Position numbers and translations under genes: made by a program. Shown in pieces: positions 1 to 64,000 of a stretch of DNA of 64,000 nucleotides. The stretch spans positions 451,501 to 515,500 of the forward strand of contig NZ_CP132543.1 in the NCBI RefSeq assembly GCF_030845195.1, given 5' to 3'. The notes beneath the pieces were generated by a model. That model searched no databases. It was not told the origin of the DNA and was given only the letters and a program-made list of their open reading frames with translations. Positions within the stretch are counted from its first letter, which is position 1. Every line of letters begins with the position of its first letter. This DNA is from Sanyastnella coralliicola (GTDB lineage Bacteria > Bacteroidota > Bacteroidia > Flavobacteriales_D > Sanyastnellaceae).

Positions 1-7
1 TATTCCG

Positions 8-1756
8 TTATAGTGATGCTTGATAGTCAGTCTGTCGCAACTCATTCAAGAACTCCCTCAATTCAGCGAGGTTGACTTCTTTGAATTTCACTTTTTGAGT
101 GGCTTTTCCATTCAAGGGGGTATGCCCCAACATGATATCTCCTTCATCGTCGAGATAGTAAGAGAAAATAACCGCGTTGGCATCCTTTGGAATTCTTCGG
201 GCAACGTAGCCTTTATCTGCTTGTGTCATATTCATCATACTCTGAATCTCCGTGAAGGCGAGTACAACACGTCCTTGTCCTTCTAAATCAACCTTGACGA
301 GTACATCTTCCTTTTCTTCTTCAGGCGTACCTAGGAATCGATCACAATTAATCCATCCCATGTGACCTACGCTGTAGACGTATTGATTGAGCGGATTCAT
401 CCCTAATTGTCCTGCAGCTTCCAGTTCTAGCGCACGGTTCGTTCGAATTGAATCGCAGGTGGATCTCCACGCCTCCAATTCTTCTTCGTACTGTCCGTTG
501 AATTGAGCCATGAGCTTCTTCCATCTGGCCTTTTCTTCTGGAATGATGACTTCTTGAAAGTGGCGTTCTGCCGAATCGAGCGCTGTAAAGTAAGCCACGC
601 TGTCTTTGGCATATTGCGCAACTCTTGCTGGCAAAGTGCGCATGTCTTCTTGGTACCGAAGTTTGCGTTTTTCACAGCGTTCTACCGCTTTGTCGTACAG
701 ATCGATTTTGGCTTGTCGCGCCTCTTCCGCACGCATGATTTTCTTTCCTCGTCCGAAGACTTCGTACCACTTGAATTCGACATCATAGGCTTGAAGATTC
801 GGATACTTAGGCTCTCGAGGGTAGATCGGACTTACCGGTTTCCTTGGTTGATCAGGCAAGTCGAAATTGCGTTTAGGCTCTTTGTACCCGTTAGTGTAAG
901 GCTGGGGAAAAGGAGGGAAGACAAGTTCTTCCACCCCCAACGGTTGTTGACCAGTGGCCTGCCAATTTCCTCCGTCGTTCGAAACGAAAAGCTGCATGCC
1001 TGGTTGAAGTTGATCTGTAGGAAGAGCTACGGTGAGCGAAGCACCTTCCGTCAGCTCGAGTTCTTCTCCATTTAAACTTGCGCTTAGCTTCATCATACCT
1101 CCCGTTTCGATCAATTGATCATCGCTGACGGTAGATAGTTTCGAGGCCACAAAATCAAAGGGGTCCAAGGCTTCCACAATGGTGAATTCAATCTCTTGGT
1201 CGACTAAATCACCCGAAGCGTTCACAAAAGACATGGCTGGGATGGCGATAACCGAGCCCCGGTCGCTTTTGATCAGATGATCTTCCGTGGGGTCGATTTG
1301 AACTGTCACTTGATTTTGTTCCCGAAGTTGGTCGAGCAGTTCCGCTTCGGATTCAAAAAAATGACGTGTCAGCTGAAGATCAACCCTTCGGTTCGCGGCC
1401 ATTCCATCTTCGGTAGTATTGCTGAACTGTGGTTCCGCTTCTCCGAAGGAATAACTCACGACACTTTTCGGGTGATACCCCAAAGACAGCAAATAGCTTT
1501 TTACGACTTGCGTCCTTCGCTCTGCCAAGGCTTCGTTATAATCAACGCTACCGCGGGAATCAGTATGCCCTGAAATCACAAGGCTGAGGTTTTCGCCGGG
1601 TGAAAAATCAGCTAAGAATTCGTTGAGAGCGCGATGAGCTTCTGGCGTGAGCTCATGACTGGCCGTCTCAAAAAGAACAGCCAGATGGTGTGTGGTGGAT
1701 GATGCAAAAGTGCATACGGTGAGCAAACAGGCAACCAGTAATGTAATATGCTTCAT
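8..1756 (-). CDS. Exported OmpA-family protein with a C-terminal region shared with the nearby anti-sigma-like protein
   Basis: A 582-residue protein. The start at 1756 is preferred over an upstream ATG at 1777 because it gives a clean signal peptide (MKHITLLVACLLTVCTFASS). Residues 24-130 form an OmpA-like peptidoglycan-binding domain, with GHTDSRG near 63 and NRRVD near 123. Residues about 165-268 (GSVIAIPAMSFV, ETGGMM, PTDQ, GMQLF, NW) match residues 140-247 of the protein at 3657-5831, and the distal parts also correspond (GWINCDRF here, GWKNVDQY there). A charged, probably helical stretch lies at 300-460. By family knowledge the OmpA domain anchors to peptidoglycan in the periplasm. The role of the shared region is unknown. 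Its closeness to the sigma/anti-sigma pair suggests a common envelope-sensing job (inference). Confidence 0.85.
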   Translation of the reverse strand: MKHITLLVACLLTVCTFASSTTHHLAVLFETASHELTPEAHRALNEFLADFSPGENLSLVISGHTDSRGSVDYNEALAERRTQVVKSYLLSLGYHPKSVVSYSFGEAEPQFSNTTEDGMAANRRVDLQLTRHFFESEAELLDQLREQNQVTVQIDPTEDHLIKSDRGSVIAIPAMSFVNASGDLVDQEIEFTIVEALDPFDFVASKLSTVSDDQLIETGGMMKLSASLNGEELELTEGASLTVALPTDQLQPGMQLFVSNDGGNWQATGQQPLGVEELVFPPFPQPYTNGYKEPKRNFDLPDQPRKPVSPIYPREPKYPNLQAYDVEFKWYEVFGRGKKIMRAEEARQAKIDLYDKAVERCEKRKLRYQEDMRTLPARVAQYAKDSVAYFTALDSAERHFQEVIIPEEKARWKKLMAQFNGQYEEELEAWRSTCDSIRTNRALELEAAGQLGMNPLNQYVYSVGHMGWINCDRFLGTPEEEKEDVLVKVDLEGQGRVVLAFTEIQSMMNMTQADKGYVARRIPKDANAVIFSYYLDDEGDIMLGHTPLNGKATQKVKFKEVNLAELREFLNELRQTDYQASL

Positions 1757-1827
1757 GGCTTTAGGTATTGGTTGCAAACCAATAACTCTGGAAGCCTGGG
1801 ATTATTGTTCGCCCAAGGCTTACAATT

Positions 1828-1890
1828 GTAGGCTGTAGGCTGTAAGCTGTATGCTGTTTTTTGGTGGACGGTGGACGGTGGACGGTTGAC
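1828..1890. repeat. Heptamer-type tandem repeats (AAGGCTT-like, then GTGGACG)
   Basis: Two short heptameric arrays lie back to back upstream of the OmpA-family gene. 1828-1855 has GTAGGCTG/GTAAGCTG-type units, and 1863-1890 has units of GGTGGAC. Both belong to families repeated across the host part of the window. Confidence 0.8.
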
Positions 1891-1944
1891 AGGGGGGAAC
1901 AGGTTATGGTTATAGATTATAGATTATCGATTGAATACCATGGC

Positions 1945-2715
1945 CTACGCCAGCCCGTAGGCTGTGAGGACTTCTGCGAAAAACTCCTCTACGTGATTAC
2001 TTGGGAAGGCGATGACTGCGCCGTTGAAGCGTTCGTCGGATACCCAGAGTCCGTGGGTGAGTTTTGTGTCTGAGGGGAATTCGTGTTCGTCGCTGTAGAC
2101 GGCGAGGTAGAAGTAGGGTTCGTTGCAGTACTTGTCTTTCATGGCAAAGCCAGCTCCGATGCCTACGCCTGATTCGAGTTTGACGTAGATGCCTGTGTCA
2201 AAGTGGTGGGGCCAGATGCGCGATTTTTTATCGGTCTGGGCCAGTTTGGTGGCGAGGGCATCGAGCAATTGATTGGCTTGCTTTCGCCCTTCATGCCATG
2301 CTGTGAGTTCTTCTTGGGTGAGTGCACGGTAAGAATCAATTCCGTAGTCTGGAATATCGTAGTGCATGTTTTCTCTGAAGATCAAGGTCTCTAAGGTGTG
2401 CTCCTTGAGCCAAGCAACGAGTTCTTCATTGAACTCAGAAATCGGCTTGCCAGCCATGGAAAGCGACGCAACGATGCTCTTTGTAGTAGGATGCACCATT
2501 TCCAACTTCATCGTCGGAAGGTGAATCGAGGGGAGGAACTGTAAACCAGCATCAGGCACCATAATACGTCTGCCGTAGATACGCTTCTCGCTATCCTTAT
2601 ACCGCAAGTTGGTATGACAATCGTCGGGCTGTTGCGCAACAAAGGCTCTGTTCAATTTCGCTAAAACTTGACTCGCGACATGCAAATAGGCGTCAGCCTG
2701 TAAATACGGTTCCAT
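1945..2715 (-). CDS. Hypothetical cytoplasmic protein, 256 aa
   Basis: The reading frame is open upstream to 2907, but those 64 codons are translated GTCCGGC repeat DNA (PDAG-rich), so I place the start at the ATG at 2715 (MEPYLQADAYL). There is no signal peptide or membrane segment. The protein is rich in aromatic and acidic residues, with features such as HYDIPDYGIDSY and GVGIGAGFAMKDKYCNEPYFYLA. I do not recognise the family. It is monocistronic, between the OmpA-family gene and the ECF sigma factor. Confidence 0.75.
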   Translation of the reverse strand: MEPYLQADAYLHVASQVLAKLNRAFVAQQPDDCHTNLRYKDSEKRIYGRRIMVPDAGLQFLPSIHLPTMKLEMVHPTTKSIVASLSMAGKPISEFNEELVAWLKEHTLETLIFRENMHYDIPDYGIDSYRALTQEELTAWHEGRKQANQLLDALATKLAQTDKKSRIWPHHFDTGIYVKLESGVGIGAGFAMKDKYCNEPYFYLAVYSDEHEFPSDTKLTHGLWVSDERFNGAVIAFPSNHVEEFFAEVLTAYGLA

Positions 2716-2795
2716 GGTTAGCAGCTTTGTTGCTAAAGTCGGGATATGGTATTGCGGAGATGTCACGAAGGGGTTACTTTTTGCGAAGAAAGGTG

Positions 2796-2910
2796 GGGTC
2801 CGGCGTCCGGCATCCGGCGTCCGTTTTTTTCCGGCGTCCGGCATCCGGCGTCCGTTTTTTTCCGGCGTCCGGCATCCGGCGTCCGTTCTTTTTCCGGCAT
2901 CCGGCATTCG
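2796..2910. repeat. GTCCGGC heptamer array with a 31-bp higher-order period
   Basis: Three higher-order units of about 31 bp, each made of four heptamers (CGGCGTC, CGGCATC variants) followed by a run of six to eight T. It lies between a hypothetical gene and a sigma factor gene. The rest of the 2716-3093 gap holds the related array at 3023-3047 and nothing else I can identify. Confidence 0.85.
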
Positions 2911-3022
2911 TATTCATTATTTTGCCTTTCTCGATGTCGGCTTTTAGCACATTCATGCCCGCTGGGGGATTGCTAGAAATAATGAATTCAAGAATTACCA
3001 ATCAACTTTAACAAAATACCAA

Positions 3023-3047
3023 CGGACGCCGGACGCCGGACGCCGGC
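3023..3047. repeat. GGACGCC heptamer array
   Basis: Three and a half perfect copies of GGACGCC, the reverse complement of the array at 2796-2910. The two arrays therefore face each other about 115 bp apart and could in principle pair. Confidence 0.85.
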
Positions 3048-3093
3048 AAGGTTACCTTTCGTACTTTTCGACATGAAGAGGTAAAAAGCACGA

Positions 3094-3660
3094 ATGAAAG
3101 ATGCCAAGATCATTGAATTGATACGGAGTGGGAGACCTGAGAAGGGGCTCTCGCAATTGTATCGGAGTTTGCCGAAGATCGAGCGACTCATTACCTCTAA
3201 AGGGGGCAGCAAGCAGGATGCCCAAGATGTTTTTCAAGAAGCACTGATTGTATTGTGCCGTAAGGTTCGGACAGAAGAGTTTGAATTGACGGCGGCGCTG
3301 GATACTTACCTCTACAGTGTATGTCGGTTTTTGTGGAAGAATCAATCGAAGAAGCGTGGGATTGAAACCGTTTCTGGTGGAGAAGCTGCCTTTGATATGG
3401 AACACGAGAAAGATCTCGAAGCAGCACTCGAACGTGAATCAAAGTTTCAGAAGCTGGAGGAAGTGTTGGGCGATCTTGGAGAACGTTGTCTTCAGTTGCT
3501 GCAGCTGTTTTACTTCCACGGACAATCGATGAAGAGCATTGCTTCGAAGATGTCGTTTTCATCGGAGAATGTGGCGAAGACGCAGAAGTATAAGTGCATT
3601 GAACGTGCGAAGAAAATGGTACGTGCGGCACAGGTTGAACCTCAAAACCTGATGCCATGA
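3094..3660 (+). CDS. ECF-type sigma-70 family RNA polymerase sigma factor
   Basis: A 188-residue protein with the two-domain ECF layout. Region 2 spans about 15-95 (QDAQDVFQEALIVLCRK, then YLYSVCRFLWKN). Region 4 spans about 118-175 (LGERCLQLLQLFYFHGQSMKSIASKM, with the helix-turn-helix SFSSENVAKTQKYKC). ECF factors direct core polymerase to a small regulon and are held by a membrane anti-sigma. Its stop overlaps the start of the next gene in ATGA, so the two are translationally coupled, which is typical of a sigma/anti-sigma pair. Confidence 0.92.
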   Translation: MKDAKIIELIRSGRPEKGLSQLYRSLPKIERLITSKGGSKQDAQDVFQEALIVLCRKVRTEEFELTAALDTYLYSVCRFLWKNQSKKRGIETVSGGEAAFDMEHEKDLEAALERESKFQKLEEVLGDLGERCLQLLQLFYFHGQSMKSIASKMSFSSENVAKTQKYKCIERAKKMVRAAQVEPQNLMP

Positions 3661-5831
3661 GAAAAGAACTAGAATTAACGAAGCTCATTGAGTCGTACTT
3701 GAACGGTGAGCTTACAGGAGAAGAGTTGAAAGCCTTTGAATTGCGTTTGAACGTGAATCAAAAGTTGCGTGAAGAAGTGGAGCTGCAACGCACCACCATG
3801 GAAGCCCTGGAAGGCTTGATGATTCGTCGGTCTGTTCAACAAGCGGCCAAGATGCACGCGAAAGGGAAGTGGATGAAAGGACTAGGTGGCGCAGGCCTTC
3901 TTATTGGTCTTGCTGCTGTGGCGCTCTTTACTTGGAATTTCCTCCAATCTGATCTTAAGACTGAAGACGCTAGCGCGGAATTGCATACTGAGATTGAGAC
4001 TAGTTACGATGAATTCAATGATTTCCTGGAGAAGCAAGTATTTGTGATTGATGCTGAAGAAGGCGGTGTTGTTGAAGGTACAGATGGAACAGTCATCGCC
4101 ATTCCTTCGGATGCCTTCGTGGATGAGCATGGTGAAACGGTGGTGGGCGAAGTGCAGTTGGTCCTTCAAGAGGCGGTAGAGCCTACTTCCATTGTTCGCG
4201 CAGGCTTGAGTACAACTTCCAACGGAGTGGAACTGGTAACCGCAGGGATGTTCTATGTGGGAGCCTTCCAGGGAGAAAGTGAGTTGCAAGTAGCCGAAGG
4301 CAAAGACCTGATGGTAGATATGCTCACGCCCTTCGATGATCGCGGCATGCAATTATTTGACGGTGAACTAAAAGAAGATGGTTCCATCAATTGGGTTGAC
4401 CCGAAGCCAATTGAAAAGGTGCTCCAAACCGTGCCGTTGGAAGAGTTGCATTTCTACGCGCCTGCATTTCTCCCAACGCTCGCCGAACTTGGCTTTGATA
4501 TCGATGATCAGGGTAGGGTCGACAGCATCTTTTATTCAACTACTTGCAGATATGAAAGGCCTACTGAATCACGAAGTGAGGTGATGGAAATTGATATAGT
4601 TAGGGGGGACTCGGTCGTTTGGTCGGATCGTTTTGATGATGTTTATGCGACTGAAGAAGCCGAATGGGAAGGGGATTCAGCTGCTTCCATTGACGTCTGC
4701 TCTTACATAAAACCTTCTTCCATTCAAACCATCAAGCAGAATGAATTTCAATCGACCTACATAGCCACCAAAGAGTTTGAAGAACGCTTGAGATATCTAT
4801 GGTGGCTACGAAAAGAGAAATACCTCGATCTCTACATTGAAAACCTCGACAAGCCACTATGGTATACCGATTCTTTGATGGTATTCGGTAAGGAGTTCTC
4901 GCTTGATGACGAGTTCTACGAGCTTTACCTGCGTCGCGATGGAAATGTCGCCTTCGATCATGAGAGCTTCGAGAAATTGCAGCAATTCTTTGAAGAGAAA
5001 CGTGAGCTATTCCGCGCTAGCGCAGAAGAAGCACGAAAGAAAGTTATTGAAGCACGCCAAGCAGAAATTCGAGAAGATCAACTGACGGACCGTAAATTCT
5101 GGGACCATGAACGTGAACGCAGAGCAGAGCTTTACGAGCAAGAGTTGAAGTTGAATCTTGATGAAGCTTACCGACAGTTGGGTAAAACACCATCAAGAAG
5201 AGATTTTAATCCAAATCCTGGGTTGACTTTCCCGATCACCAATACCGGGTGGAAGAATGTTGACCAGTATGTAGTGGAATCAACACTCACGCGCACCACA
5301 ATGAAGTATGAAGCTCCGAATGGCGACAAAGCTGAAATCAAATATGAAGCCTTCAATGTGGCAGTAGATCAGGTTGATCAGTATGATGAGGTCGTGTGCT
5401 ACTTATTAGGTGACCCACAAGCCAGCTTCCGAAAGATGATCAAGCATGATGACGGAACATACAATGAGAAACTCAATGAGCTGATCGATTATAATCTCTT
5501 GGTCATTGGATATAAAGGAGAAGAGCAATTCGTCTTCAGCGAAGAAGGAATTGAACCAGGTTCCGTAACGGCCTACCCATCACTCAGACCGAAAGGTGAA
5601 GTAGATGCATTAATTCGTCGCCTCGCCTCCACAGATACTGCCAAAGACCTCCAAACTGCCTTCGACTACCGCCTCTTCCAAAAAGACCGCGACGAACGCC
5701 GAGCTAAACGTCTAGCAAAGCAGGAACAAGAACACGCCATCTGGAGATCTATCTTCTGTTTCAGTGAGGTAGATAATTGCTGTTATCCCTGCCGAGATCT
5801 TTATGCGGAAGAAGCAGTTTGGTCAGAGTAA
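3657..5831 (+). CDS. Large membrane protein, probable anti-sigma factor with exported sensor-like region
   Basis: A 724-residue protein. Residues 1-60 look like the helical N-terminus of Bacteroidota anti-sigma factors (LIESYLNGELTGEELKAFE). One membrane segment lies at about 76-97 (GLLIGLAAVALFTWNFL), leaving roughly 620 residues outside. Residues 140-247 are homologous to the OmpA-family protein at 8-1756. A charged helical region follows at 400-530. It is translationally coupled to the ECF sigma gene (4-bp overlap), which supports the anti-sigma role. The exported part has no FecR signature that I can see, so the sensing mechanism is unknown. Confidence 0.8.
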   Translation: MRKELELTKLIESYLNGELTGEELKAFELRLNVNQKLREEVELQRTTMEALEGLMIRRSVQQAAKMHAKGKWMKGLGGAGLLIGLAAVALFTWNFLQSDLKTEDASAELHTEIETSYDEFNDFLEKQVFVIDAEEGGVVEGTDGTVIAIPSDAFVDEHGETVVGEVQLVLQEAVEPTSIVRAGLSTTSNGVELVTAGMFYVGAFQGESELQVAEGKDLMVDMLTPFDDRGMQLFDGELKEDGSINWVDPKPIEKVLQTVPLEELHFYAPAFLPTLAELGFDIDDQGRVDSIFYSTTCRYERPTESRSEVMEIDIVRGDSVVWSDRFDDVYATEEAEWEGDSAASIDVCSYIKPSSIQTIKQNEFQSTYIATKEFEERLRYLWWLRKEKYLDLYIENLDKPLWYTDSLMVFGKEFSLDDEFYELYLRRDGNVAFDHESFEKLQQFFEEKRELFRASAEEARKKVIEARQAEIREDQLTDRKFWDHERERRAELYEQELKLNLDEAYRQLGKTPSRRDFNPNPGLTFPITNTGWKNVDQYVVESTLTRTTMKYEAPNGDKAEIKYEAFNVAVDQVDQYDEVVCYLLGDPQASFRKMIKHDDGTYNEKLNELIDYNLLVIGYKGEEQFVFSEEGIEPGSVTAYPSLRPKGEVDALIRRLASTDTAKDLQTAFDYRLFQKDRDERRAKRLAKQEQEHAIWRSIFCFSEVDNCCYPCRDLYAEEAVWSE

Positions 5832-5850
5832 AGTGAATAAGAACAAAAAA

Positions 5851-5874
5851 AAGGCGGAGCACATGCTCCGCCTT
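5851..5874 (-). terminator. Intrinsic terminator for the desaturase gene (possibly bidirectional)
   Basis: A perfect hairpin with 10-bp arms AAGGCGGAGC / GCTCCGCCTT and a short ACAT loop. On the minus strand it is followed by eight T, so it terminates transcription from 7064 leftward. It may also stop the plus-strand sigma/anti-sigma operon ending at 5831. Confidence 0.85.
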
Positions 5875-5892
5875 AAAATTCTATCAATTACA

Positions 5893-5935
5893 TAAGCCTT
5901 ACGCCTTACGCCTTACGCCTTACGCCCTAAGCCTA
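5893..5935. repeat. AAGGCTT-family heptamer array
   Basis: Five units of CCTTACG/CCCTAAG between the terminator and the desaturase stop codon. It is a member of the window-wide heptamer families. Confidence 0.8.
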
Positions 5936-5936
5936 A

Positions 5937-7064
5937 TTAAGCCATAATCTCATCCAACGGCGGCGTTCCAAACTTGCGCAACATCTTCACGTGAGATTTC
6001 AATGCGCTTCCGAACGACTTATGCTCGAGGTATGGGTGACCGAATTCTTCGGCTGTCTTCTTTACAATCGGTGCCAACTTCGGGTAGTGAATGTGGCAAA
6101 TGTTCGGGAAGAGGTGGTGCTCCACTTGGAAGTTCAATCCACCTACGTACCAGTTCAAGAACTTGTTGTGGCGAGCGAAGTTGCTCGTAGTCTTCAGCTG
6201 GTGAACGGCCCAAGAATCTTCCATTTCTCCCGCTTCATTTGGAAGTGGGAAAGAAGTCTCTTCTACTACGTGTGCCAATTGGAATACCACTGAAAGGATC
6301 ACTCCTGAAAGGACGTTCATAATCAAGAACCCTAGGAATACTTGCCAGAACGCGTATCCCGCTACGAACATTGGAAGTCCGAATAATACCCCAAAGTATC
6401 CAACTTTTAGAAGAGAAATCTTCAACCACATCAGGGCGTTCTCTTTCTTCGATTGCTTGTTGTAGCCTTCTTTCTGGTACTTGCGGAACTGGAGAAAGTC
6501 TTTGAACGTTCCCCAGTAAAGTGTCAAGATTCCGTAGAACAGGAAGCTATAGTACCACTGGTGTTTGTGGTGCTTCGCAACGTCGTGGTGCGGATCAAAA
6601 CGCATTGTCAACGAACCGTCAATGTCGTCGTCTTTACCAGCGATGTTAGTGTAGGTGTGGTGCAACACGTTGTGCTGCATCTTCCAGTTGAATACTGATC
6701 CTCCTAGGAGGTTTAGCGTGTAGCCAACCCACTTGTTTACTTTGTGATTCTTCGAGTATGCTCCATGGTTCGCATCGTGCATGACGCTCATTCCGTTTCC
6801 AGCCAATGCAAAGCCCATCACACTCCAAAGGACGAGTGATAGCCAAAAAGGTGGTGCAAAAATCACCATCGCAATGAAAGGAAGAATGTAAAGACTGAGC
6901 ATTACTACAGTTTTGAAAACCATAGCGCCATTTGCCTTCTGGCTAATGTCGTTCTCTTTGAAGTAAGCGTTAATACGCTTGCGCAGCTCCGCAAAGAATT
7001 GCAGTTGTTCACGGTTGGTGAACTTAATCTGCGTCTCATGTGTAGGAAGTGACGTTTGACTCAT
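5937..7064 (-). CDS. Membrane fatty acid desaturase (acyl-lipid/acyl-CoA, front-end type)
   Basis: A 375-residue di-iron desaturase. The three histidine boxes are HDANH (96-100), HNVLHH (131-136) and QVEHH (313-317). The QxxHH third box is typical of front-end (delta-6/delta-5-like) enzymes. Hydrophobic segments lie at about 48-72, 74-92, 172-188, 218-240 and 245-265. There is no cytochrome b5 domain, so a separate ferredoxin or cytochrome would supply electrons. It introduces cis double bonds into membrane acyl chains, often for cold adaptation. It is a single-gene unit with its own terminator at 5851-5874. Confidence 0.92.
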   Translation of the reverse strand: MSQTSLPTHETQIKFTNREQLQFFAELRKRINAYFKENDISQKANGAMVFKTVVMLSLYILPFIAMVIFAPPFWLSLVLWSVMGFALAGNGMSVMHDANHGAYSKNHKVNKWVGYTLNLLGGSVFNWKMQHNVLHHTYTNIAGKDDDIDGSLTMRFDPHHDVAKHHKHQWYYSFLFYGILTLYWGTFKDFLQFRKYQKEGYNKQSKKENALMWLKISLLKVGYFGVLFGLPMFVAGYAFWQVFLGFLIMNVLSGVILSVVFQLAHVVEETSFPLPNEAGEMEDSWAVHQLKTTSNFARHNKFLNWYVGGLNFQVEHHLFPNICHIHYPKLAPIVKKTAEEFGHPYLEHKSFGSALKSHVKMLRKFGTPPLDEIMA

Positions 7065-7271
7065 AAGTCGCGAAAGATACAGGAGGATTGGTTACTATCA
7101 ACGTTGCAGGTTCCCTTTTATTCACGTCAAATCCACAAATACCATGAATAAGGGAGCACAAATTTACTTAAAGCAGGGTTAACACAGCGCAAATGATCAT
7201 GTTCAGCGTAAAAACTTAACCTGCAGAAATGAGGTCTGAGATTCATCAGTTTTGGTTGAATGAGGCTTCGA

Positions 7272-8036
7272 TCACCTCTGAATCGTGGTAAAATAGACGT
7301 CGTAAACCAATGTCACGTCTCTATCTTGTTCTTTTATCCAGCGCTCGTGCAGCTTGCTTTTCACTGACTTTACGCGTCGATAATCTTGCCGAATGTATTT
7401 CGGAGTGCGCGTGGCTCCATAGCGATACCCCTGGGGGGATACTTTGAATTCAGTAACAAGGTCTTCACCCACTTCCTGAATTTGTCGGGGGTTCTTCTTT
7501 TCTACAAAACTGAGGTCTGGAAAAGCTGGCACTGAAAGAGAATCTTTACCGATGACGCACCATGATTGCAGATAGTCTGCCAATGCTGCTTCATTATCTA
7601 TTTCGAAAACTCTTCGATGAGGTGCTTTTAATCCATCCCCAAGGTGTTCAAGAGAAGAGGACATGACTTGATCGTTACGAATGTGCATGTGGACCCTTTT
7701 GATGAGATCCCCGTCTTCATAAACCAAGAAGTAGCTTTCATTTCCGTCTTCTTCGATGTCGACATCCATGAATTCCCCGGTCGCGATATTGTCGTAGGTG
7801 AAGCGTTGATCTACAAGGTCACCTTTCTCGTTGAATTGCCATTGCTTTGAGGTGGCTGAAATCGAATCGCAGGAGTCGTACCATAAAGTTCTTAAGTACT
7901 CATGAGATGTAGAGTCATTCTCCCAATGTGTATGGTAAGCCCTGAGTTTGATACATGAGATCATACGATCTTGGCTTGCTGCATTCAAGCAACACAGTGA
8001 GAGAAGAAGGGACAGAAGAAATCGCATGCGAGTCAT
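7272..8036 (-). CDS. Exported hypothetical protein, third gene of a TonB-C operon
   Basis: A 254-residue protein with a signal peptide (MRFLLSLLLSLCCLNAASQ; the start could equally be the ATG at 8027). The mature part is rich in Asp, Glu and aromatics and carries short FNEKGDLVDQRF-like strands reminiscent of toxin-antitoxin MORN-like or YD-type turns. I cannot assign a family. It begins 3 bp after the stop of the upstream TonB-C gene on the same strand, so it is probably co-transcribed with both TonB-C genes. Confidence 0.75.
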   Translation of the reverse strand: MTRMRFLLSLLLSLCCLNAASQDRMISCIKLRAYHTHWENDSTSHEYLRTLWYDSCDSISATSKQWQFNEKGDLVDQRFTYDNIATGEFMDVDIEEDGNESYFLVYEDGDLIKRVHMHIRNDQVMSSSLEHLGDGLKAPHRRVFEIDNEAALADYLQSWCVIGKDSLSVPAFPDLSFVEKKNPRQIQEVGEDLVTEFKVSPQGYRYGATRTPKYIRQDYRRVKSVKSKLHERWIKEQDRDVTLVYDVYFTTIQR

Positions 8037-8039
8037 TCG

Positions 8040-8462
8040 TTATTTCTTCGTTGAGTGATCTCGTTGGACAAATTTCACCGGTATCGTGTATTGAATAGGA
8101 ATCGGCTTGCCGTTCTGTTCTCCCGGCTTCATTTGAGGGAGGCTTTCCACTGCCTTCGCTGCTTGACGGTCTAGGGCAGGATGGATGCCTCTGAGGATCT
8201 CGACGTCAGTCACTACACCAGAAGTATCGATCACAAAGCCAACAAACACTGTCCCAGAAACACTGTCCACTCGCTCGGGTTTGAGCTCACCTTGAACCCA
8301 TTCAATGATACTCGTCTCGGTACATTTGCGCTGTTCTTCCGGGTCTTCTATTTCAATACACCCCGGCATCACAGGCGTGGTTTCGAACAGTCCAATAGTA
8401 TCACCTTGCGCATTGGCTTCGCCAATCAGGCAGAGAAAGAAACATATAACCAGGTATTTCAT
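8040..8462 (-). CDS. Small exported TonB C-terminal domain protein
   Basis: A 140-residue protein with signal peptide MKYLVICFFLCLIGEANAQ. ATG 8462 is preferred over a GTG directly before it. Residues about 55-138 form a TonB C-terminal domain (GTVFVGFVIDTSGVVTDVEI, HPALDRQAAKAVESLP, PVKF). It lacks the N-terminal membrane helix and proline-rich linker of a true energy transducer, so it is a stand-alone periplasmic TonB-C module. It is 3 bp from each neighbour, within an operon with two similar or exported genes. Confidence 0.85.
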   Translation of the reverse strand: MKYLVICFFLCLIGEANAQGDTIGLFETTPVMPGCIEIEDPEEQRKCTETSIIEWVQGELKPERVDSVSGTVFVGFVIDTSGVVTDVEILRGIHPALDRQAAKAVESLPQMKPGEQNGKPIPIQYTIPVKFVQRDHSTKK

Positions 8463-8465
8463 CAC

Positions 8466-9299
8466 TTATCGAATCTCGAATTTCACGGGTAAGGTGTAAT
8501 GAACGATTACCGGTCTTTCAAGTAGTTCGTCGGGTTCTATTCTTTCAAAATGTTTGCCGGGTTCCATCGGGGGTAAATTGTACGCGGCATCAATACTCGC
8601 TTTATCTAATAAAGGATGTACTTCTCGCAACACTTTAGCATTTTGAACGAAGCCGAACTCATTGATTTCAATGGAGATGAATACGGTTCCAGTGGCATCC
8701 AAATCGACCGCTTCTTTTGAATAAACGACTCTCTTTGCTAGACAATCTGATAATTCTTCTTGTGTGCAATCAGCTTGTCTTTTTCCAGGTAGGTCTTTGC
8801 ATGTAGGAAGGTAAGGCATCTGTTCAACGAGCATGTAAACGTTTTTCTTAGCCGAAGCTGCGTTCCAAGAGACTCTTAATGACCTGAATTCCTCAATGAC
8901 TACATTCGACTCTTGCATATTGAAAATGTAGTGGAGGGGTTCCCATCGATCGGCCTCAATTCGAGTAGCTTCCATATTGCCGCAAGGGCCTACAAAGATC
9001 AGAGTGCCATCATAGTCCATCCATAGATTTTGAATCGAAGCTTCAAAGTTTGCAGCGGTCAATTCTGAGGTCAACCAGATTTTATAGCTGACAATGGATA
9101 GGTTTATATCCACTTGAAAGAGCTCGTTGTATCCCTCATGTTCGAAATAAACGAAGTGAAAGTCACCGTCAGCCCAGTGTTTGGTTTGCTTAGTGTCTAT
9201 GATGTTCTTGTCTAAATTGGGAAAGGCACAGGTGGGGGCTGTTTGTCCTAAAGTAATTGTAGTGATTAGAGCACAAGTAAGGGAAAAGAGAAGTCTCAT
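8466..9299 (-). CDS. Exported protein with C-terminal TonB domain
   Basis: A 277-residue protein. The start at ATG 9299 gives the signal peptide MRLLFSLTCALITTITLGQ (the open frame extends to 9359 without one). Residues 20-165 are a unique exported region. Residues about 185-277 form a TonB-C domain (TGTVFISIEINEFGFVQNA, HPLLDKASIDAAYNLP, PVKFEIR) closely related to the downstream gene. It is the first gene of the 9299-7272 operon, divergent from the BNR gene at 9452. The two TonB-C genes look like a tandem duplication with an extra N-terminal domain in this copy. Confidence 0.85.
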   Translation of the reverse strand: MRLLFSLTCALITTITLGQTAPTCAFPNLDKNIIDTKQTKHWADGDFHFVYFEHEGYNELFQVDINLSIVSYKIWLTSELTAANFEASIQNLWMDYDGTLIFVGPCGNMEATRIEADRWEPLHYIFNMQESNVVIEEFRSLRVSWNAASAKKNVYMLVEQMPYLPTCKDLPGKRQADCTQEELSDCLAKRVVYSKEAVDLDATGTVFISIEINEFGFVQNAKVLREVHPLLDKASIDAAYNLPPMEPGKHFERIEPDELLERPVIVHYTLPVKFEIR

Positions 9300-9390
9300 T
9301 ACATGAGGTTTTCTGCAAGGTACAGACTGAAGCAGCAATAAGAAACCTTTCGCAATCAACTTTTTGGAAAAACCTTATTGCAAAATAAGA

Positions 9391-9427
9391 ATAGCCAATT
9401 TGACAAGGTCCAAAATGAATTGGCTAT
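9391..9427. promoter_or_regulatory. 10-bp perfect inverted repeat in a divergent intergenic region
   Basis: ATAGCCAATT (9391-9400) and AATTGGCTAT (9418-9427) are separated by 17 bp, 25 bp before the BNR gene start and between divergent genes. It could be an operator or a leader hairpin. There is no T-run immediately after it, so a terminator is less likely. Confidence 0.5.
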
Positions 9428-9451
9428 CTTTCAACCATCTATTCGAACAAA

Positions 9452-10894
9452 ATGAAGCACGCATTACTTCTCTTGGCGATCACATTGAATTCAGTAGTTT
9501 TCTCTCAAACAATAACGTGGGAGGACCCGGTTCCTGTGAGTATTGATGGACAAGACAACAATCGTCCTCGAATTATTCTAGATCAAGACGGTTCGGTCCA
9601 TGTGTTTTGGGGAAGAGATGCGGATGGCCAGCTTTTTCATAATCAAATGGTAGATGGAGAATGGGATGCTGCTGAAATGCTTCTCCCTGAAGGTGTAACA
9701 TGCTTCACAGCGGATTGGGCTGGGCCTGACGTTGGTAGTTTCGGAGATCATCTAGGGGTGGTTTTTAAAAGAATGCCAGAGAATACAGAAGGAGCTTACC
9801 TGATCCAGTCTTTTGATGGAGGAGCTACTTGGAGTGACACTACACAGATCGATCTTAACCTCCCCGAAGGATTTCAAACAAGGATGCCGTCGGTTGCTAT
9901 TGGTGACCAACAAATGGTGCATGTTTCAATCATGAGTTTTGAGGGAAATTATATTGATCCGGAATACATCTATACAAAGTCAAATGACGGTGGAGAAAGT
10001 TGGTCAGCATATCAAGCTATGTATGGTGATTTTTTCTCTGGAGAGGCTTGTGACTGTTGCATGGCAGACATAGCAATTATCAATGCCGACCCTGTTATTG
10101 CATTCAGAGATAACGAGGAGAACATTCGTGAAATTAAGTGCGTAAAGAGCGAAAGCTCAGGAGATAACTTTGAATCTGTGCTCTATCCTGACCTCAGTGA
10201 AACCTATGCGAATTATTGTTTCAGTAGTGGGCCCCACTTGCTCCTTCAAGATGGAATAATGAAAATCGTTTACAAGTCAATTGAAGAGTCTGATTCTTAT
10301 GTCACCTTCACTCAGATGGATCTTTCAGATGAATCCATTATCGAAAGTTTCATTGTGTTAGAAGAGACTGATGGAACGGCTCGTCAGAACAATCCTCGCA
10401 TATCAGGAAGTGAGGCGTTGGATTTCGTTGTTTGGGAAGAGTCTCAAGGTTTAGCCACTGAAGTGTTGTACGCAGCCAGAGAAGGAGGGGCACAGGGTGG
10501 TAGTTTCGAAATCATTGATACGCTCAATGTAGACTTGAGCGGAAAGCAAATCAATCCGGATGTAAAGGTAGATGGCTTGACCATTCACACTGTTTGGCAA
10601 GACAAAGGGAATGACTTGGTTATGTATCGTAAAGGAACATATGACCCCAATGGAGTCAATGTCGAAGAGTCACTTCTACCAGAAGTGTCGGCTTACCCGA
10701 ATCCAACTAATTCCTCGGTTAATATCACAGGTGTGAAAGTTGAGTCAGTTCAAGTTTTTGATTTACAAGGACGAATGCTTGTTAATCGGAACTCGGGGGT
10801 AAGTGGGAATGACCTCGATGTATCTATGTTCCCCAAAGGAACTTACAATGTGGTGGTGAATGCTGTATATACTATCAAGTTGGTTGTGAATTAA
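9452..10894 (+). CDS. T9SS-secreted BNR/Asp-box (sialidase-fold) repeat protein
   Basis: A 480-residue protein with signal peptide MKHALLLLAITLNSVVFSQ. Asp-box motifs (SFDGGATWSDT, SNDGGESWSAY) mark a BNR-type beta-propeller. Sialidase catalytic arginines are not evident, so activity is not claimed. The last 70 residues (VSAYPNPTNSSVNITG, QVFDLQGRML, FPKGTYNVVV) are a T9SS type A sorting domain that directs secretion and surface attachment. It heads a co-oriented cluster with the HYC_CC_PP, MbnP-like and peroxidase genes. Confidence 0.87.
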   Translation: MKHALLLLAITLNSVVFSQTITWEDPVPVSIDGQDNNRPRIILDQDGSVHVFWGRDADGQLFHNQMVDGEWDAAEMLLPEGVTCFTADWAGPDVGSFGDHLGVVFKRMPENTEGAYLIQSFDGGATWSDTTQIDLNLPEGFQTRMPSVAIGDQQMVHVSIMSFEGNYIDPEYIYTKSNDGGESWSAYQAMYGDFFSGEACDCCMADIAIINADPVIAFRDNEENIREIKCVKSESSGDNFESVLYPDLSETYANYCFSSGPHLLLQDGIMKIVYKSIEESDSYVTFTQMDLSDESIIESFIVLEETDGTARQNNPRISGSEALDFVVWEESQGLATEVLYAAREGGAQGGSFEIIDTLNVDLSGKQINPDVKVDGLTIHTVWQDKGNDLVMYRKGTYDPNGVNVEESLLPEVSAYPNPTNSSVNITGVKVESVQVFDLQGRMLVNRNSGVSGNDLDVSMFPKGTYNVVVNAVYTIKLVVN

Positions 10895-10948
10895 CTGGGA
10901 TTCAGGGGAAATGATTACCTTGGGGCAGTGTTGAAAGCCAAATCCATA

Positions 10949-11335
10949 ATGATGCTAATGCTTCTTTTGTTGCAAGTGGCAACGACGAGCATCACCGTGC
11001 ACTATTGTGGGGGCAAATTGAGAAGCACTTCAATCAACACAGACAGGCAGCACTGCGTTTGCGATCATGAAGTCTCTCCTTCTGCGTTAGGTACGTTTTC
11101 TCCGCAATGTTGCTCATTCAGCACGACCCTTCTTGAGGATTATCCTGCCTTCATTGATTCACCGTCTATAGACGATGTTGACTTGGGTGCGTTCTCCTTT
11201 AAAATCCGTTGGTACAGATTTTTTGATCGGGCTAATGAAATCACTAAACACGAAATCAGGTTTGTAAGACCACCTACTTTGCGCAGGTATCTCGTGTTTG
11301 GTTGCCAGAAGATATCTCCGGCCCCCATGAGCTAA
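10949..11335 (+). CDS. HYC_CC_PP family protein
   Basis: About 128 residues. The frame is open from GTG 10928; I chose ATG 10949, which gives a compact hydrophobic leader (MMLMLLLLQVATTSITV). The family's three signatures are present in order: HYCGG after the leader, QCC in the middle and RPPTL near the C-terminus. The family is a small Bacteroidota envelope protein usually near metal-related genes. The Cys/His content suggests metal handling (inference). It sits between the BNR gene and the MbnP-like gene. Confidence 0.8.
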   Translation: MMLMLLLLQVATTSITVHYCGGKLRSTSINTDRQHCVCDHEVSPSALGTFSPQCCSFSTTLLEDYPAFIDSPSIDDVDLGAFSFKIRWYRFFDRANEITKHEIRFVRPPTLRRYLVFGCQKISPAPMS

Positions 11336-11380
11336 TTCATTCTTTTAGCTCTTTTATTTTAATCACTTATTACAACAATT

Positions 11381-12316
11381 ATGAGAACAAGTATACTCTT
11401 GTTCTGCGCAATGATGTTAAGTCAAATTGGACTAGCGCAGAATGAAATTACATTACACATCACCCAGCTCATGGGTATCGAGGCTTTTGATGAATACGAA
11501 GAGGTTGAAGTACCCGGAGGGTATGAAATTAAATATACTCGAATGGAGTATTACCTTAGCGAATTTGTCTTGACGCATGACGGTGGTCAGCAAACTGAAT
11601 TGGAAGATGTTTACCTTCTAGTTGATGCCAATGACGATAACGAGTTTTCTCTCGGAACATGGGATATTGAGTCAATTGAGTCAATCCAATTTTCTGTAGG
11701 GGTTGACGAGGCTCATAATCATTTAGACCCAGCTGAATATCCTTCAGGTCATCCATTAGCTCCACAATTTCCATCGATGCATTGGGGATGGGCTTCAGGT
11801 TATCGATTCGTCGCAGCTGAGGGAAAGACAGGAAGCAACTTCACTACTACATGGCAAATTCATGCTCTAGGCGACAACAACTTTTATTCGCAGTCTCATG
11901 AAGTTACAGGTGTAGCCGATGAAGGTGTAATTGACTTATGGTTAAATGCTGACTACAATCAAATGTTCGTTCAATTGGATGTGTCATTCGGACTGATTGA
12001 GCATTCCGAAACAGCAGAGGCCGTTGATCTTCTTGAAAACATGCGTGATCTCGTGTTTTCTCCAGGTTCTCCCGTGGGTGTGGAACCAATTGAGGACTCG
12101 GGAATTCTAGTGTATCCGAATCCGGCAAATGAGTTCGTTAGCATCACTGGAGCTCCCGCAAATGCGGTTATTCAACTCATGGACATGAAAGGAGCCATTG
12201 TTGAGCAGGGCCAGAATAATAGATTGAATGTTTCGGCTTTGGACTCGGGTATTTACTTCGTTCGAGTGGTTCAAGATGACTCAATCCAAACGATGAAATT
12301 GGTAATACAGCATTGA
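11381..12316 (+). CDS. MbnP-like protein with T9SS sorting domain
   Basis: A 311-residue protein with signal peptide MRTSILLFCAMMLSQIGLAQ. Residues 22-225 match the MbnP-type domain: SVGVDEAHNHLDP (105-117), HPLA (124-127) and the aromatic block MHWGWASGYRF (133-143). The last 75 residues (ILVYPNPANEFVSITG, SGIYFVRVV) are a T9SS sorting domain. In methanotrophs MbnP is a copper-binding partner of the di-haem enzyme MbnH, which converts one of its tryptophans to kynurenine. Here a di-haem peroxidase gene starts inside this stop codon, so the same kind of pairing is plausible (inference). Confidence 0.85.
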   Translation: MRTSILLFCAMMLSQIGLAQNEITLHITQLMGIEAFDEYEEVEVPGGYEIKYTRMEYYLSEFVLTHDGGQQTELEDVYLLVDANDDNEFSLGTWDIESIESIQFSVGVDEAHNHLDPAEYPSGHPLAPQFPSMHWGWASGYRFVAAEGKTGSNFTTTWQIHALGDNNFYSQSHEVTGVADEGVIDLWLNADYNQMFVQLDVSFGLIEHSETAEAVDLLENMRDLVFSPGSPVGVEPIEDSGILVYPNPANEFVSITGAPANAVIQLMDMKGAIVEQGQNNRLNVSALDSGIYFVRVVQDDSIQTMKLVIQH

Positions 12317-13287
12317 GATTAGTCGTAATCAGTCTTTTATTATTTGTAATAGCAGGATGCTCAAAGGAAGACGAGTTTTCTCAGGATTTGGATCAAAGTT
12401 ATTTTCCTTCGATTCAGTTTCCTGTAGGGAACGAGTTCTCTCCTGAGAGATATGCTCTTGGCAAGCGTTTATTTTTTGATACTCGATTATCAGAGAATAA
12501 CGACGTTAGCTGCGGTAGTTGCCACGACCCATCAAGTTATTTCGCTGATGACTTACCAACGTCTTCGGGCACCTCAAACGCTCCAGGTACTAGGAACTCA
12601 CCTTCCTTGGTCAATGTTGCATTGCATCCATTCTTTACCCGAGAAGGTTCAGTGCCAACGTTGGAAATGCAAGTGTTGGTCCCTGTGCAGGAACACAACG
12701 AATTCAACTCGAATATCGTCTTGATCGCAGAGGCACTAGACCAAGACCAGGAACTGCATGATATGAGTGTTCTTGCTTATGGCGAGCCGATTACTCCTTA
12801 TACCATCACAAGATCTATCGCTAACTATGAGCGCATGATTATATCTCAAAATTCGAAATGGGATAAGGTACAAAGGGGAGAGCAATCCTTTACATCTTCT
12901 GAACTAAGAGGCAAAGAGCTCTTTTTTTCGTCAGAATTGAATTGTGGTTCTTGTCATGTAGGGTTTGACTTTACTTCTTTTGAAATTCTCAATAACGGCC
13001 TTTACAGCAGTTATGAGGATCCGGGTCTCGCCAGGTTCACTGGTAATGAGGCGGATTCTGGAAAGTTTAAGATGCCAGGATTGAGGAATGTTGCAGAGAC
13101 AGCTCCATACATGCATGATGGAAGTTTAGCAACGCTAGAAGAGGTAATACTTCATTATTCTGAAGGGGGGAAACATGCCCTGCAGGACGAACGAATCCGA
13201 GCGTTTGAATTGGATCAGAATGAAATGGCTGATCTTATTGCATTTTTAAATGCGCTGACTGATTACGAAATGTCAATGCCTCAATAA
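12313..13287 (+). CDS. Di-haem cytochrome c peroxidase / MbnH-like lipoprotein
   Basis: A 324-residue protein starting at TTG 12313, overlapping the upstream stop by 4 bp. This start is supported by the lipobox VIAGC (Cys16) directly downstream. Haem-binding motifs are CGSCH at 67-71 and 211-215. PYMHDG near 267 provides a distal ligand region as in MauG/CcpA proteins. The family uses two c-haems for peroxide reduction or protein-substrate oxidation in the periplasm. Overlap with the MbnP-like gene argues for an MbnH-type partner. The FTREG sequence replaces the WDGR motif seen in the next gene. Confidence 0.87.
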   Translation: MRLVVISLLLFVIAGCSKEDEFSQDLDQSYFPSIQFPVGNEFSPERYALGKRLFFDTRLSENNDVSCGSCHDPSSYFADDLPTSSGTSNAPGTRNSPSLVNVALHPFFTREGSVPTLEMQVLVPVQEHNEFNSNIVLIAEALDQDQELHDMSVLAYGEPITPYTITRSIANYERMIISQNSKWDKVQRGEQSFTSSELRGKELFFSSELNCGSCHVGFDFTSFEILNNGLYSSYEDPGLARFTGNEADSGKFKMPGLRNVAETAPYMHDGSLATLEEVILHYSEGGKHALQDERIRAFELDQNEMADLIAFLNALTDYEMSMPQ

Positions 13288-13294
13288 TTAGGCA

Positions 13295-14401
13295 ATGAAC
13301 TTATCAAAAATAAAGACCTATGCAGTGTTTGCGCTGGCAAGCGCTTTACTGGTAATGTCTTGTAAAAAAGACGAAGAAGATGATGCAGGAGAGGAGATGG
13401 TTGTATATGACCCCACTCCTTATGTGTTGAACTATCCAGCACATATTCCGCCTCCATCGATTCCTGAAGATAATCAACTGACGGTTCAGGGCGTCAGGTT
13501 AGGAAAAATGCTATTTCACGAGCCTTTGCTTTCAGCGGATGGAAGTCAAAGTTGTGCCTCTTGTCATGATCAAACCAATGCTTTTAGCGACACGGCCCAA
13601 TTTAGTATAGGTGTGAATGGTTTGCCAGGTGGAAGACAAGCTATGGCCGTCATGAACATGGCATGGAATACCAATGGCTTCTTTTGGGATGGACGAGCAC
13701 CCTTGTTAAGAGACCAGTCTCTGCTTCCTATTCAAGATGAACTTGAGATGGATGAAACATTGGAAAATGTTATCAGTAAGCTGAGCAATTCTCAGGCATA
13801 CAAGGATCAATTCACCAGAGCCTTTGGTGATAGCGAGATTAATGCCCTTCGAATGTCATTGGCAATGGAGCAGTTCATGAATTCGATTGTCTCTTTCGAT
13901 TCTAAGTATGACAGATACTTGGCTGGCATAGAGCAATTAACCGAGAGCGAAGAACGTGGAAGGCAGTTATATTTCACAGAATTCAATCCATTCTTTCCAG
14001 ATGAATCAGGCGCTGATTGTGAGCACTGTCATGGCGGTGGGAACTTCGAGAACGACGAGTACATGAATAATGGACTTGATGCCGAAGGTGAATTTGAAGA
14101 TGATGGATTCTATGATGTCACCGGAAATGAAGCAGATCGAGGAAAGTTTAAGGTAACCTCATTGCGCAATATTGCGCTGACTCCTCCTTACATGCATGAT
14201 GGCCGATTTAATACACTTGAAGAGGTGATTGAGCACTACAATGAAGGGATTCAAAGCTCCGCAAGTCTAGACCCCGCATTAGAAGCTACAATAGAAACAG
14301 GTTTGATGTTGGACGATCAAGATATTCAAGACCTAGTGGCCTTTTTGCACACTTTGACTGATATCAATTTCACTGAGAACCCAGAATACCAAGCTCCTTA
14401 A
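13295..14401 (+). CDS. Di-haem cytochrome c peroxidase lipoprotein
   Basis: A 368-residue protein with lipobox LVMSC (Cys23). Haem motifs are CASCH (87-91) and CEHCH (242-246), with WDGR (131-134) and PYMHDG near 308. It is a standard bacterial CCP/MauG-family protein of the cell envelope. It starts 7 bp after the preceding peroxidase gene and is a paralogue of it with an acidic N-terminal spacer. It is the last gene of the cluster and is followed by a terminator at 14423. Confidence 0.9.
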   Translation: MNLSKIKTYAVFALASALLVMSCKKDEEDDAGEEMVVYDPTPYVLNYPAHIPPPSIPEDNQLTVQGVRLGKMLFHEPLLSADGSQSCASCHDQTNAFSDTAQFSIGVNGLPGGRQAMAVMNMAWNTNGFFWDGRAPLLRDQSLLPIQDELEMDETLENVISKLSNSQAYKDQFTRAFGDSEINALRMSLAMEQFMNSIVSFDSKYDRYLAGIEQLTESEERGRQLYFTEFNPFFPDESGADCEHCHGGGNFENDEYMNNGLDAEGEFEDDGFYDVTGNEADRGKFKVTSLRNIALTPPYMHDGRFNTLEEVIEHYNEGIQSSASLDPALEATIETGLMLDDQDIQDLVAFLHTLTDINFTENPEYQAP

Positions 14402-14422
14402 CGGGACGAAAAGTTTGAAAAG

Positions 14423-14446
14423 AGGGGATGAATGTCCCCTTTTTTA
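14423..14446 (+). terminator. Intrinsic terminator of the MbnP/peroxidase cluster
   Basis: AGGGGA / TCCCCT arms with a six-base loop followed by six T. It overlaps the stop codon of the convergent phnA-like gene. Confidence 0.85.
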
Positions 14447-14776
14447 TGCCTTCCTCACAAACTCAGACTTCAACCCCATCGCTCCAAATCCATCGATCTT
14501 ACAGGCAATGTCGTGATCGCCTTCTACTAGGCGAATGTTCTTGACTTTTGTCCCCGCTTTCACTGGTTTCGGAGCACCTTTTACTGGGAGGTCTTTGATC
14601 ACAATCACGCTATCGCCATTCTGCAATTCATTCCCATTGGAGTCGAATACCTTTCCTTCATTCGCGGCAGCTTCGGCATCCTCCTCACTAAACTCATGGA
14701 AACACTCAGGGCAAACGAAGATGCTGCCGTTGTTGTAGGTGAAGTTCGAGTTGCATTTGGGGCAGGGTGGAATCAT
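14444..14776 (-). CDS. yjdM: Zinc-ribbon protein YjdM (PhnA family)
   Basis: A 110-residue protein with an N-terminal zinc ribbon (CPKC near 5-8, CPEC near 22-25) and the compact PhnA/YjdM C-terminal domain (DSNGNELQNGDSV, KDLPVKG, KVKNIRLVEGDHDIACK). It matches the usual family length. Despite the old name it is not the phosphonoacetate hydrolase, and its function is uncertain. It is monocistronic and convergent with the peroxidase cluster. Confidence 0.92.
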   Translation of the reverse strand: MIPPCPKCNSNFTYNNGSIFVCPECFHEFSEEDAEAAANEGKVFDSNGNELQNGDSVIVIKDLPVKGAPKPVKAGTKVKNIRLVEGDHDIACKIDGFGAMGLKSEFVRKA

Positions 14777-14786
14777 CTCTTTTGGG

Positions 14787-14961
14787 CTTATGGCGTATGG
14801 CTTAAGGCTTATGCCTTTTGAGCTCCGTAAAGTTAGGGAAATGGTTGGTGGCTTAGTTATTAGTTCTTAGTTATTGGTGGCTAGTATTTAGCATTTGTCC
14901 TTTCGCTCAGTTTAAGCTGCTGGTATGGCCTTAGGCCTTAAGCCATAAGCCTTAGGCCTAA
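14787..14961. repeat. AAGGCTT-family repeats flanking an AT-rich stretch
   Basis: Heptamer-like units (GCTTATG, GCTTAAG) occur at 14787-14816 and again in mixed orientation at 14921-14961. Between them is AT-rich sequence with TTAGTTATTAGT-type near-repeats. I see no gene in the 14777-15060 interval. Confidence 0.7.
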
Positions 14962-15060
14962 GTGCAAACTATCGTCCACCTTCCTACAAACATTCCCCCC
15001 AACCCCAACTACCTTCGATAAGTTGGTGTTTTCCAGCAGTAGAGCTAATTCAAGATAGCG

Positions 15061-15471
15061 ATGAGCGAGTCGATTCCGAATGTGAAGGTGTTTCCGAAGG
15101 TGCAACGGGTGGGGGTGATAGACGACGATGTCATTTTTACTTCGATTGCGGGGCATAAAATGAAGCAGCTTTTTCCGAATGCGGAAGTGTTTATGACCAA
15201 TGATCCCGAAGAACAGTTGGCGTGGTTAACTGACCTCGAGATCTTGTTTTTGGATATCAATTTGGTCACGACAACGGCATGGGAGTTTATGGAACTCTAT
15301 GCCGCGTCTCTGAGAGATGTTCAGCTCATTCTTTGTTCCTCTTCCATTGATATTCACGATTTGCACGCCGCCAAAGAGCATCCGCTGGTTGACGGTTATG
15401 TGATCAAACCCATTTCGAATGCAAACCTTCTTCTTGCTCTAGGAGGAGTTTGGCCAAACACAGCGGCATGA
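15061..15471 (+). CDS. Single-domain response regulator
   Basis: A 136-residue receiver domain with no output domain. Acidic pocket residues are D21-D23 and the phospho-acceptor is D65 (ILFLDIN). A Ser/Thr switch lies in LCSSS and the conserved Lys in VIKPIS. The stop overlaps the start of the next gene in ATGA, so it is coupled to the PilJ/HisKA protein, which is its likely partner. It probably acts as a phosphate carrier or protein-interaction switch. Confidence 0.87.
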   Translation: MSESIPNVKVFPKVQRVGVIDDDVIFTSIAGHKMKQLFPNAEVFMTNDPEEQLAWLTDLEILFLDINLVTTTAWEFMELYAASLRDVQLILCSSSIDIHDLHAAKEHPLVDGYVIKPISNANLLLALGGVWPNTAA

Positions 15472-16319
15472 AAGACGAACAGAAGAATCGCCTGCGGTTT
15501 TTGAAGAATCGATACCTCTTTGGTCTGGGATTAGCGCTCACTTTGTTGACTATTAACCAAGTGGTCATCCAGTATTATCTGCGTGAGAAGAAGATGGATG
15601 CTTCAACGGTGAACGTAGCCGGACGCCAACGTATGCTGAGTCAGCGATTAGGTTTATTGGCAAGCGACGTAGTGAATGGAGGCTCTCCAGATCCAATGAT
15701 GAAAGTATATGCCGAAATGGTGGAGTCTAATCAGGCACTCCAGAATGGAAACGAAGAGATTGGAGTGCTCAGAATTGACAATCAAAAGGCTAAGGCCATG
15801 CTCCAGGTATTGGAGTACCGTTTGAATATTCTGGAAGTTCAATTAGATCATTTGGCCCTTACTCGTGATTACCGTGAAGGGGTATTGCGCGAACAGCTTG
15901 AATTGTTCTTGCCAGAAATGAATCAAATCGTTGGCATCATTGAGACGGATGCCGAGCAGAAACTGCAGAACATTCTGGTGCTAGAGATCATCTTATTCGT
16001 GGTGACTGTTCTCTTGTTGATTCTCGAGCTGAACTACTTCTTCAAGCCGCTCTTCAATGAGACAACGCGCATTCTCTCGCGTTCTGAAGAGGCCTATGCT
16101 TTGATGCGTAAAATGGCCTTTCAATATGCGCACCATATCCGAGCTCCATTGACGAATATCCTTTCTGTGATTGATTTGATGAAAGAGAAGGAAGGTAAGA
16201 GTGAGTATACTGATCTTCTTTCCGCTAGCGCGGAATCGATGGATGAACACATCAAGGAATCCGTTCAGGAACTGAATGACATAGACAAAGAGATTGGTCG
16301 AGCAATCGATGTAATTTGA
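15468..16319 (+). CDS. Membrane sensor with PilJ-type domain and a histidine-kinase dimerisation domain but no ATPase domain
   Basis: A 283-residue protein. ATG 15468 overlaps the upstream stop, and an in-frame TTG at 15450 is less likely. Membrane segments lie at about 15-36 and 168-188. Between them is a PilJ/NIT-like helical sensor (VNVAGRQRMLSQRLGLLA, 49-65). After the second segment comes an H-box, AHHIRAPLTN (H222), and a dimerisation helix pair, then the protein ends. No N, G1 or G2 boxes follow and the downstream DNA does not encode them. It could be a phosphotransfer or dominant regulatory protein working with the coupled receiver and another kinase. Confidence 0.82.
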   Translation: MKDEQKNRLRFLKNRYLFGLGLALTLLTINQVVIQYYLREKKMDASTVNVAGRQRMLSQRLGLLASDVVNGGSPDPMMKVYAEMVESNQALQNGNEEIGVLRIDNQKAKAMLQVLEYRLNILEVQLDHLALTRDYREGVLREQLELFLPEMNQIVGIIETDAEQKLQNILVLEIILFVVTVLLLILELNYFFKPLFNETTRILSRSEEAYALMRKMAFQYAHHIRAPLTNILSVIDLMKEKEGKSEYTDLLSASAESMDEHIKESVQELNDIDKEIGRAIDVI

Positions 16320-16372
16320 AAAGAGCTTTCTGAGGAATACGAGGTATATTTTGGGCTCTAACAATTGAAACA

Positions 16373-17002
16373 TTGAGAAAACTCATCCTTGTCATTGCAG
16401 TCATTATTTCTTGTGTTTCCGGTCACGCTCAACTTTCAGTAGGCGCTCGCTTGACGCACCATAATTTTTTAGAAACGGATGTGAGAATCACCGGAATAGG
16501 AGGATTTGGTACTTACTGGATATCGAATATGATAGGGGTTAGGGCGGGGTTGAGTGTCGGATTTCCTTGGGAGAACACCTCAACTTTTTCGGCCTACACT
16601 TCAGATAACTCACTCGAGCCTGAAATCATTGAAGTTGAAGGGTTGTCGCGAGTTACAACAACTCATATTAATCTCAATGGGGTGGGGTACTTCGGATCAG
16701 GTTATTACCGCTATGGAGGATTTTATGGAGTGTTTGGACTAGGTTTGGTTATTTCTAGTGAGGAGATAAATTTCGAGTCTTTTCCAGAAGAGTACAGAAT
16801 TATAGGAATTCCAAATGAGGGAGAAAGAATAACCAACTATCAATTCTTGCTGCGGGGTATTGCAGGGTATGAATATGTTCTGAACAAGCGCTTTCTATTC
16901 GGAGAAATTGGCCTAGGATTGCCATTGAATGGAGAGCCTGGTACTACCGTTCCTTTTCAAGTAGGAAAGTACTTTGAGGCTTCCTTTGGAGTTCGGTTTT
17001 GA
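16373..17002 (+). CDS. Exported hypothetical protein, probable small outer-membrane barrel
   Basis: A 209-residue protein from TTG 16373. No ATG gives the signal peptide (LILVIAVIISCVSGHAQ), so the TTG start is likely real. The mature part is Gly/Tyr-rich with alternating strands (GVRAGLSVGFPW, YGVFGLGLVISS, GEIGLGLPL) and ends in an aromatic residue (FGVRF), typical of eight-strand barrels. No specific family is recognised. It lies 53 bp after the sensor gene and could be co-transcribed with it. Confidence 0.75.
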   Translation: MRKLILVIAVIISCVSGHAQLSVGARLTHHNFLETDVRITGIGGFGTYWISNMIGVRAGLSVGFPWENTSTFSAYTSDNSLEPEIIEVEGLSRVTTTHINLNGVGYFGSGYYRYGGFYGVFGLGLVISSEEINFESFPEEYRIIGIPNEGERITNYQFLLRGIAGYEYVLNKRFLFGEIGLGLPLNGEPGTTVPFQVGKYFEASFGVRF

Positions 17003-17010
17003 TTAATGAA

Positions 17011-19230
17011 TTAGGCACTCACCCATCGTTCGAGCACTTCAATCAGCTTTTCTTTGATTACCGGCTTACTGATGTAATCATTCATCCCAGCCTCCTTGTA
17101 TTTGATGCGATCAGAGTGTACCGTATTTGCAGTCATCGCGATGATCGGAAGATCGATCCCTTTTGATCGCAGAGCGACAGTTGCTTCGAGACCGTCCATA
17201 TTGGGCATCATGTGATCCATAAAGATGAGGTCGTATTCTCCTTTCTCCATTTTATCAATGCATTCCAAGCCATCTTCAGCAATGTCAAGGGTGCATCCAA
17301 GGCTGGCGAAGAGTTGAATGGCCACTTGTTGATTGATAATGTTGTCTTCAGCAAGTAGCACGCGTAACCCTTTGAAGGCTTCTGGATTGAAGACCATGAG
17401 CTCATAGCTCTCGTTTTCATCCGTCGTCTCACCGGCTTGATGAGTCAGCGCTTGGAATACATCTACCGAGTTGAATGGTTTTCGGAGCGATGAGACGTTA
17501 CAATTGTCTTTCAAGCTGGCCGAAGTCTGCAAGTTGGTGTGGATCACGATCTGTTTGATCGAACATGGCAACTCCACTGCCGTATGGAAATGTCCGTCGG
17601 TAATGATGAAGTCAAAGGGGCCATTTTCTAATACAGAAGTGACCTCGGCGCTTGACTCACATGAACAGACATCCACATTCCAACGAAGCAGTAGGTCTCG
17701 CAAGTAACGTGTGGTTACGTTGCTCTTCACAGCGAGAATACAGCGTTGCCCTTTAAGGTCGTGCTGGACAATAAACGGTGCTTCGTTTTCTGTTTGTCTC
17801 AGCTTCACCGTGAAGGTGAATACACTCCCTGGAGACTTGTTGTCTTTGTTCCACGGGTTCGGACTCTGGGCATGTATTTCACCTCCCATCAGTTCAACGA
17901 ACATCTTGCTAATGGTTGTTCCTAGTCCAGTTCCTCCGTAGGTTCTTGAGGTCGATCCATCTTCTTGAGTGAAGCTATCGAAGATGGAACCAATCTTTTC
18001 TGGAGCGATCCCAATACCGGAGTCTTTTACTCGAAATTGAAGTGTGCTTTCACCATTGGTCAAGCACATGAGTTGTTCAATGTGAATCTTGACATACCCT
18101 GTCTCACAGAATTTCAAGGCATTCCCGATGAGGTTGGTGATGATTTGCTTCAACTTTTGGCGATCGCCGATGTATTCTCCTCGAACTTCGTCAGTAGCGT
18201 CTACGACCATTTGAAGTCCTTTTTCGTTGATCATGTGACTAAAGGCGGCGACCGTCTCGTCGATCATGTCGTTCAATGAGAACACAGTTTCATTGAGCTC
18301 AGACTTATTGGCCTCAGCTTTACTGAAGTCGAGAACATCGTTGACGATGTTCATGAGCGATTGACTTGAGGTGTGCACGATTTCAGATAACTCGCGTTGG
18401 TTGCTGTTGAGCTGACTTTCGCGAAGCAGATCTGAAGCCACAATGATTCCATTCAAAGGCGTGCGGATCTCGTGACTCATGTTCGCGAGGAACATAGACT
18501 TTGCCTTGGTAGCAGCGTTTGCTTTGTCGAGCGCTATGTCAAGCTTGTCATTGAATGCAATCAACTTCTTTCGCTCCTGTTTGAGGTCGCTCACGAACTG
18601 GTCAGACTCTGTGACGAAGAAGTAGAGCATGGCTGTGATGAAAACAAAGAGGAGTGAGTTATTGATGTATCTGAACAGAATATGAATATCATCGGCAATG
18701 GCCACCCATGGCTCTGAATTGTTCAGTGCAATTTCGGCAAGAATCCATGCGACTATGGCAATCGATGAATAAGCCCATTTCATCCGGTGTGAAGACTTCG
18801 AGAAGAAGATCAAGGGCATTCCAACCAATACATAGAAATAGTAATGGAACTGTCCTTCACGACCAAAACACATCGCCAAAGAAAGGACAATGAAATTGGC
18901 GAGGATGATATAAACTCTTCGAGCTGTGAGGTGTTTCCCCATCGCATTGATGATTACAGGAATCCACATCAGGATTACGACAGCACCTACGATAAGAGCT
19001 GAGAGGGAAGGTCCTTCAATGTTTAATAAAATGGCTACCACACCAATACACGAAACAGAAGTGGTAATAGCGAGACTATTGGTAATACGTGTTTTGTTCT
19101 TGGTATCTCGGTCAGCAGTGAGTTTGCAGCCGAGTCCGGTAATTCCGCGCATGAATGCGTACACCGATTTTATCAGATTCAGAAGAAGTTGCATAGCTCG
19201 TTTTCCGCCAGTTGTGAGTGGAGGGCTCAT
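17011..19230 (-). CDS. Hybrid sensor histidine kinase with receiver domains
   Basis: About 739 residues from ATG 19230 (alternatives 19263 and 19194). There are six hydrophobic segments in the first 210 residues and no periplasmic domain, so sensing is probably intramembrane. A coiled linker leads to HisKA (MSHEIRTPLNG, His near 253) and HATPase (GNALKF, DSGIGIAPEKI, YGGTGLGTTI). A degenerate receiver-like segment lies at about 490-600. A full receiver follows (LLAEDN, phospho-Asp in LIFMDHMMPN, AMTAN, SKP). The layout resembles BarA/TorS-type phosphorelays. It is monocistronic and convergent with the barrel gene. Confidence 0.9.
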   Translation of the reverse strand: MSPPLTTGGKRAMQLLLNLIKSVYAFMRGITGLGCKLTADRDTKNKTRITNSLAITTSVSCIGVVAILLNIEGPSLSALIVGAVVILMWIPVIINAMGKHLTARRVYIILANFIVLSLAMCFGREGQFHYYFYVLVGMPLIFFSKSSHRMKWAYSSIAIVAWILAEIALNNSEPWVAIADDIHILFRYINNSLLFVFITAMLYFFVTESDQFVSDLKQERKKLIAFNDKLDIALDKANAATKAKSMFLANMSHEIRTPLNGIIVASDLLRESQLNSNQRELSEIVHTSSQSLMNIVNDVLDFSKAEANKSELNETVFSLNDMIDETVAAFSHMINEKGLQMVVDATDEVRGEYIGDRQKLKQIITNLIGNALKFCETGYVKIHIEQLMCLTNGESTLQFRVKDSGIGIAPEKIGSIFDSFTQEDGSTSRTYGGTGLGTTISKMFVELMGGEIHAQSPNPWNKDNKSPGSVFTFTVKLRQTENEAPFIVQHDLKGQRCILAVKSNVTTRYLRDLLLRWNVDVCSCESSAEVTSVLENGPFDFIITDGHFHTAVELPCSIKQIVIHTNLQTSASLKDNCNVSSLRKPFNSVDVFQALTHQAGETTDENESYELMVFNPEAFKGLRVLLAEDNIINQQVAIQLFASLGCTLDIAEDGLECIDKMEKGEYDLIFMDHMMPNMDGLEATVALRSKGIDLPIIAMTANTVHSDRIKYKEAGMNDYISKPVIKEKLIEVLERWVSA

Positions 19231-19356
19231 TGGCGGATAGGCTAAAATCGCCAACAAGTTCAAAATCTGCGTAAGAACGAATTGTCGAAACTATGTAGGC
19301 CTTTTCTGACATTGACGAACTGATACTTTGGCGTAATTTTATTCCAAAATTCCCCC

Positions 19357-19823
19357 ATGAGCGCAGCCGTAGAAATCGTACCCTACCGTCCTGAATTCCG
19401 AGAAGCCTTCGGGAACTTGAATTTTGAATGGCTAGAGAAGTTTTTCTACATCGAAGACTACGATCGTGAAGTCCTCACCAATCCCGAAAAATACATCCTC
19501 GACCCCGGTGGCTATATCTTTATGGCCCTCGTCGATGGTCACCCAGCCGGCACCGTAGCCCTCATCAAACGCGATGAAGGAGACTTCGAACTATCAAAGA
19601 TGGGCGTCAACGAAAAGTACCAAGGCAAACGCATCGGACAAAAGCTCATGTACCACAGCATCGCCTTCGCTGGAGAACAAAATTGGCACCGAGTCTTCCT
19701 TGATTCGAATCGAAAATTAACTCCGGCCATCACCCTTTATCACAAGGTCGGTTTCAAGGAAATTGAGATTGAGGGGGGATCGCCTTATGAAAGGTGTAAT
19801 ATTCGGATGGAAATCCTCATCTA

Positions 19824-19824
<1 letters not shown>
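19357..19824 (+). CDS. GNAT-family N-acetyltransferase
   Basis: A 155-residue single GNAT domain. The acetyl-CoA loop motif is VNEKYQGKRIGQKLM (near 88-102), followed by the LYHKVGF block near 128-134. It transfers acetyl from acetyl-CoA to an unidentified small molecule or protein amine. It is divergent from the hybrid kinase and followed immediately by a composite repeat. Confidence 0.88.
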
Positions 19825-20058
<234 letters not shown>

Positions 20059-20063
<5 letters not shown>

Positions 20064-20877
20064 GAGTGTGGTTCTCCTCAACAAGCCTCTTCGCTCCAAA
20101 ATAATACACCACTGACGCCGCCATCATAAACACATGGCTGATATCGACATGGTTGAACCATTTGCTGATTCCGATTTGGAAGACGAAGAAGAAGGCGCCT
20201 GTGGCGCTGATGAGAACTGCTTGTAGGATGCGTTTGCTTCCTAGACTGCGTTCCTTGTAGTAGACAAACCCCGCGAAGCCGGCGACTACGATCGCCATTC
20301 CGTAAGCCGCGTGAATCAGGACGAACTGGAAATTCAAAGTGACAAGCGAGAGGACCAAGAAGGTCAATAGCTCGATGATGTTCAACTTTGAAAAGAAGGC
20401 CCCAATCTTGACGTCGATAAGTTTTCTGGAGTATTGAATGATGGCACGTTCCAAGAGAGCAACAGACAACATGCTGGTGATCCACCCAGGCACTTTCATG
20501 TAGAACGGGACGTAATGAAGCAATGCATGTCCGACAACCCCTCCGAGGAAGGTGGCCACCGCCATCGTCAGGAAGTAATAGGTGAACAGGGTATGCACAT
20601 TCCCACGATTGGGAATCGACTTTAGTTTGAAATAGGCCATCAGATTAATCACAGCCACCAAGACATCGGTCAACGCTGTAACAGGCTCATGAATCAAAAG
20701 CCCAAAGAATTCAATTGAAGGTTGCGGTTCGATCAGCTCTCTCGTTGTTAATGCAAGATAGGTATTATGGTTTGTGGTTCGTGGTTCGTGGTTCGTTGTT
20801 TGTGGACTGTGGACCGTGGACTGTGGACGGGGGTTCGTTGTGTCTTTGGCAATCTGAACGTCAGCGTCCCATTTCAT
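20059..20877 (-). CDS. Polytopic membrane protein of unknown function
   Basis: About seven hydrophobic segments (for example VTALTDVLVAVINLMAYF, FLGGVVGHALLHYVPF, LLTFLVLSLVTLNFQFVLIH, MAIVVAGFAGFVYY, VSVVYYFGAKRL-type end). The N-terminus is uncertain. The only in-frame ATG is at 20877, but residues 14-40 are translated heptamer repeat (RPQSTVHSPQTTNHEPRTTN). A TTG at 20697 would give a start just before the first membrane helix. The stop codon also lies at the edge of a repeat block. Conserved His residues in membrane segments suggest a possible metal or haem site. No family is assigned. Confidence 0.75.
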
Positions 20878-21203
20878 TATTCACGATTCATTAATAATTA
20901 TTTATTCTTGAATGGTTAACCCTAGACGGTTGACGGTTGACGGTGGACGGTGGACGGTGGACGGTGGACGGTGGACGGTTGACGGTGGATGGTTGACGGT
21001 GGACGGTTGACGGTGGACGGAAGTAACTCGTTTTCGATTATCATTTATAAGTCATCGATTAATTCCACGAACCACGAAATTTGCTCTTAATTGGTTGACA
21101 GTAGACGGTTGACGGAAGAACATAGTTTTCGATTATCATTTATAAGTTATCGATTAATCCCACGAACTACGAACTACGAACTACGAACCACGCACTACCT
21201 GTT
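20766..21203. repeat. Large composite heptamer repeat block
   Basis: It contains GTTCGTG heptamers (20770-20800), GTGGACT/C heptamers (20802-20829), a truncated hairpin module (near 20840-20864), the AT-rich module (20873-20906), a long GTGGACG/GTTGACG array (20927-21020), a shorter one (21096-21116) and ACGAACT arrays (21160-21196). Two copies of a CGATTATCATTTATAAGT-type segment (21033 and 21129 regions) show a nested duplication. I see no gene between 20878 and 21241. Confidence 0.85.
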
Positions 21204-21241
21204 GGCTTTTCCCCTATATTTCTAACCCCAAAACCTATTTC

Positions 21242-24200
21242 ATGAGCTATCGCTGTATTCTCTTGACATTGTTGTGTCTAGCTGTTTCTACTGTTTCCTT
21301 TTCTCAAGAAGATCGTTCTAAGGATGCGTTTCCGACGATCAATGAAGGACTTGATTTCCGTTGTATTGGTCCGTTCCGTGGGGGGCGTTCTGCTGCGGTG
21401 ACTGGTGTGGAGGGGGAGCCGATGCTCTTTTACATGGGGACGACCGGTGGTGGAGTTTGGAAAACCACCAATGGAGGGACGACTTGGGACAATATTTCCG
21501 ATGGATATTTTGGTGGATCGATTGGAGCAGTGGCGGTTTCGCCTTCGCATCCGAATGTGATTTATGTGGGTGGTGGCGAAGTTACTGTTCGCGGAAACGT
21601 CTCACCTGGAACGGGGATGTACCGTTCCAATGATGGTGGAAGAACATGGAAGAGCATTGGACTGCCGAATTCACGACATATCCCTCGAGTGCGTATTCAT
21701 CCGACTGATCCGAACATCGTTTACGCTGCGGTGCTTGGAGATCTATTTAAAGATTCAGAAGAACGAGGAGTTTACAAGTCGATTGATGGAGGGGATACAT
21801 GGACGAAGATCCTTTACGCCAATGAGCGTGCGGGGGCGGTAGACTTGATTCTTGATCCGGTAGATCCGGATATCCTCTATGCAAGTACGTGGAATGTACG
21901 TCGTACTCCTTATGATTTCTCTTCTGGTGGTGAAGGTTCTGCCCTATGGAAATCTACGGATGGAGGTAAGAACTGGGAATCTTTGATGGAGAACGAAGGC
22001 ATGCCTGAAGGTACCGTTGGGATTATTGGAGTGACCGTTTCCCCTGTGGACCCAGATAGAGTATGGGCGATCATAGAAAATGACAATGGTGGTGTGTTCC
22101 GTTCAGAAGACGGCGGAAAAGAATGGACGAAAGTCAACAGTGATCGCAGTTTGCGTCAGCGTGCGTGGTATTATTCGCGTATTTATGCTGACACCAAAGA
22201 CGTGAATAAGGTGTACGTTATGAATGTAGCGTATCATGTTTCCACCGATGGTGGGAATAGTTTTAAGTCGGCTTACGCACCCCACGGAGATCACCATGAT
22301 TTATGGATCGCTCCGGAAGATCCAAGTCGACTCATCATTGCAGACGATGGTGGAGCGCAGGTAAGTTATGATGCGGGTGCTACCTGGTCGACCTACCAGA
22401 ATCAGCCAACAGCGCAGTTTTATCGCGTGACAACTGATGATCATTTCCCTTATCGTATTTACGGTGCGCAGCAGGATAATTCAACGATTCGCATTGATTC
22501 CCGTTCTGGACGAGGATTCATTTCTGATCGGAATTGGGAGTCGACTGCAGGAGGGGAGAGTGCTCACTTGGCGCCCGATCCTAATGATAATGACATTGTG
22601 TATGGAGGAAGCTATGGCGGTTTCTTAACGCGCTATAACCACCATACTGATATGAACCGCGCCATCAATGTTTGGCCCGATAACCCAATCGGTTATGGTG
22701 CGGAGGGTATGAAGTACCGTTTTCAATGGAACTTCCCGATCTTCTTTTCGCCGCACGATGCGAGCAAGTTGTATACCTGTTCTCAATTCTTACATGTCTC
22801 AAGAGATGGAGGTGGAAGCTGGGAGATTATTTCACCAGACTTAAGTCGGAACGATTCCATCAAGCTCATCTCTTCAGGTGGACCGATTACAAAAGACAAT
22901 ACCGGGGTGGAGTATTACGCTACCATCTTTGCAGCGGGTGAATCGCCATACCAGAAAGACCTGCTTTGGTGTGGTTCCGACGACGGTTTGATTCACGTTT
23001 CGCAAGACGGTGGTGCCAACTGGAAAAACGTGACACCAAAGAAGCTTCCAGAGTGGACGATGATCAATAGCATTGAGTTTGATCCATTCAATAAAGGAGG
23101 ACTATTCGTTGCGGCTACCCGTTACAAGATGGGTGATTATGCGCCATACCTCTACCATACCACAGACTATGGTCAAACGTGGAAGTTGATCACGGAAGGC
23201 ATTGCTGATGAGCACTTCACACGCGTGATCAGAGCCGATGCGAATGCTAAAGGGCTGTTGTATTGCGGAACAGAATTCGGACTGTACATCAGCACGAACA
23301 ACGGCGCCTCGTGGCAACCGATGCAGTTGAATCTTCCGGAGGTTCCAATCACTGACCTGGCCTTGAAAGACAATGATTTGATCGTCGCAACCCAAGGGCG
23401 AAGCTTCTGGATTCTAGATGATTTGAATGTCATTTGGGATGAAATGGGCAACGCGACTTCAGCAGCTCAACCAAGGCTGTTCAACATTCATCCAACCGTT
23501 GGTTTCGGACGAAACGGAAAGACCTCAAACACGCGCGGGACGAATAATCCCGGTGGGGTACCTGTGTTCTTTTTCCTTCCAGATGACAAAGCAGAAGTAT
23601 CTGTATCATTCACCAATAGTCAAGGAGATACCATCCGAACGTTCAGCACCAACGCTACGGATAAGGCCAACATGTTGAAAGTGGAAAAAGGCCTCAATCG
23701 CTTTGATTGGGATACACGCTATGAAAGGGCCGATGATTTCGACGGCATGCTCATGTGGTGGGGAACCCTCGACGGACCAAAAGCACCTCCAGGTAGCTAT
23801 GCGGTTCATGTCTCTGTGAACGAACAGAAGATGGTGACCGATTTCGAGATCCTCCCAGACCCACGTATGGAAGGAACCGTAGCTGACCGCCAAGCACAGT
23901 TTGAGTTCCTTCTGGAGATCAGAAACAAGCTCGACGAAACCCACGATGCTATCCGCCACATGCGCACCCTCCAAGGTCAAATCAAAGCCTTGAACGGACG
24001 ACTAGACAGCGACCAAAACACCGCACTCATCGACGAAGGAAAGCGTCTTGATTCCGTAATGACGAGTATCATCAGCGTCTTGTACCAAACCAAGTTGAAG
24101 AGTAACCAAGACATGCTGAACTACCCAATCAGGCTCAACAACAAGCTAGCGCACGTTGCATCCCTCGCGAGCATGGGAATCTACGCTCCAACAGCCCAAA

Positions 24201-24340
24201 TGATCGGCGTAAAAGAAGACATCACCGCTCAAATTAATGAGCAGTTGGAGAAGTGGTACGCGCTTCGTGATGAATCACTAAAAGCTTACAACGCGATGAT
24301 TCGTGAGCAGGAGGTGGATGTGATTGGAGTCAAGGAGTAA
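21242..24340 (+). CDS. Secreted VPS10/sortilin-type BNR beta-propeller protein
   Basis: A 1032-residue protein with signal peptide MSYRCILLTLLCLAVSTVSFS. Residues 35-720 hold many Asp-box/BNR units (GGVWKTTNGGTTWDNI, MYRSNDGGRTWKSIG, VYKSIDGGDTWTKI, LWKSTDGGKNWES), forming one or two large propellers. Residues 740-1030 are a helical/beta C-terminal region usual in this family of about 1000 residues (WDTRYERADDFDGM). The family is annotated as glycosyl hydrolase in many Bacteroidota, but no catalytic residues are established. There is no T9SS domain, so it is periplasmic or secreted by another route. It is monocistronic. Confidence 0.85.
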   Translation: MSYRCILLTLLCLAVSTVSFSQEDRSKDAFPTINEGLDFRCIGPFRGGRSAAVTGVEGEPMLFYMGTTGGGVWKTTNGGTTWDNISDGYFGGSIGAVAVSPSHPNVIYVGGGEVTVRGNVSPGTGMYRSNDGGRTWKSIGLPNSRHIPRVRIHPTDPNIVYAAVLGDLFKDSEERGVYKSIDGGDTWTKILYANERAGAVDLILDPVDPDILYASTWNVRRTPYDFSSGGEGSALWKSTDGGKNWESLMENEGMPEGTVGIIGVTVSPVDPDRVWAIIENDNGGVFRSEDGGKEWTKVNSDRSLRQRAWYYSRIYADTKDVNKVYVMNVAYHVSTDGGNSFKSAYAPHGDHHDLWIAPEDPSRLIIADDGGAQVSYDAGATWSTYQNQPTAQFYRVTTDDHFPYRIYGAQQDNSTIRIDSRSGRGFISDRNWESTAGGESAHLAPDPNDNDIVYGGSYGGFLTRYNHHTDMNRAINVWPDNPIGYGAEGMKYRFQWNFPIFFSPHDASKLYTCSQFLHVSRDGGGSWEIISPDLSRNDSIKLISSGGPITKDNTGVEYYATIFAAGESPYQKDLLWCGSDDGLIHVSQDGGANWKNVTPKKLPEWTMINSIEFDPFNKGGLFVAATRYKMGDYAPYLYHTTDYGQTWKLITEGIADEHFTRVIRADANAKGLLYCGTEFGLYISTNNGASWQPMQLNLPEVPITDLALKDNDLIVATQGRSFWILDDLNVIWDEMGNATSAAQPRLFNIHPTVGFGRNGKTSNTRGTNNPGGVPVFFFLPDDKAEVSVSFTNSQGDTIRTFSTNATDKANMLKVEKGLNRFDWDTRYERADDFDGMLMWWGTLDGPKAPPGSYAVHVSVNEQKMVTDFEILPDPRMEGTVADRQAQFEFLLEIRNKLDETHDAIRHMRTLQGQIKALNGRLDSDQNTALIDEGKRLDSVMTSIISVLYQTKLKSNQDMLNYPIRLNNKLAHVASLASMGIYAPTAQMIGVKEDITAQINEQLEKWYALRDESLKAYNAMIREQEVDVIGVKE

Positions 24341-24412
24341 ATGTGGACCGTGGACTGTGGACGGTGGACCGGATAGAATAATAAATAATGAATCGTGATT
24401 AATGAATTATGA
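24341..24412. repeat. GTGGACC heptamers plus AT-rich module
   Basis: Heptamers begin at the very stop codon of the BNR gene (24341-24371) and are followed by the AT-rich module (24377-24411). This is the common pattern of a repeat block directly after a gene. Confidence 0.8.
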
Positions 24413-24456
24413 ATTTGTCTTTCAGAGTGATTCATAATTCTATTCACCATTGACAG

Positions 24457-24562
24457 CCTAATCATGCTTACCGCGTAAGCGGCCTAACCATGCTATCCGC
24501 CTGAGGCGAACTAATCATGCTTACCGCGATAGCGGCCTAACCATGCTACCACCAAAGGCGGA
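24457..24562. repeat. Four tandem 25-28 bp units each containing a short palindrome
   Basis: The units start at 24457, 24483, 24511 and 24536 with a CCTAAYCATGCT-like head. Each then carries an inverted repeat: CCGC/GCGG, CGCC/GGCG, CCGC/GCGG and CC-CC/GG-GG types. Stem bases differ between units while pairing is largely kept. Two further CCTAAC heads follow (24563, 24593). This family is distinct from the heptamers. Confidence 0.75.
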
Positions 24563-24639
24563 CCTAACTCCCAAATTCAGTGAATACCCTGACCTAACTT
24601 TTCTCCCTAACTCTTAGCTTTGACCCAAACATTAATCTT

Positions 24640-25188
24640 ATGCGTAAACTCTCATTTTCATTCTTCCTCTCCCTCTTCCTCTTCCTCTCTGCCGATTCTT
24701 TCGCTCAGAAGGAATGGGAAATCGCTCGAGGATATCAAGTGCGTTTCACGACCCAAGGGGTGGAGGGTACCTTCACAGAATTGGATGGTGACATTGTGTT
24801 TTCGCCAGCTCAATTGGATGCATCGAAGTTTGACATGATCCTGTACTCACGAAGCATCGATACGGGAATGTCGAAAAGAGATGATCAAGCGCGTGGCAAG
24901 AAGTGGTTGAACTCAGCTTACTTCCCAGAAATCACTTTCGTTTCAGATTCGATTGTCCAAACGGAAACAGGGTTTGAGGTGTATGGCAAAGTGAGCTTGT
25001 GCGGAGTTGAGCGACCGGCAACCATCCCTTTTACCTTCAAAGAAAACGAGAAGGGTGCTGAATTCTCAGGCTATTTCTCGGTGAACCGAAAAGACTTCGG
25101 CATAGTAGGTACAACTCTTGGAGCGATGGTTTCAGTGGGTGAGGTTGTGCGGGTTGATTTGTGGGTGCCTGTGGTGGGGAAGGAATAA
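24640..25188 (+). CDS. YceI-family exported protein
   Basis: A 182-residue protein with signal peptide MRKLSFSFFLSLFLFLSADSFAQ and a lipocalin-like YceI domain (VRFTTQGVEGTFTELDGDIVF, FPEITFVSDSI, GKVSLCGVERPATIPF, FSVNRKDFGI). Family members bind isoprenoid or other lipids in the periplasm. It is full length for the family. It is followed by a heptamer block and then by the co-oriented Omp85-like gene. Confidence 0.9.
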   Translation: MRKLSFSFFLSLFLFLSADSFAQKEWEIARGYQVRFTTQGVEGTFTELDGDIVFSPAQLDASKFDMILYSRSIDTGMSKRDDQARGKKWLNSAYFPEITFVSDSIVQTETGFEVYGKVSLCGVERPATIPFTFKENEKGAEFSGYFSVNRKDFGIVGTTLGAMVSVGEVVRVDLWVPVVGKE

Positions 25189-25221
25189 TCGTGGACTGTG
25201 GACCGTGGACCGTGGACTGAA
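25189..25221. repeat. GTGGACC/T heptamer array
   Basis: Four heptamers begin at the YceI stop codon. Confidence 0.8.
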
Positions 25222-25332
25222 TATGGGGGGATCGTAAATGATAGTGCCGTACATTTTTCATTAGCACACAATCCCAATCATTTCCCTTCCTTTGCAAAGA
25301 CACCAGATAATCTCCACTCCATAGACACATAA

Positions 25333-26496
25333 ATGCCTCGATCCCTCTCATTCTCATTTTCCCTCTCATTCTTATTCTTCCTCTTTTCCTTCCTCTTCCT
25401 CTCCACGGTTTCTTTCGGCCAGGAAGAAAAGGGCATCATTCGTTTATGGAATCGAGTGTTTAATGATACGACGCATACGGCGAAACCGAAGTTTATTGCC
25501 TACCCGGTGGTGGCTTTCACGCCGGAGACGAGTTGGGAGTTTGGGGCGAGTGCGTTGTACGTGTACAATCCGAAGAGGAATCTGGAGAACCGATTGAGTG
25601 AGATTTCGATTTTCAGCTTTGTGACCCTAAAGAACCAGTACGGACTGTACTTGGATCATGCGATTTACACAGATCAAAACGATTACTTTCTGCTTGGGAA
25701 ATTCAGGGTCAGCCAGTTTCCTTTGCTGTATCACGGTGTCGGCATCGATACACCGGAAGACCCGATTGCTCGGATAGATGGATTCTCGATTACCTTGAGA
25801 GAACGGGTGTTGAGAAAGATCAAAGAGAACTTCTACGCCGGAGTGGAGCTGGACTTAAATCACTTTTCTTCGGCTGAGGTTTTTGAACCCTCCTTGGATT
25901 TCATAGACCCGACTGGGCTTTCCGGATTCACCAACTTCGGAATAGGTCTCGGCCTGGTTTATGACGAGCGTTACAATGTCCTCAACCCGCGTGAAGGCCT
26001 CTTTGCGGAAGGTGGATTTCTGCACTACAGCCAAGATCTGGTAAGCGATTACAACTTCACGAACTACTTCTTGGATGTCCGCTACTACCACCCAACATTC
26101 AAAAACCAAGTCCTCGCTGGACAATTACTCATCAACGCAGCAGACGCAACTAGCGGCAGCGATGTTCCATTTAATCAACTCTCATTAATGGGAGGAGAAA
26201 ACCTCATGCGCGGCTATTACCTCGGAAGGTACCGAGACCGTATTCTCGTCGCCTCTCAATTAGAATATCGCTTCTTACCCTTCCCCTTCAGCCGACGCTT
26301 CGGCGGAACGATCTTTGGAGGGGTAGGAGCTATCAGTCCGAACGTTGACAACCTCAACCTCGATCAAGTCCGCGCATCCGGTGGCCTCGGCCTCCGTTTC
26401 CTCCTCTTCCCAGGCAAGGATATTTACACCCGCTTTGATGTGGCTGCGACGAATGAGGGGCTGGGGTATTACTTGTTTATTGGGGAGGCGTTTTGA
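25333..26496 (+). CDS. Omp85/BamA-type outer-membrane beta-barrel (surface antigen family)
   Basis: A 387-residue protein with signal peptide ending in STVSFGQ. The mature protein is almost entirely barrel (Bac_surface_Ag): VYDERYNVLNPREGLFAEGGF near 215-235, MGGENLMRGYYLGRYRD near 285-301 (the VRGY-like lid-lock motif), then alternating strands to the C-terminal aromatic YYLFIGEAF. No POTRA domains fit in the short N-terminus, so it is a barrel-only Omp85 of unknown substrate. Its last 38 codons recur as a fragment at 29157-29273. Confidence 0.87.
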   Translation: MPRSLSFSFSLSFLFFLFSFLFLSTVSFGQEEKGIIRLWNRVFNDTTHTAKPKFIAYPVVAFTPETSWEFGASALYVYNPKRNLENRLSEISIFSFVTLKNQYGLYLDHAIYTDQNDYFLLGKFRVSQFPLLYHGVGIDTPEDPIARIDGFSITLRERVLRKIKENFYAGVELDLNHFSSAEVFEPSLDFIDPTGLSGFTNFGIGLGLVYDERYNVLNPREGLFAEGGFLHYSQDLVSDYNFTNYFLDVRYYHPTFKNQVLAGQLLINAADATSGSDVPFNQLSLMGGENLMRGYYLGRYRDRILVASQLEYRFLPFPFSRRFGGTIFGGVGAISPNVDNLNLDQVRASGGLGLRFLLFPGKDIYTRFDVAATNEGLGYYLFIGEAF

Positions 26497-26588
26497 GGTA
26501 GTGCCTTGAGTCTTGGTTGTGAGTATATGTATTGAATGGTTCTGACCTAAAAGCGCTTACGGAAAGGGTGCTATTTGCTAGCGTTAGG

Positions 26589-29000
26589 TCACATAAGGCC
26601 TAGGAGGATAAGAATGTCTTCAATGTTCACTACGCCATCGCCGTTTAAGTCCTCATCGCAGTCTCCGACACATCCAACTTGGCCGAGGAAATCAAGAAGG
26701 TCAAGTATGTTCACTATTCCATCATTGTTTAGATCCCCGCAATTGTAGTAAGCGGTGCAGGAACCGTTGTCAACGAGGGCCAATGGGTCATAGTTGCAGG
26801 CATCAGGATCAGTGCATCCTTGTCCGTGCAGGTTGGGGAACCATGTGATTTTGTCGTCGTCGAAAGTCCCGAAGACGAGGTCTACAACGGAATTGTTGGA
26901 AATGTCAACGGCCAGAATGGTTTTGACGTCTAGCATAGAATTGGAAATCGTGATTCCTTCTGAAAAAGAACCATCTCCTAAATTTTGATACCAATAAGCG
27001 CTATTCCAAAAAGATGTTCCGCAAGCAACATCAATGTCTCCATCTAAGTCGAGATCTGCGGCTACTATGCTTTGTGCGCCATTGGCAGAAGTGGTAATAA
27101 TCTGTGCTTCAGAAAATGATCCAGCTCCTAGGTTTTCGTACCAAGCAACGGTGTCGTCCCCGGTAGATGCAGATAGGACGTCATAGTCTCCGTCTCCGTC
27201 TATATCCGCGGCTGTTACGTCATTGGCGCCCTGCGCTTGATTGTTCAGGATTATTTCGGACGTGAAATTCCCGTCTCCCAAATTCTCATACCAGGCGATC
27301 TTATCGTCAGAACTCGAGGCCGATAGCACGTCAATGTCTCCGTCATCGTCGAGGTCGATGGCGTAAACGTCTTGCGCAAAATTGGCATTTTGAGAGATGA
27401 TTGTTTCAGGAGTAAAGACCTCGTCTCCCGTGTTTCGATACCAAGCAATTGTGTTGTCAATGAGTGAGGCAGAAAGGATGTCGATATTACCGTCCGAATC
27501 TAGATCTGCCGCGAATACACTGCGGGCACCATTGGCTTCGGTACTGACCACATTCTGACTTGAGAAAGTTCCGTTACCAAAGTTCTCGTACCAAGCGATT
27601 TTATTGTCCAAACTGGAAGCGGAAATTACATCGGTATCGCCATCGTTGTCCAAGTCAATACAGTAGACAAATTGAGCATTCATGGCTGATGTAGAGATGA
27701 CTCGCTCATCTGAAAAAGTGCCGTCCCCGTTGTTTTGGAACCAGGCAATTTTATTGTCATATAACGATGCAGACACTACATCGTTCAATCCATCTCCGTT
27801 TAAGTCTGCAGAATCGATACACTCCACGCCATCCGGTGCGGTGAATACAATGGATTCGGCAGCAAAATCGGAGTTACCAGTGTTTTCATACCATGCGAGC
27901 TTATCGTCCGCATTTGATGCAGAGACGATATCTACATCGCCATCCGAATCCATATCACCTGTAAATACGAATAGGGCACAATTAGCAACTGTTGTAATGG
28001 TACTTCCTGCGCTCGGTGCAGAAAATTCACCCGATCCTTGATTTTCGAACCAGGCAACTTTGTCATCGCTATGTGAGGTCCAAACAATATCCATATCGCC
28101 GTCATTGTCAAAGTCTGCGGCTCTGACGCAGTTGGGAGTTTGTTGCGTGGTGGATAAGACGATTTCCGCAGAGAAGTTGCCGTCACCGAGGTTTTGGTAC
28201 CAGGCAATTTTATGATCAGACCAAGAGGCAGAGAGTATATCGTTTTGGCCATCTCCGTCTAAGTCTGCTGCATAGACCGAACGTGCGTTATCGGCATCGG
28301 TTGACAATACTTTTTCACTGGAGAATGTATCGTCACCAAGGTTTTCATACCAAGCGATTTTATCGTCGAGTGCGGATGCAGAGATAACATCATTGTCACC
28401 GTCACCGTCTAGATCTATAGCGAACACATCATAGGCGAAACTGGCAGAAGTGGAAATGACCAACTCGTCGGAGAATTCACCACCTCCTAAGTTCTTGTGC
28501 CAAGCGATTTTATCATCCCAATAGGAAGCGGTGAGGACGTCGTTCAACTCGTCGCCATCGAGATCAATGGCGTAAACAGCGCGAGCGCCTTGCGTTTCAT
28601 TCGATATGATAAGCTCGTTACTAAACCCTCCGTTGCCATCATTCTCGTACCAAGCAATTTTGTGATCTCCGAAGGAAGCGGAAAGGATATCGTTGTCTCC
28701 ATCATTGTCTAGGTCAATGGCAAAAACGCGCTCCGCTCTCATCGCGTTATCGGAAACCACAATGCCAGGAGCGAACGTGCCATTGCCGAGGTTTTCATGC
28801 CAGGTAACTTGATCGCTCCCTTCAAAAGCACAGATCAGGTCAATGTCTGAATCGCCATCCAAGTCGGCACCGTATGTAGATTTGATTTCCTTGTTCCCAT
28901 AAATCACATTCTCTTCTCCAAATTGAGCTTGAAGAATGGGACATATACCAAAAAGCAAGCATAGGCATACTCCAAAGCGTAACAGGGTCAAAGGTTTCAT
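26589..29000 (-). CDS. Secreted FG-GAP/VCBS repeat protein with dockerin-like C-terminus
   Basis: An 803-residue protein with signal peptide MKPLTLLRFGVCLCLLFGICPILQAQ. I count 14 VCBS/FG-GAP units of about 49 residues, each DLDGDGDxDVLSASxxDDKIAWYENLGDG-like, with the Asp-rich calcium loop predicted to form two seven-bladed propellers. Then follow a GCTDPDACNYDP module and paired EF-hand/dockerin-like loops (DLNNDGIVNILDLLDFLG, DLNGDGVVNIEDILILLG). There is no classic T9SS tail; the dockerin-like end may serve as the sorting or attachment module. The gene is flanked by the real and fragmentary Omp85 C-terminus (26383-26496 and 29160-29273). Confidence 0.88.
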   Translation of the reverse strand: MKPLTLLRFGVCLCLLFGICPILQAQFGEENVIYGNKEIKSTYGADLDGDSDIDLICAFEGSDQVTWHENLGNGTFAPGIVVSDNAMRAERVFAIDLDNDGDNDILSASFGDHKIAWYENDGNGGFSNELIISNETQGARAVYAIDLDGDELNDVLTASYWDDKIAWHKNLGGGEFSDELVISTSASFAYDVFAIDLDGDGDNDVISASALDDKIAWYENLGDDTFSSEKVLSTDADNARSVYAADLDGDGQNDILSASWSDHKIAWYQNLGDGNFSAEIVLSTTQQTPNCVRAADFDNDGDMDIVWTSHSDDKVAWFENQGSGEFSAPSAGSTITTVANCALFVFTGDMDSDGDVDIVSASNADDKLAWYENTGNSDFAAESIVFTAPDGVECIDSADLNGDGLNDVVSASLYDNKIAWFQNNGDGTFSDERVISTSAMNAQFVYCIDLDNDGDTDVISASSLDNKIAWYENFGNGTFSSQNVVSTEANGARSVFAADLDSDGNIDILSASLIDNTIAWYRNTGDEVFTPETIISQNANFAQDVYAIDLDDDGDIDVLSASSSDDKIAWYENLGDGNFTSEIILNNQAQGANDVTAADIDGDGDYDVLSASTGDDTVAWYENLGAGSFSEAQIITTSANGAQSIVAADLDLDGDIDVACGTSFWNSAYWYQNLGDGSFSEGITISNSMLDVKTILAVDISNNSVVDLVFGTFDDDKITWFPNLHGQGCTDPDACNYDPLALVDNGSCTAYYNCGDLNNDGIVNILDLLDFLGQVGCVGDCDEDLNGDGVVNIEDILILLGLM

Positions 29001-29156
29001 AGTGATAGCGTCTTAATGAGTATAGGCAAAATAATGAATATTCCGTTTAAGATTCAGCTTGATGGGGTCTTCATAATACCTTGTTGACTCCAGTTTATCT
29101 TATCTGTAGTTGAAGAGCCCGACTTCAAAAGTTATTAGGACGAACTTCTGCAGTTA

Positions 29157-29273
29157 GGCGGCCTCGGCCTCCGCTTCCTCCTCTTCCCAGGCAAGGATAT
29201 TTACACCCGCTTTGACGTTGCTGCGACGAATGAAGGGGTGGGGTATTACTTGTTTATTGGGGAGGCGTTCTAG
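29157..29273 (+). pseudogene. C-terminal remnant of a second Omp85-like gene
   Basis: The last 38 codons of the barrel gene at 25333-26496 recur here at a fixed offset of 2777 bp without gaps (from GGC at 29157 to TAG at 29271-29273). Eight codons differ. Six sense changes are silent (GGT/GGC, CGT/CGC, GAT/GAC, GTG/GTT, GAG/GAA, TTT/TTC), one is Leu to Val and one is the stop codon. A stop in frame at 29136 shows that no gene continues upstream. The rest of the 29001-29311 interval has no recognisable content. Confidence 0.85.
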
Positions 29274-29311
29274 GAGGGGGAAAGCGAAAAACTCTTGAAA
29301 TATAAGCTGAC

Positions 29312-29707
29312 TTAAGTTTTGGGCTTAACTGACTTAAGTTTTCTGTTTAGGATTTCACGGGTGAATAATAGTGATACGATGGATATAAAAGTTAGGCTAT
29401 GTTCATACGGTCGAAACGTGAATTGATCGACAGTTAGGATTGCTAAGGAGATCATTATCAGAGCATATATAGTTACTACTCTTCGGTTATCAAGTTTTGC
29501 ATGATAATAAAGCAACTCAAGAACAGGAATAGAGATCAAAAGAACTGAAGTCATCAGGATCATGGCGAATTGATACTCTTGAATTTGATCAGCTGTCAGC
29601 GTTGATAGCTGGGGTTCATGAAACAATGCCGCAATTCCGAACGCGATAGAGTTTAAGAGTGGAATGGATACAAAGAGAATGACAGATTTAACGATGGTTT
29701 TTGTCAT
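29312..29707 (-). CDS. Small integral membrane protein, unknown
   Basis: 131 residues from ATG 29707 (MTKTIVKSVILFV; an ATG at 29743 is less likely). Four hydrophobic segments lie at about 7-26, 45-65, 75-93 and 98-115. No family is recognised. Confidence 0.7.
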   Translation of the reverse strand: MTKTIVKSVILFVSIPLLNSIAFGIAALFHEPQLSTLTADQIQEYQFAMILMTSVLLISIPVLELLYYHAKLDNRRVVTIYALIMISLAILTVDQFTFRPYEHSLTFISIVSLLFTREILNRKLKSVKPKT

Positions 29708-29780
29708 AGTTCGGTAGTTTATCTGTTGTCTTTCTCTGGACAAATGGTTCTGGCTACTTGCATGTTAATTGAACTAGAGA

Positions 29781-30992
29781 CTAGTGATAGGGATTATTTG
29801 CTGTAGTGTTATTGACGTAAATGATTATGTCATATTTAAACAACACTTCAGTTAATTCCTCCGACCACTGAAAAGACTTCTGGCGGAGAGGTGCTAGGTC
29901 AAGGACGAAGTATTTAAACTCGGAATTGAGTATCAACTCAACTAGCTCAGGGGGGATTTCAGTGCTATTGTCATAGTTGATGCTTGGGGATTCTGAAAAC
30001 GGGTTTCCAACAAGCTTTTCCCCTTTGATACCCTGAAGAGTGATATGAACGGAAGACATTCCGTTCATAAATGCGGTCTCCGAAAGGAGGTTCCCTAAGT
30101 CGCAGATGTTCGAGCTGTTGAGCCCTCTACTTGTGTGATTTCCTCCTAACTTGAAAACTACTTTCGGAAAATGATTTTGTGACCGCGAATCTCGGTAGTA
30201 ATGAAGGAAATTCATCTTCATCAGGTTGCTTCGTTGAAGATTGTTCTCATAATGTTGATTGGTGAAATTGTAGGAGTATATGTCTTTGGATGTTTTCAAT
30301 AGTTGAAGCACTCGTTTGTCCTTAGGTGAGTTACAGAGGTTTATCAGGTTTGTGTGCACTGAATCTGAATACCGGAAGATGAAAGGTGCTTGAAAATTAC
30401 GATTATCGATTGCTCGTTTAAAACAGTCATGTGCTTCAGTTTCGAGGTGTGTCAGTTCGTTTTTAAGTGTTTCATTATCAGTACTCTTTATAAGTTCCGA
30501 AAAATTCAACCTGAACTGAGTCATAAAGGATTGATCAACACCCCATAATTGCCCTCCTTTCGATACGATATTTTCAAAGAAGGTATAGTCATTCGGTGAA
30601 TTATAAAAGGGTATAGAGAAGGGATAGTTCCTATGTAAAATTTCCGCTGCGCGTTGCGGTTTTTCGTCCTTGGCGCATCGCTCAATAATCTTTGCGGCTA
30701 TAGAATCAGTTTCGATACCTAAGAACCGATACCCTTCGGCATATGCTAAGTCAAAAATGAATTCTGTAATCAGATTGTTTTCTGAATAACCGTGTTCTTC
30801 TCCAATAACGATAAATTGACTCTTTGAAATGGAATTCTCAATGAAACTGGTCAAAGTTGAATCACTCAAGTCATTGGTTATGATGACATGATTATTTATT
30901 GAGGGTGATTGAGAAAATGCAGTGGTACTATGAAGAATAATTAAGCCGGCGAAAGAGGAAATAACCTTTAAAAAAATGGTGCGAATAATCAT
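29781..30992 (-). CDS. Exported EreA/ChaN-fold (erythromycin-esterase-like) protein
   Basis: 403 residues from ATG 30992 (MIIRTIFLKVISSFAGLIIL... signal peptide). The motif FIVIGEEHGYSENN near 60-73 and the later KLGGNHTSRG near 295-304 match the catalytic/metal-site pattern of the EreA-ChaN-Tiki superfamily (GExH ... NH). Some members hydrolyse macrolide lactones or bind haem. The substrate cannot be predicted here, and a resistance role is not claimed. Confidence 0.7.
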   Translation of the reverse strand: MIIRTIFLKVISSFAGLIILHSTTAFSQSPSINNHVIITNDLSDSTLTSFIENSISKSQFIVIGEEHGYSENNLITEFIFDLAYAEGYRFLGIETDSIAAKIIERCAKDEKPQRAAEILHRNYPFSIPFYNSPNDYTFFENIVSKGGQLWGVDQSFMTQFRLNFSELIKSTDNETLKNELTHLETEAHDCFKRAIDNRNFQAPFIFRYSDSVHTNLINLCNSPKDKRVLQLLKTSKDIYSYNFTNQHYENNLQRSNLMKMNFLHYYRDSRSQNHFPKVVFKLGGNHTSRGLNSSNICDLGNLLSETAFMNGMSSVHITLQGIKGEKLVGNPFSESPSINYDNSTEIPPELVELILNSEFKYFVLDLAPLRQKSFQWSEELTEVLFKYDIIIYVNNTTANNPYH

Positions 30993-31092
30993 GGGTCTCG
31001 TTTTCTGATTTTGTGAAGCAAACATCAGAAATGGGCCATAAATCTTTGGCGTCAATCATGCGCCAATTATACGCCAAGTTGCGTTTAGCGCG

Positions 31093-31641
31093 CTATATGA
31101 GCTGAACTTGGTACGTTAGTAGTTTAGGAAGTCTTCCTTTTTTACTCAGTGAATAAGCTGTAAGAATCACGGTTATGAAGTTGAAGAGAACCAATGCCAA
31201 CATCACAATCAGGATCAATGGAGTTTCCAATCCTAATCCTCCTTGAATAAAAGGAGCGGCTACAATGAGCACTACGTAAAGTAGTATCCATAGCAGTTGA
31301 AAGTTGACGATGATCCTAGCCATTTTTCGGATGGAAGGATTATCAGAATTTCGTTTCCAAATGACTAATGGAAGAATAATATGCAGCAAAGGAAGGAATA
31401 GGAAAGAGAGAACAGATAGATTAATCATCTTGATTTTCGATAGAGTGACTTCGTCGATGCGACATGGGGTGTCATCAAATTGAACTTCGAAATATTCCTC
31501 TAGCCTTTTCAATGTGTTTCCTTTCGGCAAATCTTCAGAAGACTCAACCCGCTGAATTGTGCGCAACGACAGTTGCGTTTCATCCGCAAGTTGACTTTGA
31601 GTAAGTCTGCGCTGAATTCTGTGTTCCCTTATTTGATTCAT
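31093..31641 (-). CDS. XRE-family HTH protein with DUF4870-like membrane domain
   Basis: 182 residues from ATG 31641, which places the HTH at the N-terminus (IREHRIQRRLTQSQLADETQLSLRTIQRVES, residues 4-35). The C-terminal half has three to four hydrophobic segments with the DUF4870-type start WKRNSDNPSIRKMA. It is a membrane-tethered DNA-binding regulator. It is the last chromosomal gene before the repeat region and island. Confidence 0.85.
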   Translation of the reverse strand: MNQIREHRIQRRLTQSQLADETQLSLRTIQRVESSEDLPKGNTLKRLEEYFEVQFDDTPCRIDEVTLSKIKMINLSVLSFLFLPLLHIILPLVIWKRNSDNPSIRKMARIIVNFQLLWILLYVVLIVAAPFIQGGLGLETPLILIVMLALVLFNFITVILTAYSLSKKGRLPKLLTYQVQLI

Positions 31642-31946
31642 GATTTTCCTATCATTCAGCTCATATTCATCGAAACCACAAAATAGAGGAAAATACATCC
31701 AACCGGTTATGTGTAATCCCTTTATAAAGGTATTCAATTCATGGTGATTGGTTCGGGTCTACTTATGGTGTGCTTTCACGAGAAGAAGATTCATTCAAAC
31801 TCGTTGAACTCACCGACCTGTTTTTTGGGGAATCATCATTGACCCATGGGAAGAATGGCACTTTCTTGTGGTTCGTTTATTTCGTGCGCTCCAATCGCTA
31901 TTCTTCATTCATAGAATTTTAAATCCTTCGTTGAAAGAACAAACCG

Positions 31947-32171
31947 CGTTCACAACCATCCCCAACAACCCCAATTTCACAATCACTCAAAACAATCCCC
32001 TGTTCACAATCAACTTTCTAAACCTCATGTTCACAATCGGTTTTGAAGAGTATCTGTTCACAATTGATTTTTCGAACGTGTGTTCACAATCGTTTTTGAA
32101 GAGTACCTGTTCACAATCGTTTTTCCAAACGCGTGTTCACAATCACTGTCGAGCAATCCATGTTCACATGC
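31947..32171 (+). repeat. Array of nine TGTTCACAATC motifs at 26-27 bp period (plus orientation)
   Basis: Motif starts: 31947, 31974, 32001, 32028, 32055, 32081, 32108, 32134, 32161. The 11-bp core is TGTTCACAATC with terminal variants, including ATTTCACAATC. Spacers of 15-16 bp vary, several with TTTTT or GAAGAGTA blocks. The spacing equals about 2.5 helical turns. Read as codons it gives FTI-starting nonapeptides for five units and then loses frame where the spacing becomes 26. The 31642-31946 sequence before it holds no gene I can support. Confidence 0.85.
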
Positions 32172-32445
32172 ATCTTTTCCTCTATGTGAACAGAAATCAG
32201 TGATGCCGAAGTGAAATAGTCCGAAGGGAAAATATCATGTTTCCATATTCTCATCTCCAGTTCTACACACGCCATGAATTACAGTTGCCTTTAATTCCAT
32301 AACCTCAAGATACCTCGGATAAGGCGGTAGAAAAAAACGTTCACAGCATTTTAGACTAGTGCGGTGAGATACTCGATGAATGAACTATTGCTATGAGAAT
32401 AGATCTGTTTTGTGATTGCCCTATATATAAACTGAGTGGTGAACG

Positions 32446-32518
32446 GGAGAGGGAGAGTGAGAGGGAGAGGGAGAGATGGGGAAATGGTGGACCGTGGACC
32501 GTGGACTGTGGACCGCGG
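32446..32518. repeat. GAGAGG-rich tract followed by GTGGACC heptamers
   Basis: A GGGAGA-type purine tract (32446-32477), then four to five GTGGACC/T heptamers (32487-32518), between the two TGTTCACAATC arrays. Confidence 0.75.
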
Positions 32519-32529
32519 TTTTTGACTGT

Positions 32530-32702
32530 GATTTTGAATAGGCTTTTTCGCTGATTGATTGTGAAATGGAAATTCCAAAGTGTCATTGTGAACATGCGAT
32601 CTCAAAACACGATTGTGAACACAGCTTTCAGAAAATTGATTGTGAAATTCGAACTCTAGAAAGTCATTGTGAACATGGAATCACCAAACACCAATGTGAA
32701 CA
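32530..32702 (-). repeat. Array of seven TGTTCACAATC motifs at exact 27-bp period (minus orientation)
   Basis: Starts on the plus strand: 32530 (degenerate, 9 of 11), 32557, 32584, 32611, 32638, 32665 and 32692, as GATTGTGAACA and variants. The orientation is opposite to the 31947-32171 array, so the two converge on a 358-bp centre. The ATTTCACAATC variant occurs in both arrays. In the FTI reading frame the array carries TAG and TGA stops, so it is not an intact gene. Confidence 0.85.
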
Positions 32703-32741
32703 CAGAACCCTTTGAGTTTGCTTTAGGACCAATGCAGGTTA

Positions 32742-32775
32742 AAGGCTTAAGCCTTAAGCCCTAGGCCTTAGGCCT
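32742..32775. repeat. AAGGCTT-family repeats next to the island edge
   Basis: GGCTTAAGCCTTAAG-type units end a few bases before attL. This is the last host-type repeat before the island. Confidence 0.75.
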
Positions 32776-32781
32776 GCGAAG

Positions 32782-32799
32782 CTATTTCCCAATACAGAA
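32782..32799 (-). other. attL: displaced 3' end of mnmE
   Basis: On the minus strand this 18-mer reads TTCTGTATTGGGAAATAG, encoding Phe-Cys-Ile-Gly-Lys-stop, the conserved MnmE tail, although no mnmE coding sequence precedes it. It matches the tail at 53251-53268 in frame with synonymous differences. It also closely resembles the known attB of Salmonella genomic island 1 (the last 18 bp of mnmE). Confidence 0.87.
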
Positions 32800-32979
32800 T
32801 GTGAGAAGTGAGATGTAACAAGTGCATGAGGAGTCATAGGGACAAAAATAGTAGTGAGATCTGACTCAAGTATGCTAAAAAAGAAAGTCCATTGTCCATA
32901 TTTCACCTATGGTACTTATTTCCCTTATTGGTTAAGTTGAATCTTTTCGATTAAGATTATTAGTCTCAAAATTTCTTGA

Positions 32980-32998
32980 TGTGCAGAGTGAGTGCACA
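32980..32998. promoter_or_regulatory. Operator 1, 19-bp palindrome upstream of the WYL gene
   Basis: TGTGCAGAGTGAGTGCACA: perfect 6-bp arms TGTGCA/TGCACA with a 7-bp spacer, 38 bp before the WYL start. It has near-identical copies at 34048 and 38876. Confidence 0.82.
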
Positions 32999-33035
32999 GA
33001 AATTCCTTACCCTTGCATCTAATTTAATCTCGGCT

Positions 33036-34040
33036 ATGTCTACGAATAAGAATGCACTCTTACGATACAAAACCCTTGATCGATGTTTCTCCAACTTTGG
33101 ACGACGATACAGTTTCAATGATTTGTTAGACGAAGTGAATTTAGCACTTATGTCAGAGAACCCTGCTTCGTCAGGGGTTCAAACACGGCAACTAAGAGAT
33201 GATATTCGTTTCATGAAAAGTGAGAGTGGATACGAAGCTCCGATAGAAACCTTTCGAGAAGGGAGAAAGGCCTATTACAGGTATAGTGACCCTACGTTTT
33301 CAATAAATCTGACACCACTGAATCAAACAGAGGCAGAGAAGTTAAGAAATGCATTATCAATTTTACAAAGGTTTGAGGGCAGTCCTGAGTTTGAATGGGT
33401 TCATGAGTTAATTCCAATGCTAAAAGATCAATTTGGTTTGAAGGATAATTCAAGAAAGGTGATGGGCTATGATTCTAATATTGATTACTCTGGTTATGAG
33501 CACATCACACCGTTATTCAATGCGATTGTGAATCAAAGAGTTTTAGAGATAACCTATAAACCTTTTGATAAGCAAGAGTACACATTTGAGTTCCATCCAT
33601 ATTTCCTCAAGCAATACAATAATCGTTGGTTTGTTTTTGGAAGGAATGAGCGGTTTGATATCAATGAATGGAACCTAGCACTCGATAGAATTCGCAATAT
33701 TAAAGAGGTTGATGTCAATTACCAGTCTGACGAGATGGATTGGGAAGAGTTTTTCTTCGATATGATTGGAGTAACGAAAACCGAGGGTTCGGAAATTCAG
33801 GAGGTAGAACTTGAGTTCAGCAAAGAACAGGCTCCATATATCAAAACCAAGCCACTTCATCCTACTCAGAGATCGACAACTCAAGATAACGGGGTTCTTA
33901 ATGTTAAGCTTTCAGTCATAGTAAATTATGAACTTGAAATGAAATTGCTTGCCTATGGGGAAAAAGTTCGGGTAGTTAGTCCGAAGTCCCTAGTAGAATC
34001 TATAAAGGAAAGACTGAAAAAAGCTGTTGCACAATATTAA
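33036..34040 (+). CDS. WYL-domain transcriptional regulator of the defence island
   Basis: 334 residues. ATG 33036 is chosen because the longer frame (to 32976) runs through the operator. Residues 1-80 are a winged-helix-like N-terminus (LDRCFSNFGRRYSFNDLLDEV, GVQTRQLRDDIRFMKS). Residues about 155-225 form the WYL domain (RVLEITYKPF, FEFHPYFLKQYNNRWFVFGRN). A WCX-type C-terminus follows. WYL proteins bind ligands or nucleic acid and commonly regulate phage-defence loci (family knowledge). The 19-bp palindrome directly upstream and at two downstream promoters makes it the likely autoregulator of the whole island. Confidence 0.88.
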   Translation: MSTNKNALLRYKTLDRCFSNFGRRYSFNDLLDEVNLALMSENPASSGVQTRQLRDDIRFMKSESGYEAPIETFREGRKAYYRYSDPTFSINLTPLNQTEAEKLRNALSILQRFEGSPEFEWVHELIPMLKDQFGLKDNSRKVMGYDSNIDYSGYEHITPLFNAIVNQRVLEITYKPFDKQEYTFEFHPYFLKQYNNRWFVFGRNERFDINEWNLALDRIRNIKEVDVNYQSDEMDWEEFFFDMIGVTKTEGSEIQEVELEFSKEQAPYIKTKPLHPTQRSTTQDNGVLNVKLSVIVNYELEMKLLAYGEKVRVVSPKSLVESIKERLKKAVAQY

Positions 34041-34047
34041 TCGATGC

Positions 34048-34066
34048 TGTGCAGGTTGAGTGCACA
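34048..34066. promoter_or_regulatory. Operator 2, before the DUF2130 / kinase / receiver operon
   Basis: TGTGCAGGTTGAGTGCACA lies 45 bp before the DUF2130 start. It overlaps a possible -33 TTG. A Bacteroidota-like -7 region (TAGACCTTTG, 34074-34083) follows. Confidence 0.8.
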
Positions 34067-34110
34067 AGATGGTTAGACCTTTGTCACGTAATCGAAAGAG
34101 AAAGTAAGGT

Positions 34111-35367
34111 ATGAACACACAAATCAAATGTCCGGAATGTAATCATAAGTTTGATGTAGAGCACGCTATTTCTTCTGAGCTCGAGAAATCAATCCGTGAA
34201 GAGCTTGCAGCGAAAAATCTTAAGCAGAAAAAAGAACTAGAAGCGAAAGAGCAAAATCTGCAAAGGAAATTTAAAGAGATCGAAAAAGCGAAAGCTTCAC
34301 AAGATCAAATTATTAACGAGAAGTTAGCTGAAGAAAAGAAGAGGTTGCGGTCAGAGCTTGAGGTTGAAGTTAAAAAGGCTAATGAAGAAAGTACAGCTGA
34401 TCTATTGAAGAAAATTTCAGATCAAGCAGACGAGATGACCAAATTGAAAAGAGACAAAATCTCTTTTGAGCAACAGGTTCAAGACCTTAAGAAAAAGGAA
34501 GAAGAGATGGATCTTGAAATCAAAGAGAAAGTCTTGGCCGAATCCAAGCGAATTCAAGAAGAGACAAAGAAAGCTGAGCAGCAGAAGCATCATCTAGATT
34601 TGAAGCAGAAGGATGAGTTGGTGAACACACTTAAAGAGCAAATCATAGATCTTCAACGAAAAGCAGAGCAAGGTTCCATGCAATCTCAAGGAGAGATTCT
34701 TGAGTTAGAAGTTGAAAGATTATTAGTGAATCTATATCCTTCAGACAGTGTTGAAGAGATCAAGAAAGGCGCTAATGGAGCTGATTGTGTTCTGAGCGTG
34801 AATAATTCTTTCGGTAAATCCGCCGGAAAAATTGCATTCGAAACAAAGCGAACAAAGTCCTTCAGTAGCACTTGGATCGAGAAACTTAAATCCGATATGA
34901 GGATTCATCGGGCCGACATTGGTGTAATTGTCACCGAGGCAATGCCGGATGGAATGGAAGGGTTTGGATTAGTTGATGGGATATGGGTGTGTAAGTTCTC
35001 TGAAGTTGAAGGTCTTTCTAGAGTTTTAAGACATTCCATTTTAAAAGTATATGAAGTTCAAGAGGCGAACGAAGGACGTGGTGAGAAGATGCAGGTATTG
35101 TATAGCTATTTAATTAGTGAAGAGTTTAAACAACAGATGGAAGCCATCGTCCGAGGGTTCGTGAACATGAAGAGTGCCCTTGAGACAGAGAAACGCTCGA
35201 TGAAGCGAATCTGGAAACAACGTGAAAAAGAACTCGAATTGATAATTGACGGAGCAACAGAAATGCATGGTTCCATCAGAGCAATAGCAGGTAACTCCGT
35301 AGCTCCTATTCAGGAATTGGAATTGATCCAAGAAAGCGATCCTATTGAATTAGGAGAAAGTGAATAA
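34111..35367 (+). CDS. DUF2130 protein: coiled coil plus PD-(D/E)xK-like nuclease domain
   Basis: 418 residues. CPEC zinc-knuckle-like start (7-10), then a long coiled coil (about 20-190, Lys/Glu-rich), then the DUF2130 domain (190-400). Restriction-nuclease-fold residues are visible: GEILELEVE (E195-E199), GAD (D225), FETKR (E244, K246) and STWIEKLKSDM. The family is common in defence islands, and the catalytic layout suggests a DNA nuclease (inference). It is the first gene of the operon after operator 2; its stop is 3 bp from the kinase-fusion gene, so the two are co-transcribed. Confidence 0.87.
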   Translation: MNTQIKCPECNHKFDVEHAISSELEKSIREELAAKNLKQKKELEAKEQNLQRKFKEIEKAKASQDQIINEKLAEEKKRLRSELEVEVKKANEESTADLLKKISDQADEMTKLKRDKISFEQQVQDLKKKEEEMDLEIKEKVLAESKRIQEETKKAEQQKHHLDLKQKDELVNTLKEQIIDLQRKAEQGSMQSQGEILELEVERLLVNLYPSDSVEEIKKGANGADCVLSVNNSFGKSAGKIAFETKRTKSFSSTWIEKLKSDMRIHRADIGVIVTEAMPDGMEGFGLVDGIWVCKFSEVEGLSRVLRHSILKVYEVQEANEGRGEKMQVLYSYLISEEFKQQMEAIVRGFVNMKSALETEKRSMKRIWKQREKELELIIDGATEMHGSIRAIAGNSVAPIQELELIQESDPIELGESE

Positions 35368-35370
35368 AAT

Positions 35371-37965
35371 ATGCGCCATCCAATGACACTGCATGAAGCC
35401 ATTAAAATAGTTCTAAATGATGAAGGTAAGCCAATGTCTTCTACCGCTATTGCTGCCAGAATAAATCAGTTGGGGCTATATAGTCGGAGGGATGGTGCCT
35501 CAGTTCCTTCGTCTCAGATTATAGCAAGGATTAGCAATTATCCTGAAGAATTCTATTCTCATGATGGGCTTATATTCTTAAAAGAATACAACCGCAATAA
35601 TGCGGTGGAGGAGCAGATATTGAGAGCGTGTAAAAAACTCCGTGATCTAACAAGTCGCAAAGGTGGAGTAAAGGTTGAGAGACTATTAGAGCTGATTTTG
35701 ATGTTTCTTTCTTCTGAAACAAAGAGGGAGATATATCTAAATAGTCCTGACGGAAATGTCGATGCTACTTTAAGAGTTGATAACTACGATAGGGATTCGG
35801 TACGTCGGATTTCATTCGATGTCGTTAGTTTCTTGAGTTATATCCATGAGCTAGTAACCGACCATACAAATCGGACTGAAGCGATCAAAGTTATCGCCAA
35901 GTACTTCTTGTTCAACCGTGACTATCGAGGTGGACAAATAGTCAGAGAGCTGCCAGAGGTTGCGGTGTCACTTCTGCAACGAAAAATCCATGAAGATAAT
36001 GTCTCAACATTGGACATTGTTGATAATTGCATACCTCTTTATCTATTGGATCTTCTTAACACTGACGACGACAGAGGTTTTCATGTACAATTGGATTGTG
36101 ACCTCCGAGAGGTTGTTGAGATGACCAACCTAATTTTGATCGCATCTGGTCTTAATGTGCGTTTCGATCGTGACCTTAGTGAAAGAGATAATCAAATTGG
36201 CATATGCATACCCCCGTTCGGGTTGAAACCTGGAACAAGTAGATGGGACAGTGAATTGGCTTTTGTGTTTGATCAGTTCAAACGACTAAATTCTACGAAT
36301 GGTTATCAACTTTTAGTTGGTACTACGGCCATATTGACACAGAAAGGTAGTAAGAGGGATGCACGCATGTTCGCTATAGGTGAACACTCGCCTTCAGGCA
36401 TATTTGTGACTCCTTTTAGTTCTGAAATGATTGCTGTTAACTCCTTGGCGTTAGTTGAGTTCGACTACTCACAAAGCTCTAATGGCTTCATCTTTATGGG
36501 GGATTTTGTCAGAAGTACGGTCGATAGTGTTGAAAGGGCAGTTGATATTATTTGGGGCAAGGAAGTTGTTGAAGGATATTCATCTGAAGTTCAAAGGTCG
36601 TTAATCGAGGCCCAGGAGCACAGCTGGCTACCTTCGTTGTATTTGAATCTAAGTTTTTTGGAAAACTTAATAGAGGATACTGTGGCTCTGGAGGATCTCG
36701 TGCAGTCAGTATTCCGAGGTCGTCGGATCAATAAAAAGGCGTTATACCCCCAAGGAGAAGTCAAGTTTATATCAATAAGGGACTTGAACAAAGACAAAGC
36801 TCTATTTAGATTTGATGACAGTGGGTTGGGGGTTGATCAGGATCAAGTAGATAGTGGGTTTCATCGAGTACCTCAAGGTGCCATCCTCATGTCTCTTTTA
36901 GGGAGCGATCTCAAACCTAACATATTCAATCTGGGAGTAGAAGCGATAGTTGATCAGCATATCATTGTTGCAACATGCCATGATAATGTTCTGCCAGGCT
37001 ATTTGGTGCATGCTCTGAAATCTGAATTAAGCAAGAAACAGCTCAACGCACTGCGAATCCAAGGGGTTGGAATTCCGCGTATCTCTCGCTCCGACTTGAT
37101 GAGGCTTAGAATAAAGGTGCCATCCATTGAAGAGCAGCAAAGAGTTCTCCTTGAACAAATGCAATCTGATAAGAATCTTTTTAAAGAGCCGGATCAAGAT
37201 GGTAAACTCGATTCTGAGGAATTCAATTTCATTGCAACTTTGAAGCATACGTTAAAGCAACCTCTGACCACTTTATCAGAAGACTTTAGGGTTTTGGAAG
37301 CATTTCTCAAGAAAAAATCCATCGAAGGTGTACTTCCTGAGAACGAGATTATTGTGGAGCTATTTGAAGGAGAAGATGGAGCAGGAATGGAGAAGCATAC
37401 GCTGATAGCGACGCTTCAAAGATGCCAAAGAATGATTGGTGATGCACATGATCATTTGAACAAAAGTGAGCAGTTACTCAAGATTGACACGATTAAACCA
37501 AAGTTTGAAGTTGTTTCAGTCAGAAGTGTTTTGTCATCTCTCAAGAAAGACAATCCAAATATCGAGATTGATATTAAAGGAAGAGACTATGAAGTGAATT
37601 TAGATAAATACTCCTTTAGAATTCTAATAGACAATCTCATCGAGAATGCTGTAAAGCATGGATTTGATGGCCGAGAAAACCCTAAGATCTTATTCTCGGT
37701 AGAAATTGAGAAGGACAAGTTTGAAGCTGAGTATGTGAAGATTCAGTATTCCAATAATGGCGAGTCATTAAGTCCGGAGATGGATACAGATAAGTTCCTA
37801 AAAAAGAATTCTAAATCCAATAAGTCCGCAGGTGATGGGTATGGTGGATTTCTTATTAGTAAGATTATGAAGATGCACAAAGGCATCATTGAAATAGATA
37901 AAAGAACTGCAGAGAAAATGATTGATTACAATGTTTGTTTCAATTTATATCTACCAAAACTATAA
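35371..37965 (+). CDS. HARE-HTH / degenerate N6-adenine methylase / TRD / histidine-kinase fusion
   Basis: 864 residues with four modules. Residues 5-73: HARE-HTH winged helix (TLHEAIKIVLNDEGKPMSS, SSQIIARISNYPEEFY), known to link DNA enzymes to chromatin or modified DNA. Residues 100-430: a region laid out like HsdM but degenerate. The SAM motif is absent and the NPPF motif is CIPPFG (279-284), with the catalytic Asn lost. Residues 440-600: a type I specificity/TRD-like domain ending in IPRISRSDLMRLRIKVPSIEEQQRVL. Residues 620-864: histidine kinase, H-box LKHTLKQPL (H626), N-box DNLIENAVKHGF (N755, N759), glycine-rich GDGYGG (821-826). The G1 Asp is replaced (SNNGE). It is followed 3 bp later by the receiver gene. 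Probably a DNA-recognising, non-methylating sensor kinase (inference). Confidence 0.85.
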   Translation: MRHPMTLHEAIKIVLNDEGKPMSSTAIAARINQLGLYSRRDGASVPSSQIIARISNYPEEFYSHDGLIFLKEYNRNNAVEEQILRACKKLRDLTSRKGGVKVERLLELILMFLSSETKREIYLNSPDGNVDATLRVDNYDRDSVRRISFDVVSFLSYIHELVTDHTNRTEAIKVIAKYFLFNRDYRGGQIVRELPEVAVSLLQRKIHEDNVSTLDIVDNCIPLYLLDLLNTDDDRGFHVQLDCDLREVVEMTNLILIASGLNVRFDRDLSERDNQIGICIPPFGLKPGTSRWDSELAFVFDQFKRLNSTNGYQLLVGTTAILTQKGSKRDARMFAIGEHSPSGIFVTPFSSEMIAVNSLALVEFDYSQSSNGFIFMGDFVRSTVDSVERAVDIIWGKEVVEGYSSEVQRSLIEAQEHSWLPSLYLNLSFLENLIEDTVALEDLVQSVFRGRRINKKALYPQGEVKFISIRDLNKDKALFRFDDSGLGVDQDQVDSGFHRVPQGAILMSLLGSDLKPNIFNLGVEAIVDQHIIVATCHDNVLPGYLVHALKSELSKKQLNALRIQGVGIPRISRSDLMRLRIKVPSIEEQQRVLLEQMQSDKNLFKEPDQDGKLDSEEFNFIATLKHTLKQPLTTLSEDFRVLEAFLKKKSIEGVLPENEIIVELFEGEDGAGMEKHTLIATLQRCQRMIGDAHDHLNKSEQLLKIDTIKPKFEVVSVRSVLSSLKKDNPNIEIDIKGRDYEVNLDKYSFRILIDNLIENAVKHGFDGRENPKILFSVEIEKDKFEAEYVKIQYSNNGESLSPEMDTDKFLKKNSKSNKSAGDGYGGFLISKIMKMHKGIIEIDKRTAEKMIDYNVCFNLYLPKL

Positions 37966-37968
37966 ATT

Positions 37969-38868
37969 ATGAGCAAGAAGGAAAGACCGATCTATGCGTT
38001 AATTATTGATGATAAACAGGACTACTGTGATGCTCTAGCTGGTTCTGCAAGAGCCGAGAGGATACTATTAAAAAGCGCTACTAATTTGGAGGACGGTATA
38101 GAGGTTCTTAAAAATGATAAGAAGATAGATTTTGTTATTCTCGATGGTAAATGCTTTGTCAATGCTGATATGGAAACAAGTGGCTCGACAAGTAATAATA
38201 TTCCTCATCGAGCGAAAGATGAGATTGTGAAGATCAATAATGAGCAGAACAGAGAAATCAGTTTTTGTGTGAATACTGGATTTGTTGATGATCTCCAAGA
38301 GAGTTTTGAAGGCATATTCGAAGTGTTTGATAAAGACAAGGACAGTACTGATTTATTCAGTCACATAAAACGTGAGGTAGCACAATCACCAACTTATAAG
38401 GTGAAGAAAAAATATCATGAATGCTTTGAGGTATTTGACCTTGGAATAATTGATCCGGTGCATGAGCCCCTGTTCATCGATATTCTATTGAGTTTAGAGC
38501 AGTCAGACTTCAGAAAGAAGAATTTTTCGCCAATGAGAGACTTGTTGGAGGCGTCATTTCTCGGTTTAATGGACATGGGGTGTATTCCCAGTTCATTCTT
38601 AAACCAAAAAGGCAAGCCGACTTTGGAGTGGTGCGCTCGATACATGGAACAAAGGTCAACTAACGATCTTGAAGGCAATACATTTACATTAAATGTATTG
38701 GTTCCACAAGAAATGAAGTCAGCGATCAGGAAGCTGAAAGAAGCAACCAGCGCATATTCGCACCTGAACGATAGTGATATTATCAAATACCCTTTTCTAT
38801 CAAATGCATTTTTGTTAATGGAGTATTTAACATGGTTGCCTGATTTTTATAGGGCAAATTACGAGTAA
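37969..38868 (+). CDS. Receiver-domain protein with novel helical C-terminal domain
   Basis: 299 residues. Residues 7-120 form a receiver: acidic pair D14-D15 (ALIIDDKQDY), phospho-acceptor D59 (FVILDGK), a Thr in FCVNTGF and a Lys in VFDKDKD. Residues 140-299 are mostly helical with no recognised DNA-binding motif (RDLLEASFLGLMDMG, ATSAYSHLND, FLLMEYLTWLPDFY). The helical-bundle look is compatible with a HEPN-like or protein-binding effector, but a canonical RxxxxH is not seen. Three bases separate it from the kinase-fusion gene, so it is the cognate response regulator and probable effector. Confidence 0.82.
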   Translation: MSKKERPIYALIIDDKQDYCDALAGSARAERILLKSATNLEDGIEVLKNDKKIDFVILDGKCFVNADMETSGSTSNNIPHRAKDEIVKINNEQNREISFCVNTGFVDDLQESFEGIFEVFDKDKDSTDLFSHIKREVAQSPTYKVKKKYHECFEVFDLGIIDPVHEPLFIDILLSLEQSDFRKKNFSPMRDLLEASFLGLMDMGCIPSSFLNQKGKPTLEWCARYMEQRSTNDLEGNTFTLNVLVPQEMKSAIRKLKEATSAYSHLNDSDIIKYPFLSNAFLLMEYLTWLPDFYRANYE

Positions 38869-38875
38869 TATTTAC

Positions 38876-38894
38876 TGTGCACATCAACTGCACA
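38876..38894. promoter_or_regulatory. Operator 3, before the type I R-M operon
   Basis: TGTGCACATCAACTGCACA (reverse complement TGTGCAGTTGATGTGCACA) lies 48 bp before hsdM. Its outer arms are identical to operators 1 and 2. Confidence 0.8.
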
Positions 38895-38942
38895 ATTGAA
38901 CCCTACTTTTACAAAAGGAAAACGAATTAGCACATTCATTCA

Positions 38943-40478
38943 ATGATAACAGGAGAATTAAAATCGCAAATAGATCAAATCTGGAATACGTTCTGGACAG
39001 GTGGTGTGACCAACACAATCACGATTGTGGAGCAGCTAACTTACTTGATCTTTATTCGAGATCTTGATGAGACAGAGACTCGAAACGAACGGAAAGCCAA
39101 GCGTGGTTTTAAGTACACACCAATCTTCGGGTCGGATCAACAAGATTTCCGATGGAAGAACTTGAAAGAAATGGATGTTGATGCCAGGCACGCCATTTTC
39201 TCGAATACAGTTGACGGCATATTTCCATTTATTCGATCGCTTGGAAAGGATAAGAGCTTATTCTCTACTTATATGAGAGGTGCGACATTTGGTATTTCTA
39301 AGCCGATGGTTTTAGATCAAGTGATGGAGAAATTGGAAGGTATTGATATGACCAATCAAGACACGAAAGGAGATATCTACGAATACTTGTTATCTAAGCT
39401 TGAAGGTGGAGGAACCGCTGGCCAATTCAGAACACCACGTCACATTATCAAATTGATGGTCGAGTTGATGAAACCAACACTAGAGGATAGCATTTGTGAC
39501 CCTTCAGCAGGTTCTGCCGGGTTCTTGGTTGCAGCCAAAGAGTACATCGATAAACACTATGATGTAACCGAGTTGGACAAGCATGCAGATCATATCAATA
39601 AGCATATGTTCAACGGTATGGAATTCGATGCAACCATGCTTCGTATTGCATCCATGAACCTCTATCTACATGGTGTTGAAGAGCCTAACATCATTGACGT
39701 TGATGCCGTATCGAAAGACAACAAAGTATCTGATGAATATACGCTGATACTTGCAAATCCTCCATTTAAAGGCACAATTGATAAGGATAGTATTTCTGCC
39801 GGACTGAAAAATGTCACAAACACCACTAAGACAGAGTTGTTGTTTTTAGCTTTAATGTTAAGGCAATTAAAAAAAGGTGGTCGTTGCGCTGTTATTGTTC
39901 CGGATGGAGTGTTGTTCGGTAGTGGAAAAGCACACAAAAGTATTCGAGAGGAAATTGTAGCCAACAATAAGTTGGAGGCAGTAATATCCTTGCCTAGTGG
40001 GGTGTTCAAGCCTTACTCTGGAGTTAGCACAGCGATCTTGATTTTTACAAAGACTTCAACAGGTGGAACCGATAATGTTTGGTTCTATGATATGAAGGCC
40101 GATGGAAAGTCTCTTGATGATAAGCGAAATTTGTTAGTAGATGAAGATATATTTGACGCTTTCTCTTTCGGAGAAGGGTCTGACGAGTTAACAATTGAGC
40201 AGAAGGAAGCACTACACGATAAGTTCAACCTTCCGGATATAATTGAACGTTATGCACAAAGGAGTAAAGAAAATCACAAAAGAACTGAACAAAGTTTTTT
40301 AGTCCCATTTGATGAAATCGAAGATAATGAATGGGACTTGAGCATTACAAGGTACAAGGAAGTAGAATATGATGAAGTAAAGTATGACCCACCTTCCAAG
40401 CTAATGGAAAGAATACAAAATCTTTCGGATGAAAGAGCTGTTTTAATGAACGATCTTAAATCAATATTAGATGCTTAA
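38943..40478 (+). CDS. hsdM: Type I restriction-modification methyltransferase subunit HsdM
   Basis: A 511-residue N6-adenine methyltransferase. N-terminal HsdM_N spans about 5-130. SAM motif I is DPSAGSAGFL (186-195) and the catalytic motif IV is NPPF (272-275), both intact. The GGTAGQFRTPRHI sequence before motif I is a family signature. With HsdS it methylates the target adenine on both strands and protects island-bearing DNA. Its stop overlaps the hsdS start by 8 bp. Confidence 0.96.
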   Translation: MITGELKSQIDQIWNTFWTGGVTNTITIVEQLTYLIFIRDLDETETRNERKAKRGFKYTPIFGSDQQDFRWKNLKEMDVDARHAIFSNTVDGIFPFIRSLGKDKSLFSTYMRGATFGISKPMVLDQVMEKLEGIDMTNQDTKGDIYEYLLSKLEGGGTAGQFRTPRHIIKLMVELMKPTLEDSICDPSAGSAGFLVAAKEYIDKHYDVTELDKHADHINKHMFNGMEFDATMLRIASMNLYLHGVEEPNIIDVDAVSKDNKVSDEYTLILANPPFKGTIDKDSISAGLKNVTNTTKTELLFLALMLRQLKKGGRCAVIVPDGVLFGSGKAHKSIREEIVANNKLEAVISLPSGVFKPYSGVSTAILIFTKTSTGGTDNVWFYDMKADGKSLDDKRNLLVDEDIFDAFSFGEGSDELTIEQKEALHDKFNLPDIIERYAQRSKENHKRTEQSFLVPFDEIEDNEWDLSITRYKEVEYDEVKYDPPSKLMERIQNLSDERAVLMNDLKSILDA

Positions 40479-41670
40479 AGATCATATTTTAAAACTCGAG
40501 ACCGGCTCGAGACCAAGAGGAGGGGCTTTAACGGTAGGGATTCCATCATTAGGAGGGGAACACCTTTCAAAAGACGGGGGCTTTAAGCTTAGCAAGCTGA
40601 AGTTTGTATCCATAGACTACTTCAATAAACTTAAAAAAGGGATCGTCGAAGAGAACGATATCCTAATTGTTAAAGACGGAGCAACAACAGGTAAGGTGAG
40701 TTTTGTTGGTTCTGATTTTCCACTTACTCGGTGTGCAGTCAATGAGCATGTTTACCGTTTGGTTGTCGATGATACAATCAACCCCAAATACTTCTTTTAT
40801 TTTCTGTTTTCAGACCTTGGACAAAACCAAATGTTAAGAGATTTTCGTGGGGCCACTGTCGGAGGTATCACTAAGAACTTTTTAAAATATCTGGATTGTG
40901 AATTTCCCAGTTTTAAAGAGCAGAAGAGAATCACAAAAATCTTGGAAGATGCAGATAGACTTCAGAAGAATGCTTTAAAACTTGTTGAAGAATACAATGC
41001 TCTACCCCAAAGCATTTTTAATGAAATGTTTGGAAATCCAATTCTCAATAAATCAAGATATGAAACGAAGCAATTGATTGAAGTAATTGACGAAGAGAGA
41101 CCAATTACTTATGGTATTCTTAAGCCGGGTCAAGATATTAAACCTGATGGTGTTCCATATATAAAAGTTGTTGATGTAAGAAATGGGGAAATTATTAAAG
41201 AATCAGTTTGTCATACGACGATTGAGATTTCTGACAAGTATAAAAGGTCAACATTAAAAGCAGGTGATATTTTGTTCTCAATAAGAGGGCATGTTGGTCG
41301 AACATGTATGGTACCCCCGATGTTTCTAGGCGCAAACATCACTCAAGATACAGCTAGATTAGCTTGTAATGAAACCATAAACCCTTATTTTTTAAATCAA
41401 CTTCTTCAGAATATTCATTTTAGTCGAAACTATCAAAAGTTTATTAAAGGTGCAGCAGTAAAAGGAATCAATCTCGGAGACTTGAAGAAATTGCCAATAA
41501 TTGTTCCGCCAAAACTACTACAGGAAAAATTTGCAGAAAAAATTCTTCTGGTGGAGCAACAAAAGGTCATTTTAAAAAAGGAGCTTAAACAAAGTCAGGA
41601 CTTATTCAATTGCTTACTTCAAAAAGCATTCAAAGGAGAATTGGTAGAGAACAAGATTGTTTCTGAATAA
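40471..41670 (+). CDS. hsdS: Type I restriction-modification specificity subunit HsdS
   Basis: 399 residues with two target-recognition domains. TRD1 covers about 1-150, ending in FPSFKEQKRITKILEDADRLQ; TRD2 covers about 195-370, ending in LPIIVPPKLLQEKFAEK. Each is followed by a conserved coiled-coil helix that measures the gap between half-sites. The two TRDs are dissimilar, so a bipartite asymmetric target is expected. It overlaps hsdM by 8 bp and abuts the GIY-YIG gene. Confidence 0.94.
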   Translation: MLKDHILKLETGSRPRGGALTVGIPSLGGEHLSKDGGFKLSKLKFVSIDYFNKLKKGIVEENDILIVKDGATTGKVSFVGSDFPLTRCAVNEHVYRLVVDDTINPKYFFYFLFSDLGQNQMLRDFRGATVGGITKNFLKYLDCEFPSFKEQKRITKILEDADRLQKNALKLVEEYNALPQSIFNEMFGNPILNKSRYETKQLIEVIDEERPITYGILKPGQDIKPDGVPYIKVVDVRNGEIIKESVCHTTIEISDKYKRSTLKAGDILFSIRGHVGRTCMVPPMFLGANITQDTARLACNETINPYFLNQLLQNIHFSRNYQKFIKGAAVKGINLGDLKKLPIIVPPKLLQEKFAEKILLVEQQKVILKKELKQSQDLFNCLLQKAFKGELVENKIVSE

Positions 41671-42252
41671 ATGAATTACAAGCTAGAGCCATATCCATCA
41701 AATATTCATTCATTGTTGACTGAAGCACAGTCAATGTCAAAGGAGATACTCAAATCGTTGAACTTTCATGATTGCCCAAGAATTGATGATCTATACAAAA
41801 AGGACAATAAGGGGAGAATTCGTAGACAGGTAAAAATGTTTGAAAAACTTGGGATAGAGCCAAATAGCTATTTAACTAAAAAGGATCTGTCCAAGGGTAA
41901 GGTGAATGAGTTGAAAGGGCTTTATGTAATGGGAGAATTTGAAGACGATAAGGTTAAGCCTATCTATATAGGCATAAGCCGAACAATATTTAGGAGGCTA
42001 AAACAACACGCTTGGGGAAAGAATCATAATGAATGTACACTAGCCTATTTGATGACAGAACACTGGGATGGAGGCGATCAAAAAGTAACCAGAGCTTCTG
42101 TTACAGATGACATGATGGAGAAAGCAAAAAAGAAGATCAGAACTTTCAATATAACCTTTGTGCCAGTTGAAAATGATTATGATCTCTACTTCCTTGAGGT
42201 AGCGTTGGCTGGCATTTTTAAAACACATTGGAATAGTTTTAAAACACATTAA
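41671..42252 (+). CDS. GIY-YIG nuclease-like protein inside the R-M operon
   Basis: 193 residues. The GIY-YIG core occupies 82-190: GLY (83-85), YIGIS (99-103), RRLKQH (R108-H113), the metal-binding Glu in LYFLEVALAGIF (E176) and a terminal Asn (WNSF, N188). The preceding 80 residues are an Lys-rich, probably DNA-binding extension. All catalytic positions of the family are present, so it is likely an active endonuclease. It starts directly at the hsdS stop codon, so it belongs to the operon. Confidence 0.82.
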   Translation: MNYKLEPYPSNIHSLLTEAQSMSKEILKSLNFHDCPRIDDLYKKDNKGRIRRQVKMFEKLGIEPNSYLTKKDLSKGKVNELKGLYVMGEFEDDKVKPIYIGISRTIFRRLKQHAWGKNHNECTLAYLMTEHWDGGDQKVTRASVTDDMMEKAKKKIRTFNITFVPVENDYDLYFLEVALAGIFKTHWNSFKTH

Positions 42253-42262
42253 GTAAACATTT

Positions 42263-42637
42263 ATGAGCATTGAAATAATACAAATTGGGATCTCAGAACA
42301 GAAGGATCGAACATGGGGAAGAGTTTACATTGATTACTCGGAGGATGGTGAGAACAAATTCATCTTCAGGAACTACTTAAAATTTGAGAAGAAGAACTTT
42401 TCGGGCGATGGTTCATTTGAAAATGAAGTAGCCTATACATGGTTTGATAGCATGGAGACTACGATGGATTATATGGCTGTGTTGGAAGGCGAGTATGATA
42501 CTATGCGTTTGACGAGTAATCCAAAATATCGATTGCTTTACGGAACCCCATCTAAGCTATTAAAATCGCTAATTGAAGATCTCGATAACAATCTCATGGA
42601 CGATATTAATAAACGCCGAGGGTGGTACAATAAGTAA
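42263..42637 (+). CDS. Small acidic hypothetical protein between hsdS and hsdR
   Basis: 124 residues with no recognised domain. Beta-rich first half (IIQIGISEQKDRTWGRVYIDY) and helical end (KLLKSLIEDLDNNLMDDINK). Acidic composition and position between a nuclease-like gene and hsdR are compatible with an inhibitor or immunity role (inference only). It is 10 bp after the GIY-YIG gene and 6 bp before hsdR. Confidence 0.7.
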   Translation: MSIEIIQIGISEQKDRTWGRVYIDYSEDGENKFIFRNYLKFEKKNFSGDGSFENEVAYTWFDSMETTMDYMAVLEGEYDTMRLTSNPKYRLLYGTPSKLLKSLIEDLDNNLMDDINKRRGWYNK

Positions 42638-42643
42638 GGAGTG

Positions 42644-45600
42644 ATGAAATCTAATTTCCAGTTTCTCGAAAGTAAGTGGCCTGAGTTTTTTGACAGAGCC
42701 AAAAAGTCCGAAGAACTTGCAATTACCGACGCAAGAACTTCACTAGCATGTGCGAGGATGGCTCTTGAACTTGCCGTAAACTGGATGTACACCAACGACT
42801 ATGACCTTGAAATGCCTTACGACACTTCATTAAACTCTTTGATGAAGAATTATGATTTTAAGGATCAGTTTCCCATTAGACTTTACAACGAAATTGACAT
42901 AATACGAAAAGTTGGTAATCTGGCTATTCACAATAAGCCAGTAAGTAAAGGAGATTCTGAGAAGGTTCTAACCAACCTCTTCTACTTTTCCAAGTGGTTC
43001 GTAAAATCATATACTCAGGAAGATGTAAACGTATCAGGATTGTTTGACTGGGAAATTGTACCTAAGGTAGGAGAAGCAGCCTTGTCAAAGAAGCAGTTAG
43101 AATCTTTGCAGTCGGGATTTGACAAAGAGTTAGATAAGTTTCAAAACGAACTTGTTGAAACGAAAGAAAAGAATCTACAACTACATCAAGAAAACGAATT
43201 ATTCCAGAAACGAATTGCTGAGCTACAAGCAGAAATCGCAGCGAACAAAGTTGAGGCAAACCAAGAAGATGAAGTCCATCACCCAAGGAATGAGAAAGAA
43301 ACTCGAAGGTTCTTTATTGACGTGTCTTTACGCGAAGCGGGATGGGACCTAACAGGCGCGAAAGACAAAGAATACAAAGTGAATTATATGCCTAAATCCA
43401 CTAATAAATCCGAAACTGGTTTTGTGGATTACGTGCTTTGGGATGATGATGGAACGCCACTAGCTTTGGTTGAAGCCAAAAAAACCATGGAGAGCGTTTC
43501 CAAAGGTGAAAACCAAGCCCAATTATACGCTGATAGTCTTGAAAAAATGTTTGGTCGAAGGCCGGTTATGTATTATTCAAATGGCTTCGAAACTTATCTA
43601 TGGGACGATCAATTCTATAAAGCAGCACGACCCGTTCATGGTTTTTATACCAAGCAAGAGTTACAAACTATCATGTTCAGAAGAGATCATAGAACAGACA
43701 TAAGAACTGCTCCAATCGATCTTGAAATTGCCGGAGGCGGGGGGAGAACTTATCAAATGCGTGCAATAAAAAGTATTGCGGAACATTACGCCGGAAATGA
43801 TAAAAGATCAGGGAAGTTAATTGGAACAAACCGAGGTGCACTCTTGGTACTTGCTACAGGAACAGGTAAAACGAGAACTTCAATCGCGTTTTCAAAGCTA
43901 ATGTTGGAGTGTAATTGGGCGAAACGTGTGCTATTTCTTGCAGATAGAAAAAGTCTAGTAAGACAGGCTAAACGCAACTTCACAAAGTTATTACCAAATC
44001 ACTTGTGTGTTAACCTGCTTGAGGATAAGGATAATCCTGATGCCCGTTTTGCTTTTTCGACCTATCAAACAATGATGGGGTTAATTGATGGTTCTAGAGA
44101 TGAGGAAAAAAGGTTTTACGGTGTTGGTCACTTCGATCTTATTATTATCGATGAAGCGCACAGATCTATATACAAGAAATACAGAGCAATATTCGAGTAC
44201 TTCGACGCTTTATTCCTGGGGCTTACAGCCACACCTAAAGAAAGCATTGATCATAATACTTATGAGATTTTTGGTCTTCCAGATAAAACACCTACCGACG
44301 CTTATACATTCGACGAAGCCGTTGATAACAAGCACCTAGTTCCCTATCATACCATTGAGCTGAAGACAAAGTTTCTGCAAAAGGGTATCAGGTATGCTGA
44401 TCTATCAGATGAGGAAAAAGAGGCGTTTGAGGATGAAATCCTGGAAGGAGAAGAGCCTACGGGTAACGAGTGGGTAGACAAAAACGCATTGAATGAATGG
44501 TTGTTCAATAAGGATACCACCGTAAAGACTTTACAAAAAGTAATAGAGCTGGGCATCAAGAAAAGAGGTGGAGAAGAGCTAGGAAAGACTATCATTTTTG
44601 CACGAAATAAAAAGCACGCACAGTTTTTAAAAGATACACTTCTAGAGCTGGACAAGGAGTTATTTGGTAATGACTATGTTAAGGTCATAACTCACGGAGA
44701 ACCCAAAGCTGAAGAGTTCATTCAACGCTTTTGCGATGAAGAAAAGGACCGTTTACCACAAATCGCTATTTCTGTCGATATGATGGATACAGGTATTGAT
44801 GCCCCTAGTTGTGTGAATTTGGTGTTTTACAAGCCTGTGAAATCCTACGCAAAATTCTGGCAAATGGTAGGGCGTGGTTCTCGCTTGAGGCCAGATTTAT
44901 TTGGACCTGACGACGATAAAACTCATTTCTTAATTTTTGACCTATGTGGAAACTTCGAATTCTTCAAAGAGAACCCAAGGGGAATCGAGGGAAGTGTTCA
45001 AAAGAGTTTGACAGAAATTGTTTTTAATCTAAAATTACAGCTGTCTGAGTATTTGAAAGACGGCAAATTCAAGAATGATGCGTCTCTTCAGAATTACCGA
45101 AAAGAACTTTTGGATTCGTTGCATCACGATGTATCATTATTAGATCAAACTCGTTTTGATGTTCGAATGAAATTGAAGACTGTTCTTGAGTATGGCAGTG
45201 ATAATCGTGAACTATGGAACCATCTTGATAATAAAGACATCAAGATTATCAAAGATGAACTCAGTGGGCTAATTAAACCTCGAAAAGGAGATGTAGACCT
45301 AGCAAGGTATTATGACAAGTTGTTGTATTCTTTAATGATAAAAAGAATTGAGTCCCCAAACACTGAAGACTTCATCGCCTCCTATACTCTTCCTATCACA
45401 AAGGTTGCCATCCTATCAAAAAAGCTTCTTAAGAAAACAACGATACCAGAGGTTAAAAACAAAGAAGATCTCATTGGTCTTCCTCTTCAAGAATCATTTT
45501 GGAAGAATGAAGGATTAAGTCACCTTGAGCAAATTCGTTCAGGAATTAGAGAATTAATCAAGTACATTGATCCCATTGATCAGAAGTATGTGACAAGCAA

Positions 45601-46156
45601 TTTTGAGGATGAATTGTACGATTATACTGAAACCGTCCCGACTTTTGAAGATGGCAACATCACGGATCAATATGGCTCACCTTTTCCCAATACAATTCAT
45701 AGATTAGAAGAGTTGATTCGAGAGAATAACAACCACATTACGGTCCAGCGAATAAGACGAAGTGAGACGATAACTCCTGCCGAACTAGAATCACTTGAAG
45801 TAATACTATTTAGCGATGGTATACGTAAAGAACAAGTTGAGTACGAACTTGGTAGAAACTTTGATCTGGTGAAATTTGTAATCAAACTGACCGGTTTGTC
45901 CGAGGAGAGTGTTAACAAGGCCTTTGCCGATTTTATCAATGATTATCAGTTGAGTTCAATCCAGATTCAGTTTTTGGATACTATCAAACTCTTTTTAATT
46001 AAGAATGGCAAAATAGATCCAAGTAAGTTATACGATGCAAATGCCTTTAGAAAGATTCATAACCTTGGAATTGACGGAGTTTTCCCACAAGATGAACAAC
46101 AGGATAGAATTTTTGATATTATCGAGTCGTTCAATAGATATGGCGAAGGAGCATAG
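42644..46156 (+). CDS. hsdR: Type I restriction endonuclease subunit HsdR (EcoEI/EcoR124-like) with DUF4145 N-terminus
   Basis: 1170 residues from ATG 42644 (GTG 42641 is possible). DUF4145 at about 20-125, a coiled coil at 150-205, the nuclease core at 215-285 (FVDYVLW D262, VEAKK E277-K279), then an SF2 motor: Walker A ATGTGKT (404-410), DEAH (503-506), QMVGRGSR near 745. An EcoEI-type C-terminus binds the MTase core. It translocates DNA and cleaves it when unmethylated HsdS sites are found. All catalytic motifs are intact. It is the last gene of the operon. Confidence 0.95.
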   Translation: MKSNFQFLESKWPEFFDRAKKSEELAITDARTSLACARMALELAVNWMYTNDYDLEMPYDTSLNSLMKNYDFKDQFPIRLYNEIDIIRKVGNLAIHNKPVSKGDSEKVLTNLFYFSKWFVKSYTQEDVNVSGLFDWEIVPKVGEAALSKKQLESLQSGFDKELDKFQNELVETKEKNLQLHQENELFQKRIAELQAEIAANKVEANQEDEVHHPRNEKETRRFFIDVSLREAGWDLTGAKDKEYKVNYMPKSTNKSETGFVDYVLWDDDGTPLALVEAKKTMESVSKGENQAQLYADSLEKMFGRRPVMYYSNGFETYLWDDQFYKAARPVHGFYTKQELQTIMFRRDHRTDIRTAPIDLEIAGGGGRTYQMRAIKSIAEHYAGNDKRSGKLIGTNRGALLVLATGTGKTRTSIAFSKLMLECNWAKRVLFLADRKSLVRQAKRNFTKLLPNHLCVNLLEDKDNPDARFAFSTYQTMMGLIDGSRDEEKRFYGVGHFDLIIIDEAHRSIYKKYRAIFEYFDALFLGLTATPKESIDHNTYEIFGLPDKTPTDAYTFDEAVDNKHLVPYHTIELKTKFLQKGIRYADLSDEEKEAFEDEILEGEEPTGNEWVDKNALNEWLFNKDTTVKTLQKVIELGIKKRGGEELGKTIIFARNKKHAQFLKDTLLELDKELFGNDYVKVITHGEPKAEEFIQRFCDEEKDRLPQIAISVDMMDTGIDAPSCVNLVFYKPVKSYAKFWQMVGRGSRLRPDLFGPDDDKTHFLIFDLCGNFEFFKENPRGIEGSVQKSLTEIVFNLKLQLSEYLKDGKFKNDASLQNYRKELLDSLHHDVSLLDQTRFDVRMKLKTVLEYGSDNRELWNHLDNKDIKIIKDELSGLIKPRKGDVDLARYYDKLLYSLMIKRIESPNTEDFIASYTLPITKVAILSKKLLKKTTIPEVKNKEDLIGLPLQESFWKNEGLSHLEQIRSGIRELIKYIDPIDQKYVTSNFEDELYDYTETVPTFEDGNITDQYGSPFPNTIHRLEELIRENNNHITVQRIRRSETITPAELESLEVILFSDGIRKEQVEYELGRNFDLVKFVIKLTGLSEESVNKAFADFINDYQLSSIQIQFLDTIKLFLIKNGKIDPSKLYDANAFRKIHNLGIDGVFPQDEQQDRIFDIIESFNRYGEGA

Positions 46157-46243
46157 ATTTGTAAATGTTTCAGAAGAATTAGAATGGAAGGATTGCTACT
46201 CGCATCCCTCTGCATTATCAATTTGACTTTATTCTGCGAATAT

Positions 46244-46260
46244 TATGCTCTTTGAGCATA
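46244..46260 (+). terminator. Weak hairpin after hsdR
   Basis: TATGCTC/GAGCATA 7-bp stem with a TTT loop, 88 bp after the hsdR stop. There is no T-run, so termination is uncertain. Nothing else is recognisable between 46157 and 46374. Confidence 0.35.
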
Positions 46261-46374
46261 CGTATGTTCAGTAAGCAATAGCTTTAGTATTTGGTTTATA
46301 GACCGTAACAATGCAAAAAAATGGCCATGATGTTCTGGAAAGTCTTTGGTGTATCTACCTGCAAATAGAAAGGG

Positions 46375-47058
46375 ATGAAAAATGAAATTTACCGCCTTGA
46401 GTTTCCTCACTCTACAGGGTGCCAATGCGAGAAATTGGATTTTAGTGATCTTAACGAGTTTATCACACAGCTTCGTTCAAGAATCCTATGTTACTCGGAC
46501 GAAGTATGGAGATTGGAGATGAAATTAGACCATATAGTCGATGTCCAATTATTTGGGGGTACCGATTTTGGTGATTCTATCAGGGTTCAAGAGAAGAGAA
46601 GAGAGGGTGCAACCTCGGATGTTGATTTGGTTTTTACTATTCCAGATTGCTATTTAAGGGTAGAGACGGAACATGGCTTCATGAGATATTCTGATAGTCT
46701 TCGATTAAAAGTGAGCTATCAAATTGAAAACTACCCTGGAATCAAAGAGGATGTCGTGTTGATTGTTTTTCAAGTGCCCAATGGTTGGTGGGAAGTTCGA
46801 GAGGTGAGAGAGTTGGTTATGGAGCCAGGTACTTTTTACATTACCGACACTGGGGTTTACGATAGAGGTCGGTTGTTTTATGGCCCAGATAGCTTGGTTA
46901 ACTGTGAGCTCTTTATGCAGGTAAACGCTAAGTCAAGAGTTGAAGATGATCATGAAGAGGACTCAAGTCGATCATATAATTCTGACTTTTATGATGCTAC
47001 AGACGGCCAACTGGGGGATTTAGGAGATAGTGGGTGGACCCACTTAGGTAGGGATTAG
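46375..47058 (+). CDS. Island hypothetical protein, 227 aa
   Basis: Soluble protein with many aromatics and an acidic Ser/Asp-rich tail (EDDHEEDSSRSYNSDFYDAT). Central motif QVPNGWWEVREVRELVMEPGTFYITDTGVYDRGR. No family is recognised. It is convergent with the gene at 47074 and sits between the R-M operon and the replication module, a typical slot for variable cargo. Confidence 0.7.
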   Translation: MKNEIYRLEFPHSTGCQCEKLDFSDLNEFITQLRSRILCYSDEVWRLEMKLDHIVDVQLFGGTDFGDSIRVQEKRREGATSDVDLVFTIPDCYLRVETEHGFMRYSDSLRLKVSYQIENYPGIKEDVVLIVFQVPNGWWEVREVRELVMEPGTFYITDTGVYDRGRLFYGPDSLVNCELFMQVNAKSRVEDDHEEDSSRSYNSDFYDATDGQLGDLGDSGWTHLGRD

Positions 47059-47073
47059 ATAAAACTTATGATC

Positions 47074-48492
47074 TTAGGTTCGCTTCTTTAGATTAAGGAT
47101 GTCAGCCAATCTAATGTCGAACTCAATAAGATCTGGCTTAATGATGCTCTCGAATATTACTGGGTGGATAAAAGATCGATTGATAAGCTCTGGAGTGCTC
47201 AACTTTTCAGAATAAATATCTAGGGCTGTGACATTCCTAGTCAGAGTACCAGGTGTCATTATGGAGCCAAGCTTGTAGTTCTTGATAAAAGGAAAATGAC
47301 CGGTACTTGCATCTCCTTCGTATTCTATCATTGAGACCTCATAATCCTGAATGGAGCACAAATAGTCAAATGATAACTTGGCGTTTCCATTTTGAAAGAG
47401 GTTATGCCATCCCGATTGCCAGATGTAATGTCGATCACGATCATCACTCCTTCGAGTTTGTTGTACATCAATCACGCAGATTTCAAACAGCCTCTCTTCT
47501 AATAACGTCGCAACTCGTTCATCTATAAATGAGGAGTAGGTCATCTGCCAAGGATCGATCTTTGAAAAGTACTTTTTACAAGTCTCATGTGACCACTTGA
47601 TCTTGCAGTTACTTGAAATAGAGGGAGACAGGCTTTTTTTGTCCCGTGTATGCCAAAATGAAAATCTATAATCCCAATATGGTAGGCTGTAAAGTTTCCT
47701 ATTTCTTTCTAGTTCATGCTTTTCTTTTGGCACCTTATCAAAAGAAGAGGTCCATTCTGCGTGCTCATTTTCAATTGTTTTTTGAAGAAATTCAGATTCA
47801 AAAGAGTGATTCCCCGAAATGAATTTGACGTCCCATTTGTCGCTGGCGGTAAAGAGTTGATCTGAATACTCAAGGTCAGGATTGAGAGTGAGCAGATCAA
47901 ATAGAATGAATTGTTTCAGTTCATTCACAATCTCCGTATTAAATTCCTTGAATAGACCTTCGGAGACGGTGAAGGTTTTTCTAGAATTGGCGCAAAGGTT
48001 TCTCCAATCAAATTTGTACCTGTACTTATAAACTTCCGCCGTAGGAATGTTATCTACTAGCCTTGAAAGGGACTGCCATAATCGGTTGGAATTGCTACGC
48101 AGAATGAATGAGGGGACATACTTCCATTCAATTCTTCCTGTTATATCTTCTAAGATAATTGCTGTTTGATTATCAAACAATTCAAAAGCAAATGCATTTT
48201 CGAGCCTATAGCTTTCATTTTCTCCTTTTTTAATAATGGCATATGACGCTTTGTCGTAGAGATCTTTGAAAGAAAAATTTTCTTGACTTTCAGTTGATGA
48301 GGCTTTCGATGACTTCGTTTTCTTTTTGCTGTAATAACAGTCGATCTGGTCTCCTTCAATTAGTTGAATGCCAAAATCTTCGTCTTGTAGGATCATCCTT
48401 GTCAGGGGAGCTGCGTGTTTTTGACAAAACTTCAAACGTAGATCGTTTTCGCGTTTAGCTCTTTGTTGCTTATTGTATTGCTCCATGTCCAT
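47074..48492 (-). CDS. Island hypothetical protein, about 472 aa
   Basis: ATG 48492 (MDMEQYNKQQRAKREN) is preferred over 48585, whose extra 31 codons are unlike the rest. It has a basic, coiled start and then a large Trp/Tyr/Phe-rich body (KFDWRNLCANSRKTF, HYIWQSGWHNLFQN). No catalytic motif is recognised. It lies 98 bp downstream of the primase-helicase gene on the same strand, so it is probably part of the core island operon read leftward from the integrase. Confidence 0.7.
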   Translation of the reverse strand: MDMEQYNKQQRAKRENDLRLKFCQKHAAPLTRMILQDEDFGIQLIEGDQIDCYYSKKKTKSSKASSTESQENFSFKDLYDKASYAIIKKGENESYRLENAFAFELFDNQTAIILEDITGRIEWKYVPSFILRSNSNRLWQSLSRLVDNIPTAEVYKYRYKFDWRNLCANSRKTFTVSEGLFKEFNTEIVNELKQFILFDLLTLNPDLEYSDQLFTASDKWDVKFISGNHSFESEFLQKTIENEHAEWTSSFDKVPKEKHELERNRKLYSLPYWDYRFSFWHTRDKKSLSPSISSNCKIKWSHETCKKYFSKIDPWQMTYSSFIDERVATLLEERLFEICVIDVQQTRRSDDRDRHYIWQSGWHNLFQNGNAKLSFDYLCSIQDYEVSMIEYEGDASTGHFPFIKNYKLGSIMTPGTLTRNVTALDIYSEKLSTPELINRSFIHPVIFESIIKPDLIEFDIRLADILNLKKRT

Positions 48493-48590
48493 AACAGCAA
48501 AATAGTGAAAACCGCAAAGCGCAACCACTATATAGTAATTGCGTTTGCGTTTTCTCCTTGAAAAGAGAAAATCGTTATGAACCAAGGGTT

Positions 48591-50684
48591 TTATGCTCTG
48601 TCCAGGCTGATCTGTGTGACGTCCACTTTTGGAATGAGTTTCACCGATCCTCGCTTACGTGTTAAGATGTGTACTATTCCATCAATATCGACCGGAATTG
48701 CATCTTCGCTGATGGTTTTGAGAAGATTTTCAGCCGTCCGTTCGGCACATTCACAGATGTTCATGATCTTTTTGAGAAGGTCTTTTGTTCGGTGATCGAC
48801 ATTGGGTTCATGACTCTCAAGCAGATCAAGCACTTTATTGATATTCCCCTTTTTCTTGCGTTCCAATCGTTCTGCTTCATTGGCGGTGCGAAGTAGTTTA
48901 GAGTCTTCATCAAAAGCATAAGTCTCATTTGAATGAGGCCGATCATTTCGGTTCTTCAAACACTTCATTTCAATCAGGTTGTCCGATAGATTCATAGAGG
49001 CCATGTAAGATGCTTTATTCGTTACTTCTGTACCGATATGGCCACGTGCTTTGTTGCTGCCTGGATTAGAATGGATGACACCAATGATAGTTGCCGCGTA
49101 TTGATTGATCATTTCATTCATCAAATCTGTAAGTTCCATGGTGTCACCTACCTCATTGAAGTTCGATGCACAATCGGTTAGAATGTCAATGACGATGACT
49201 ACAGGCCCTTTGCTTTCCATCGCAAATCGTTCCAAGTGGTTGCGAAGGAAGGTCATTCGCTCATTTCGCTTCACATTGATCAATGACAATGGCTCAAGTA
49301 ATGAAATGTGCTTGAATCGATCGTAGCCGCCATTTTCTCTCATTTGTTGCAATGCGAATGGGAATTGGAATTTTTGGTTGCGTTCGGTGTCAGTGTAAAT
49401 GACGCGAATGGGCTTCAGTCCTTCTTTTCGTTGCACTCCCGATACTTCATTTCCTTCTTTCTGAATGAGGGCAGAGACAATGGCTTCGCACATTCGGCTT
49501 TTATGTGTTCCTGATGCACCTTGAATGATGCTCAATGTCTCTGGGTAAATGATCGGGTTTCCATTCAATGTGAGCAATGGATCATCTTTTTTGACGGGTT
49601 GACTCGCATTTTGGATGATGAGATCTCTACTAAGGAAGATATTCCTGAAACGATGGTCCGTTTCACGGAACTGTTGGTGAATATCCGCTATTTCTGCCTC
49701 AAGACTTTTCGCACTCCCACTTGCGCTTAAGTAATCCGTAAGGTCATTCACATCACTCTCATTGACCTTTTTTGGAATGTGTAATGAAGGCAAATGGAAT
49801 GCAGCACTTGCTTTCACCTGGGCTTTCATTCCGGCTTCGTCATTGTCAAAACAAATGATGGGTGTGCAGCGCATGTCAATGAGTTGCTGAATCATTGCTT
49901 GATTTACATCGATAGCAGCATTGTCATGTGGTATGGCGTTCAACCCATGCAGGAAGACAGAGAATGCATCTTTGTAGCCTTCGCAGATAAGAACGGGTTG
50001 TCCTGGTTTTACCAGTGAAATGAAATGTTCGTGGATATTCTCGGGTTTATTGATCCACATGAACTTCATCTTATTGGAAGATTCAGGGTTATAGAGTTTA
50101 AACGAATGCTTCCCAACTTGAAACGCGAAGATGTTGCCTAGTTTGGTTGAGTTCCAGTTCAGTTTGCCATGTTTTATCCATTGAATTGGAATAAGTCCGA
50201 ATATTTTGGCCTTTTCTTCCAATGAAATGGAATTTGGGAAGAGTTTTCGCCAATACGAGTAGTCGGTTGAAACTTTCATTTGTGGTGTTTCCTCCAATGA
50301 AGTGAAGTTTCTCTTCGCTTTTTTGTGTTGTGTTTTCATGCGTGATGATGGTTTATTGATTTCTAAAGTTGTGTTTAGTATGTCCGAACTAATTCGCCCC
50401 AATAGTTCACTGAATTGTGATTTTGGATCTAGCCGAGCATAGTGTCCGAAGAAGGTGAAAGCATCGCCTTTATATTCATCGTTACCGAAATCTTTGAAGA
50501 GGTATTCTTGACTTTGATCGGAATAGTAGATGGAAAGGGAAGGATTGGAGTCTTCATAAAAGGGATTCTTGATTCTAGAGTCTCTTGCTCCTTTTAGTTG
50601 CACGTTCACATTCATTCGGTTGAGGACATACTGATAGATGTCCAGGCCACCATTGGTAGCCAAGAGGATTTCTTGCTTTCGCAT
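48591..50684 (-). CDS. Toprim-domain primase / RepA-like ATPase of the island
   Basis: 697 residues. N-terminal CHC2-like region without zinc cysteines (PFYEDSNPSLSIYY, YLFKDF), Toprim at about 228-300 (VLICEGYKDA E235; CFDNDEAG D280-D282), then an AAA_25/RecA-like ATPase (GASGTHKS 389-396; IVIDILTD; IGVIHSNPGSN; ARGHIGTEV). This resembles the primase-helicases of P4-like satellites and of Bacteroidota integrative elements. It probably drives replication of the excised island. It is 1 bp from overlapping the HTH gene upstream. Confidence 0.85.
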   Translation of the reverse strand: MRKQEILLATNGGLDIYQYVLNRMNVNVQLKGARDSRIKNPFYEDSNPSLSIYYSDQSQEYLFKDFGNDEYKGDAFTFFGHYARLDPKSQFSELLGRISSDILNTTLEINKPSSRMKTQHKKAKRNFTSLEETPQMKVSTDYSYWRKLFPNSISLEEKAKIFGLIPIQWIKHGKLNWNSTKLGNIFAFQVGKHSFKLYNPESSNKMKFMWINKPENIHEHFISLVKPGQPVLICEGYKDAFSVFLHGLNAIPHDNAAIDVNQAMIQQLIDMRCTPIICFDNDEAGMKAQVKASAAFHLPSLHIPKKVNESDVNDLTDYLSASGSAKSLEAEIADIHQQFRETDHRFRNIFLSRDLIIQNASQPVKKDDPLLTLNGNPIIYPETLSIIQGASGTHKSRMCEAIVSALIQKEGNEVSGVQRKEGLKPIRVIYTDTERNQKFQFPFALQQMRENGGYDRFKHISLLEPLSLINVKRNERMTFLRNHLERFAMESKGPVVIVIDILTDCASNFNEVGDTMELTDLMNEMINQYAATIIGVIHSNPGSNKARGHIGTEVTNKASYMASMNLSDNLIEMKCLKNRNDRPHSNETYAFDEDSKLLRTANEAERLERKKKGNINKVLDLLESHEPNVDHRTKDLLKKIMNICECAERTAENLLKTISEDAIPVDIDGIVHILTRKRGSVKLIPKVDVTQISLDRA

Positions 50685-50995
50685 TATTTCTGATGTTTGT
50701 AATTACTAATGAGCTCTTCCCGGGTCATTTGACGATGACTTTCGAGCCATTCGATAAGCTCGCTGCGTTTGAATCGCAGTTTCTTTCCGGGTTTGTAGTG
50801 AGGGATCTCACGCTTGCTGGTGAGACCATAGATGGTGGTTTCTGCGAACCCGGTGAGGCGAGCAGCCTCACTCAGGTCGATGTATTCATCTTCAGAAACT
50901 GGTTGGTGAGCGATATGCTCGAGTATACGATCGAGCTCTTCGCGGATGAGAAGACGTAGCTCCTCAGGTTGGATTTTTCTGTCTATGTTACTCAT
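50684..50995 (-). CDS. Helix-turn-helix (MerR/excisionase-like) DNA-binding protein
   Basis: 103 residues from ATG 50995. The HTH_17-type domain IDLSEAARLTGFAETTIYGLTSKREIPHYKPGKKLRFKRSELIEWL (written in parts: IDLSEAARLTGF, TTIYGLTSK, PHYKPGKKLRF) occupies residues 40-85. Such proteins act as AlpA/Xis-like excision and regulatory factors. Its stop overlaps the primase-helicase start, so the two are coupled. Confidence 0.87.
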   Translation of the reverse strand: MSNIDRKIQPEELRLLIREELDRILEHIAHQPVSEDEYIDLSEAARLTGFAETTIYGLTSKREIPHYKPGKKLRFKRSELIEWLESHRQMTREELISNYKHQK

Positions 50996-51082
50996 AACTT
51001 TGTTGTGTTTATTCACACCTTAAAGTTCTGAGTGGTTCTTGGCTAATAATGGGTTTTCATAATATAGAGCTGGTTCACTTTG

Positions 51083-51970
51083 TTACTTCAGTACCCTATC
51101 TGCGACGTCGCTAAGTTCTTGTATGTTAAGGTTTTTCACTAGGGATTGAACCCTCAATCGATACTTTGTGTTTGTTTGCGATTCTTCCAAAAAATTGGAA
51201 AATTGATTCAAAATGCTCTGTGTGTTACGGTCTGTTGCAACTGAAATAAGTTCTGCCACGGCCTGTCTTGAATTAATACTGAAGTTATCCGGCCATGAAT
51301 CAAAACTTTCGATAATCACATAGAACAGCATCAAAGACTCAGTAATTGTAAGTCGTTTCTTTGAAGTCGACAGTTTACTGCGAGAATCAAGCCATCTGTT
51401 AACTATTATTTGTTTCGTCCCATCGATAATCTGCTGGAACTCATTTACGACATGATAAATGAAATCAGGGAATTCCTTTGGGTCGGTGTAGAGTTTTTGC
51501 TGATGATTTAAAAAATCTTCAATATCCCAATGACTTATATGACGCAACTGAAAGCCCATAAGAGGACCAACAATGCTTTTGTCTTCGTTAATAGAGATAT
51601 TAAAGCTTTGCTCATAACTGTATGTGTCGCCCTCGATAAACCCATTGAATTCGGTCGCCTCAGGATTGATACAGAAGTATTTCATCCACGTCAAGCGTGA
51701 TGTTCTGCCTTTAAATACTGTGTGTGGATTAAAATTATTGTTCAATCTGTCCCTTCCTCCGAGGGCATTGATTTCATCCTCGCTCAATGGTTTGCAGCGG
51801 TTAACTATTAAGTCTTCAATTAAAATTTTGAACTCGACGAACAGATAACTCAAATGAGCCTCATTGTCGAGGGGGGTCTTTAGGATTTCATTTATATAAA
51901 TGTCCGAAGGGTTCAGTTCCAAACCTACCTTCGGTCGCTCCATAAGGTGAAAATCGATTCTGGCTTCCAC
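51083..51970 (-). CDS. Island hypothetical protein between integrase and HTH gene
   Basis: 295 residues, soluble, helical in the C-terminal half (AVAELISVATDRNTQSIL, FLEESQTNTKYRLRVQ), with a basic GRDRLNNNF / KGRTSRLTWMK segment. No family is recognised (RteC-like length and position, but I cannot confirm the motifs). It begins 3 bp after the integrase stop, so it is in the integrase operon. Confidence 0.7.
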   Translation of the reverse strand: MEARIDFHLMERPKVGLELNPSDIYINEILKTPLDNEAHLSYLFVEFKILIEDLIVNRCKPLSEDEINALGGRDRLNNNFNPHTVFKGRTSRLTWMKYFCINPEATEFNGFIEGDTYSYEQSFNISINEDKSIVGPLMGFQLRHISHWDIEDFLNHQQKLYTDPKEFPDFIYHVVNEFQQIIDGTKQIIVNRWLDSRSKLSTSKKRLTITESLMLFYVIIESFDSWPDNFSINSRQAVAELISVATDRNTQSILNQFSNFLEESQTNTKYRLRVQSLVKNLNIQELSDVADRVLK

Positions 51971-51973
51971 AGT

Positions 51974-53071
51974 CTATAAGTTGGGTAGTTTATCAATCGC
52001 TTCTTGCTTGGTTCGATCCATGACCTTGGCATATATGGCCGTTGTTTTTAAGTCTCGATGACCAAGTAGTTTTTGAATGGTTGCAAGATTTGTGTCTTCG
52101 TTGAGTAAGACGGTGGCAAAGGTGTGTCTTGCGCAATGAAAGGTGATCTTCTTGTCTATTCCAGCCCTTAGCATCCATCGCGAAAGCTTGATGTTCATCT
52201 CAGAGCTGTATTTCAATCCTCGAAACACACGGGCATCGGGATCCAGAGGTTCTCCTGCAAGACGGAAGGCTGTTTCATTCAAAGGAATGGAAACGGTGTC
52301 TTTCGTTTTTCGCTGCTGGACTCGCACAACAGGTTGATCTGGCTTGGACATGTCAATGTGCCGCCATTGTAGTTTCATGAGGTCGCTATGACGAAGTCCT
52401 GTAAAGCAAGAAAAAAGGAAGGCGCGTTTCAAGATTTCTGAGTCACATTCAGCGTAGAACGCGCGTTCGAGTTCTTCTTTGGTAAGAAAAACACGTTCTG
52501 CGCCTTTGTCGATAGAAAAGCTCTTTACCCCCTGAGCCGGACTATGGGCAATGATCTTCTCGTTGATGGCCTGATTGAAACAAGCCTTGAGTTTATTGAA
52601 GTAACTGTGCTTGGTCGCTTGAGATAAAAGCTTGTAACCACGACCTCGGTGTTCTTTGTCAAGGTACTTGCGAAATCGCATGACCCATTCACGATCGATA
52701 TCCTTAAAACGAATGGGTTCCTCTATATAGTCTTCAAGAATTTTATAGACGCTGTCCCAATTCCCAAAGTTCCCTTTTGATTCAAAGCGCTCATCGGCGA
52801 GTTTCCTGAAATACGGTAAGAACTCCGTTTCAACTTGGAACTCTTGAAGCACACCTGCGCGTTTTTTAGCTTCAAGTAGGTGGCGTTCGGCACAAATGTC
52901 ATCCGCTAGTAGGCGAATCTCTTTATTATGTTTTCGCTCCTGTGCGTCTTTGGGTTGGTTAAAGACTTTTAGTTTAAGCGATTCCTTCTTCCGTTTCCCT
53001 TTGTGATAGATATCCAAAAAAAGGGTAGAAGTTCCATTTCCCATGTCTTTTTCTCTAACCGTAACCTTCAT
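51974..53071 (-). CDS. int: Tyrosine site-specific recombinase (integrase) of the island
   Basis: 365 residues. Arm-binding N-terminus (1-85), SAM-like core-binding domain (about 86-185) and catalytic domain with R227 (FTGLRHSD), K255, H312-x-x-R315 (HCARHTFA), H338 (LLGHRD) and Y347 (TTAIYAKV). All catalytic residues are present. It lies at the right end, 180 bp from attR, and is preceded by TGGGACAAAAA sites that could be its arm sites. It recombines the mnmE tail. Confidence 0.95.
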   Translation of the reverse strand: MKVTVREKDMGNGTSTLFLDIYHKGKRKKESLKLKVFNQPKDAQERKHNKEIRLLADDICAERHLLEAKKRAGVLQEFQVETEFLPYFRKLADERFESKGNFGNWDSVYKILEDYIEEPIRFKDIDREWVMRFRKYLDKEHRGRGYKLLSQATKHSYFNKLKACFNQAINEKIIAHSPAQGVKSFSIDKGAERVFLTKEELERAFYAECDSEILKRAFLFSCFTGLRHSDLMKLQWRHIDMSKPDQPVVRVQQRKTKDTVSIPLNETAFRLAGEPLDPDARVFRGLKYSSEMNIKLSRWMLRAGIDKKITFHCARHTFATVLLNEDTNLATIQKLLGHRDLKTTAIYAKVMDRTKQEAIDKLPNL

Positions 53072-53080
53072 AGCAATGTA

Positions 53081-53192
53081 TTTGTCTCATTTTGTCCCAC
53101 AGGGGTGAGGTGGGACAAAAATGGGACAAAAAATTGATCAAAAAAGCTAAATATTGAAAAATGGGACAAAAATTGAGGGGTTTTTGTCTCCC
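53081..53192. repeat. TGGGACAAAAA direct and inverted repeats between integrase and attR
   Basis: Direct copies at 53111, 53122 and 53162; inverted TTTTGTCCCA at 53090 and TTTGTCTC variants near 53081 and 53183. A related AGGGACAAAAA lies at 32838 near attL. Likely integrase or excisionase arm-type sites. Confidence 0.7.
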
Positions 53193-53250
53193 TTGTAAAC
53201 TGCTATTTGCCTTGTTTATTCTAGTGTTACAGAGTAGTGCTTAGTAAATA

Positions 53251-53268
53251 TCACTTCCCAATACAAAA
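53251..53268 (-). other. attR: reconstituted mnmE 3' end
   Basis: On the minus strand TTTTGTATTGGGAAGTGA encodes Phe-Cys-Ile-Gly-Lys-stop, the end of the intact mnmE. It is 20.5 kb from, and in direct orientation with, the copy at 32782-32799; 14 of the 18 bases agree and both encode the same residues. Confidence 0.87.
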
Positions 53269-54621
53269 CTTCCCAAAAATATTCCCCAGCAAATCATCCG
53301 TCGTGATCTCGCCGGTGATCTCGCCGAGGTGATGGAGAGCTTTGCGAATATCTATCGCCATAAGGTCGCCAGGGATGCCGGTTTCCATGCCGGTGAGGAC
53401 TTCCTGTAGTGTGATGCGGGCTTTGGAGAGGGCTTCGTGGTGGCGGACGTTCGTCACGATGCTGTGTTCTTTGCTGACCGCTTGGAGGTTGCTGACATTG
53501 ATGAGGCTCTCTTGGAGTTCGAGTAAGCCTTTCCGCGCTAGCGAAGAGATAAATAATACCTCAGAAGGATAACCGGAAAGATCCACTTTCGATGCGTCGA
53601 TTTTGTTTCCGACGATGAGTAGTTGTTGTCCTTCAGTGAGTTCTTGGTTGAGGGTGGTGAGCTCGGTTTCGAGTTGGCTTGGCGAAAGCTCATTTACATC
53701 GAATAAGTAGGTGATGATATTCGCTTCGCGGAACGCATTCATGCTTCGTTCGACACCGATCTTCTCAATAACGTCTTCGGTTTCTCGAATCCCGGCCGTA
53801 TCGATGAAGCGGAATTTGATGCCATCGATGACCACGAAGTCTTCGATGGTGTCGCGTGTGGTACCTGGAATGTCTGAAACGATGGCACGCTCTTCATTCA
53901 ATAAGGCATTGAGTAGGGTTGATTTCCCTGCATTCGGTTTACCAATGATGGCTACTGGGACGCCATTCTTAATGGCATTTCCCGAACGGAAAGAATCGAT
54001 CAAGGCAGTGATCACACTGTTGATCTTCAGTAGAAGATTCGTGAGCTCGGTTCGGTCAGCGAACTCCACATCTTCCTCAGAAAAATCAAGTTCGAGCTCA
54101 ATCAGAGAGGCGAAGTTGATCAACTCTTTTCGTAGTCCAGCGATTTCTTTCGAGAAGCCACCACGCATCTGATCTAAGGCCAACTCATGTGCGCCTGCAC
54201 TTTCAGCTGCAATCAGATCAGCTACCGCTTCGGCTTGACTTAAATCCATCCGACGATTGAAGAAGGCGCGGAAGGTGAATTCACCACGCTCCGCATAACG
54301 ACAACCGTTCTCGACAAGGATGCGCAGGATCTCTTCTTGGATATAGGTAGAACCGTGACAAGCGATCTCGATCACATCTTCTCCGGTGAAGCTGTTCGGA
54401 CCTTTAAAGACGGTCATCACTACTTCATCTACCACGCGTTCGCCTTCCATGAAGCGACCATATTTGACGGTGTGACTCTTGGCACTAACCAAGTCTCCGC
54501 TAAATAATTGATGGCAGAGGTTGATGGCATCAGGACCAGAAACACGGATCATCGCAATAGCACCCATCCCTGGGGCTGTCGATAAAGCACAAATCGTTGA
54601 ATCGTCAGCATGGAAAAACAT
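53251..54621 (-). CDS. mnmE: tRNA uridine-5-carboxymethylaminomethyl(34) synthesis GTPase MnmE
   Basis: 456 residues, full length. N-terminal tetrahydrofolate-binding domain (FFHADDSTICALSTAPGMGAIA), a helical domain with an inserted G domain: GKPNAGKS, DIPGTTRDT, DTAGIRE, NKID. It ends in the catalytic CIGK motif. With MnmG it makes cmnm5U34 in tRNA anticodons. The last 18 bp are the island attachment site, and the coding sequence is intact because the island restores the tail with synonymous codons. Confidence 0.97.
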   Translation of the reverse strand: MFFHADDSTICALSTAPGMGAIAMIRVSGPDAINLCHQLFSGDLVSAKSHTVKYGRFMEGERVVDEVVMTVFKGPNSFTGEDVIEIACHGSTYIQEEILRILVENGCRYAERGEFTFRAFFNRRMDLSQAEAVADLIAAESAGAHELALDQMRGGFSKEIAGLRKELINFASLIELELDFSEEDVEFADRTELTNLLLKINSVITALIDSFRSGNAIKNGVPVAIIGKPNAGKSTLLNALLNEERAIVSDIPGTTRDTIEDFVVIDGIKFRFIDTAGIRETEDVIEKIGVERSMNAFREANIITYLFDVNELSPSQLETELTTLNQELTEGQQLLIVGNKIDASKVDLSGYPSEVLFISSLARKGLLELQESLINVSNLQAVSKEHSIVTNVRHHEALSKARITLQEVLTGMETGIPGDLMAIDIRKALHHLGEITGEITTDDLLGNIFGKFCIGK

Positions 54622-54678
54622 GCTGCAAAGGTCGTAATTCGAATCTTAGAAAGAGATAAAAAGAATCGGGGAGTGCGC

Positions 54679-55464
54679 TTAGCGCATCAGAATCTTCCCA
54701 CTGTAGTGAACTCCAGAACCATTCAGCTGGTAAACCACCACACCTGATTCATCTTCTTCAATGAAGTTCTGTCCAGGCTGGATTTGCTGTTGGTCGAGAA
54801 TTCTTCCGTCAAGCGCGAACGTCGTCAAGGAAACAGGAGGGAAGTTGTCTGGCAGCTGAACTACCATACCACCATTCACTGGGTAAATAGACGGACGAGC
54901 TTCCGCAACGCTTTCTTCGACGTTGACTCCAAGCAGTTGAAGAATCGCTTGGTTGATGTGTTCCATAGTCTCTTCCATAGTCTCTTCCATTGTTTCGCCC
55001 CAAGGGTCATATACAACAGAAGCATCAGGACCAATCACTACGAACATCGGGTAGCCAAAGAAGACACCAAATTCACCAGACATATATGGTTCAATCGCTT
55101 CATCAGCACCTCCATCCATAGAGACCATCGGAAGCTCAAAGCCTGTCTCATACGATAACTCCTGCATGACTTCATCATTGTCGACGCCAGACATCATCAT
55201 AAATTGAACCGGTACTTCTTCGTCCCAACTTTCCAAAGCAAAATCCTGAAGTGCAGGCAGCATCTCATCTACTAGAGGAGCCCCAACATAGATCATCCCG
55301 ATCACCACTACTTGATCATACTGCAGGTAATCCTGATACAGATGATGATTTTGTCCGTTGATGTCGGTCACAGAGAAGTTTGGAGCATACTGGGCCACCG
55401 CTTCGGTCGCCATCGAAAGTGCTCCTAACATGATCGTTAGATATGTAATTACCCGTCTTGTCAT
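54679..55464 (-). CDS. Exported redoxin/TlpA-fold protein lacking active-site cysteines
   Basis: 261 residues from ATG 55464, with signal peptide ending in TEAVAQ. Residues 22-160 follow the thioredoxin/AhpC-like pattern (APNFSVTDINGQNHHLYQDY, VVVIGMIYVGAPLVDEML, YPMFVVIGPDASVVYDPWG), but the CxxC position is VGAPL and the protein has no cysteine. Three ETME tandem repeats lie near 163-175. The C-terminal 70 residues resemble a sorting domain (PSIYPVNGGMVVQLP, GVVVYQLNGSG). It is probably a non-catalytic surface protein. Confidence 0.78.
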   Translation of the reverse strand: MTRRVITYLTIMLGALSMATEAVAQYAPNFSVTDINGQNHHLYQDYLQYDQVVVIGMIYVGAPLVDEMLPALQDFALESWDEEVPVQFMMMSGVDNDEVMQELSYETGFELPMVSMDGGADEAIEPYMSGEFGVFFGYPMFVVIGPDASVVYDPWGETMEETMEETMEHINQAILQLLGVNVEESVAEARPSIYPVNGGMVVQLPDNFPPVSLTTFALDGRILDQQQIQPGQNFIEEDESGVVVYQLNGSGVHYSGKILMR

Positions 55465-55539
55465 TTCTCCAGTTAAGCCTGTCTGAATGAAATACAAGAG
55501 GTGATGTTTTTACCCTACCCTAGAATTTGAGTTTTTATT

Positions 55540-55746
55540 CCGGCGTCCGGCGTCCGGCTTCCGTGGGGTGGGGAAAGTGTACTTTAGACAACATTGGTGG
55601 ACGGGGTTTGGTTGAACGTTGAATGAATGGAATGTTCGTGGTTCGTAGATAATAGTGAATGCCAATTCATTATTCATTAATCACGAATCATTATTTATTA
55701 TTCTTTCCGTCCACCGCAATCCGCAATCCGCAATCCGCAATCCGCG
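55540..55746. repeat. Composite repeat: GTCCGGC, GTTGAAT, GTTCGTG, AT-rich module, GCAATCC heptamers
   Basis: GTCCGGC units (55541-55562), GTTGAAC/T (55613-55630), GTTCGTG (55635-55650), the AT-rich module (55661-55702) and four to five GCAATCC units (55719-55745). It fills the 55465-55815 gap, in which no gene is seen. Confidence 0.82.
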
Positions 55747-55815
55747 TTCCTTCTACTCCTTTTGGGGGAAGAATCTCTTTCCCAAATTCCCGACCTTCGG
55801 ACAAACCCTTATCTG

Positions 55816-56181
55816 ATGCCGAAAATCAAAAACATCGACTTGGAGATCACTCCTGGGAATAGTGCGAGTGAAGTCAAGGTGTCGTATTCGATCGAGTTCG
55901 ATGCCGATGAAGCTGGAAATAATTTCGAAGAGACGATTCTGCTATTCTCACATGATCGGAACATCTTGAACTACATTGGAAAGATTATCGGTTACCTCGC
56001 GAAAGACGAACCTATCCAAGCCGAGGCGGGAACGATTCACCGAAGCTACAGTACCTACTTCTCCAATGCAGATCTGAATGAAGATCCATCGTATAAGGAT
56101 GATTACTATGCGGATATCTTCGTAGCACCAGTAGCGAAATCTGGGAGTGGAAGATCCAATGTTATCGAACGAAAATTCTAG
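55816..56181 (+). CDS. Small cytoplasmic protein, first of a related pair
   Basis: 121 residues from ATG 55816 (MPKIKNIDLEITPGNSASE); the frame upstream to 55762 reads through spacer. An immunoglobulin-like beta pattern (VKVSYSIEFDADEAGNNFEETILLFSHD) is shared in outline with the next gene, which starts 2 bp after the stop. No family name is recognised. The two probably form a heteromeric unit (inference). Confidence 0.75.
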   Translation: MPKIKNIDLEITPGNSASEVKVSYSIEFDADEAGNNFEETILLFSHDRNILNYIGKIIGYLAKDEPIQAEAGTIHRSYSTYFSNADLNEDPSYKDDYYADIFVAPVAKSGSGRSNVIERKF

Positions 56182-56183
56182 TC

Positions 56184-56561
56184 ATGGCGCAACCAAGAAA
56201 TGTACGCTTGGCGATCGAAAACGCCAACACCAGAAGACTCGACGTCACGGTCGAATACACCCTTGAATCGAGTGCTGCAGAAGCCAGAGAAGAGTTCATC
56301 GAACGCATCGAACTCTGGGGCGACGATAAAATGTTCAACGGCAAAGACGACCGTCTTCTCACCTTCTCCAACCGCACCATCAACCCCCGCGGACAAGAAA
56401 GCTGGGATCGCTGTATCACTGGTTCTGTGATCAAAGACATGCTCAACGAAGACAAAACAGGAAAAGATGAAGTCTACGCGTTGGTCAAAATTGAGCCCAA
56501 ACACAAACAGGCAAGAAAATGCTCAGAGATTGTGAGGGTGAAGATTCGGAAGAACGGGTGA
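56184..56561 (+). CDS. Small cytoplasmic protein, second of a related pair
   Basis: 125 residues. Its layout matches the upstream gene: N-terminal strand pair (NVRLAIENANTRRLDVTVEYTLESS), E-rich helix, LLTF, a LNED motif and a C-terminal basic strand (VRVKIRKNG). The first protein has LNED at the equivalent place. It is co-transcribed with the first gene; function unknown. Confidence 0.75.
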   Translation: MAQPRNVRLAIENANTRRLDVTVEYTLESSAAEAREEFIERIELWGDDKMFNGKDDRLLTFSNRTINPRGQESWDRCITGSVIKDMLNEDKTGKDEVYALVKIEPKHKQARKCSEIVRVKIRKNG

Positions 56562-56566
56562 TGTGG

Positions 56567-56743
56567 TGAGTGGTGAGTGGTTCGTAGTGCGTGGTTTGTA
56601 GTTCGTGGTTCGTAGTGCGTGGTTCGTAGTTAACAGCGGATGCTAAATCACAATTCATTAATCATGAATCATTATTTATTATTCTCTCGGTCCACGGTCC
56701 ACGGTCCACCGTTTACAGCTTACAGCCTACTGCTTACGGCGCT
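56567..56743. repeat. Composite repeat: GTTCGTG array, AT-rich module, GGTCCAC array, AAGGCTT-type end
   Basis: GTTCGTG/GTGCGTG heptamers (56570-56632), the AT-rich module (56648-56684), GGTCCAC units (56691-56711) and CAGCTTA/CAGCCTA units that run into the last codons of the DUF2892 gene. Confidence 0.82.
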
Positions 56744-56936
56744 TACACGTCGACATCCCAAACATCTTATAAATCGGGCATACCCCAGTGATTGAAGTCA
56801 GCAACATGATTCCGCCAACGGCGAGAACGATGTAGCCTAGAATTCCGCTTACTAGTCCGGAGAAATACATCATCGAAGCCAAGATGGCGATCAAGACACG
56901 AACGATGCGGTCGATACTACCTACGTTTTCCTTCAT
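56727..56936 (-). CDS. DUF2892 family membrane protein
   Basis: 69 residues with the DUF2892 pattern: NVGSIDRIVRVLIAI, two membrane helices (about 12-30 and 33-52) and the terminal GVCPIYKMFGMSTC block with two cysteines. The family is a small two-helix membrane protein often fused to rhodanese domains, and its function is unclear. The C-terminal KRRKQ is encoded partly in repeat DNA. Confidence 0.88.
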   Translation of the reverse strand: MKENVGSIDRIVRVLIAILASMMYFSGLVSGILGYIVLAVGGIMLLTSITGVCPIYKMFGMSTCKRRKQ

Positions 56937-56964
56937 GGTTCGAAGGTAGGGAAAAGGTGGGAGG

Positions 56965-57283
<319 letters not shown>

Positions 57284-57343
57284 AAAAAAACGCGAAACCC
57301 AAGACACTCCCAGATTCCGCGCTTCTCGACTCAACATTCCGCG

Positions 57344-59095
57344 TCAATCACAAACTAGCCCGAAGGACGCTAGGAATGTTAATAGATCTCCAGCATCTAC
57401 TTGGCCGTTGCCGTCGAAATCAGCTTGACAGTCGCTGACGTAGATACAGCTGGAGTCGTCACAAGTGGCTTGTGGATCGTAGTTAGTCGCAGTTGGATCC
57501 ATACATCCTGGGAGGCCGCAGGTACCGTCGTCTTCAACGGCGAGTGGACTGTAATTGCAGGCCCACTCGTAGGTGCAACCGACACTAGCGCAGATGAGGT
57601 AGGCGTTGTTACATAGGTCATCCCATACACCAGTAGTACAGTATCCGTCTGAAACGAGGATTTCTAGCATACAGTAGTAGTCAATCGGTGCGCTGTAGAA
57701 TTCAGGTGCTTCGCAAGCGAGAATGGCCGGACCAATATTATTTCCATCAGGAATGTACCAAGTGGCATCAGGGCAGCCGAGAGCGCAGAGGTTGTACATT
57801 TCTTGCGCTTCATTGGTCCAATCAATGTTGGCGAAGTCGTTGTTTGATAAGATCACTTCGAGAACACAGTCTTGATCAGCTTCCCAGTATCCTAATGGAC
57901 GAGAACAAGCGTATACGGCTGGATTAACACCTATTCCTGGAATGAGTGGGATGTACCACTCGGCTCCGAAATTGCAATTCAGAAGACATTGCTCGTAGAC
58001 ATTATTGAGAGCTAATGACCAGTTGTTATCAAAGAAATCAGGGTTGTCAACGATGATGGGTTCGAGACAAGCTGCATCGGCTAAGTAATAGTCGTTCCCT
58101 GGGTCATCACATGAGATAACGGCCGGCAAGATGTCCGTTTCATAAGGCAGCCAGTAGTCAGGGGAACTGCAACCGTACTGACAGAAGTTGTATGCCTCTT
58201 CACAGATCACCGTGAAGTCACTGGTGAGGCAAATACTGAACAGATCTGAATCGAGTATAGATTCCAAGCAGTCTTGATCCGGTACGTAGTAATCTCCTGC
58301 TGGCGGACAACCATATTCCGCATCCAACAACGTGGCATCATAAGGTAGCAACCATTGAGCGTCTGTACAGCCAAAGGCGCACCAGTCGAAGGCTTCATCA
58401 CAGGTTTCATTCCATCCAGAAACGAGACATTCTGGGTTCGCTGCAATGGTCTGTTCAATGCATTCTTGATACTGAGGGAAACTCATATATCCCGCCGGTG
58501 TTTGACAGGCATAGACCGGAGGATTCGCCCCAGGGAAGATGGGAATGTGCCAGTTACCCAAACAACCTAAAGCGCAGAGATCATAGGAGTTTTGACAAAG
58601 AACATCCCAAGCATTCTGAGTACAATAGGTGTCGCTCTGCAACACCGTAATGAGACATGTTTGATCAGCCGGAATGTAATAACCTTCAGGCACGTTATCG
58701 GCACATCCTTGAATAGCAGGCGCACTTGCTGAATCATAGGGTACCATCCAAACCAACTCATCGCATCCCAGGCATGCTTCATAGTCATTCTGGCAAATGG
58801 CGTCCCAATTGGTGTTCACGCAATACGGATCGAGCGCAATCAGCGTCTCCAAACAATCCTGATTTCCAATGTGATAAACACCCGGCTGAGGGTTGGCACA
58901 AGAAAGAATGGCGGGTCCATCACCAGGATTGAATGGAATGAAGATGTTGTATTCGCAGCTACCGTCATCATTCACGGCGTTAAGGTCATAGTTACACGCT
59001 AGGGGGTCAGTACAACCGTCTTGGGCTTGAATAGAAATCGCACTTAGTGTGCACGCCAAAATGAGGCCTAAGAAATGTAGAATTCGAGTTTGCAT
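57344..59095 (-). CDS. Secreted Cys-rich seven-repeat protein with dockerin-like C-terminus
   Basis: 583 residues with signal peptide ending in SIQAQ. A GCTDPLACNYD module (27-50) is followed by seven repeats of about 65 residues of the type (I/V)xxC...DQxCLExIL...YCxxxWDxxCxNAYxxCALGC, each with four to six cysteines and a W-x-L/I-P linker. The end has two GCT/GCMDP modules and an EF-hand/dockerin-like loop (DFDGNGQVDAGDLLTFLASFG), related to the end of the VCBS protein at 26589. The repeated disulphide-rich domain is unfamiliar to me. Likely extracellular. Confidence 0.82.
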   Translation of the reverse strand: MQTRILHFLGLILACTLSAISIQAQDGCTDPLACNYDLNAVNDDGSCEYNIFIPFNPGDGPAILSCANPQPGVYHIGNQDCLETLIALDPYCVNTNWDAICQNDYEACLGCDELVWMVPYDSASAPAIQGCADNVPEGYYIPADQTCLITVLQSDTYCTQNAWDVLCQNSYDLCALGCLGNWHIPIFPGANPPVYACQTPAGYMSFPQYQECIEQTIAANPECLVSGWNETCDEAFDWCAFGCTDAQWLLPYDATLLDAEYGCPPAGDYYVPDQDCLESILDSDLFSICLTSDFTVICEEAYNFCQYGCSSPDYWLPYETDILPAVISCDDPGNDYYLADAACLEPIIVDNPDFFDNNWSLALNNVYEQCLLNCNFGAEWYIPLIPGIGVNPAVYACSRPLGYWEADQDCVLEVILSNNDFANIDWTNEAQEMYNLCALGCPDATWYIPDGNNIGPAILACEAPEFYSAPIDYYCMLEILVSDGYCTTGVWDDLCNNAYLICASVGCTYEWACNYSPLAVEDDGTCGLPGCMDPTATNYDPQATCDDSSCIYVSDCQADFDGNGQVDAGDLLTFLASFGLVCD

Positions 59096-59235
59096 CGTTG
59101 GTTAGTTTGTGGTTTTGTCGTCAACGAAACTAGGTGATTGAACTCGGTCAATTGTTCTTCAATGCTATGTTTTTGAGGTGGTTAGGTGTAAAATCAGTGT
59201 ATTCCCTGAAGTTTAACTCAGGGTTTTCCCGGAGG

Positions 59236-59572
59236 GGGAGACGGAACGCGGATTGCGGAACGCGGATCGCGGAAGAGGTTTGCGGATTGCGGTGGACTGT
59301 GGACCGTGGACTGTGGACTGAGGCTTTCGTTGCGCTTTGCGCAACGCCCTTGATCTAACAACAGACGTAAAGATTGCACCGAGGGCAATCTGGGTGTAGA
59401 CAGTTCGTGGTTCGTGGTTTGTAGTTCGTGGCTAATAGTAAATCATTATTCATGAATCACGATTCCTTATTTATTATTCCACCGCGATCTACGATCTTGT
59501 TCCCGCGATCCGCATTCCGCGATCTGCGAACCTCTTCCGCGATCCGCAAACCGCGATCCGCGTTCCTCTCAC
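59236..59572. repeat. Full composite mosaic repeat
   Basis: GCGGATT/GCGGAAC heptamers (59243-59292), GTGGACT/C (59292-59319), the two-hairpin module (59326-59392), GTTCGTG (59403-59432), the AT-rich module (59441-59480) and inverted GCGATCC/GCAAACC units (59503-59566). Apart from about 140 bp before it, it fills the 59096-59651 gap. Confidence 0.85.
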
Positions 59573-59651
59573 AATCTTTCGTCCAATCCCTGTAGATTTT
59601 CCTTTTTCCTTTCTATTTTCGCGCTCGAATTCACGTAGAAAAAAGATACCA

Positions 59652-60521
59652 ATGAGCGTACTTGTCAATAAAGATTCAAAAGTGATCGTACAGGGCTTCA
59701 CGGGAAGCGAAGGAAGTTTCCACGCAGGCCAAATGATCGAATATGGAACGAACGTCGTAGGAGGAGTTACTCCAGGAAAAGGCGGGCAAGATCACCTTGG
59801 TAAGCCAGTTTTCAATACGGTAGAAGACGCTGTGAAGGCTACTGGAGCAGATGTATCAATCATCTTCGTTCCACCAGCATTCGCAGCGGATGCGATTCTT
59901 GAAGCTGCTGACGCAGGAATCAAAGTGATCGTTACCATTACAGAAGGTATTCCAGTGAACGACATGGTTCGCGTGAAGAAATACATCGACCAACTTGATT
60001 GTACGATGATCGGACCTAACTGTCCGGGAATCATTACTGCTGGAGAAGCGAAGATTGGTATCATGCCAGGATTCATCTTCAACCCAGGACGTATCGGTAT
60101 CGTTTCTAAGTCGGGTACATTGACTTACGAAGCAGTTGACCAGATCACGAAAGCGGGTATGGGACAATCAACAGCAATCGGTATCGGTGGTGACCCAATC
60201 ATCGGAACTACAACTCTAGAAGCTATCCAACTTTTCATGGACGATCCTGAGACTGACGGTATCGTAATGATCGGTGAGATTGGTGGTGACCTTGAGGTGA
60301 AAGCTGCACGTTGGATTAAAGAGCACGGTACGAAACCAGTAGTTGGATTCATCGCAGGGGAGACAGCGCCGAAAGGACGTACAATGGGTCACGCTGGAGC
60401 GATTGTTTCTGGTGAAGAAGAATCAGCGCAAGCGAAGAAGAAAATCATGCGTGAATGTGGAATCCACGTGGTAGATTCTCCAGCGCAGATCGGTGCTAAG
60501 ATGGCTGAGTTGATCGGTTAA
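59652..60521 (+). CDS. sucD: Succinate--CoA ligase [ADP-forming] subunit alpha
   Basis: 289 residues, family length. Rossmann CoA-binding domain ([39 protein letters not shown]), ligase domain with GPNCPGII, the SKSGTLTYE loop and the phospho-histidine in [10 protein letters not shown] (His near 251). It interconverts succinyl-CoA and succinate in the TCA cycle with SucC, which is not in this window. Codon use is noticeably cleaner than its neighbours, as in highly expressed genes. Convergent, with its stop adjacent to the next gene. Confidence 0.96.
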
Positions 60522-61895
60522 TCAACCGCGCATAATTTCTAGATCTCTTTTTACCTTCCAAGTGCCTGCCGTAAAGTCAGGTACTTCGATTGATGCACTG
60601 TTCTGAGCAACTGAAAGCTCAGAGAGAGGGGTAATCGCGCTCCAGAGCATTCCGTCATATACATTCAGATCAAGAGGCAATCCTTTATTAAGGCAGTCAA
60701 TCAGGCGCCACATCATAATAAAGTCCATCCCTCCATGTCCGATACTCTTGGCGCGTGCCTCGTCACCCATGGTTTTCCAGAACGGGTGTTTGTAACGCTC
60801 ACGGTATTCTTGGTAGGTCGTTTCATCTACCCACTGATGCCAATCCCATGTTGGTCCGTGATCGATGTATAGCTTCGAAGGGTATCCTTGATGCACCGCC
60901 TTGGTACCACATACGGTATTGATGCGTGAGTAAGGTCGTCCCGTATGGGTGTCGAATTGCAACATGATCGTCTTCCCACCGAAGGTGCGGATCAAGGTCG
61001 TATTCATATCCCCCTGAGCAAACTGTTGAGGAAGCTCGGTTCCCGCGGTAGCGGCAGACAAGGCAGCCTCACGCGAACTCATAGAAACCAAATGACTGAA
61101 GTAGTCACCACGTCCAATATCAAAGTACATCGCTACCGGACCTAATCCATGCGTGGTATACAGGTTCCCATTGCGGTCTTCATGATGATACAAGCGCCAA
61201 CGCTCATGGTAATACTTCTCATCAATCATTAGCTGACGGAGGTCGTGTATGTAAGCACACTCGGCATGGGTCAAATCCCCAAAGACACCTTCAGAGATCA
61301 TCTGTAATACCCACAGTTCTTCATCGTTGTAACAGCAGTTTTCCAACATAATGTGGTGCACTTGCTTCTCTTCAGCCAACTGGATGATCTTCCAGCAATC
61401 TTCTAAGGTGTATGCAGCAGGAACTTCCGAAGCCACATGCTTTCCTTGTTCCATGGCATATAGGGCCATCTCGGCATGCAACTCCCAAGGAGTACAAATC
61501 ACCACGAGATCAACGTCTTCACGCTCCACCACTTTCTTCCAACCGTCAGGTCCTTCCGCGATAGCGTCAGGAAGCACCGTTTGCTTACCAGCCAAGGCAA
61601 TGAACCCTTCGGCCACTTTCTCTTCAGAAAGATCACAGATGACACTCACATTAGCTTGTCCGTTCTTGATCAACAGCTCGAACATATCAAGCAAGGTCTT
61701 CCCACGGTTCCCAATCCCAATCACCGCCACATTCACGGTCGGAATCGGATCCACAGCCAATCCAACGGCACTACCCGTACCCTTGGTTTCATTTAATAAT
61801 TCACTGAGTTGATCGGTGGAGACTTGCGCCCCCGTCGGAAGAGAGAAGAATGCGCCTAGCCCAGCGCTGAGCTTAATAAACTCGCTGCGTTTCAT
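60522..61895 (-). CDS. Gfo/Idh/MocA-family oxidoreductase, GH109-type
   Basis: 457 residues from ATG 61895, starting with a Tat-like or lipoprotein-free signal (MKRSEFIKLSAGLGAFFSLP). Rossmann domain with VAVIGIGNRGKTLLDMF (near 57), VICTPWELHAEMA and SEVPAAYTLEDCW. The C-terminal half carries THGLGPVAMYFDIGRGDYF, MGDEARAKSIGHGGMDF, typical of GH109, which uses NAD+ for alpha-N-acetylgalactosaminidase activity. Substrate remains uncertain. It is convergent with sucD. Confidence 0.87.
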   Translation of the reverse strand: MKRSEFIKLSAGLGAFFSLPTGAQVSTDQLSELLNETKGTGSAVGLAVDPIPTVNVAVIGIGNRGKTLLDMFELLIKNGQANVSVICDLSEEKVAEGFIALAGKQTVLPDAIAEGPDGWKKVVEREDVDLVVICTPWELHAEMALYAMEQGKHVASEVPAAYTLEDCWKIIQLAEEKQVHHIMLENCCYNDEELWVLQMISEGVFGDLTHAECAYIHDLRQLMIDEKYYHERWRLYHHEDRNGNLYTTHGLGPVAMYFDIGRGDYFSHLVSMSSREAALSAATAGTELPQQFAQGDMNTTLIRTFGGKTIMLQFDTHTGRPYSRINTVCGTKAVHQGYPSKLYIDHGPTWDWHQWVDETTYQEYRERYKHPFWKTMGDEARAKSIGHGGMDFIMMWRLIDCLNKGLPLDLNVYDGMLWSAITPLSELSVAQNSASIEVPDFTAGTWKVKRDLEIMRG

Positions 61896-61976
61896 AGTGT
61901 TGGTGTACTCGTTCGTTAGCTGAGTCACGAAGTTAGTGATTGCGAAATGAATTCAACTCACCCTTTGGAGGGATTG

Positions 61977-62300
61977 CGGGGAGTGGATCGCGGATTGCGG
62001 ATTGCGGAATGCGGATTGTGGTGGAACGTTGAGTGTGGAATGTTGAATGAAGGAGGTACTCGTGGACTGTGGACCGTGGACTGTGGACTGGAGCTTTCGT
62101 TGCGCCTTGCGCAACGCTTTAACGCCCCCTTCGAATGTAGAGATTGTCTCGTGGGCAATCTGTTCCTTATGAGTTCGTGGTACGTGGTTCGTAGTTCGTA
62201 GCTAAGAATGATTCAATTCAAAATTCATTAATCACGATTCATTATTTATTATTCCTTGGGTTCAGCATTCACTTACGCCTTAAGCCCTAAGCCATACGCC
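61977..62300. repeat. Full composite mosaic repeat upstream of folK
   Basis: GCGGATT (61987-62017), GTTGAGT/GTTGAAT (62027-62048), GTGGACT/C (62062-62090), the two-hairpin module (62094-62162), GTTCGTG (62173-62198), the AT-rich module (62220-62254) and AAGGCTT-type units (62271-62300). It fills the 61896-62323 gap. Confidence 0.85.
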
Positions 62301-62323
62301 CAAGAGTCATATCTTTGCCCGCC

Positions 62324-62827
62324 ATGCACAAAGTCACCCTAGGAATCGGCGGAAATCTCGGACAGCGAGAGTTGTTTCTTTTGTATACAAGGAAGCATCT
62401 GGCGAACTACGTGGGTGCGCTATTGGCGGAGAGTTCGATCTATGAAACAGCCGCTTGGGGAATGGGGGATGCTCCTGATTTTTTGAATCAAGTGGTGATC
62501 TGTGAAACGGCGATGTCTGCGGACGAAGTGCTGAATGAGATTCGTTCGATTGAACGACTGTTAGGTCGAAAACGATCGGCGAAGGATGGGTATCAGAGTC
62601 GGACCTGCGATATTGATATTTTGCTTTTTGATGATGAAGTTATCGATCAAGCAGACCTATTGGTGCCGCATCCTGGGATTCCGAAACGTCGGTTTGTGTT
62701 GGAACCTTTGAACGAACTCATCCCTGATTTCATTCACCCAGTTCATGGAAGTTCGATAGCTTCGTTGTTGGAAGCTTGTGATGATAATACGGAAGTAAAG
62801 AAATGGCCCTCCCATACAGTTATATAA
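62324..62827 (+). CDS. folK: 2-amino-4-hydroxy-6-hydroxymethyldihydropteridine diphosphokinase
   Basis: 167 residues from ATG 62324 (TTG 62315 is possible). HPPK motifs: LGIGGNLGQRE, ETAAWG, FLNQVV, the signature RTCDIDILLFDDEVID (near 83-98) and VPHPGIPKRRFVLEPL. It pyrophosphorylates the pterin in folate synthesis. It overlaps the deoxynucleoside kinase gene by 25 bp. Confidence 0.94.
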   Translation: MHKVTLGIGGNLGQRELFLLYTRKHLANYVGALLAESSIYETAAWGMGDAPDFLNQVVICETAMSADEVLNEIRSIERLLGRKRSAKDGYQSRTCDIDILLFDDEVIDQADLLVPHPGIPKRRFVLEPLNELIPDFIHPVHGSSIASLLEACDDNTEVKKWPSHTVI

Positions 62828-63441
62828 CGATCGAAGGTAACATTGGTGCCGGCAAAACTTCTTTGGCAACACGCTTGGCAGAGAAGCACAATGCGCGTTT
62901 GGTCTTGGAGGAGTTTGCCGAAAATCCGTTCCTGGAACACTTCTACAAAAACCCTGATCGATACTCCTTTCCGGTAGAGCTAAGCTTCCTCGCTGAACGA
63001 TTCAGCCAATTGAAAGAGGTACTGGCCAGCAGAAACCTCTTCCAAAGTGAAGTGGTATCTGACTACTTCATCAACAAATGCTACATCTTCGCTCGCGCCA
63101 ACCTGCAACCAGAAGAGTTTGACCTCTTCATGCAGCTCTTCAAAATTGTAGAGAGCAACATCCCGAAACCGGAACTGCTTGTTTATCTCTACCTCCCCAT
63201 CGAACAACTGCAAGCCAACATCAAGAAACGCGGTCGAACCTTCGAGCAAGAGATCACAGACAAGTACCTCAAGAACATCGACAAGAGTTACTTCACCTTC
63301 ATGAAGCAACACCGCAAAATGCGCACGGTCGTCATCGATACCTCAGACGTTGATTTCGTCAACAATGAAGATGACTTCCTTCGCATGGAGGAGTTGATTC
63401 GGGCGCCATACAAAAGAGGTGTTACTCGGGTTAAAGCTTGA
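62803..63441 (+). CDS. Deoxynucleoside kinase (dNK/dGK family)
   Basis: 212 residues. P-loop ITIEGNIGAGKT (8-19), substrate region EEFAENPFLEHFY, an ERF-type motif (LAERFSQLK) and the lid region IKKRGRTFEQEITDKYL. It phosphorylates deoxynucleosides for dNTP salvage. The Bacteroidota folK-dNK arrangement with overlapping frames is seen here as a 25-bp overlap. Confidence 0.92.
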   Translation: MALPYSYITIEGNIGAGKTSLATRLAEKHNARLVLEEFAENPFLEHFYKNPDRYSFPVELSFLAERFSQLKEVLASRNLFQSEVVSDYFINKCYIFARANLQPEEFDLFMQLFKIVESNIPKPELLVYLYLPIEQLQANIKKRGRTFEQEITDKYLKNIDKSYFTFMKQHRKMRTVVIDTSDVDFVNNEDDFLRMEELIRAPYKRGVTRVKA

Positions 63442-63442
63442 G

Positions 63443-63572
63443 ATCCGGCGTCCGGCATCCGGCGTCCGTGCTTGTTGCTTGCCGCGATCTGCATTCTGTA
63501 AACTGCATTCACACCCCTTGAGCTAACCTTCTACGTGTGCACTTCACGGATGCCGGATGCCGGACGCCGGGG
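63443..63572. repeat. GTCCGGC heptamer arrays in inverted orientation
   Basis: ATCCGGCGTCCGGCATCC-type units at 63444-63468 and the inverse GGATGCCGGATGCCGGACG at 63547-63570. Between them lies GCGATCT/ACTGCAT-type sequence. No gene is seen between 63442 and 63681. Confidence 0.82.
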
Positions 63573-63681
63573 TCACCGAGTCCTTCAAAAGAACCGTTGA
63601 ACTACTCCCTTTTTCCACTCACCAAAACCCTTGTTTCTCTTGTGAATCCTCCTTCTATCTTTGAGCTTGTAAAGATGTGCT

Positions 63682-64000
63682 ATGAGTAAAATGACATTCG
63701 GAAAAACAGTGTTCGCTTCACTATTAGGAAGCGCACTTTCATTCTTAGCAGTAGGACTGCTTTTGATCTTCATCGTAACGGCGATGATTGGAGCTGCAAT
63801 TAGCGGTGCCATGCAGGATATTGAAGGAGGCAAGAGTGTCTCAGTCAAAGATCAATCTGTACTTCACATTGAGTTGAACGACCCCATTGTAGAACGTGGG
63901 AATGACAAAGATTTCAAATTCAACCTGAATACATTCGAGCCTGAGGTAAACTTAGGACTGAACCATATCCTTGAAGACATTGATGCGGCAGCGGGAGATG
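63682..64000 (+). CDS. sppA: Signal peptide peptidase SppA, N-terminal part
   Basis: The first 106 residues run off the window edge. A membrane anchor lies at about 9-42 (ASLLGSALSFLAVGLLLIFIV). Then comes the SppA 67K-type start (VLHIELNDPIVERGND, LGLNHILEDIDAAAGD). SppA degrades cleaved signal peptides with a Ser-Lys dyad, which would lie beyond the window. Confidence 0.85.
   Translation, partial: MSKMTFGKTVFASLLGSALSFLAVGLLLIFIVTAMIGAAISGAMQDIEGGKSVSVKDQSVLHIELNDPIVERGNDKDFKFNLNTFEPEVNLGLNHILEDIDAAAGD

Follow-up and report, generated by a model that had tools for sequence, protein, structure and literature searches.

What are two arrays of one short motif, facing each other with an almost constant step of 27 bp, doing next to mnmE? 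The question was raised by a stretch of 64,000 nucleotides, here called the window, which corresponds to C1:451501-515500 of the source genome (G000, a single contig of 4,097,636 bases). The original prediction described nine plus-oriented TGTTCACAAT units facing seven minus-oriented ones and offered three meanings: iterons of an origin or partition site, inverted ends of a small transposable element, and decayed genes for FTI-starting nonapeptide repeats. Here, the locus is set against the rest of its genome, against a sister species (G001) and a third species of the same genus (G002), and against larger genome collections.

The array pair beside mnmE

Listing of the individual units confirmed both arrays with the orientations and boundaries first described, the 358 bp gap between them and the reported periods: the steps of array A measure 27 (four times), 26, 27, 26 and 27 bp, and those of array B are all equal (Table 1). 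The count of 16 units also held, but a flipped copy, TGTGAACA, at the inner end of array A had been missed. No outer flipped unit was seen at array A of the window, and no gene was seen between its arrays. Allowing up to two mismatches, TGTTCACAAT matches the window 42 times, compared with a mean of 29.9 and a maximum of 42 (reached once) in 100 shuffles, and 16 of these matches fall into the 756-bp stretch of the two arrays, where about 0.35 would be expected. The promoter-like box between the arrays points through array A toward an HTH-DUF4870 gene (31093-31737).

The site had been placed outside an island and beside the original mnmE end, and it does lie there, array B ending about 84 bp outside the left copy of two short repeats that are alike in 13 of 14 bases. 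In G000, the island with its integrase and type I restriction genes sits between mnmE and array B. Located at the 3' end of mnmE, it also carries genes for WYL and DUF2130 proteins, a type I methyltransferase and a protein that combines HARE-HTH, HATPase and type I specificity domains.

Table 1. Positions of features at the window locus and at related loci. Entries without a locus label or genome name are window positions.
Feature	Position	Strand	Remark
Array A	31947..32171	+	nine direct TGTTCACAAT units, 27/26-bp lattice
Unit starts, array A	31947, 31974, 32001, 32028, 32055, 32081, 32108, 32134, 32161	+	
Flipped unit TGTGAACA	32185..32192	-	inner closure of array A, N16 (16 bp) past last TTCACA
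Promoter-like box TATCTTG	32306..32312	-	aimed at array A; taken as promoter from its fixed geometry
Operator-like site GTTCACAGCATTTTAGACTA	32339..32358	+	GTGAAC (other strand) 26 bp before TATCTTG box
Core TATATATAAACTGAGTGGTGAAC	32422..32444	+	21-nt part at 32424-32444
GA-rich and GGACCGTGGACC-type simple repeats	32445..32529	.	filler from core to array B; alike filler at several other loci
Array B	32530..32702	-	seven direct units, 27 bp apart
Short repeats TTCCCAATACA(G/A)AA	32786-32799 and 53255-53268		
Island	32786-53268		
Integrase	51974-53071		
mnmE	53251-54621		
Array loci in G000	483 kb (window), 957, 1101, 1754, 1879, 2226, 2411, 2693, 3103, 3424 kb		
Gene-order breaks, G000/G001	window both edges; L013 inside array A; L015 7 bp outside B; L030 26 bp outside B; L015 30-142 bp outside A; L009 125 bp outside B		
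RHS-core-like ORFs in G001	L035 67-1176; L061 11973-12977, 14771-15364; L062 893-1849; L033 6447-13988		

The G001 counterpart of the window locus is split over two contigs. The first, C68 (L059), contains array A, the core and the inner part of array B and is 80% identical over 484 bp, and the second, C54 (L036), contains the outer part of array B, followed by a 1015-aa ORF and mnmE. This split looks like an insertion within array B, because both contig ends carry CGATTGTG beside non-array sequence and because a longer copy of C68, present in the assembly G057, enters a Mutator-family transposase ORF. In that copy (L086, on contig C77 of G057) the transposase adjoins array B; mis-binning is the probable reason why L086 and L059, from genomes of different families, do not differ over 1745 bp. 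The G002 mnmE has a 1017-aa homolog of the 1015-aa ORF after it, and reading of 18 kb in this region revealed no array. A motif scan of G001 also picked up ORFs with motifs that we take to be RHS-core-like, located close to array loci or at places that have an array locus in G000 (Table 1).

A dispersed module of constrained sequence

The genome-wide search for the motif at 27-bp spacing, proposed with the original prediction as a check, revealed that the arrays are not a local curiosity: they occur at ten loci in G000, with 88 matches of a three-unit pattern at ten places and 0 for the reversed control. Two arrays are present at nine of the loci and one at 1101 kb; A and B have the same orientation in seven of the nine and are inverted relative to each other in the window and in L016. 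An extended motif, TGTTCACAATBRN4T, matches G000 62 times, in 61 cases inside the ten loci, and G002 not once (0 matches). Perfect copies of the 21-nt core TATATARACTGAGTGGTGAAC number 11 in G000, and all of them belong to the ten loci, the 1754 kb locus having two and the 1101 kb locus having its copy about 1 kb from the array; G001 has five copies, one of them with a mismatch, and G002 has none.

Among 40 genomes searched, G000 included, arrays were found in G000 and G001 only. With up to two mismatches, the core occurs in four of 399 genomes of the order, namely G000, G001, G057 and G280. The G057 match was set aside, its contig being the one that is 100% identical to C68 of G001 over 1745 bp and most likely mis-binned, and the G280 match (two mismatches) lies in an unrelated stretch with no array within 3 kb around the core. 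A pattern scan of 84,980 GTDB species genomes, a set that may leave out the window's own genome, returned 19 stretches, five of them from JAKVAX; the other 14, together with three viral stretches, were judged by eye to be unrelated repeats. Five of these 14 belong to Candidatus Parabeggiatoa (L038, L039, L044, L051, L052), whose short repeats consist of another 27-bp unit, with TTCACAATTAGC in it, in a few nearly identical copies, likewise unrelated by eye. The search for plasmid or phage relatives gave no match or unrelated repeats only.

Over the 188 units of G000 and G001, which were chained by motif likeness (6 of 10 bases), a procedure that favours all motif positions alike and may have added chance units at the outer ends of some chains, TGTTCACAAT is nearly fixed, and this includes bases that would be silent in FTI codons: within TTC-ACA, C5 is kept in 186 and A8 in 178 of the 188 units. 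Among 183 spacings, 158 measure 27, 22 measure 26 and 3 measure 25 bp, so that 25 are not multiples of three. Information reaches into the spacer, chiefly as a T tract at positions 15-17 (110 G000 units), as would suit a second protein contact one turn further on. In seven array pairs aligned between G000 and G001, differences affect 17 of 380 positions in the motif and 112 of 557 in the spacer (Fisher p 5e-13); motif columns were defined by TTCACA in either row, which somewhat favours conservation, and the L015/L034 pairs count as members of one family rather than as proven orthologs. Between the two species, the length of some arrays changes by whole units.

Written with array A on the plus strand, a module usually begins with array A between two flipped units and continues with a gene or about 150 bp of spacer, a TATCTTG-like box on the minus strand that points toward A, the operator-like site GTTCAC..TTAGACGA, the core, simple repeats and array B, with 0.4 to 1.4 kb between the two arrays. 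L011 departs from this order in that its core is reversed and the module is present twice, in tandem. The operator-like site is found at eight of the ten loci, six times with 0-2 mismatches and twice (window, L011) with 3, and is absent from L010 and L030. Outside the loci, its pattern matches G000 five times, always with 3 mismatches, and the reversed control matches seven times; in the window and at L011 the site, GTTCACAGCATTTTAGACTA in the window being a weak match by itself, is thus at the off-locus level, and position alone supports it there. GTGAAC and the box stand 26 bp apart in L011 (twice), L012, L013, L014, L016 and L017 and in L031 and L059 of G001, and 24 bp in L009 and L015 and in L033 and L034 of G001, the box forms searched (TATCTTG, TATCTTA, TAAATTG, TATACCTTG, CATACCTTG) having been picked after the loci had been read.

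Array A stands between two closing flipped units in the best-kept copies. The outer one follows with N26 in L012, L013 and L016 (L014 with one mismatch) and with N24 in L009 and L015, and the inner one with N16 in L012, L013, L014, L016 and the window and with N18 in L015 (L009 with one mismatch). Neither is present in L010, L011 and L030, and an exact flipped unit at array B was found in 0 of 9 cases. N26 plus N16 and N24 plus N18 both give 42, twice the usual 21, and by this arithmetic the 27-bp lattice may persist through the flips; closures and box spacing are common to the loci by descent and do not count as independent.

The genes enclosed by the arrays differ: an HTH gene in L009 and L015, a coiled-coil gene in L015, an ADP-ribosylglycohydrolase gene in L011, a PF06983 gene in L014, a weak polyketide-cyclase-like match below the family cut-off in L010 and two unknowns in L030. 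As in the window, none was seen in L012, L013 and L016. At L016 (5489-8326; G000 C1:3.425 Mb), a Pycsar pair (PycTM, PycC) and then a DRT8 reverse transcriptase are encoded after array A.

An HTH-coiled-coil operon linked to the arrays

L015 (C1:3.104 Mb) encloses, between A and B, genes for an Xre-type HTH_3 protein of 92 aa and for a coiled-coil protein of 154 aa, both of which read toward array A, located 128 bp past the coiled-coil stop. The G001 counterpart, L034, keeps both genes, with 2 non-synonymous and 8 synonymous changes in one and 2 and 5 in the other (pN/pS 0.009/0.130 and 0.006/0.047, from small counts). There is one whole-looking copy of the pair in each array-bearing genome (G000, G001) and none in the window. 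Decayed copies exist as well: L009 retains 35 coiled-coil residues, with a stop, a remnant is found on C46, and C30 contains an HTH match with stops.

In G002, two tandem pairs of homologous genes (C2:244-985 and C2:1273-2014) share 26% identity with L015 in the HTH and 29-31% in the coiled-coil protein. About 65 bp past the coiled-coil stop, each pair is followed by an array of seven or six TTTGTCAACACC units, oriented relative to the genes as array A is in L015 and spaced at about 25 bp (range 23-28), which is looser than the TGTTCACAAT lattice. Flipped closures were not found at these arrays. Toward the other end of the contig, at distances of about 8 and 11 kb from it, there are two more TTTGTCAACACC arrays, neither accompanied by HTH-coiled-coil genes; of the G002 genome (about 3.8 Mb), 586 kb were read, and these contain no further ones and no TTCACA pair at 26 or 27 bp. 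TGTTCACAAT and TTTGTCAACACC both contain TGTnnACA, with TC in the middle of the former and CA in that of the latter.

All four operons in which both genes are whole (one in G000, one in G001 and two in G002) have an array after them, and these four represent two lineages. We regard this link between operon and array as the strongest new point of the analysis. Matches to either protein were found, among the 40 genomes, only in the three of this genus (limits of E 1e-3 and 1e-5). G000 also contains a fused HTH-coiled-coil paralog of 301 aa (L094 5082-5987; G000 C1:605581-606486), which suggests that the HTH and coiled-coil proteins act together. No array was seen in 5-6 kb on each side of this gene or of an orphan coiled-coil gene of G002 (L093); six TGTCCACA copies 0.2-1.4 kb upstream of the fused gene lie within simple repeats and off any lattice. 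The predicted structure of the HTH protein is poor (mean pLDDT 52.6), and a search by sequence found no solved relative; the coiled-coil protein is predicted to form long helices (mean pLDDT 74.3, pTM 0.26).

Readings of the module

The window locus may well be one copy of a dispersed regulatory module that is bounded by arrays and bound by the HTH and coiled-coil proteins, and we put the probability of this reading at about one half. We consider the arrays real and constrained and the mechanism moderately supported; binding of the arrays by the HTH protein is what we infer from the arrangement of genes and motifs. The HTH protein would read TGTnnACA, with one protein unit per step of about 27 bp, and together with its coiled-coil partner would coat arrays of roughly seven units. 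Cross-linking by the coiled-coil protein could then pair array A with array B in cis, and perhaps arrays of different loci, so that the promoter between them would be looped out and repressed or insulated; in the window, the looped promoter would be the one directed through array A toward the HTH-DUF4870 gene.

Plasmid partition sites offer the nearest comparison in kind. According to PMC5016525, the split parC of plasmid R1 (type II partition) consists of two blocks of direct iterons flanking a promoter, which are coated by the small DNA-binding protein ParR, and the loop that forms represses the promoter between the blocks. The module resembles this description in having direct iterons in two blocks around a promoter, which is putative here, the operator-like site being missing in L010 and L030. 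Unlike split parC, it is found at ten chromosomal loci, its arrays step by 27 bp, lie 0.4 to 1.4 kb from each other and mostly share one orientation, its candidate binders are an HTH_3 and a coiled-coil protein, and among the flanking proteins scanned neither parR or parM genes nor a ParM-like motor were seen. The parS/omega system of pSM19035 has separate iteron arrays of 9, 7 and 10 units that overlap different promoters. Several separate iteron arrays at promoter-like regions are a feature of the modules, too, but these are chromosomal, the candidate HTH_3 binder belongs to another class by Pfam, and no ParA-like partner was seen. Of the iteron or partition meaning given originally, the oriented site arrays around a promoter-like region stand, whereas the ten chromosomal loci speak against it, as does a scan of flanking proteins that turned up neither par nor rep genes.

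More tentative than the module itself, and in our view rather doubtful, is the wider proposal of a new class of motor-free, two-protein array systems, in which arrays of roughly seven units, distributed along the chromosome, would physically gather or insulate accessory genes, a defence cluster included, and in which motif and step would evolve with the HTH protein. The proposed code would pair TGT-TC-ACA with 27 bp and TGT-CA-ACA with about 25 bp. A literature search (titles and abstract starts) retrieved no description of such arrays or of HTH-coiled-coil array systems. If real, such a system would provide a chromosomal, multi-locus counterpart to plasmid iteron-promoter loops, a simple code leading from HTH protein to motif and step, and possibly a single local control of accessory genes in Flavobacteriales; in L016, it is the Pycsar pair and DRT8 that come after array A.

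The foremost rival, which we regard as rather doubtful, holds that the two arrays terminate a gene-cassette system or a non-autonomous mobile element, with a transposase or recombinase binding the arrays and the core as exchange site. The gene-order breaks at array edges fit a mobile or recombining element as well. Such breaks between G000 and G001 occur at or near seven of nine comparable array edges, a raw count from which the break at array A of L009, the same event as that of L015 A, was left out; moreover, the copies are dispersed with differing enclosed genes, G001 is without the element at the L009 site and beside the right flank of L030, and the L011 gene lies between two direct copies of a segment that comprises the core and most of an array (91% identical over 294 bp). 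Against mobility, two of the nine edges are unbroken (L010 A, L013 B), gene-order breaks also occur elsewhere in the flanks, and motif bases are kept at sites common to two species. No clean empty site was present among the loci compared. In transposons of the Tn7/TnsB or Mu type, either end of the segment contains several short sites for a protein. The modules resemble them in this, but A and B point the same way in seven of nine loci, and neither an array-tied transposase (among the proteins scanned) nor a target duplication was seen, so that the TnsB-type inverted ends of the original prediction are not supported. REP/BIME and other dispersed intergenic repeats are likewise intergenic, occur in several copies and are often found at gene 3' ends. 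The modules are like them in these respects, yet differ in being ordered arrays with a fixed core and a promoter-like region, in few copies and with a constrained 10-bp motif.

An unlikely alternative to the regulatory module is that of centromere-like or chromosome-organising sites, at which the HTH-coiled-coil complex would gather the ten loci or tether the chromosome. Arrays of about seven units do resemble parS/parC iterons, the coiled-coil protein has a weak MukB-like match, far below the family cut-off, and five loci lie on each side of dnaA, none of them within about 550 kb of the point opposite it, a spread that is measured from dnaA and, with ten loci, weak by itself. On the other hand, the module direction relative to dnaA is mixed, the TGTTCACAAT motif is absent from G002, and no ParA/ParM/TubZ-like gene was found among the flanking proteins scanned. 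A structured RNA, transcribed from the promoter through array A, would account for a box that points into the array, but it is very unlikely: 0 of 10 predicted pairs changed on both sides in six aligned sequences (first unit of the array only), and six loci gave no Rfam match at gathering score.

The likeness of TGTTCACA to some DnaA boxes would suit DnaA-titration (datA-like) or replication-initiator sites, which we consider highly improbable, as neither TGTTCACA nor a TTWTNCACA box occurs within 3.2 kb around dnaA in G000 or G002 and the extended motif is absent from G002. Decayed FTI nonapeptide genes are barely credible: 27 bp equal nine codons and stretches of several arrays are open, but conservation is as high at silent positions as elsewhere, 25 of the 183 spacings shift the frame, a stop interrupts the FTI frame in array B of the window, codon-level constraint was not found, and no intact repeat protein, which the original prediction had named as its refutation, was seen at the loci read.

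Further repeats recur in these genomes, and an IS-like ORF lies outside array A in L015. The inverted repeat GGACGGATGTTATCCGTCC is located just outside array B in L012 and L030 (6297) and also in G001 without an array (L062 near 1930). A dispersed, partly tandem repeat of about 177 bp is found at L009 6596-7123, L015 9277-9446, L034 5430-5670 and L061 10595-11022, and intergenic simple repeats, among them GGTCCACGGTCC, CCGGCGTCCGGCATCCGG and GAGAATTAGAATG, occur in the window at 1863, 20026, 20942, 32489-32518, 57216 and other positions, as well as at several array loci.
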